In this document: one piece after another, positions 1 through 31,406 of the stretch | Layout of the letters: each line of letters opens with the position of its first letter | How positions within the stretch are numbered: the stretch's first letter is position 1 | IMG/VR virus record: IMGVR_UViG_3300010389_000078 | Span: 1-31,406 of that record | Origin: a virus | Direction: 5' to 3' (one strand) | DNA length: 31,406 nt | The notes under the pieces: generated by a model | What the model was told of the DNA's origin: nothing | Databases searched by the model: none | What the model saw: only the letters and a program-made list of their open reading frames with translations | Program-made: the position numbers and the translations under genes

Positions 1-1
1 A

Positions 2-3000
2 TTTAGTGAAGATGAAATCAAGTTATCTTCAAGTTATTACAATTCTACTAAGAATATTCCAGAAGTAATTGATTTTACCAGCCCCGATGGTGGGTCTTTA
101 TCCTTGGTAAATCCAAGAATTTTAGCTATTTCTAATCAGAATATAAAATTTGATCTTTCGGATGAGTCCCTTTCTTATATTATAGAGTCAGTTCCATATT
201 CAGCTTTTGAATTTGTACTTTACACAAACTCCAAGTTTACTGATGAGTTTGTTAAAGTATCCAATTCTGAAATTTCGGGATTGGATGTTATTAAAACTGG
301 TAGGATAGGAATAGATGAAAATGCATCTGTTATTTTAAAAACAGAAAATTTGAATTTTGATTTATATTACAGACTAGTTCCTGTTGATTTGGAAGACAAT
401 TCTTTGACCAAAAAGAACATTATAGTAGATGAGCAGGATATTAAAGAAAATAACAAAATAGTTTTGACTCAAAGTGCTTATTATGGATTACACTTGGTAT
501 CTTCAGTAAAGGATACTTCATTTGATTTTAACGTATTTGATTTTCCCGAAATTTCTTCTTATTCCAAATCTGATGGAAATTTTGCTTATTTTACAAATTC
601 AAAAAATACGACCGGCGAGATAGAAGAATTAGAAATAGTGTCTGGTGGTAGATATTATGACATTTCTCCAGGAATAAGTTCAGTATTTTCCGAAAATGGG
701 AAAAATGCTATTATAGATCCAATTTCGATAAGTATTGGCAAAATACTAAACTTACAGATAGAAGATATTGGATTTGATTATCCTACAGATCGGACATTAT
801 ATCCATCAGCTAAATTGCCACAATTACTAAAGGTAAATCCACTTTCAAAATTTAGAACTATTGGAGTATCCTCTGTAGGTATTGATTATACTATATCCCC
901 CAATCTTTTAGTAATAGACTCTGTTACAAATACTGTTGTTGATGATGTCGAATTAAACTACGATATTGAAACAAAAAGTGTAAAGATTATAAAAAATACA
1001 GATGGAATTTTTGATTCAAAACCAATTATAATCCCAGTAAATAACTCAAATGGCACTCCAATTAAAGATATAACTTTTGACCCAGATTCAAAAAATGTAA
1101 CTATCGAACTTGATAAATCTTACAGTTTTGGTCAGGTTTTTCCATTTAATATTGGCGATAAAGTATTGGTTGAGAATACAAGTATAAATGCTGATTCCGG
1201 AAAGGGTTTTAATTCAAAAGACTATAACTATAAGTTATTTACCTTAACTTCAGTCAACCCCTTGTTTGGGGGTTCTGGAGCCGAAATTGTCTATAATATT
1301 GGCGAAGATTTATTAGATTCCGAAGTTCCTGGAATTTTTGATTCAGAAAATTCTGCCGGAATTGTTACTCCTCAAAAATATTTTCCAATATTTGATCCAA
1401 TTCTGGAAAAGTTTAGTTTCTTAAAAGGTGAGATTGCAAAGACCGAATCTCAGAGAGGAGTTGTTTTAAATTGGAATAAAAGTATAGAATTACTGAAGTT
1501 ATCCACTTCTGATGATTTTGAAATTGATTCAATTATAGTTGGAGAATCTTCAAATGCAAAGGGAATTATTACTCGTATAGATGCAAACTTTGATGCAATT
1601 TATAATATTGGTTCTTCATCCATAGTTAAAAAAGGATGGGAAAGAGAAACTGGATTTTTAAACAATCAATTCCAAGTTATACCCGACAACGACTATTATC
1701 AAAATTTCTCATACTCAATAAAATCAAAAGTTGATTATGATACTTGGAATGAGTCTATAGGAAATTTAAATCATACATCTGGATTTAAAAAGTTTGGAGA
1801 TTTGGTTGTGGAATCAATTGATACGGTATCAAGCGGAATATCCACAGACCAAAATGAAGGAGATTTTTCTGGTTTGGTTGAATTTATATCAGAAGTTGAT
1901 TTAAATTGTGTAAATGATTTTGATCTTGCAAAGGAAAGAACTTTAAATATTGGATTGGAATATTTTTCTAGGGAGATTATTTTTAACTCAGTTTCTCTTC
2001 AGGACGAATTTATATCAATAGGCAATAGAGTTCTTTCCATAGATGATATTAGTGGTGAGTTTTCCAGTGAACCATCTTCACAAAACTTTTCAAATATTGA
2101 TACTTTTAGATTAAGTGATTTTAGAGCAAAAAAATATGTAACTTATGTAAAAGATAAAAGATTTACTGGATTGAGACAAATTTCATTAGTAACACTAATG
2201 CATGATAATTTTGATGGATATTTAAACCAATATGCTAGTAGATACACAAACTTTGATTTAGGTTCTTTTGATTTTTCAATCTTCGGAACAGAAGGAACAC
2301 TGCAGTATTTTCCAAATAAATTCTTTGTCAATGATTACACTATTAATGTGGTGTCTTATGGGATAAAAGATAATAGTGACGGAATTGGAAATACTTCTTT
2401 TGGAAATTTTATAGACCTAAGTACATCTACTAAGACACTTCTCCTGGGAACTTCTAATCAGACAAATGTAGTAAGTATTGGAACTACTTATTCAACATCA
2501 AAAATATTATTACAATATATTTCTTCTGATGAAACTTATTATGAATTTGACGAATTAACTATATTAAATGATGGGAATAATGTCAGTATATTAGAGTATG
2601 GTCGTCTTTCAAATGAAAATGCATATGTTGGAAGTGGAATAGGAACTTATATCGCTTACGTATCTGGTTCTGACGTTAATATAGATATTATTCCAAATGC
2701 CCATACTATAGTCGGATTAACAACAGATTATACTGTCAATGCTTTAAGAGTTTCTATCGCAAGTACTGATGTTGGAATTACAACATCATCTTTAGAATTT
2801 AATACATGTGAAATAAGTTCTAATTTTATTGCAATAACCTCAACATCTTCTCCTTCACAAATAGGAGTATCGACATATTCTACAGATTATGGAAGTGCAT
2901 ATTATATTATTTCTATTGAAGATTCTGACAACGGTAACTATCAGGCATCTGAAATAGTAGTTGTTAATGATAATTCTGAAGTTTATATTTCAGAATTTGG

Positions 3001-6000
3001 TACAATTACAAATTCTTCTGGTTTGGGAACTTTTGGTGCAAGTTTTGATATTAACTTAGGAACTACACTAAACTTTACCCCCATTGCAGACACTTCAGTA
3101 AATGTAAAAATCTATAGAAATGCGCTGAGAGTGGTCGATACTGATAATAATTTTGATTCTTTAGATTTATCAAATGCTAGCATTGATTCTGACTTTGCAG
3201 AGTTCACGGGAATTTTTAATTCTATTAAAAGATCTTTTGACCTGTCTTATAGAGGTATTCCAATTTTCCAAAGGATTATTGATTCATCAGACTCCAACAT
3301 TGTTAATGTTGAAAATAACTTGATTAGAATTCCTAATCATTTTTATGTTAATGGAGAAGAAATAGTTTATGATTTTGGTCAAGGAGAACCTATAGGAATT
3401 GCAACAACATCAATATCTGGTATTGGTCTAACAGATAAATTGCCTCCATCAGTTTATGCAATAAAATTGAATGACTTAAGTATAAGACTTGCTGCGTCAG
3501 CAGAAAATGCACTTAAACCTATCCCAGAACCTCTAATTCTCAGTTCCGTTGGAGTTGGGACGCATACATTTACTGCCAAAAAGCAGAATTCAAAATGTTT
3601 GATAGAAATAGATAATTATATTCAGTCCCCAATAGTTTCGACATCAATAACTACAACAATTGCAAGATTCTCACCATCTGACGAAAATCATATAACATTA
3701 ACTGATGTAAATTCTATTTTTAGCGGAGACTTACTAAAAATAAATGAAGAAATTGTTAAAGTTAGTGCTGTTGGGTTTGGTTCAACAAATTCTTTATTAG
3801 TTAATCGTGGTTGGATGGGAACAAATCCCGAAAATCAATCTATAGGAAATACGGTAACTAAATTGATAGGAAACTATAATATTGTCAACAATACTCTTAA
3901 TTTTATAGAAGCTCCGTATGGCAATACTCCCATAGGGACTACAACAAATAAACCAGATCAAAGAGATTATATTGGCATAACTACACGTTCATCTTTTAAT
4001 GGAAGAGTCTTTATAAGATCTGGTATTGAAAATGATTCTAATGATCCATATAATAAAAATTATATATTAGATAGTCTATCAGAAGAATTTGACGGAATTT
4101 CTAAAGAATTTACCCTAAAATCGTTAGGAAACGATATTACTGGTATCTCTACAGGAAATGCAATTATTTTGATTAACGGAATATTCCAAGAACCGGAAAA
4201 AGAAGGTGCCTTCAATATTGTTGGGAATTATCAAATATCTGAGAACATTGGAACTAGTAGAATAGAATTTAATGGAGGCATAACTTCAGCAGCATATGAT
4301 GTCAATACAGCAAGTATTCCAAGAGGAGGAGTTATAGTTTCTGTAGCTTCAACACAGGGTTTTGGTTATCAACCACTAATCTCCGCAGGGGGAACATCCA
4401 TAGTTTCTAGTGCAGGAACTATATCAAATATTAGTGTTGGATATTCTGGTTCTGGATATAGGGCTTTGGAAAAGTATGAAATTATCACTAAAACTTCTTC
4501 AACTATTAGTTCTGGTAGCACTATAATTTACATAGATAATGAAAATGGTGTTTTTGAAAAATTAAAATATTCAAGTTCAAACACTATAGGAATAGGATCA
4601 ATATTACAAAATGTCCCAATTTTGGGAATTGGTAACACTTATGTTTTAATTGGTTCTGGAAGCACTTCTTCACAATCAATAGATTCTGAAAAATCTGTTT
4701 TAGTATCTTTAAATTCTCCAAGTGTGGGATTAGTAGATGTTGGTGTTAAAACGGCAAGTAGTGGATTATTAAATTATGAGTTTATTGGATTTTCTACAGT
4801 AATTTTTGGGACCGGCAGAATTTCGACTAATGTTAATATTACAAATCCAGGGTCTGGATATACATCATCGAATCCTCCGATTGTTATTTTTGATAACCCA
4901 AATAATTATGATAATATTCCACTAATATATTCTCCTGTTTTTTCTGGGTTGGGTACTCAATCTACTGTTAATATAGTAGTTGGTCAAAATTCGGATGTAA
5001 TTAATTTCGAAATTAAAAATTTGGGATATGGATATAAAACTTCTGAAGTTTTAACAATACCTACTGGAGGTTTGACAGGAGTACCTCTAGATTCATTAAA
5101 ACCTTTTGAAAGATTTGAATTAACTATAGATGAAGTATTTTCTGACATTTTTACTGGATGGACAGTTGGCGACTTTCAAGTGATTGACAAGATAGAAAAT
5201 TTATTTAATGGAGTTAGAAAAACATTCCCAATTAAAATTGACGGCGCCCAAACTTCTATTAGAGCAAGAGTTGGTTCAAACATTGATATACAATATGTAC
5301 TACTAATTTTTATTAATGATGTATTGCAAATCCCAGATTCTTCTTATATATTCAAAGGTGGAAGTACCTTTACTTTCATAGAACCTCCCAAACAAGGTGA
5401 TACTTGCAAAATACTTTTCTACAAAGGTACTTCAATTGTTGATGTATTGTTTAATGATATTTTAGAAACAGTTAAGATTGGTGATTTTGTCAGATTAAAT
5501 AGTGATAAAATATCGGAAAAACAAGATAAAAGATTAGTTACTGATATCATTTCTTCTGATATAATAAATACTAATCCATACAATGGACCTGGTTTATCAT
5601 TAGATGAGACTTTAACTAGACCAATAATATGGTGCAGACAAACAGAAGACCTAATAATTAGTGGACAAGAAATCGCTAAAAATAGAGAAATATATGAACC
5701 ACTAATTCAACCTTCTACAAATATTATATCGAATGTTGGAATTGCTTCTACAGAAATTTTTGTACAAAGTGCAAAGATATTTTTTGATGATATTAGAGAA
5801 AATATAAACAATACTCTTAAATCAAAGATTATTATTACATCACAAGAAGATTCAAGAAGTTCATATGCTATAGCACAGGTTTCTGCAGCAGGCACTATTG
5901 CATCAATTAGCGTAATTGATGGTGGAGCAGGATTTATAACTACCCCAGTTGTAACGATTGCAAACCCCACTGTGGGAGTTGGTTCAACATCTACAGCAGT

Positions 6001-6685
6001 TGCCTCAATTTCTTCAGGAATTGTAACTTTTGTAAATATCGTAAATCCTGGTTTTGGATATACAACGTCAAACCCACCACAAGTTTTAATAGAACATCCA
6101 AAACTTATTTCAGAAAAAATTGAAGATGTTACTTACGAAGGGGATTTTGGTGTAATAGTTGGGGTTTCAACAATATCTGTAGGAGTAGCATCTACTGGAA
6201 TATTCTTTGATTTGTTTATTCCTACAGATTCATATTTAAGAAACACTAATGTTAATGTTGGAATAGCAACTACAGGAATCAGTGGAATAAAAACAGGATA
6301 CTATTTTACAGTTTTCAATTCAAATATTGGGTTTGGAATAACTTCAATAGATTCTACAAATTCTATTGTTGGTGTAGGAACTACTTACCTTGACAATGTT
6401 TATAAGGTTTCTAGTGTTTCTATAGCACAAACAAGTGTGCCTGGAATTGGAATAACTAATGTAACTAGAGTTGTCGTAAGTGTTCTTGATTATAATGGTT
6501 TGTCTGGATTGGGTTATAGTAATTTCTATGGAGAATTTAGTTGGGGCCGAATAAGTAATTTTGTAAGGAAGAATCCTCTAAGTTTTAATTCATATAACAA
6601 TACTGGCATTTCTGGACTATCAACTGGTGCTTTGGTACAAAGACTTAACCCATTACGTTATGTTGGATATTCAACAATCTTATAA
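2..6685 (+). CDS. Very large virion structural protein, T4 gene 7 position (5' end outside window)
   Basis: The frame is open from base 2 with no stop, so the true start lies upstream; at least 2227 residues are present. TTG at 104 is not a convincing start because coding continues before it. The protein is Ser/Thr/Gly/Asn-rich and predicted mostly beta. It carries several GxGYxxxPxV-type repeats (about nt 627-680, 4420-4480, 4825-4900, 4998-5070, 5898-5970, 6024-6102), a segment 'PDNDYYQNFSYSIKSK' near nt 1690 of a kind I associate with marine T4-like phage structural proteins, a segment near 3440-3590 of the 'YAIKLNDLSIRLA' type, and an 'INEEI...VNRGW' module at 3685-3870. It lies directly before gp8, where T4 has gene 7, so a baseplate wedge role is inferred. 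I see no clear residue similarity to T4 gp7 (1032 aa), so homology is unproven. It is probably a virion component; the exact role is uncertain. Confidence 0.8.
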   Translation, partial: FSEDEIKLSSSYYNSTKNIPEVIDFTSPDGGSLSLVNPRILAISNQNIKFDLSDESLSYIIESVPYSAFEFVLYTNSKFTDEFVKVSNSEISGLDVIKTGRIGIDENASVILKTENLNFDLYYRLVPVDLEDNSLTKKNIIVDEQDIKENNKIVLTQSAYYGLHLVSSVKDTSFDFNVFDFPEISSYSKSDGNFAYFTNSKNTTGEIEELEIVSGGRYYDISPGISSVFSENGKNAIIDPISISIGKILNLQIEDIGFDYPTDRTLYPSAKLPQLLKVNPLSKFRTIGVSSVGIDYTISPNLLVIDSVTNTVVDDVELNYDIETKSVKIIKNTDGIFDSKPIIIPVNNSNGTPIKDITFDPDSKNVTIELDKSYSFGQVFPFNIGDKVLVENTSINADSGKGFNSKDYNYKLFTLTSVNPLFGGSGAEIVYNIGEDLLDSEVPGIFDSENSAGIVTPQKYFPIFDPILEKFSFLKGEIAKTESQRGVVLNWNKSIELLKLSTSDDFEIDSIIVGESSNAKGIITRIDANFDAIYNIGSSSIVKKGWERETGFLNNQFQVIPDNDYYQNFSYSIKSKVDYDTWNESIGNLNHTSGFKKFGDLVVESIDTVSSGISTDQNEGDFSGLVEFISEVDLNCVNDFDLAKERTLNIGLEYFSREIIFNSVSLQDEFISIGNRVLSIDDISGEFSSEPSSQNFSNIDTFRLSDFRAKKYVTYVKDKRFTGLRQISLVTLMHDNFDGYLNQYASRYTNFDLGSFDFSIFGTEGTLQYFPNKFFVNDYTINVVSYGIKDNSDGIGNTSFGNFIDLSTSTKTLLLGTSNQTNVVSIGTTYSTSKILLQYISSDETYYEFDELTILNDGNNVSILEYGRLSNENAYVGSGIGTYIAYVSGSDVNIDIIPNAHTIVGLTTDYTVNALRVSIASTDVGITTSSLEFNTCEISSNFIAITSTSSPSQIGVSTYSTDYGSAYYIISIEDSDNGNYQASEIVVVNDNSEVYISEFGTITNSSGLGTFGASFDINLGTTLNFTPIADTSVNVKIYRNALRVVDTDNNFDSLDLSNASIDSDFAEFTGIFNSIKRSFDLSYRGIPIFQRIIDSSDSNIVNVENNLIRIPNHFYVNGEEIVYDFGQGEPIGIATTSISGIGLTDKLPPSVYAIKLNDLSIRLAASAENALKPIPEPLILSSVGVGTHTFTAKKQNSKCLIEIDNYIQSPIVSTSITTTIARFSPSDENHITLTDVNSIFSGDLLKINEEIVKVSAVGFGSTNSLLVNRGWMGTNPENQSIGNTVTKLIGNYNIVNNTLNFIEAPYGNTPIGTTTNKPDQRDYIGITTRSSFNGRVFIRSGIENDSNDPYNKNYILDSLSEEFDGISKEFTLKSLGNDITGISTGNAIILINGIFQEPEKEGAFNIVGNYQISENIGTSRIEFNGGITSAAYDVNTASIPRGGVIVSVASTQGFGYQPLISAGGTSIVSSAGTISNISVGYSGSGYRALEKYEIITKTSSTISSGSTIIYIDNENGVFEKLKYSSSNTIGIGSILQNVPILGIGNTYVLIGSGSTSSQSIDSEKSVLVSLNSPSVGLVDVGVKTASSGLLNYEFIGFSTVIFGTGRISTNVNITNPGSGYTSSNPPIVIFDNPNNYDNIPLIYSPVFSGLGTQSTVNIVVGQNSDVINFEIKNLGYGYKTSEVLTIPTGGLTGVPLDSLKPFERFELTIDEVFSDIFTGWTVGDFQVIDKIENLFNGVRKTFPIKIDGAQTSIRARVGSNIDIQYVLLIFINDVLQIPDSSYIFKGGSTFTFIEPPKQGDTCKILFYKGTSIVDVLFNDILETVKIGDFVRLNSDKISEKQDKRLVTDIISSDIINTNPYNGPGLSLDETLTRPIIWCRQTEDLIISGQEIAKNREIYEPLIQPSTNIISNVGIASTEIFVQSAKIFFDDIRENINNTLKSKIIITSQEDSRSSYAIAQVSAAGTIASISVIDGGAGFITTPVVTIANPTVGVGSTSTAVASISSGIVTFVNIVNPGFGYTTSNPPQVLIEHPKLISEKIEDVTYEGDFGVIVGVSTISVGVASTGIFFDLFIPTDSYLRNTNVNVGIATTGISGIKTGYYFTVFNSNIGFGITSIDSTNSIVGVGTTYLDNVYKVSSVSIAQTSVPGIGITNVTRVVVSVLDYNGLSGLGYSNFYGEFSWGRISNFVRKNPLSFNSYNNTGISGLSTGALVQRLNPLRYVGYSTIL

Positions 6686-6692
6686 AAACAAC

Positions 6693-6700
6693 TATAAATA
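6693..6700 (+). promoter_or_regulatory. Late promoter TATAAATA upstream of gp8
   Basis: A perfect match to the T4 late promoter core TATAAATA lies 7 bases after the preceding stop codon and 18 bases before the gp8 ATG. In T4 this motif is read by the gp55 sigma factor with gp33 and the sliding clamp. No clear Shine-Dalgarno sequence lies between it and the start. Confidence 0.8.
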
Positions 6701-6718
6701 GATAAAAAAACGACAAAA

Positions 6719-8275
6719 ATGTCTGCGATTATAACTGATCAACTTAGAATATTAAATGCCAAAAACTTTGTTGCTGCAGCAACATCAGTTACAAATAACT
6801 ATTATACTTTTGTTGGGTTAACTAATGCAACAGATTATGACCCCAATTGGGATTCATTACCACCAGCCCCAAAAGATAATTTCGACGAAGAGAATAACTA
6901 TTGGGATACAATTATTGCACTTAAAAAGATTGCAAATGGGGATGTTAGGCAAGTAGTCAAAAAGAATACTTGGACTTCCGGAACAATTTATGATATGTAT
7001 AGTAATGATATTAGTAGAACAAATTTATCTGTTCCTTCAAATTCCGCAAGTTTGTACTCTTCTAATTTTTATGTTGTAAATAGTGATTTTAGAGTTTATA
7101 TTTGTTTATATAATGGCATTGATCCAGAAAATCCATCAGGAAGACCATCTCTAGATGAACCCAAATTTACGGATTTGGAACCTAGATCTGCGGGAGATAG
7201 TGAGGATGGTTATATTTGGAAATACTTATACACTATTAAACCAAGTGAATTGATAAAATTTGAATCTGTCAATTTTATTCCTGTTCCTATAGATTGGGAA
7301 ACAAATAACGAATATGCACCAGTAAGAGAGAATGCTATAAATGGAGGACAAATTAAAATCATAAGAGTTTTGAATAGGGGAACTGGAATTGGAACAGCAA
7401 ATAGAACCTATACAAATGTTCCAATATATGGGGATGGTTCCGGGGCAGAGTGTACAATCGTTGTTAATAGTGATTCTGAAGTAGAATCTGCAATTGTAAC
7501 CAATGGTGGAAGTGGTTATTCTTATGGGACTGTCGATTTGATTGCTGGTGGAGTCCCTACCGGCACATCATTACCTTCTTTTAAAGTTATTATACCTCCA
7601 CAAAATGGCCATGGATATGACATTTATAGGGAATTGGGTGCTTATAGAGTATTAATTTATTCTAGAATCGAGAATGATGTAGAAAATCCAGATTTTATTA
7701 TTGGAAATAAAGTTGCAAGAGTTGGAATTATAGAAAATCCATTATCGTTTAATTCTGATGAAGTTTTAACATTAAACAAAGCCAGTGCTTTATCATCTCT
7801 TAAATTAATTGGTGCAGGATATAGCACTGCAAATTTTTCTCCAAATTCTATTTTTACACAAACAGTTGGATTGGGTTCTACTGCCGTTGGAAGGGTTGTA
7901 TCTTATGATAAGAACACTGGTGTTTTAAAATATTGGCAGGATAGAACACTGGTAGGATTTAATAGTAGTGGCACACCAAACCCAACCCCACTTTATGGTT
8001 TTAATCGCAATACTTTTACCCCAAATCCAGATAATGGTGGTTCGATAATTATAGAATCTCCTGAGGTAAGTGGTCTTGGAATAGATACATCTTTTACTGG
8101 TATAACTACTACAATAAATAATAGAAAATATTTTCTGGGACAATTTTTTGTTGAAGGTATTGCAAATCCAGAAGTGGAAAAGCAATCAGGAAATATAATT
8201 TATGTTGATAATAGACCTTCAATAACAAGGTCATCAAACCAAAAAGAAGATATCAAAGTCATTTTGCAGTTTTAG
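6719..8275 (+). CDS. 8: Baseplate wedge subunit gp8
   Basis: 518 residues. The middle has 'DSEDGYIWKYLYTIKPSEL' followed by 'FIPVPIDWE', matching T4 gp8 'GDGYVWEYLFEIPPD' and 'YIVVPWPEE'. The C-terminus 'IIYVDNRPSITRSSNQKED' plus an 'ILQF' ending matches T4 gp8 'MIYMENRPPIIMAMDQTEE' and 'ILFTF'. T4 gp8 is a baseplate wedge component that binds gp7 and gp10. At 518 aa this is well above the 334 of T4. Part of the excess lies around residues 210-290, which contain a glycine-rich GSGYSYG repeat of the kind seen in neighbouring proteins. It follows a perfect late promoter, and only 5 bases separate its stop from the next gene. The identity is secure from both the internal and C-terminal motifs. 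Confidence 0.93.
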   Translation: MSAIITDQLRILNAKNFVAAATSVTNNYYTFVGLTNATDYDPNWDSLPPAPKDNFDEENNYWDTIIALKKIANGDVRQVVKKNTWTSGTIYDMYSNDISRTNLSVPSNSASLYSSNFYVVNSDFRVYICLYNGIDPENPSGRPSLDEPKFTDLEPRSAGDSEDGYIWKYLYTIKPSELIKFESVNFIPVPIDWETNNEYAPVRENAINGGQIKIIRVLNRGTGIGTANRTYTNVPIYGDGSGAECTIVVNSDSEVESAIVTNGGSGYSYGTVDLIAGGVPTGTSLPSFKVIIPPQNGHGYDIYRELGAYRVLIYSRIENDVENPDFIIGNKVARVGIIENPLSFNSDEVLTLNKASALSSLKLIGAGYSTANFSPNSIFTQTVGLGSTAVGRVVSYDKNTGVLKYWQDRTLVGFNSSGTPNPTPLYGFNRNTFTPNPDNGGSIIIESPEVSGLGIDTSFTGITTTINNRKYFLGQFFVEGIANPEVEKQSGNIIYVDNRPSITRSSNQKEDIKVILQF

Positions 8276-8280
8276 AAATT

Positions 8281-11200
8281 ATGCCACAGCAAACTAATCT
8301 AGACGTATCACCATATTTTGACGACTTTGATAAGGAAAATCAATACTATAGAGTTCTCTTTAAACCGGGACAACCTGTTCAAGCAAGAGAACTAACAACC
8401 CTACAGTCGATTCTTCAGAATCAAATTGAACAATTTGGAGATCACTTTTTTAAAGAAGGTTCTCTTGTAATTCCCGGAAATATTAACTATATTGATAATT
8501 ATTATGCGGTAGAGATTCAAGAAAGTTATCTTGGTTCTTTAGTAATATCATATTTGCCATATTTAATCGGAAAAATAGTTAGAGGAACAAATAGTGGCGT
8601 AAGAGCTATTGTAGTTGGAGTTATTACTTCAGAAGATTCCGAAAGGGGTAATAATACTCTTTACGTAAACTTTTTAAATTCTGATACCACCACTAATAGT
8701 TTTCAAGGATTTTCTTCAAGTGAAACTTTGATTGTAGAACAACCCTTAGTTGAGGGTAGCACAATTGAAGATAATGTAGAGATTATTATTGCAGCAAATC
8801 AGGGAGTTGCTTTAACTATTGAAGGAAATCCAAACTCAATTGGTTCCGCAGTTAGTTTATCCGAAGGCGTATATTACTTAAGAGGACATTTTGTTACAGT
8901 TGATGATCAAACAATTATATTAGACCAGTATTCAAATAATCCCAGTTACAAAATTGGATTTGAAGTATTTGAAACTATAGAATCTTCAGATAATAACTTT
9001 GACCTTAATGATAATGCTAGTGGATTTACTAATTTTGCTGCACCTGGAGCTGATCGTTTAGTAATAGATGCATTATTAACAAAAATCCCATTAAATGATA
9101 CTGAACAAACTTCACCCGTAAATTTTGTACAGATTTTAGAAGTTAGAAATGGAGTTTTGCAGAGGCAAATCAATAATCCAGATTATAATATAATCGAAAA
9201 GGAATTTGCAAGAAGAACATTTGATGAATCTGGGAATTATTACGTAAAATCTCCTTCGGTTTCCGTAAAAGAAACGTTAGATAATTTAAAAGGAAATAAT
9301 GGAGTATTTAGAGAAAATCAACTAACTTATAATGGCAATTTAGCATCAGAAGATTTAGCAACTTATGTAATTTCTCCACTTAAGGCATTTGTGAGTGGTT
9401 TTGAGATTGATGTTCTTGGAACCACGTATCTTGATTTTGAGAAACCAAGACAAACAAAACTACTTAAAGAGCAAAGTTTAAATTACGTAACTGGTCCAAC
9501 TTACACCCTCAATAGAGTTCATGGTTCTCCTTCACTGGGATTTTCAACTTCATATTCTTTGAGTTTGAGAAATAATAGAGTTGGTTCTAATCCCATCAAC
9601 CCATCAGGCAAAGAAATAGGACTTGCTAGGGTTTATGATTTTGCACTAGAATCTGGATCATATAACACTTCAACACCAGACGCAAATGAATGGGATATTT
9701 CTTTGTATGATATACAAACATATACTGAAATTTCTCTAAATGAACCAATTACACTATCTACACCAACATATATTAAAGGAAAATCCAGTGGTGCTGTAGG
9801 ATTTTTAAGATACAATGCATCCAATTCTGGTATTATTACTGCATATAACACAAAAGGAACTTTTGTTGTCGGTGAAAGGTTCTTATTTGATGGAATAGAA
9901 AATAATAGAGTTTCTACAGCAATAACTGCATATTCAACAAACGATGTAAAATCTCTTTATGGAATTGTTGGCGGAGCATCAACATTTACTGCAGATGTTA
10001 AGCAATCTACTTTAAGAAATGTTGGATTTGTTGAAATTACTGCTGGATCTGGTGGAATAAGCACAGTAACTTCTTCAGATTTTATTTTCACGGGAATTGC
10101 AACTTCTGGAAATACTGTTGCATTTTCAAATCCCGGATTATCTGTTGTTTCACTTGCAAAGATTGAAACAGTATCTGATAGTGAATTAACAATTTCTGGA
10201 GTGACTACCGTATCTGGAGTATGTGATGGGGGTTTACCCACTACAAATATTACACCGAGTGATTTTAGATTATTATTCTCTAATTTCCAATCTTCTTCGG
10301 ATAATACTTTATATACATCTTTACCTAGCAGAAATATTGCATCTGTAGACTTAACAAACTCATCATTAACTATAAGAAAACAATATAATGTTACTATTGC
10401 TGACAATGCAACCAATACAATTATTGCAGAATCTGATGAAACGTTCTTGCCATATGATGAGGAAAGATATGTTCTAATTTCTACAGATGGAACTACGGAA
10501 AGATTAAGTTCAGATAAACTTGTATTTTCTAATGGCGGAAGAGAACTTACTGTATTTGGATTAGAAACTTCTTCAGGAACTGGAAAATTAATTGCAACTT
10601 TAAGAAAGACTGATATTGACTCTAAAGTCAAAAATAAGAACAGAATTCAATCTATTATTGTCGATAAATCTAAGTATGGTTATTCTGGAACTGGTTCAAC
10701 AACTAACAATGATGGATTGGTCTTCGGCACATATCCATATGGAACTAGAGTTCAGGATGAGGAAATTTGCTTATTGCAACCAGATGTAACTTTCGTTTAT
10801 GGAATTTATGAGTCAAATGATACTTCAGAACCAGAACTTCCAAATTTAATATTAACATCTATAAATGGACCAACAGCAAAAACTGACGATTTACTGATAG
10901 GGGAAGAGTTTGTTGGTTCTATTAGTGGTGCAGTTGGAGTATATGCCGAAAAATTAAATTCTCTAAAAATTTCATATGTATCTAGAAATTCCAATACATT
11001 TAGAACAAATGAAACTATAACTTTTAAGGAATCGGGAATAGTTGCCACCATTACTGGAGTTAATGCTGGTGATAGTAATATCATATCAAATTATACTTTT
11101 GATAATGGACAGAGAGAAACGATTTATGATTATTCTAGAATAATTAGAAAATCTACTTCTAAGGAACCAACTAGAAAAATAAAAATTGTATTTGAATCTG

Positions 11201-14013
11201 CTAGTTTTTCTTCATCAGATACTGGAGATTTGACTACAGCAAGTTCATATAATCAATTTGATTATTGTGATATTTCTGCTGTCAATGGTATAAGAAATAC
11301 GGATATAATTGATATTAGACCAAGAGTTTCTGAATTTACAGTTACAGATTTTTCATTATCTCCTTTTGAATTTAATGCAAGAGACTTTACAAGCAACGGT
11401 TCATCTTCTAGTATTTTGGCTTCAGACGAATCAATTCTTATAGATTATTCATATTACCTACCAAGAGTTGATAAAATTTATTTAACAAAGGATGGAGTTT
11501 TTCAATTAAATAAGGGAGAACCTGCAGATAATCCACAACCCCCAGTAGATATTGATGATGCATTAAATATTGCAACAATTACATTACCAGCATATCTTTG
11601 TAATGTTAATCAGGCAACTTTAAATCTTGCCGAACATAAAAGATATAGAATGAAAGATATTCGAGCTCTTGAAGAAAGAATTAAAAATCTCGAATACTAT
11701 ACTTCTTTGTCATTGCTTGAATCTGATACTTCAAATCTTTTTATTAGAGATACAAATGGATTGAATAGATTTAAGTCTGGATTTTTTGTTGATGATTTTT
11801 CAACTACTTCTTCTCAGAAAAAAGTAACAATAGTAAAAAACAGCATTGATGTTGTCAATTCCGAATTGAGACCTGCTCCTTATACAACAGAAGTTGATTT
11901 AATATTAGGATCAAATTCTCTTATTGGATTGGGAGATAATTTAAATTCAAATCCAGATGCAAATTTTGTAGATGATTTAATTGGTACAAATGTATCAAAA
12001 ACTGGAAGTTTAATTACACTAGACTATTTTGAAGTTGAAGAAATAAATCAACCTTTTGCAACAAGAACTGAATCTGTATCTCCATATAGAGTTGGATTCT
12101 ATGGTGGAACAATTAAACTTACACCTTCATCAGATATTTGGGTAGATGTTATTAGATTGGAAGCCAATAGCACTGAGGTTGCTACTAATTACATTCAATC
12201 AGAATCTCAAATTGTAGCTTCGGAATTAGATAATCAAAGTGGATTTGGTCCAGTAACTTGGGGTTCTTGGGAAACTGTTTGGACTGGATCAACAACAGTG
12301 AAGGATTCTAGAACAGTTAATGTTGGATATTATATTATTAAAGAAGATCTAGAAACTGTAACCAGAACTGGTACTTCAACTAGAAATGGCATCAGAAAAA
12401 TAACTAAAGATGAATTTAAAAATGTTTCTCTTGGTGATACAGTATTAAGCACCGAAATTGGTGCTTTTATGAGGTCTAGAAATGTTGAATTTGTTGCTCA
12501 GAGATTAAAACCATTTACTAGAGTTTATTCTTTCTTCAATGGAATAGATGTTAACAAATTTATTGTACCAAAACTTCTTGAAGTTCAGATGTCCTCTGGC
12601 GTATTTGAAGTTGGAGAGACGGTAGAAGGTATTATTGACATACCAGTCCCATTTTCTTTAACTCCAGCACCAGTTATACCATATCCAAAAATAACTTTCA
12701 GAGTTGCAATTTCAAATCATAAGTATGGACCATTTAATGCACCAACTCAAGTATTTAATGCAAACCCATATAATGTTAGTCAACCAATTCCTGAAGATTA
12801 TTCTTCAACATCAACCATTCTAAATGTAGATACATTTAGTCTTTCACTCCAAGCACAGGGAGATTATTTTGGATATGTTGATGTTGGAATGAAATTGAGA
12901 GGGTTGACTAGTGGAGCACAAGCTGTGATAACCAATCTAAGATTAATTACTGATAAAATTGGCGTTGTAATAGGTTCTTTCTTTATACCAAATCCAAATG
13001 TATTTGGCAATCCAAAATTTGAAACTGGTCCAAAATTATTCCGAATTACAAATAGTTCTACAAATTCTACTATTGAACCGGCTTTAACAAGCGCCGAAGA
13101 AAGATATTTCTCTGAAGGAAAGGTGAATAAGGTTCAAGAAAATATTCTTTCAGTAAGAACTGTAAGGACAGAAACACAAACTGTAATAGAAAGTAGACCA
13201 GAGAGTGTAACAGGACCAACAGCAGTTGTAGCAACTACTATTGTCGGAAATACTTTACCACCAATTACTCCAATAAGTCCACCGCCTCCAGTTGTTCCGC
13301 AAGAACCATCTGAACAAATAGATTTTGATCAAGAAATTCCACAACCTACATTCCCAGAAGTATTTGATACACCGTTCTTAGACTTCCCTGCCCCAGAACC
13401 ATTCTTCCCAGAGTTCCCAGATTTGAGTGGATTTGGAGATTTCCCAATACCTCCATTCCCATCTAACCCATTTGATGATTTTATAGATGATGGTCCGTTT
13501 ATCCCATCTCCAACACCAACACCAACACCAACACCTACTCCAACACCCACACCAAGTCCATCGAATAATAAAGTTAAAACTAGATTTGTCAATTTCACCG
13601 CTTTATCTGGTGGCGCTTCTCCACAAAAGGGAGCTAAAAAGACAACTCTTTCGGTTCCTGTTCAAGTTGTTCGTGGAAAAACTTTCCAGGAACTCAAAGC
13701 GAAAAAAGGCTCCAAAGAAGCAAGGAGAATATTTAAAGCTGCCGGAACAAAACCAACACCAATTGATAAACAGTTAATATTCCCACAAGGAACAGGTTTT
13801 AAAACAACTAAGAATCCAAAGGGACAAATACCTACTAAGAATAGCCCGTTTAAGAGTACCGCAAAGACAATTAAACAGTCTGGATTTAGTCAAGTAGCAA
13901 AAGTCCAAACAAATAAGGGAGCATTAAATGTAAGAACTGTTGGCGCAATAACAGCACCACCAGCAAACAAAAACAAAAACAAAAATAAAAACAAAAACAA
14001 AAAGAAAAAATAA
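8281..14013 (+). CDS. DUF4815 virion protein (baseplate/fibre-like), 1910 aa
   Basis: The N-terminus 'YYRVLFKPGQPVQARELTTL' followed by 'LQNQIEQFGDHFFKEGSLVI' is the signature of DUF4815, common in T4-like and other marine phage structural proteins. A second family landmark, 'YRMKDIRALEERIKNLEYYT', sits near residue 1118. Four 'SGA/SGV' modules repeat at about nt 8565-8770, 9770-9945, 10893-11070 and 12870-13010. The last ~250 residues are unlike the rest: a proline-rich segment (about residues 1658-1760) ending in (Thr-Pro)n, then a basic segment, then an alternating Lys-Asn tail. It occupies the place of T4 genes 9/10, so a peripheral baseplate or receptor-facing role is likely but inferred. 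The ATG at 8281 lies 5 bases after the gp8 stop without an obvious ribosome binding site and is supported by the domain beginning at once. Confidence 0.88.
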   Translation: MPQQTNLDVSPYFDDFDKENQYYRVLFKPGQPVQARELTTLQSILQNQIEQFGDHFFKEGSLVIPGNINYIDNYYAVEIQESYLGSLVISYLPYLIGKIVRGTNSGVRAIVVGVITSEDSERGNNTLYVNFLNSDTTTNSFQGFSSSETLIVEQPLVEGSTIEDNVEIIIAANQGVALTIEGNPNSIGSAVSLSEGVYYLRGHFVTVDDQTIILDQYSNNPSYKIGFEVFETIESSDNNFDLNDNASGFTNFAAPGADRLVIDALLTKIPLNDTEQTSPVNFVQILEVRNGVLQRQINNPDYNIIEKEFARRTFDESGNYYVKSPSVSVKETLDNLKGNNGVFRENQLTYNGNLASEDLATYVISPLKAFVSGFEIDVLGTTYLDFEKPRQTKLLKEQSLNYVTGPTYTLNRVHGSPSLGFSTSYSLSLRNNRVGSNPINPSGKEIGLARVYDFALESGSYNTSTPDANEWDISLYDIQTYTEISLNEPITLSTPTYIKGKSSGAVGFLRYNASNSGIITAYNTKGTFVVGERFLFDGIENNRVSTAITAYSTNDVKSLYGIVGGASTFTADVKQSTLRNVGFVEITAGSGGISTVTSSDFIFTGIATSGNTVAFSNPGLSVVSLAKIETVSDSELTISGVTTVSGVCDGGLPTTNITPSDFRLLFSNFQSSSDNTLYTSLPSRNIASVDLTNSSLTIRKQYNVTIADNATNTIIAESDETFLPYDEERYVLISTDGTTERLSSDKLVFSNGGRELTVFGLETSSGTGKLIATLRKTDIDSKVKNKNRIQSIIVDKSKYGYSGTGSTTNNDGLVFGTYPYGTRVQDEEICLLQPDVTFVYGIYESNDTSEPELPNLILTSINGPTAKTDDLLIGEEFVGSISGAVGVYAEKLNSLKISYVSRNSNTFRTNETITFKESGIVATITGVNAGDSNIISNYTFDNGQRETIYDYSRIIRKSTSKEPTRKIKIVFESASFSSSDTGDLTTASSYNQFDYCDISAVNGIRNTDIIDIRPRVSEFTVTDFSLSPFEFNARDFTSNGSSSSILASDESILIDYSYYLPRVDKIYLTKDGVFQLNKGEPADNPQPPVDIDDALNIATITLPAYLCNVNQATLNLAEHKRYRMKDIRALEERIKNLEYYTSLSLLESDTSNLFIRDTNGLNRFKSGFFVDDFSTTSSQKKVTIVKNSIDVVNSELRPAPYTTEVDLILGSNSLIGLGDNLNSNPDANFVDDLIGTNVSKTGSLITLDYFEVEEINQPFATRTESVSPYRVGFYGGTIKLTPSSDIWVDVIRLEANSTEVATNYIQSESQIVASELDNQSGFGPVTWGSWETVWTGSTTVKDSRTVNVGYYIIKEDLETVTRTGTSTRNGIRKITKDEFKNVSLGDTVLSTEIGAFMRSRNVEFVAQRLKPFTRVYSFFNGIDVNKFIVPKLLEVQMSSGVFEVGETVEGIIDIPVPFSLTPAPVIPYPKITFRVAISNHKYGPFNAPTQVFNANPYNVSQPIPEDYSSTSTILNVDTFSLSLQAQGDYFGYVDVGMKLRGLTSGAQAVITNLRLITDKIGVVIGSFFIPNPNVFGNPKFETGPKLFRITNSSTNSTIEPALTSAEERYFSEGKVNKVQENILSVRTVRTETQTVIESRPESVTGPTAVVATTIVGNTLPPITPISPPPPVVPQEPSEQIDFDQEIPQPTFPEVFDTPFLDFPAPEPFFPEFPDLSGFGDFPIPPFPSNPFDDFIDDGPFIPSPTPTPTPTPTPTPTPSPSNNKVKTRFVNFTALSGGASPQKGAKKTTLSVPVQVVRGKTFQELKAKKGSKEARRIFKAAGTKPTPIDKQLIFPQGTGFKTTKNPKGQIPTKNSPFKSTAKTIKQSGFSQVAKVQTNKGALNVRTVGAITAPPANKNKNKNKNKNKKKK
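13506..13560 (+). repeat. Thr-Pro codon repeat in the DUF4815 gene
   Basis: A run of near-identical 'ccaaca' hexamers with synonymous variation encodes about eight Thr-Pro units followed by Ser-Pro. It forms the end of a proline-rich linker. Such a segment is expected to be extended and unstructured, and the hexamers could change copy number by replication slippage. Confidence 0.85.
13965..14010 (+). repeat. Lys-Asn codon repeat at the C-terminus of the DUF4815 gene
   Basis: Repeats of 'aaaaac' with one 'aaaaat' variant encode an alternating Lys-Asn tail ending in four lysines just before TAA. The tail is strongly basic, which is unusual for the end of a phage baseplate or fibre protein. It may be a product of slippage on A-rich DNA. 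Confidence 0.85.
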
Positions 14014-14028
14014 TAGGTATAAGTGTTC

Positions 14029-14036
14029 TATAAATA
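14029..14036 (+). promoter_or_regulatory. Late promoter TATAAATA upstream of the 834-aa protein gene
   Basis: A perfect T4-type late core lies in the 59-base gap after the DUF4815 gene, 36 bases before the next ATG. The spacing allows an untranslated leader that contains an 'AAGG' ribosome-binding element at about 14058. Confidence 0.8.
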
Positions 14037-14072
14037 TAATATAAACGGGTCAAAAATAAGGTAAAAAATAAA

Positions 14073-16577
14073 ATGAAACTAGTAGATCCTTTGGCACAGT
14101 CTTTTTATGTTGAACCTGAGAGTGGCATTTTTGCTACTTCAGTAGATTTATACTTTTTTTCTAGAGACCCGGAGTTGCCAGTTACCATTCAGTTAAGACC
14201 TATGCAGTTGGGTCTTCCCACAAATGAAGTTTATCCATTCAGTGAGGTAGTAATTTCTCCTGAAGATGTTCAAATTTCTGATGATGCATCTTTACCAACT
14301 AGAGTTACTTTTGAGTCTCCCGTTTACCTTGCAGGAAAGCAGTTTCATTCACTAGTGATACTATCATCATCAAATGTTTATAATGTATGGATATCAAGAT
14401 TAACAGAAATTGATGTCAGTACAAGCGACTTGGAAGATGAGGAGCAAGTTTTGGTTTCAAAACAACCGCTAACAGGATCTTTATTTAAATCCCAAAATGG
14501 ATTTACTTGGAACCCAAGTCAACTTGAAGATTTAAAATTTAAATTAAATAGAGCTAACTTTGTTAATAGTGGTAATATAAATTTCTATAATCCAGATCTT
14601 AGTGTTGGAAATAGTCAAATAGCAACTTTAGTTAGAGATTCTTTGGAATTAAACTCCAAAAAAATTAAAGTAGGAATAGGAACAACTATTTCAAATTCAA
14701 AATTACCTTCTTTGGGAAATACTATTATTCAGGCAAATAGTAATGGAATAGGTAATTATGTAGGTTCAGCTGGGTCTGCATTTGGAGATCTTGGTATAAT
14801 TAATTCTGGCATAGGGTACACACCTTCATCTGGTTCTTTTGTTTTCAACAATGTTTCTTTAAGATCTATAACCGGTGGAGGAAGAGACGCAAAGGCAAAT
14901 ATTACAATTGAGAATGGAGTTGCAGTTGCAGCTACAATATCAAATGGTGGTATGGGATACTCTGTGGGAGATGTTATTGGTGTAACTACTATAGGATCTC
15001 AAAATTTAGGAACAAATTTAAGATTGTCGGTTTCTGAAATATCCGGAGTTAATGAGTTAATTGTAGATCAAGTTCAGGGAGAATATATAACAGGAGTAGG
15101 AAATACCTTAAGATTTATTAATAATGCTGGAGTATCTACCGATTTAAATGGTAATGGAGCAAATGTTATTATTCCTGCTGATGGTATTGATATAATAAAT
15201 GATGGATTGCATATTAAAGTGTATCACAAAAATCACGGAATGAATGCAACCCAAAACCAAGTAACAATAAGTAATGTTGCTTCAGATTTGAAACCTACTA
15301 GACTAGTTTTAGATTATGCATCTACCTCATCAGACTCTATCGCTATAGAAAGTGTTGAAATTGCAAGTTTTGATACTTTTGAAAATGTATCTGTAGCATC
15401 AACAAATCCAGGTTACATAAGGATTGAAAATGAAATAATTTCATATACAGGAGTCAACACTTCAGTATCTCCACCAGTACTAACTGGAATTACCAGAGGA
15501 ATAGATCAAACAAATTCATTTAATTATACTACAGGAACTCCAGTATACAAATACGAACTTTCATCAGTGTCTTTACGTAGAATTAATAAAACTCACAATT
15601 TTGAGGATGTTACTATATCGGATCCATATGATTTGGATTTTTATACTGTAAAATTAGATATGAGTGATCAAAATGGAACAATGACCAACCGAACTTTATC
15701 TATTGGTCTCCCTAAATTATTTTTAAATGAATCAAAATCAACAGGTGGTTCTGAAATTAATGCAACACAAAATATACCTTTTGAACTGGCAAGACCGATA
15801 GTTCAAACATTAACTTTAAGAGGCACAAACATAAATGCATCTTTGAGAACAGTCAGTGGAAGTAGTATATCGGGAAATGAAATACCTTTTATAGACCAAG
15901 GATTCGAACCTATTAGTTTAGATGCAACTAATTATTTTAATACACCAAGATTAGTTGCATCTAAAGTAAATGAAAATCTAAAAACAACAAATTTACCAGC
16001 CAATAAATCATTAACATTAAATTTAAATTTATCAACAACAAATTCATATATTTCTCCAGTTGTTGATTTGGATAGAGTTGGTATGATTTTCACTTCAAAT
16101 AGGGTTAATAACCCAATATTAGATTATTCTACAGATGATAGAGTTTCAACTCTAAAAGATGACCCTACTGCATTTGTATATGCAACCAAACCAATTTCTC
16201 TAGAAACCCCGGCTTCTTCTATTAAGATAATTTTGACAGCATATGTTAATGTTTATAGTGATATAAGATGTTTATATTCAATAACTCAAGAACCAAATTC
16301 TGAATTGATTTATTTCCCATTCCCAGGTCATACAAATTTAACTTCAAGTGGCGAAGTGATTAATCTTACAGATAGTAATGGTTTATCTGATAAAAGAGTT
16401 TCTAAGACAGATCAAGTCGGATTTGATAATGATTCATTAACTGACTTTAAAGAATATGAATTCACTGTAGAAAATTTACCTTCCTTCAAGTATTTTGGCA
16501 TTAAACTAGTTGGCACATCTACAAATCAAGCGTATCCACCAAGGGTAAAAGATTTAAGAGTAATTGCATTGGCATGA
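14073..16577 (+). CDS. Virion structural protein with 'DPLAQ' N-terminal domain, 834 aa
   Basis: It starts 'KLVDPLAQSFYVEPESGIFA' and continues with a '...TIQLRPMQLGLPTNEVYPF' stretch and 'SPVYLAGKQFHSLVIL'. From memory, this domain in marine T4-like phages usually follows DUF4815, often in the same chain. Two GxGY repeats lie at about nt 14790-14860 and 14920-14990. An 'RIENEIISYTG...GITRGID' module lies at 15382-15560. The C-terminal region is beta-rich, with the segment 'FPFPGHTNL' near residue 750 and the ending 'YPPRVKDLRVIALA'. It sits where T4 has genes 10-12, so a peripheral baseplate or short-fibre part working with the upstream DUF4815 protein is plausible. No enzymatic motif is visible. 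The ATG at 14073 is preceded by 'AAGG' about 11 bases upstream. Confidence 0.85.
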   Translation: MKLVDPLAQSFYVEPESGIFATSVDLYFFSRDPELPVTIQLRPMQLGLPTNEVYPFSEVVISPEDVQISDDASLPTRVTFESPVYLAGKQFHSLVILSSSNVYNVWISRLTEIDVSTSDLEDEEQVLVSKQPLTGSLFKSQNGFTWNPSQLEDLKFKLNRANFVNSGNINFYNPDLSVGNSQIATLVRDSLELNSKKIKVGIGTTISNSKLPSLGNTIIQANSNGIGNYVGSAGSAFGDLGIINSGIGYTPSSGSFVFNNVSLRSITGGGRDAKANITIENGVAVAATISNGGMGYSVGDVIGVTTIGSQNLGTNLRLSVSEISGVNELIVDQVQGEYITGVGNTLRFINNAGVSTDLNGNGANVIIPADGIDIINDGLHIKVYHKNHGMNATQNQVTISNVASDLKPTRLVLDYASTSSDSIAIESVEIASFDTFENVSVASTNPGYIRIENEIISYTGVNTSVSPPVLTGITRGIDQTNSFNYTTGTPVYKYELSSVSLRRINKTHNFEDVTISDPYDLDFYTVKLDMSDQNGTMTNRTLSIGLPKLFLNESKSTGGSEINATQNIPFELARPIVQTLTLRGTNINASLRTVSGSSISGNEIPFIDQGFEPISLDATNYFNTPRLVASKVNENLKTTNLPANKSLTLNLNLSTTNSYISPVVDLDRVGMIFTSNRVNNPILDYSTDDRVSTLKDDPTAFVYATKPISLETPASSIKIILTAYVNVYSDIRCLYSITQEPNSELIYFPFPGHTNLTSSGEVINLTDSNGLSDKRVSKTDQVGFDNDSLTDFKEYEFTVENLPSFKYFGIKLVGTSTNQAYPPRVKDLRVIALA

Positions 16578-16589
16578 TAAATTATAACT

Positions 16590-16814
16590 ATGAACCAATC
16601 AAAAGTAGAAGGGCACTCAAATCTAATCAGAGATGAGGAAACAAAAGCAATTATTAATACTAGTATGACAGATTATAACAACTATATTATGCAAAAAAAG
16701 TTAAAGGAGAAAGAAGCACAAAAAATAAATTCAATAGAGAAAGAAGTTTCAAATATAAAAGATGACTTAAATGAAATAAAAAATCTTTTAAGGAGAATGT
16801 CAAATGAATCCTGA
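16590..16814 (+). CDS. Small coiled-coil protein of T4-like phages, 74 aa
   Basis: The N-terminal half reads 'KVEGHSNLIRDEETKAIINT', a pattern (VxGHxNLxRDxxTxAIxN) that I recall from small conserved proteins of marine T4-like phages. The C-terminal half, about residues 34-70, is a charged heptad-like helix ('INSIEKEVSNIKDDLNEIKN') likely to form a coiled coil. The gene follows the 834-aa protein gene by 12 bases and overlaps the next tiny gene by 11 bases, so the three are probably transcribed and translated together. The function is unknown; a small virion or assembly adaptor is possible but not shown. Confidence 0.8.
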   Translation: MNQSKVEGHSNLIRDEETKAIINTSMTDYNNYIMQKKLKEKEAQKINSIEKEVSNIKDDLNEIKNLLRRMSNES

Positions 16815-16968
16815 ACAATTAGTACTAGAGGATTTAAGTAAAAATTTTGAGTATTTTAAAATAGCATCAGAAATAGATTCTATAGAAAATATTGAAGATG
16901 TTAAAAATATTGCAAAATGTTATTTCAAACTATACTTGAAACAACAAGAGGTTATTTCCAAATTTTAA
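16804..16968 (+). CDS. Small hypothetical protein, 54 aa
   Basis: The frame runs from ATG at 16804 to TAA at 16968 and encodes 'MNPEQLVLEDLSKNFEYFKI', a central acidic stretch, and the ending 'FKLYLKQQEVISKF'. It looks predominantly helical and mildly amphipathic. The start lies inside the end of the preceding gene (11-base overlap) with 'AAGGAGA' at 16789-16795 as an apparent ribosome binding site, which supports translation. A hairpin with a T-run follows the stop at once, so this appears to be the last gene of its unit. I do not recognise a function; similar short acidic helical proteins occur in T4-like marine phages. Confidence 0.72.
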   Translation: MNPEQLVLEDLSKNFEYFKIASEIDSIENIEDVKNIAKCYFKLYLKQQEVISKF

Positions 16969-16990
16969 GTCATATTATATGACATTTTTT
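16969..16990 (+). terminator. Candidate rho-independent terminator before gp13
   Basis: GTCATA (16969-16974), loop TTA, TATGAC (16978-16983) form a perfect 6-bp stem, followed by A and six T. The stem begins at the base after the TAA of the 54-aa gene. It is short and AT-rich, so termination may be only partial. Confidence 0.5.
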
Positions 16991-16998
16991 ACTAAATA
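16991..16998 (+). promoter_or_regulatory. Weak late-promoter-like element before gp13
   Basis: ACTAAATA differs from TATAAATA at two positions and lies 19 bases upstream of the gp13 ATG, straight after the candidate terminator. Its position fits a promoter for the neck genes, but the match is poor. Confidence 0.3.
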
Positions 16999-17017
16999 CT
17001 TCTAAAAGTAGAAATAA

Positions 17018-17866
17018 ATGGCTCAACCATCTACCAGACAAGAATTAGTTGATTATTGTAAGAGAAAACTAGGTGCTCCCGTTCTGGAAATCAATGTGGC
17101 AGACGAGCAAATAGATGACTTGGTAGATGATGCTATTCAATTTTTTCAAGAAAGACATTTTGATGGAGTATATCCCACCTTTTTCAAATATAAATTAACT
17201 CAAAATGATATTGATAGAGGTAGAGCAAGAGGAATTGATTCTTCTACTGCTGGGGTAACAACCACTAGCGTTTCAACATCAATTGCCGGAATCTCTACTA
17301 CATTTAACTATGAAGAAAATGGAAATTATTTGCAGATGCCCCCTTCCGTAATAGGGGTTAATAAGATTTTTCTTTTTGATGGGGCAAATAATATTACCAA
17401 TAATATGTTTAGTGTCAAATATCAGTTATTTTTAAATGATATTTATTATTGGGGTTCTACAGAACTTCTGACATATGCAATGGTAAAAACTTACCTCGAA
17501 GATTTAGATTTTCTCCTCAATACACAAAAACAAATCAGATTTAATAAAAGGCAAGATAGATTATACTTAGATATTGATTGGTCATCTGTGAGAAATGACC
17601 AGTATATTATAATAGACTGTTATGCAACTTTAGATCCCAATAGTTATAGTCAAGTTTGGAATGATTCTTTTATTAAACTATATTTAACCTCCTTGATTAA
17701 AAGACAGTGGGGTCAAAATATGATGAAATTTAATGGAGTTAAACTTCCAGGTGGAGTAGAACTAAATGGGAGGCAGATGTATGATGATGCTCAGAGGGAA
17801 ATTGACATGTTGATGGAAAGAATGTCTAATACTTATGAATTACCACCTTATGATATGATAGGGTAA
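17018..17866 (+). CDS. 13: Neck protein gp13 (head completion)
   Basis: 282 residues (T4 gp13 has 309). The N-terminus 'ELVDYCKRKLGAPVLEINVA' with 'DEQIDDLVDDAIQFF' and 'ERHFDG' parallels T4 gp13 '[20 protein letters not shown]', 'DQIYDCIQRALELY' and 'YHFDG'. Near the C-terminus 'MMKFNGVKLPGGVELNGRQM' parallels T4 'GMMLPGGVTIDGQRL'. In T4, gp13 and gp14 form the neck collar that seals the DNA-filled head below the portal and joins it to the tail. It is directly followed by gp14, 4 bases downstream, as in T4. A Ser/Thr-rich stretch around residues 75-95 looks like a surface loop. Confidence 0.95.
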   Translation: MAQPSTRQELVDYCKRKLGAPVLEINVADEQIDDLVDDAIQFFQERHFDGVYPTFFKYKLTQNDIDRGRARGIDSSTAGVTTTSVSTSIAGISTTFNYEENGNYLQMPPSVIGVNKIFLFDGANNITNNMFSVKYQLFLNDIYYWGSTELLTYAMVKTYLEDLDFLLNTQKQIRFNKRQDRLYLDIDWSSVRNDQYIIIDCYATLDPNSYSQVWNDSFIKLYLTSLIKRQWGQNMMKFNGVKLPGGVELNGRQMYDDAQREIDMLMERMSNTYELPPYDMIG

Positions 17867-17870
17867 TCAC

Positions 17871-19247
17871 ATGCTTAATCCATTTTTTCAGCAAGGTTCT
17901 TTCGGAGAGCAAAGTTTAATACAAGATTTAATTAATGAGCAACTTAAAATATATGGAGTAGATGTTTATTACATACCTAGAAAATATGCAACTGAAAAAT
18001 CAGTAATCAAAGAAGTAATAGAGTCGGAGTTTAGCATATCTTACCCAATCGAAGCCTATATTGATAGTTATGATGGTTATGGTGGAAATGCTACATTATT
18101 ATCAAAGTTTGGCATTCAGGATATCGATGATTTAACTTTAATAATATCAAAAGAAAGATTTGAAACATATATTTCACCTCTTATTGCAAATATACCAAAT
18201 ATAAAATTGTCAACTAGACCAAGAGAAGGAGATTTAATTTATTTTCCACTCGGTGATAGGTTATTTGAAATAAAATATGTAGAACATGAAAAACCATTTT
18301 ATCAACTTCAAAAAAATTATGTATATGAATTGAGGTGTGAATTATTCAGATATGAGGATGAAGTATTAGATACTAGTATTGATTTTATTGATGATAATGT
18401 AGTAGATGATGGATATATTCAAACTCTAACTCTAGTTGGAACTGGAGTAACTGCAACTGCAATAACTTCAGTAGTTGATGGTGGCGTTAGATCTATCAGA
18501 GTTACGAATAGGGGAAATGGATATACATCCACTCCACAAGTAGCGATATCTTCAGCACCTTTTGGTGGAATTACTGCAGTTGGTGTTGCTACAATGATTA
18601 GTAGTCTAGTTGATTGTGTCGGAATAAAATCTTCAAGAGTTCAAGGTGTTGAACTTGTAAATCCCGGAGCAGGATATACTTTAGCGCCCAATGTAGTTTT
18701 TGTTGGCGGGGGTGGATCTGGAGCTGCAGCAACATCCATTATCGGAGATGGTTTGGTTGGAATTGTAACAATAACAAACGGTGGTTCTGGATATACGGAT
18801 TCGCCTAGTGTCACTTTTAGTTCTCCAGGAATAGGAACAACAGCTGTTGGATATGCTGTAGTAAGTCCATCTGGGTCTATATCACAAATTAGAATTTTAG
18901 ATGCTGGAATTGGATATACAACAACACCTACTATAACAATCGAATCTCCATATTCATCAGGTATAGGAACATACAAGTTTAATGAAGAAATTCTTGGTTC
19001 TATAAGTGGTTCTTCCGCAAAAGTTAAGTCTTGGAATGTTGTTAGTGGAGAATTAAAAGTTTCAATAATTAGTGGAACTTTTGTTCCGGGCGAAATAATA
19101 ACAGGACAAGATAGTGGTGCCGCTTATGAACTGCGTGTATTAAATACTGACAATATTGTTGATCCATATGCAGATAATGATAATATAGAAGAACTTGCCG
19201 ACACTATTATTGATTTCAGTGAAAGTAACCCATTTGGGATGCCATAA
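17871..19247 (+). CDS. 14: Neck protein gp14, enlarged by inserted repeats
   Basis: 458 residues against 256 for T4 gp14. The N-terminal ~165 residues align well: 'MLNPFF' with T4 'ILNPYV', '[11 protein letters not shown]' with 'GVECYYVPREY', '[10 protein letters not shown]' with 'YLNSFEGYEG', and '[20 protein letters not shown]' with '[20 protein letters not shown]'. After about residue 195 comes a glycine-rich insert with four GxGYTxxPxV repeats (about residues 200-363) and an 'SGS/SGA' module (about residues 372-425). The C-terminus '[15 protein letters not shown]' returns to the T4 pattern (T4 ends in an NNRGKSFESSPFDNDF stretch). The insert would decorate the neck surface. It is co-transcribed with gp13. 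Confidence 0.95.
   Translation: [458 protein letters not shown]
18470..18960 (+). repeat. Four GxGYTxxPxV protein repeats inserted in gp14
   Basis: Four tandem units read approximately '[17 protein letters not shown]', '[17 protein letters not shown]', '[17 protein letters not shown]' and '[17 protein letters not shown]'. Each follows a beta-strand/Gly-turn/Tyr/Pro/beta-strand pattern, spaced by 25-50 residues. They are absent from T4 gp14 and resemble units in three other proteins of this window. Confidence 0.85.
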
Positions 19248-19250
19248 ATA
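19243..19250 (+). promoter_or_regulatory. Late promoter CATAAATA upstream of gp15
   Basis: Seven of eight bases match TATAAATA. The gp14 stop TAA lies inside the motif, and the gp15 start is 44 bases downstream. An 'AGGA' ribosome binding element is present at 19284-19287. Confidence 0.65.
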
Positions 19251-19294
19251 TATTTTATTATAACTAATTCATAGTATTAAAATAGGATATAAAA

Positions 19295-20296
19295 ATGTTT
19301 GAATACTTTTACTACGAAATCTTAAGAAGAACAGTCGTTTCATTCGGTTCTTTGTTTAACAACATAACGATTAAACACGCAGATAATAGTGGTAATACGA
19401 CTAGTGTTATAAAGGTTCCTTTGGCTTATGGACCAACTCAAAAGTTTTTATCTAGATTAGAACAATCACCAAATTTGAATAAACCAGTTCAAATGAGTTT
19501 GCCCAGAATGTCATTTGAACTTATTGGATTATCATACGATCCAGCAAGAAAATCTACAACAACACAAACATTTTTAACTTCCCCAACTTCAAATAAAAAG
19601 CAAGAAAAAAAAGCATACTTACCTGTTCCCTATAACTTAGATTTTGAACTAAGTATAATGACAAAATTGAATGATGATATGCTTCAAATAGTTGAGCAGA
19701 TTCTACCATATTTTCAACCAGCATACACTATTACAATTGACCTAGTGAAGGAAATTGGTGAAAAAAGAGACGTACCGGTCGTTTTAAATAGTGTTTCAAT
19801 GTTAGATGATTATGAGGGGGATTTTTCAACTAGAAGAGCACTAATTTATACATTAAGATTTACGGCAAAAACTTATCTGTTTGGACCAATTTCCACTGCA
19901 TCTTCCGACATCATCAAAAAAGTATCTGTTGGATTTGTTGCTGGACATAAAACAGATTCGCCAACCAGAGATCTCGTTTATAGTGTAGAAAGGAGAGCAA
20001 CAAAAGACTATACTGGAGAAGTAACAACTACTCTATCAATAAATATTTCAGAAAGCGATACGCTCATTGAAGTTGCCGACGCAACAAATATTTTGGAAAA
20101 TAGTTATATCTATATTGATGAGGAAGAATTATTTGTAGACTCCAAATCAGGAAATAAATTAACTGTTGTTAGAGGAGCGGATAACACAAGAGCTACAGAA
20201 CATGTATCAGGAACAGGTATTAAGAAAATAACACAAGAAGATAGCCAACTTATAGAAGTTGGTGATGATTTTGGATTTAGTGGTTCGTTATCATGA
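19295..20296 (+). CDS. 15: Tail sheath stabilizer and completion protein gp15
   Basis: 333 residues (T4 gp15 has 272). The start 'MFEYFYYEILRRTVVSFGSL' followed by 'FNNITIK' matches T4 'MFGYFYNSSFRRYATLMGDL' and 'FSNIQIK'. 'LPRMSFELIGLSYDP' matches 'LPRINLHLVDFSYNA', and 'DDMLQIVEQILPYFQPAYT' is nearly identical to T4 'DDMFQIVEQILPYFQPHFN'. In T4, gp15 caps the tail tube and sheath and joins tail to neck. The C-terminal portion from about residue 246 is an added module, 'YIYIDEEELFVDSKSGN' then 'LTVVRGADNTRATEHVSGT', that also occurs in two other structural proteins here. It overlaps gp16 by four bases (ATGA). Confidence 0.95.
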   Translation: MFEYFYYEILRRTVVSFGSLFNNITIKHADNSGNTTSVIKVPLAYGPTQKFLSRLEQSPNLNKPVQMSLPRMSFELIGLSYDPARKSTTTQTFLTSPTSNKKQEKKAYLPVPYNLDFELSIMTKLNDDMLQIVEQILPYFQPAYTITIDLVKEIGEKRDVPVVLNSVSMLDDYEGDFSTRRALIYTLRFTAKTYLFGPISTASSDIIKKVSVGFVAGHKTDSPTRDLVYSVERRATKDYTGEVTTTLSINISESDTLIEVADATNILENSYIYIDEEELFVDSKSGNKLTVVRGADNTRATEHVSGTGIKKITQEDSQLIEVGDDFGFSGSLS

Positions 20297-20724
20297 AAAT
20301 GACTAAAAAATTTAAAGACTTAAATGAAACTTTTAACGTTTCTGGAGAAATAGTAGAAACAGAAAAAGTTTCTGAAATAAAAATTGAGGAAAATAAAAAT
20401 CCAACTGATGATGTAAAAAAAGATTATGAGTATACAAGAGGAAATCTTTATTCTCTAATAGAGAAAGGTCAAGAGGCTATAAATGGAATTCTGGAACTAG
20501 CACAAGAAAGTGAAATGCCTAGAGCATATGAAGTTGCAGGTCAATTAATTAAAAATGTTGCAGATGCCACAGATAAATTGATGGATCTTCAAAAGAAATT
20601 AAAAGATGTTGAAGAAGAAAAAGTATCAAGAGGGCCAACTACAGTAAATAATGCACTTTTTGTTGGTTCGACTGCAGACTTAGCAAAGTTTCTAAAGCAA
20701 CAAAGTGAAAATGAAAACGTTTAA
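20293..20724 (+). CDS. 16: Small terminase subunit gp16
   Basis: 143 residues (T4 gp16 has 164). 'DYEYTRGNLYSLIEKGQEAI' parallels T4 '[20 protein letters not shown]'. 'ESEMPRAYEVAGQLIKNVAD' parallels '[20 protein letters not shown]', and 'NNALFVGSTADLAKFL' parallels 'QNATVFMGSPTELMDE'. The central region is helical, as expected for the ring-forming core of small terminases, which recognise concatemeric DNA and stimulate gp17. The first ~35 residues are acidic and probably flexible. ATG at 20293 overlaps the gp15 stop; an alternative in-frame ATG at 20299 is possible. It overlaps the next small gene by 14 bases. Confidence 0.92.
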   Translation: MKMTKKFKDLNETFNVSGEIVETEKVSEIKIEENKNPTDDVKKDYEYTRGNLYSLIEKGQEAINGILELAQESEMPRAYEVAGQLIKNVADATDKLMDLQKKLKDVEEEKVSRGPTTVNNALFVGSTADLAKFLKQQSENENV

Positions 20725-20866
20725 ACAGTTTAGAGAAGACTGGACTAATAAATATAAAAAGAGTATTGATTGCTCAAATCCAAAAGGATTTTCTCAACGT
20801 GCTCATTGTGCAGCGAGAAGAAAAAGGGCAAAGGGTGAAGAAACTAAATCAAAACCAGTTGAATGA
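20711..20866 (+). CDS. 51-aa basic peptide with 'CNPKGFSQRAHC' motif
   Basis: The reading frame from ATG at 20711 to TGA at 20866 overlaps gp16 by 14 bases and the next gene by four (ATGA), strong signs of translational coupling. It begins 'MKTFKQFREDW', similar in its first seven residues to the T4 internal-protein targeting peptide (MKTYQEFIAE). It then has 'IDCSNPKGFSQRAHCAARRK', a basic loop bracketed by two cysteines that I associate with cyanophage proteins. The tail is charged. The function is unknown; a DNA-associated or packaged peptide is a guess. It lies between the two terminase subunit genes. Confidence 0.75.
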   Translation: MKTFKQFREDWTNKYKKSIDCSNPKGFSQRAHCAARRKRAKGEETKSKPVE

Positions 20867-22485
20867 AGAGTCAGAAGTTCTCCCACAAAACACCACATTT
20901 AAAAGGTAAGAAGCATCAGTTAGATCCTAATTTGGATTTAAAGCAACTTGTTCACCATGCATCAGTTGAATTTGTTGATCGTGATGCAGATGGTGATGTT
21001 GACCTATATGATTCCCCCAAAAAGAAAACTCCAGATGAAAATCCAACAGGAGTTGATGCGCAAACTCTATCTAAAAAATTAATTGCAAAGCAAAAAGGAG
21101 AAATTAAGCATACTAAAGTGGGACTTGCATATGAAGATAATCTCCATAAGTGGTATCAAGATTCGAAATCAAAAGAAGGAAAACCCGGATGGGTAAATGT
21201 TGTAACTGGAGGCACATGTGCAAGTGATGAACCTGGGGAAGGAACGCCAAAATGCGTGTCTTCAGAAAAAAGAGCAAGTATGACTCCAGCACAAAGACGC
21301 TCAGCAGCAAGAAGAAAAAAAGAAGCAGACCCAGGACAACAACAGAAGACTGGAGCTGCAAAACCAACATATGTTCCTACAGATAGTCCAAAAATGAAAA
21401 AAGAAGAAGTGGATTTACAAGAAGTAAAAGATAAACCAGGTAAAGGTAGTGGAAAAAAGGATGCATGTTATCATAAGGTAAAGTCAAAATACGATGTTTG
21501 GCCAAGTGCATATGCATCGGGAGCACTTGTCAAGTGTCGTAAAGTTGGAGCATCTAACTGGGGAACAAAAACGGAAGAAACTCACATGCATGAAGAAGAA
21601 AGATATTGCCCCCTTTGCAAAAAAAGAGAGTCAAGATCTGAGTGTTCATATGGCGAAAAGGCTTGGGATAAAGTTTCTGTAAAAGATGAAGAGTATTCTA
21701 TGGCCAGGTCAGAACTGAGCACTATTGTTGATGCTGTAAGAAGATTAAAGGCAAAAGTAGAGAATGGTGAAGGAAATCTAGAAGCATGGGTTCAATCAAA
21801 GATTACTAAAGCAGCGGATTATATTGATACTGCAGCAGACTATGTTGCTGGAGGAGAAATGGATGAAGATTGTTGGAGTGGTTATAAGCAAGTTGGAATG
21901 AAAAAGAAAGGAAAAAAAGTAGTACCAAATTGTGTTCCGGAAGAAACTATAGAAGATGCTAATGGTAATACATTTGCTGAGGTAGTAGATATCATTAAAC
22001 CAGAATCTATTAAAGGATTTAAATCTCAAATTGAGGAATCTGTCCGCATTCCATCAAAAACTGGAAATATTATCCTAGTAACTCTTGTTTGGAGAGGTAA
22101 ATACTACGGTATTAAGATGTTCTTTCCACAGACAACTAAACCAAATAGAAAAGAAGTTCAGGACCAGATTGAGAAAGTTTATCCAGGTTCTAGAGTTCAG
22201 TCATATTATGTTTCCGATATTAAACCAGGTGAGCAATTTCTTCAGGTTGAAGATTGGCAAAAAATAAATCGGAAGGATAAAACTGATGGTTTGAGTCCTG
22301 CTGCAGTAAAAGCATATCGTAGGGAGAATCCAGGTTCAAAACTCAAAACTGCTGTTACTACACCACCCTCAGAATTAAAACCAGGATCAGCAGACTGGAA
22401 AAGAAGAAAAAATTTCTGTAGTCGTTCCAGAAGTTGGACTGGAGAAAGAGGTAAAGCTGCCCGCAAACGCTGGAATTGTAATTAA
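20863..22485 (+). CDS. 540-aa basic Cys-rich mosaic protein (DUF5872-like) between terminase genes
   Basis: Several short modules can be seen in order. An EF-hand-like loop lies at residues 39-50 (D39, D41, D43, G44, V46, D50). A first Cys pair is at 119 and 131, followed by a basic helix ('MTPAQRRSAARRKK'). A DUF5872-like block at about 195-234 includes 'KYDVWPSAYASGALVKCRKV'. A possible zinc knuckle has C249, C252 and C261. A helical segment at about 276-332 includes 'LEAWVQSKITKAADYIDTAA'. A pair C337/C357 flanks 'GYKQVGMKKKGKKVVPN'. A WxGxYYxxxM domain at about 400-466 is shared with the 106-aa protein near the portal gene. A C-terminal pair C519/C539 flanks an Arg/Lys-rich loop. The protein is strongly basic, suggesting DNA or RNA contact. 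No catalytic motif is evident. T4 has no gene here, since gp16 and gp17 are adjacent. It may be packaged or may help packaging; this is inference. Confidence 0.8.
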   Translation: MKSQKFSHKTPHLKGKKHQLDPNLDLKQLVHHASVEFVDRDADGDVDLYDSPKKKTPDENPTGVDAQTLSKKLIAKQKGEIKHTKVGLAYEDNLHKWYQDSKSKEGKPGWVNVVTGGTCASDEPGEGTPKCVSSEKRASMTPAQRRSAARRKKEADPGQQQKTGAAKPTYVPTDSPKMKKEEVDLQEVKDKPGKGSGKKDACYHKVKSKYDVWPSAYASGALVKCRKVGASNWGTKTEETHMHEEERYCPLCKKRESRSECSYGEKAWDKVSVKDEEYSMARSELSTIVDAVRRLKAKVENGEGNLEAWVQSKITKAADYIDTAADYVAGGEMDEDCWSGYKQVGMKKKGKKVVPNCVPEETIEDANGNTFAEVVDIIKPESIKGFKSQIEESVRIPSKTGNIILVTLVWRGKYYGIKMFFPQTTKPNRKEVQDQIEKVYPGSRVQSYYVSDIKPGEQFLQVEDWQKINRKDKTDGLSPAAVKAYRRENPGSKLKTAVTTPPSELKPGSADWKRRKNFCSRSRSWTGERGKAARKRWNCN

Positions 22486-22500
22486 TAATTAAAATTTATT

Positions 22501-24144
22501 ATGTCTGATGTATATCTTGGCAATCCGCTTTTAAAAAAAGCAAATACTCCAATTGAATTTACACAAGAACAAATTATTGAGTTTGTTAAATGTAAAGATG
22601 ACCCAGTTTACTTTGCAAATAATTATGTAAAGATTGTAACACTGGATCATGGTCTTCAAACTTTTAAACCTTATCATTTTCAAGAAAAGTTAATTAATAA
22701 CTTCCATAAGAACAGATTTAACATCTGTAAGATGCCACGTCAGACTGGCAAATCAACCACCGTAGTGTCTTTCCTGCTCCACTATGCGGTCTTTAATGAC
22801 AATGTGAACATAGGTATCCTTGCAAACAAAGCAGCGACTGCTAGAGAACTATTAGACAGATTGCAGACAGCATATGAAAACTTACCAAAGTGGATGCAAC
22901 AAGGAATCATCTCTTGGAACAAAGGTTCTCTTGAACTTGAGAATGGAAGTAAAATCTTGGCTGCTTCTACTTCTGCTTCTGCAGTTCGTGGTATGTCATT
23001 CAATATCTTATTTTTGGATGAATTTGCGTTCGTTCCAAATCACATCGCAGATTCTTTCTTTGCGTCAGTATATCCAACGATTACTTCAGGTAAAAATACA
23101 AAGGTAATCATTGTATCTACGCCACATGGTATGAACCACTTCTACCGCATGTGGCATGATGCGGAGAAGGGTAAAAACGAATATGTTTATACTGATGTTC
23201 ATTGGAGTGAAGTACCAGGGAGAGACGAAGAGTGGAAAAAGCAAACAATTGCAAACACTTCAGAATCTCAATTTAAAGTAGAATTTGAGTGTGAGTTTTT
23301 AGGGTCAGTCGATACTCTCATTGCACCAAGTAAGCTTAGAAATCTTGTATATGACCACCCAAAGACACGTAGTGCAGGTTTAGACGTTTATGTTGACCCA
23401 GAAGAAAATCATGATTATCTAATAACGGTAGATGTTGCTAGGGGAGTTGGAAATGATTATTCTGCATTCGCAGTTGTTGATATTACACAATTTCCACATA
23501 GAGTAGTTGCAAAATATAGAAATAATGAAATAAAACCCATGCTTTTTCCAAGCATAATTCATGAGGCAGCAACAGCATATAACAATGCTTATATTTTATG
23601 TGAGGTGAATGACGTTGGAGATCAAGTAGCAAGTATTCTCCAATACGATTTGGAATATAGTAATCTCCTCATGTGCTCAATGAGAGGTAGAGCAGGTCAA
23701 ATAGTTGGTCAAGGATTTTCCGGAAAGAAGACACAACTTGGAGTAAAGATGTCCAAAACTGTAAAGAAAGTTGGATGTCTTAATCTGAAAACTATGATTG
23801 AGGAAGATAAGTTATATTTAAATGATTATGATATTATCTCAGAACTAACCACATTTATTCAGAAGCACAATTCATTTGAGGCTGAAGAGGGATGCAATGA
23901 TGATTTAGCGATGTGCTTGGTAATTTATGCATGGTTAGTTGCTCAAGATTACTTTAAAGAATTAACGGACCAGGATGTTAGAAAACGTTTATATGAGGAA
24001 CAAAAAAATCAGATAGAACAAGATATGTCACCATTTGGATTTATATCAGATGGTCTTGATGAAACTAGTTTTGTTGATAGTGAAGGAGATAGATGGTTTA
24101 CTGACGAGTATGGTGATAGGTCATATATGTGGGAGTATATGTAA
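22501..24144 (+). CDS. 17: Large terminase subunit gp17 (packaging ATPase and nuclease)
   Basis: 547 residues (T4 gp17 has 610). Walker A is 'MPRQTGKST' with K84. Walker B is 'ILFLDEF' with D173 and E174. The coupling motif is 'STPHG' at 206-210. The RNase H-like nuclease residues are D311 in 'VDVARGVGNDY', E368 in 'CEVNDVG' and D467/D468 in 'GCNDDLAM', corresponding to T4 D401, E458 and D542. 'YENLPKWMQQGIISWNKGSL' matches T4 '[20 protein letters not shown]'. The protein packs DNA through the portal and cuts concatemers. It starts 15 bases after the 540-aa gene and its stop overlaps the next ATG by one base. All catalytic residues are present, so it should be active. Confidence 0.97.
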   Translation: MSDVYLGNPLLKKANTPIEFTQEQIIEFVKCKDDPVYFANNYVKIVTLDHGLQTFKPYHFQEKLINNFHKNRFNICKMPRQTGKSTTVVSFLLHYAVFNDNVNIGILANKAATARELLDRLQTAYENLPKWMQQGIISWNKGSLELENGSKILAASTSASAVRGMSFNILFLDEFAFVPNHIADSFFASVYPTITSGKNTKVIIVSTPHGMNHFYRMWHDAEKGKNEYVYTDVHWSEVPGRDEEWKKQTIANTSESQFKVEFECEFLGSVDTLIAPSKLRNLVYDHPKTRSAGLDVYVDPEENHDYLITVDVARGVGNDYSAFAVVDITQFPHRVVAKYRNNEIKPMLFPSIIHEAATAYNNAYILCEVNDVGDQVASILQYDLEYSNLLMCSMRGRAGQIVGQGFSGKKTQLGVKMSKTVKKVGCLNLKTMIEEDKLYLNDYDIISELTTFIQKHNSFEAEEGCNDDLAMCLVIYAWLVAQDYFKELTDQDVRKRLYEEQKNQIEQDMSPFGFISDGLDETSFVDSEGDRWFTDEYGDRSYMWEYM

Positions 24145-24374
24145 TGGATATTGATGGTCAGATTAAATTGGGTCATTTATTGTTAAATGATAGAAAATGT
24201 AGGTCTTGTGGACAAATAAAAAATTTAATAGAAGAGTTTTATAGGACTAGAAAAAATAGAGGTCCTGTTCCATCTTCATATTCATACGAATGCAAAGAAT
24301 GCACTATAAAAAGAATCGTTTCTTCTAGAATGGTAAGTAGAGTAGTTGATAAGTGGGAATATCCTGACTGGTAG
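24144..24374 (+). CDS. Small zinc-ribbon protein, 76 aa
   Basis: ATG at 24144 shares its first base with the gp17 stop (TAATG), the expected arrangement for coupled translation; the reading frame extends a few codons further upstream inside gp17, but no better start is apparent. Two CxxC pairs, C19/C22 in 'KCRSCGQI' and C50/C53 in 'ECKECT', bracket 'EEFYRTRKNRGPVPSSY', a treble-clef or zinc-ribbon pattern found in many small phage proteins, sometimes joined to HNH nucleases. No HNH residues follow here, so it is more likely a stand-alone nucleic-acid or protein-binding finger. It sits between terminase and tail sheath, where T4 has no gene. Confidence 0.75.
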   Translation: MDIDGQIKLGHLLLNDRKCRSCGQIKNLIEEFYRTRKNRGPVPSSYSYECKECTIKRIVSSRMVSRVVDKWEYPDW

Positions 24375-24414
24375 TTGGTTCATGCACCATTTCCCCATCT
24401 GAAAAGTATTTTTT

Positions 24415-24422
24415 AATAAATA
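24415..24422 (+). promoter_or_regulatory. Late promoter AATAAATA upstream of gp18
   Basis: Seven of eight bases match TATAAATA, 34 bases before the tail sheath ATG, in an 82-base gap. A 'CGGAG' ribosome binding site follows at 24446-24450. A T-run on either side of the motif might also act as a weak terminator for the upstream unit, but I see no stable stem. Confidence 0.55.
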
Positions 24423-24456
24423 TTTTTTAGATAAACTGAGTTCTACGGAGAAAAAC

Positions 24457-26640
24457 ATGGCGACTCCTCAATTATCTCCTGGTGTACTTACTAGAGAAGT
24501 TGATTTAACAGTAGGGAGAGCTGAAAACGTACTGGACAATATTGGTGCTATTGCTGGACCTTTTGCTATTGGTCCTGTAGAAGAAGCAATAGACATTACA
24601 ACAGAGCAAGAATTAATTAGTACTTTTGGAAAACCAATCTCTACAGATGGTCAATATGAGTATTGGATGAGTGCTTCTTCATACCTTTCCTATGGTGGAG
24701 TACTTAAGGTAGTTAGAGTTGATGGTTCCACCCTAAACAATGCAAATGCTGGGGCTGGAATCGCAGCAACCACTTCCTTAAAGATTAAGAATTACGAAGA
24801 TTACTTTGCAAACTATTCTACTGCAACTAATTTTACGTATGCTGCTAAAAATCCAGGCACTTGGGCAAATAATCTAAAAGTTTGTGTAATTGATGACTTA
24901 GCAGACCAAAGAATTGGAATCAACACAACTGACTTGTCTGCATTGGGCGCTGTAATTGGTTATGGTGTAACAACTAACATTTCGACAGTTCTTCCTGGTG
25001 CAGGTTCAACTTCGGTTTTCAATGGATACTTAAAAGGTATCATAACAGGAATTAACACAGATAGTACAAATGGATCAAGTACTATTGATGTTAAAATTGT
25101 TTCCAGAGTTTCTGCTGCTGGAACAGAAACCAATATTACATATGCAGAAAATAACTCTGCTGCTTCTTTTGAGGCAACAGATTCTATCACATTTGTAAAT
25201 AATTCCGGAATTAATACTGGTTCTAGCGCAACTGCAGCAACAGTTGTTGATTGGTATGGTGAGCAAACTCTAGGTCTAACCAATTCAGTTATTTTCTGGA
25301 AAACAATTGCACCAAAACCAGTCTCAAATAACTATTCACTTCAGAGAAATAGCAGAAATGATGGACTTCACGTAGTAGTTGTTGACGACACCGGTTCAAT
25401 TACAGGTATACAAGGCAACTTACTTGAGAAGTTTATAAGTCTTTCTAAGGCAACAGATTCTGTTTCCTCTGTAAATTCTCCACAAAAAATCTGGTACAAA
25501 AACTTCCTTGCAAATTTCTCAAACTACGTTTTTGCGGGAGTTAATCCATCAGCAGCGGAAGATTCTTTCTTTGGAACGAGTCCAAAAGCAACAGGATTCT
25601 CCTCAGGTTATACTAAGTACACAACATCTGAAGGATTGTGGGGACAAGAAACTCAAGGAGTGACATTTAGTGCAATTGGAAATGTTACTTATGCACTAAG
25701 CGGTGGTGTTGATTATTCAGCAAATGGAGGATTCCTTGCAACTCTTGCAAATATTTCTTCTGGTTATGACTTGTTTGCAAACAAAGATGATATTGAAGTT
25801 GATTACTTAATCAACGGACCAGGACTTGAGAATGAATCAGAATCTCAAGCAAAAGCAAACAAATTGATTTCCATAGCAGAAGGAAGAAAGGACTGCGTGG
25901 CAGTAATTTCTCCACACAGAGGAAATGTTATTAACATAACAAATACAACTACTCAAACAACAAATGTAGTTAGATTCTATAATGCATTGTCATCTTCATC
26001 ATATGCAGTATTTGACTCTGGTTACAAGTATACCTTTGATAGATTTAATAATCTATTCAGATATATTCCATGTAATGCAGATGTTGCGGGTCTTCTGTTG
26101 AGAACTTCTATTACTTCATATCCTTGGTTCTCTCCAGCAGGTCAGCAAAGAGGTGTATTGAACAATGCAATCAAACTTGCATATAATCCAAATAAACCAC
26201 AAAGGGATGCACTTTATAGTGCAAGAGTGAATTCTATTATTAGTCAACCAGGTGTTGGAATCTATCTCTTTGGAGATAAAACTGCACTCGCATTTGCATC
26301 AGCATTTGATAGAATCAATGTTAGAAGATTGTTCTTAACGGTCGAGCAAGCTCTTGAAGGTGCATCACAGTCACAACTGTTCGAACTTAACGATCAGGTA
26401 ACTAGAGCGAACTTTATTAATATCGTTGAACCATATCTACGTGATGTTCAGGCAAAGAGAGGTATTTTTGACTTCCTCGTTATATGTGACGAAACAAACA
26501 ACACTCCAGACGTAATTGATAATAATGAATTTAGGGCTGATATCTTCCTGAAACCAACCAAATCAATTAACTATGTCACCCTAACATTTGTTGCAACTCG
26601 AACTGGAGTTAGCTTTGAAGAAGTCGCCGGTAGAGTTTAA
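24457..26640 (+). CDS. 18: Tail sheath protein gp18
   Basis: 727 residues (T4 gp18 has 659). The N-terminus 'LSPGVLTREVDLTVGRAENV' and the following 'GAIAGPFAIGPVEEAI' are typical of T4-type sheath proteins. The C-terminal half has 'DKTALAFASAFDRINVRRLF' and 'YLRDVQAKRGIFDFLVICDE', the conserved core that wraps the tube and carries the interlocking C-terminal arm, ending 'TRTGVSFEEVAGRV'. The middle, about residues 100-300, is variable and probably surface-exposed. A good ribosome binding site lies 7 bases upstream of the ATG. It precedes the tube gene as in T4. Sheath contraction drives the tube through the host envelope. Confidence 0.96.
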   Translation: MATPQLSPGVLTREVDLTVGRAENVLDNIGAIAGPFAIGPVEEAIDITTEQELISTFGKPISTDGQYEYWMSASSYLSYGGVLKVVRVDGSTLNNANAGAGIAATTSLKIKNYEDYFANYSTATNFTYAAKNPGTWANNLKVCVIDDLADQRIGINTTDLSALGAVIGYGVTTNISTVLPGAGSTSVFNGYLKGIITGINTDSTNGSSTIDVKIVSRVSAAGTETNITYAENNSAASFEATDSITFVNNSGINTGSSATAATVVDWYGEQTLGLTNSVIFWKTIAPKPVSNNYSLQRNSRNDGLHVVVVDDTGSITGIQGNLLEKFISLSKATDSVSSVNSPQKIWYKNFLANFSNYVFAGVNPSAAEDSFFGTSPKATGFSSGYTKYTTSEGLWGQETQGVTFSAIGNVTYALSGGVDYSANGGFLATLANISSGYDLFANKDDIEVDYLINGPGLENESESQAKANKLISIAEGRKDCVAVISPHRGNVINITNTTTQTTNVVRFYNALSSSSYAVFDSGYKYTFDRFNNLFRYIPCNADVAGLLLRTSITSYPWFSPAGQQRGVLNNAIKLAYNPNKPQRDALYSARVNSIISQPGVGIYLFGDKTALAFASAFDRINVRRLFLTVEQALEGASQSQLFELNDQVTRANFINIVEPYLRDVQAKRGIFDFLVICDETNNTPDVIDNNEFRADIFLKPTKSINYVTLTFVATRTGVSFEEVAGRV

Positions 26641-26661
26641 TTAACCTAATCTAAACACAGA

Positions 26662-26667
26662 AGGAGG
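26662..26667 (+). promoter_or_regulatory. Strong Shine-Dalgarno site for gp19
   Basis: AGGAGG lies 8 bases before the gp19 ATG, the best ribosome binding site among the intergenic gaps of this window. That fits a protein needed in high copy number. Confidence 0.8.
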
Positions 26668-26675
26668 ATCTTAAA

Positions 26676-27326
26676 ATGTCAACCCTAAGAACAATCACTG
26701 GTTTTAAAGAAAGATTAGCTGGAGGCGGCGCTAGACCCAATTTATTTGAAGTTGAAATTCCATCTTTCCCAGGTTCTCTTACAAGTTTGTGGAGAACTGG
26801 AAGTGGAAATGAAATTGAAACTTTCAAATTCATGTGTAAAGCGGCTCAGCTTCCAGCATCAAACATTGCTGCTATCGAAATTCCCTTTAGAGGAAGAACT
26901 CTAAAAGTTGCTGGAGATAGAACATTTGATACATGGACTGTAACCATCATGAATGATGAGGACTTCCAATTAAGAAGTGCTTTCGAACTTTGGATGAACA
27001 ATATTAGCAAGTTGGATAACAATAGTGGAGCAACTACTCCATCAGAATATATGACTGACGCATATGTTCACCAACTTGGAAGAGGATACGATCAAGGTAG
27101 ATTTTCTTCTACAAATAATGGTGGTGCTGCTCTACCAGAAATTGATGTTATTCCACTGAGAACATACAAATTCTTTGATATTTTCCCAACTAATGTAAGT
27201 GCTATCGATCTATCCTACGATTCTTCAGATACTATTGAAGAGTATACTGTAGAATTCCAAGTCCAATATTGGACTGCGGGTAGAGGTCCTACAAATAACG
27301 ACCAAAGTAGAACTAATATTAGTTGA
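26676..27326 (+). CDS. 19: Tail tube protein gp19
   Basis: 216 residues (T4 gp19 has 163). 'ARPNLFEVEIPSF' matches T4 'ARPNLFQVEISYL'. 'KVAGDRTFDTWTVTIMNDED' matches 'NVAGDRTFDDWTVTVMNDEA'. 'FFDIFPTNVSAIDLSYDSSD' matches 'IKGLWPTNVGELQLDWDSNN', and the end matches through 'EYTVEFQVQYW' (T4 'TFEVTLALDYW'). The extra length is in an N-terminal extension and in a loop at about residues 118-155. Hexameric rings stack into the inner tail tube. It follows the sheath gene by 35 bases and probably shares its transcript. Confidence 0.97.
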   Translation: MSTLRTITGFKERLAGGGARPNLFEVEIPSFPGSLTSLWRTGSGNEIETFKFMCKAAQLPASNIAAIEIPFRGRTLKVAGDRTFDTWTVTIMNDEDFQLRSAFELWMNNISKLDNNSGATTPSEYMTDAYVHQLGRGYDQGRFSSTNNGGAALPEIDVIPLRTYKFFDIFPTNVSAIDLSYDSSDTIEEYTVEFQVQYWTAGRGPTNNDQSRTNIS

Positions 27327-27332
27327 TAAATA
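27325..27332 (+). promoter_or_regulatory. Late promoter GATAAATA upstream of gp20
   Basis: Seven of eight bases match TATAAATA. The motif overlaps the gp19 stop TGA by two bases and lies 29 bases before the portal ATG. A second copy-like AATAAATA at 27350-27357 is only 4 bases from the ATG and is less plausible. Confidence 0.55.
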
Positions 27333-27361
27333 GTCAGATACTAGGTCAGAATAAATAAATT

Positions 27362-29029
27362 ATGTCGAAATTATTTGGATTCTCTATAGAGAATACTGAA
27401 CCACTATCTCCAAGTACGGTCAGTCCAGTTCCTCCAAACAATGAGGATGAGTCTGACCATTACTTGAGTAGTGGTTTTTTTGGTTCGTATGTTGATATTG
27501 AAGGGGTATATAGAACTGAATTTGATTTAATCAAAAGATATCGTGAAATGGCACTTCATCCAGAGTGCGATAGTGCCATTGAAGATATTGTTAATGAGGC
27601 TATCGTTTCGGACACTAATGATAGCCCTGTTCAAATTGATTTGGATAACCTCAATGCCAGTGATGGCATCAAAAAGAAAATTAGAGATGAGTTTAAGTAT
27701 ATTCTAGAACTTTTAGACTTTGATAAAAAATCTCACGAAATTTATAGGAATTGGTATATTGATGGTCGTCTCTATTACCATAAGGTAATTGACTTAAAAA
27801 ATCCACAAGAGGGCATTCAAGAACTTCGGTATATTGATGCCATGAAGATGCGATATATTAGGCAAAATAAAAAGACGAAGGAAGATAGGTTTAGACTTTC
27901 TAATGTCAATAGTGACAATCCAATGGATTATGAATTTCCACAGATAGAAGAATATTTTATATACAATCCAAAAACTACATATTCAACATCAAATCCATCA
28001 TCGATGGGTGGAAGTGCTGGCATTAAAATGTCTAAAGATTCTATTGCATATTGCACATCTGGTCTGGTTGACAGAAATAAAGGAACAACATTATCATATC
28101 TTCACAAGGCAATCAAGTCACTTAATCAACTTCGCATGATTGAGGACTCACTTGTTATCTATAGATTGTCCCGTGCTCCTGAGCGTAGAATTTTCTATAT
28201 TGACGTTGGCAATCTTCCTAAAGTAAAGGCAGAACAATATCTTCGTGATGTTATGATGCGTTATCGTAACAAACTTGTGTATGATGCAAGCACTGGTGAG
28301 ATTCGTGACGATAAAAAGTTTATGAGTATGCTTGAAGATTTCTGGCTTCCTCGTCGTGAAGGTGGCAGAGGAACTGAAATCTCCACACTCCCAGGTGGCC
28401 AGAATCTAGGAGAAATTACCGATATTGAATATTTTAAGAAAAAATTATATCGTTCTCTAAATGTACCTCCATCAAGAATGGATGGAGAAGGTGGATTTAA
28501 TCTTGGAAGATCTTCAGAAATTCTAAGAGATGAACTAAAATTTACAAAGTTTGTGAGTCGTTTGAGAAAAAGATTCTCAAACATGTTCAGCGACATGCTT
28601 AGAACCCAATTAATCCTCAAGAATATTATTACTCCAGAGGACTGGGAACTCATGAGAGAGCATATTCAATATGATTTCTTATACGACAATCATTTTTCGG
28701 AACTAAAAGATTCAGAACTTCTTAACGAGAGACTGAATATGGTTGCTACTGCAGAACCTTACGTTGGAAAATATTTCTCACAAGATTATGTAAGACGCAA
28801 AATTCTACGTCAAACTGATATTGAAATCTTGGAACAAGATGCTTTGATTAAGAAAGAAATTGAGGATGGGATTATTCCAGACCCAAGTATTCCAACTGAC
28901 CCAGAAACCGGATTACCATTAGACCAGTCTGCTGGAATGGATTTGGGGGCCCCTGTTGTTGAACCAGATTTAGAATCTCAAGCATCTGCAGTAAAAGCAC
29001 CAGAAATTCCTAAGGGTGGCGAGATATAA
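27362..29029 (+). CDS. 20: Portal vertex protein gp20
   Basis: 555 residues (T4 gp20 has 524). The core 'RAPERRIFYIDVGNLPKVKA' with 'YRNKLVYDASTGEIRDDKKF', 'EDFWLPRREGGRGTEISTLP' and 'YRSLNVPPSRM' is the hallmark of T4-type portal proteins and the region used for cyanophage g20 surveys. 'HPECDSAIEDIVNEAI' near residue 67 is also typical. Twelve copies form the ring through which DNA enters and leaves, and which nucleates prohead assembly. The C-terminal ~50 residues are Pro/Ala/Gln-rich and probably disordered. A late promoter precedes it, and another overlaps its stop codon. Confidence 0.97.
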   Translation: MSKLFGFSIENTEPLSPSTVSPVPPNNEDESDHYLSSGFFGSYVDIEGVYRTEFDLIKRYREMALHPECDSAIEDIVNEAIVSDTNDSPVQIDLDNLNASDGIKKKIRDEFKYILELLDFDKKSHEIYRNWYIDGRLYYHKVIDLKNPQEGIQELRYIDAMKMRYIRQNKKTKEDRFRLSNVNSDNPMDYEFPQIEEYFIYNPKTTYSTSNPSSMGGSAGIKMSKDSIAYCTSGLVDRNKGTTLSYLHKAIKSLNQLRMIEDSLVIYRLSRAPERRIFYIDVGNLPKVKAEQYLRDVMMRYRNKLVYDASTGEIRDDKKFMSMLEDFWLPRREGGRGTEISTLPGGQNLGEITDIEYFKKKLYRSLNVPPSRMDGEGGFNLGRSSEILRDELKFTKFVSRLRKRFSNMFSDMLRTQLILKNIITPEDWELMREHIQYDFLYDNHFSELKDSELLNERLNMVATAEPYVGKYFSQDYVRRKILRQTDIEILEQDALIKKEIEDGIIPDPSIPTDPETGLPLDQSAGMDLGAPVVEPDLESQASAVKAPEIPKGGEI

Positions 29030-29032
29030 ATA
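29025..29032 (+). promoter_or_regulatory. Late promoter TATAAATA overlapping the gp20 stop
   Basis: A perfect late core motif contains the gp20 TAA stop and lies 28 bases before the next ATG, so it would drive the head-core genes separately from the portal. Confidence 0.75.
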
Positions 29033-29060
29033 AAAGCGATTACTTATAGGTATTGTACAA

Positions 29061-29225
29061 ATGGATGATCTAATGGACATGATTATTTCTGACGAATCAC
29101 CATCTCAAATTAGTGATAAAATTAAAGATATTCTTTTTTCAAAATCAGCGGAAAAGATAGATGCTTTTAGACCATCTGTAGCTGCAAGTATGTTTGATGA
29201 AATGGAAGTAGAAGAAGAGGAATGA
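29061..29225 (+). CDS. Acidic 54-aa peptide, candidate prohead core protein gp67
   Basis: The frame from ATG at 29061 to TGA at 29225 encodes a short helical protein with 'DKIKDILFSKSAEKIDAFRP', then 'SVAASMFDEMEV' and a terminal run of glutamates. Position (directly after the portal gene), small size and an acidic C-terminus all match T4 gp67 (80 aa), a scaffolding-core protein cut by the gp21 protease. Sequence similarity to T4 gp67 is weak, so the identification rests mainly on synteny and composition. The stop is followed by one base before the next ATG, and 'AGAAGAGG' inside its end probably serves as the ribosome binding site of that gene. Confidence 0.65.
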   Translation: MDDLMDMIISDESPSQISDKIKDILFSKSAEKIDAFRPSVAASMFDEMEVEEEE

Positions 29226-29226
29226 T

Positions 29227-29547
29227 ATGAAATCTTTCAAGCAATTTATCTCAGAATCGGTTAATATTGCTGGAGATTTTACAGGAAATCTCTATATAAA
29301 CTCTCGGCAAGAACAACCACAACAAGTCGGTGAGGAATATGTTGCCGACATTATGTGGAATGGGAGTTTATATAGAATGGAAATGATTACTAAAAATGGT
29401 ATTCCTACTACAAGAGAACTTGGTGAGCAACTCCAATCTGAATATCCAGGTGCAGTTGTTCATCAAATTTATCCTGTAGTTGAAAAGAATTTAAATATCA
29501 AAAACGCAAAAAGATACCACCCATCAAAGTTAGAATGGATTGATTGA
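29227..29547 (+). CDS. 106-aa putative internal head protein with capsid-targeting-like N-terminus
   Basis: The first ten residues, MKSFKQFISE, line up without gaps with the T4 internal-protein capsid-targeting sequence MKTYQEFIAE. They place I8-x-E10 where the T4 gp21 prohead protease cuts after (L/I)xE. Next comes 'NIAGDFTGNLYINS', then a compact domain (about residues 35-104) with 'ADIMWNGSLYRMEM', 'RELGEQLQSEYPGAVVHQIY' and a 'LEWID' end. The same domain occurs at about residues 400-466 of the 540-aa protein between the terminase genes. It lies in the prohead-core region, next to the gp67-like peptide. Packaging inside the head is inferred from the N-terminus and location. The biochemical role is unknown. 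Confidence 0.78.
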   Translation: MKSFKQFISESVNIAGDFTGNLYINSRQEQPQQVGEEYVADIMWNGSLYRMEMITKNGIPTTRELGEQLQSEYPGAVVHQIYPVVEKNLNIKNAKRYHPSKLEWID

Positions 29548-29550
29548 TAA

Positions 29551-30882
29551 ATGGCTCAGTGGAATAAAAATAATCAAGACTATCTGAATCAAGAAAGAAC
29601 ACTTTTTGAAGTGTTTATGAGAGCAGATAGATTTGGAAATATTTGCGATTGCAGTTCTTCCTCTTCTGGAGGAGTTTCTGGGTCTGGTAGTTTTTCCACA
29701 GATTTATTTGGACGAGTAAAAGTTTCAAACCCGGTAACACTATTTGATTCATCGCACATCTATTCTCAAGATGGTGATTTTGATGATGTTCTAGTTGGAA
29801 CAGGTGCTACTGTTGGATTCATAACAGCACAAAGTTCTGCAACTTTGGGTATTGGAACTACTGCTGGATGTAGATTAGTTCGTCAAAGTAAAAGAGCATT
29901 TTCATATCAACCAGGAAAGTCTTTGCAAGTATTACAAACTTTTGTTCTTAATGAACCAAAAGAGAATCTAACTCAAAGAGTTGGTTATGGTTCATCTACA
30001 AATGGCGTATTCTTGGAACAAATTGGTTCTCAAATTAATATCATCAAAAGAACTTCAGTATCTGGAACTTTATCCACAGTTACTATTCCACAATCAGAGT
30101 GGAATGTTGATAGATTGGATGGAACAGGTATTAGCACAGATAATCCAAGTGGTGTTGCTTTAGATTTAACAAAAGCACAAATTCTTTTCTCTGAATATGA
30201 GTGGTTGGGTGTTGGTTCAGTAAAAGTTGGTTTTGCAATTGATAGTAATTTTATTACCGCACATCAATTTAATCACGCAAATCTTACTGATAGTGTCTAT
30301 ATGACATCCGCAACTCTTCCACTTCGTTATGAAATTGAAAACACTGGAATTACAACTTCATCTTCGATGATGAAACAGATTTGTGCCAGTGTTATGTCTA
30401 ATGGTGGATATGAAAGAAAGAGAGCAGAAAATATTGCAAGAAGAACTACTGGAACAGAGGTTGGAACATCTTTTGAACCTTTAGTTTCTATAAGATTAAA
30501 GCGAGGAAGAAATTTTGCAGTTGTAGTCCCACAACAAATTCTTGCATTTCCATTAGATAATAATGCTGCATATGAAGTTGCACTTATTAAAAATGGAACT
30601 CTAACTGGTGCTGCATTTACAGATATTCCAAATTCAGAATCTGATAATGTAGAATATGATATTACTGCATCTACTATGACTGGTGGAGATATTGTCAATC
30701 TTCGTTATGTTTATGGTTCCAACCAAGCAGGTGGAATTATTACAGTAGAGCAAGGATATAACTGGGACTTACAGTTGGGTGTCACTCAAGCAGGTGTAAG
30801 TGATATTTACACAGTTGCTGCAAGAACTCTAACTGGTGCTGCAGACATTACTGGTGCTATTAGTTTTTATGACCTAACTTGA
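29551..30882 (+). CDS. Virion structural protein, 443 aa (marine phage type)
   Basis: A short N-terminal helix ('NQERTLFEVFMRADRFGNIC') and a Ser/Gly linker (about residues 34-47) precede 'LFGRVKVSNPVTLFDSSHIY' and 'DDVLVGTGATVGF'. The segment FGRxxVSNPxTLFDS is one I associate with structural proteins of marine tailed phages. The rest is beta-rich, with regular hydrophobic/hydrophilic alternation and a Gly/Ala-rich C-terminus. No enzyme motif is seen. The gene lies 3 bases after the 106-aa gene. T4 has gene 68 and the prohead protease gene 21 here, so this is an insertion relative to T4. It is probably a head- or tail-decoration or fibre-like protein. Confidence 0.75.
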   Translation: MAQWNKNNQDYLNQERTLFEVFMRADRFGNICDCSSSSSGGVSGSGSFSTDLFGRVKVSNPVTLFDSSHIYSQDGDFDDVLVGTGATVGFITAQSSATLGIGTTAGCRLVRQSKRAFSYQPGKSLQVLQTFVLNEPKENLTQRVGYGSSTNGVFLEQIGSQINIIKRTSVSGTLSTVTIPQSEWNVDRLDGTGISTDNPSGVALDLTKAQILFSEYEWLGVGSVKVGFAIDSNFITAHQFNHANLTDSVYMTSATLPLRYEIENTGITTSSSMMKQICASVMSNGGYERKRAENIARRTTGTEVGTSFEPLVSIRLKRGRNFAVVVPQQILAFPLDNNAAYEVALIKNGTLTGAAFTDIPNSESDNVEYDITASTMTGGDIVNLRYVYGSNQAGGIITVEQGYNWDLQLGVTQAGVSDIYTVAARTLTGAADITGAISFYDLT

Positions 30883-30888
30883 TTAAAT

Positions 30889-30896
30889 AATAAATA
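30889..30896 (+). promoter_or_regulatory. Late promoter AATAAATA upstream of the last gene
   Basis: Seven of eight bases match TATAAATA, in the 37-base gap and 23 bases before the ATG at 30920. Confidence 0.5.
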
Positions 30897-30919
30897 ACTA
30901 AAAGTGTACTATACGAATA

Positions 30920-31406
30920 ATGGCCCATAAACCAGTTGGAACTGGATCATCTTTTGCCTTTTCTGCAGGAGCTGCTTCCACATCAAATTCTTTTTCAGTC
31001 CAATCCAGTGTATTGAGAGTAGTTGCCGTAGGAGCAGCAGCTCATGTTTCTGTAGATGGTAATCCTTCAGCATCAGCAGATGACTATTATGTTCCATCTG
31101 GAGGAACAGCAACTCTTGCTTTAACTAAGGCTTCTAATCGTGTTGTGGGAGTTACTACGGGTGCAACAACAGTTATTACTGTTCCCGAAGGTACGCAAGT
31201 TCCATTTGGTGTAGGTGATTTTGTAACCTTGACTGGTTCAACCTATCATAATTTCGAACACAAAGAAGTTCTTTCCGTAGATACTTCAGCAGGAGTTCAA
31301 GGATATCATCAGACAAGAATGACTGTAAGTTATGATTCTAGTGGTATTTCTACTGCCTTTGGTGGATCTGATGCATCAGTAATAAATTCAAATAAAGTTT
31401 CTGCAT
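30920..31406 (+). CDS. Virion-type protein, 3' end outside window
   Basis: Translation from ATG at 30920 gives 'MAHKPVGTGSSFAFSAGAAS' then 'TSNSFSVQSSVLRVVAVGAA', 'HVSVDGNPSASADDYYVPSG' and further beta-rich sequence, open to the window end (162 full codons). An early region of the form SNSFSxQSxVLRVVAxGAAAHVxVxGxPxAxxxDYYVPxG resembles small marine phage surface or decoration proteins seen in T4-like cyanophages. Later residues ('VPFGVGDFVTLTGSTYHNF') suggest a second beta domain. No function can be assigned. It follows the 443-aa gene, and the two probably work as accessory virion components. Confidence 0.72.
   Translation, partial: MAHKPVGTGSSFAFSAGAASTSNSFSVQSSVLRVVAVGAAAHVSVDGNPSASADDYYVPSGGTATLALTKASNRVVGVTTGATTVITVPEGTQVPFGVGDFVTLTGSTYHNFEHKEVLSVDTSAGVQGYHQTRMTVSYDSSGISTAFGGSDASVINSNKVSA

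Follow-up and report, generated by a model that had tools for sequence, protein, structure and literature searches.

A ten-residue start on a small phage protein raises the question of whether that start alone tells where the protein goes during head assembly. The gene lies on a viral contig of 31,406 nt (the window, meaning the whole stretch of DNA analysed here), which comes from a T4-like phage and is like T4-like cyanophages in gene order and similarity; its hosts are probably cyanobacteria. The protein has 106 amino acids (29227..29547, + strand), belongs to the phrog_1742 family and starts with MKSFKQFISES. Its first ten residues, MKSFKQFISE (29227..29256, +), resemble the capsid-targeting sequence (CTS) of the T4 internal proteins (IPs), and from the conservation of this motif and the rules known from T4 (PMC9026906) a cut by the gp21 protease is predicted between E10 and S11. 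The predicted mature part (29257..29544, +) comprises 96 aa with a pI of 5.3; in it a linker leads into a bb-a-b core at residues 36-83, which is followed by a conserved tail.

On the 5' side, the gene is preceded by the portal protein gp20 (27362..29029, +; Pfam Portal_T4, E=1e-194) and directly adjoined by a 54-aa acidic ORF (29061..29225, +), which we infer to be a gp67-like prohead-core gene from its position after gp20 and its T4 gp67-like acidic tail; it matches phrog_14164 and phrog_2088, neither of which has a known function. The 3' neighbour is, as usual for this family, a 443-aa virion structural protein of phrog_1645 (29551..30882, +), and gp21 lies beyond the end of the window. A search of Rfam around the 106-aa gene gave no match. 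The T4-type late-promoter-like octamer TATAAATA is found upstream of the gp67-like gene (29025..29032, +), where its position is suggestive only. The window contains three such octamers, all on the + strand (6693-6700, 14029-14036 and 29025-29032) and each shortly 5' of structural ORFs; they are late-promoter candidates, in a number no higher than expected by chance.

Compared with MKTYQEFIAE, the start of IPII and IPIII in the T4 record, the decapeptide is identical at positions 1, 2, 7, 8 and 10, so that the match at M1, K2, F7, I8 and E10 claimed in the preliminary description is borne out. The same applies to the (L/I)xE protease site, said to fall at the same residue as in T4. A closer match than IPII and IPIII is T4 gp61.1 with MKTFKEFIKE, which shares seven of the ten residues. 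In T4, IPIII needs no more than its first ten residues to be packaged, and mutational data assign residues 4 and 7 to targeting and residues 8 and 10 to processing (PMC9026906). All of 120 distinct homologues, the most distant of them 45% identical to the protein of the window, have the motif: M1, K2, F7 and E10 are invariant, the targeting residue 4, beside the invariant F7, is F or Y in all 120, residue 8 is I or L in 117 and M in three, and residue 5 is free. Among 29 sequences less than 85% identical to each other, the mean entropy is 0.56 bits for positions 2-10, compared with 0.70 (11-26), 1.06 (37-84) and 1.47 bits (85-106) elsewhere. Residues 11-26 are thus nearly as conserved as the tag, and conservation alone cannot single out a cleavable tag. 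The pattern MKx[FY]xxF[ILVM]xE is expected by chance at about 2.7e-6 per ORF start. In 20 T4-type records, the DNA pattern matched 35 times and the reversed pattern not at all, and in the ORFs of at least 100 aa of S-SCSM1 and S-CREM2 the core motif occurred four times at residue 2 and never internally (126,540 residues). There is good support for reading the decapeptide as a CTS of the T4 type.

The window contains a second CTS-like start, on a 51-aa basic ORF (20711..20866, +; MKTFKQFREDWTNKYKKS...) beginning with MKTFKQFRED. Residues 4 and 7 are kept there, but residue 8 is R and residue 10 is D; the T4 data suggest that D10 permits targeting and blocks processing.

A published table of virion proteins is available for the cyanophage S-CREM2 (PMC10665884, Table 3), and the motif was fixed before this phage was inspected, except that GTG starts and small shifts were allowed. 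Three ORFs carried the motif, encoding an NMNAT-like enzyme (ORF154), an APH-like kinase (ORF14) and a SAM hydrolase (ORF6), and all three were detected in virions, as were 52 of the 219 ORFs overall (hypergeometric p=0.013). These three make up the whole 'regulatory' group of the virion proteins, a match that is stronger but post hoc. Looser versions of the tag are found on two further virion-detected proteins, ORF13 (MKDLHSFLTEQ) and ORF136 (MQTFSMFFSE). In the virion-detected Cas9-like nuclease ORF12 (OR473000: 7704-10313, -), an N-terminal extension precedes a CTS-like stretch, RFASFMAEA (residues 18-26), and an ORF near the S-CRM01 kinase is built similarly (SLDSFIKEA).

In other cyanophages, the NMNAT of S-SCSM1, which was detected in virions (PMC9602691), starts with MKSFLQFLKE, and the virion NMNAT (cytidylyltransferase) of S-SZBM1 with MRFRQFIIE, one residue shorter. 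The homologue of the S-CREM2 kinase in S-CRM01 starts with MISFDQFLSE; equating this ORF with the S-CRM01 virion kinase rests on PMC10665884. NMNAT and kinases have also been reported for S-CBWM1, which is not a T4 phage, and a search of this phage with a relaxed motif pattern gave no match. The authors of the cyanophage proteomes left undecided whether such enzymes are packaged or are contaminants (PMC9602691, PMC10665884), and carry-over was considered possible in PMC10665884. Judged by their N-termini, most of the non-structural enzymes detected in T4-like cyanophage virions bear the same tag. These enzymes share the N-terminal tag with the 106-aa protein and likewise come from T4-like phages that encode gp21; they are large and detected by mass spectrometry, whereas the 106-aa protein is without known activity and was not detected.

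How widely the tag is used was examined with a DNA pattern for starts of the form MKTFx-E-F-I-x-E-A in IMG/VR, which matched at least 120 stretches. Among the 120 matches listed, the bodies behind the tag form 29 clusters that do not resemble one another, and T4-like ORFs are present at 115 of the 120 loci, although the collection is one of viruses in general. The mature parts of the tagged proteins in these matches have a median pI of 10.3. Some tagged proteins are labelled 'internal head protein' in PHROGs (phrog_2667), Pfam matches include SAM lyase, a DPBB domain, DUF5661 and DUF6321, and further tagged proteins are present in relatives of the window phage. Several loci deserve mention on their own. 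L104 (G003:76500-84500, -) has four tagged starts (MKTFQQFILE, MKTFKEFILE, MKTFQEFVLE and MKTFRKFLEE), and the protein with the last of these has a weak match to GNAT acetyltransferases. A 154-aa tagged protein (L106:788-1249, +) looks ADP-ribosyltransferase-like by eye (HGTSPEAKKSIQQSGFR...GPGVYTS), with T4 Alt as an analogy, and gave no match in Pfam. Short tagged proteins at L101 (G005:19877) and L172:2325-2834 resemble the SAM-lyase part of S-CREM2 ORF6 and are, from this resemblance, candidates for packaged anti-restriction cargo. The contig of L165 (G018, 118 kb) contains nine starts with the tag pattern, and when this locus was compared with the T4-like reference set, no strong similarity was seen.

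The 106-aa protein matches the phrog_1742 profile over residues 1-100 (E=2.8e-41), a family of unknown function. Homologues were found in 137 phage records, all of them cyanophages, and in 333 IMG/VR stretches. The gene is usually located directly 5' of phrog_1645, in two genomic settings: in the clade of the window it follows the portal and gp67-like genes, and in the other it follows the 540-aa phrog_727 family. The upstream gene was the 540-aa family at 88 and the gp67-like gene at 82 of the loci tallied, numbers that reflect sampling by three chosen queries and not natural frequencies. The location in the prohead-core region, which had been put forward as part of the case for an internal protein, is therefore true of the window, with the portal, the gp67-like gene and the 106-aa gene in a row and gp21 downstream in 49 relatives, but it is lineage-specific: about half of the loci place the gene outside that block. 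With the 540-aa family upstream at 88 of the tallied loci, we dropped the location as support for an IP-like reading.

In the window, the 540-aa member of phrog_727 / DUF6321 is encoded at 20863..22485 (+), and its C-terminal part includes a homologue of the core domain of the 106-aa protein (22048..22209, +; E=6e-5, 26%). The homology is also seen with hhalign (96.3%, E=1.8e-9), and the domain recurs in SSCSM1_29, which is labelled as a virion protein, as well as in proteins of 440 aa whose N-terminus is a CTS. Unlike the 106-aa protein, the phrog_727 / DUF6321 proteins, among them the window ORF and SSCSM1_29, have several modules and mostly lack the tag at their start. Proteins of this family (20863-22485 and relatives) are strung together from exchangeable modules rich in cysteine and lysine, and their N-termini vary greatly; some members, for instance that of L179, start with a CTS themselves.

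In the fold predicted for the 106-aa protein, the N-terminal helix stands apart from a small bb-a-b core, the CTS helix being modelled with low confidence. Nothing significant was found in Pfam and NCBIfam, and a sequence search of the PDB gave no match. Foldseek against the PDB returned weak hits only (T7 Gp2, YkzG and a crAss001 virion protein, E 0.75 or worse). The best alignment with VIA-align was again T7 Gp2 (Z 4.7, 50 residues, rmsd 2.4), with unrelated rows close behind and ribosomal and other bb-a-b folds forming the background. Since the Gp2 match is within this background, no function was assigned from the fold searches.

For the fate of the protein, the preliminary description had predicted packaging into the head and processing after E10. 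Read from the tag and from the relatives, prohead-core targeting and the cut after E10 are likely. Gp21 is encoded downstream in the 49 relatives, 1.6-2.5 kb away among those listed, and its motifs GELGHP and GVSSRG are present in 25 of the 25 relatives listed; the maturation sites of gp23 in relatives are LME/S, LAE/S or LTE/A, often with Ser at P1'. Cleavage after E10 is plausible because the relatives' gp21 has both catalytic motifs and the gp23 sites often have Ser at P1'. For abundant packaging in mature virions, the picture is less favourable, as homologues are missing from the virion proteomes of S-SCSM1 and S-SZBM1 (45 and 30 proteins), from which small proteins can escape, and the mature part is acidic. 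In the GenBank labels of S-SCSM1, the homologue SSCSM1_30 is hypothetical while both its neighbours are virion proteins, and SSZBM1_191 is not in the explicit S-SZBM1 virion table, in which its neighbour SSZBM1_190, a homologue of phrog_1645, is listed. Observable tryptic peptides exist for both homologues. The median pI of the mature family members is 4.9 (range 4.4-6.1), whereas those of the T4 IPs are about 7.9-9.7; the virion-detected kinase of S-CREM2 has a pI of 4.5, and thus a basic charge is not required for packaging.

The protein is like T4 IPII and IPIII in its ten-residue CTS, with an aromatic residue at 4, F7 and (I/L)xE at 8-10, and like IPI-IPIII in having a small body and coming from a phage that encodes gp21. 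The close comparison with IPI-IPIII that had been proposed is not supported, however: no similarity of the bodies was detected, the protein is acidic where the IPs are basic, and its homologues are absent from the two virion proteomes. A basic body associated with DNA is usual for IPs but does not strictly define them. The family also evolves slowly, in conserved synteny. T4 gp61.1, the best T4 match for the decapeptide, is likewise small and acidic (pI 5.0), but it has 54 aa, no evident body similarity and an annotation as hypothetical only.

Taking these data together, we think it probable that MKSFKQFISE is a T4-type CTS on a late protein that is bound to the core and cut by gp21 after E10, freeing an acidic domain in the head. 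In such a process, the protein would be expressed late, its N-terminal helix would bind the assembling prohead core through F4 and F7, and the gp21 prohead protease would cut at ISE/S, thereby releasing the small acidic domain inside the head; throughout the T4-like cyanophages, the same tag would load many unrelated cargos, including the enzymes found in virions. We lean slightly towards a low-copy or assembly-stage role, like that of gp67 or gp22, over a retained, injected virion protein, since this fits the negative proteomics slightly better. Alternatively, it could be a true internal protein of the IPI* kind, present in large amounts in the mature head and, once injected, acting on the host (for example in counter-defence or in modulating the polymerase). 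This would agree with the tag itself, with the T4 precedent and with the virion enzymes carrying the same tag, among which a SAM-lyase-family protein is a plausible anti-restriction cargo. The weak similarity to the RNA polymerase inhibitor T7 Gp2 (Z 4.7, E 0.75) would point the same way, but it lies within background, and the protein is acidic, undetected in two virion proteomes and strongly conserved in sequence and synteny, whereas T4 IPs diverge rapidly. We regard this possibility as doubtful.

It might also be that the protein is an assembly partner of the phrog_1645 or the 540-aa phrog_727 proteins, with the helix binding that partner and the likeness to a CTS being convergent. The gene adjoins phrog_1645 at most loci in both genomic settings, and at many loci it is directly 3' of the 540-aa family, with which it shares a domain. 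S-SCSM1 and S-SKS1, however, carry the gene without phrog_1645, so that a strict dependence on phrog_1645 was rejected, and the CTS on some members of the 540-aa family together with motif rules close to those of T4 also argues against convergence, making this reading rather improbable. The shortness of the motif could suggest a chance likeness to a common amphipathic N-terminus; given 35 matches against none in the reversed control, no internal occurrences, invariance in the 120 homologues and T4-like loci for 115 of 120 among the matches listed, such a coincidence is very hard to believe.

With a modest leaning in favour, we propose, beyond the reading of the 106-aa protein itself, that one portable CTS loads and injects varied cargos in T4-like cyanophages, and probably in other marine and freshwater T4-like phages. 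On the same modest leaning, the 106-aa family would be one of these cargos, together with many small basic proteins, SAM lyase, protein kinases and NMNAT-like enzymes; proteins resembling acetyltransferases, ADP-ribosyltransferases or a Cas9 nuclease are possibly further ones. In the literature searched, which included few subscription papers, we found no description of a CTS common to virion enzymes of T4-like cyanophages, and this is the part most worth testing. As a highly conserved carrier of the tag, the 106-aa family is a good marker of tag use in cyanophage heads. A portable CTS, if true, would account for the 'virion-associated' enzymes, the packaging of which the original authors left undecided, and it would provide a mechanism for the packaging of cyanophage metabolic enzymes that can be tested simply by mutation. 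Provided that the tag acts as it does in T4, the sequence of a phage could tell which of its proteins are packaged and possibly injected.
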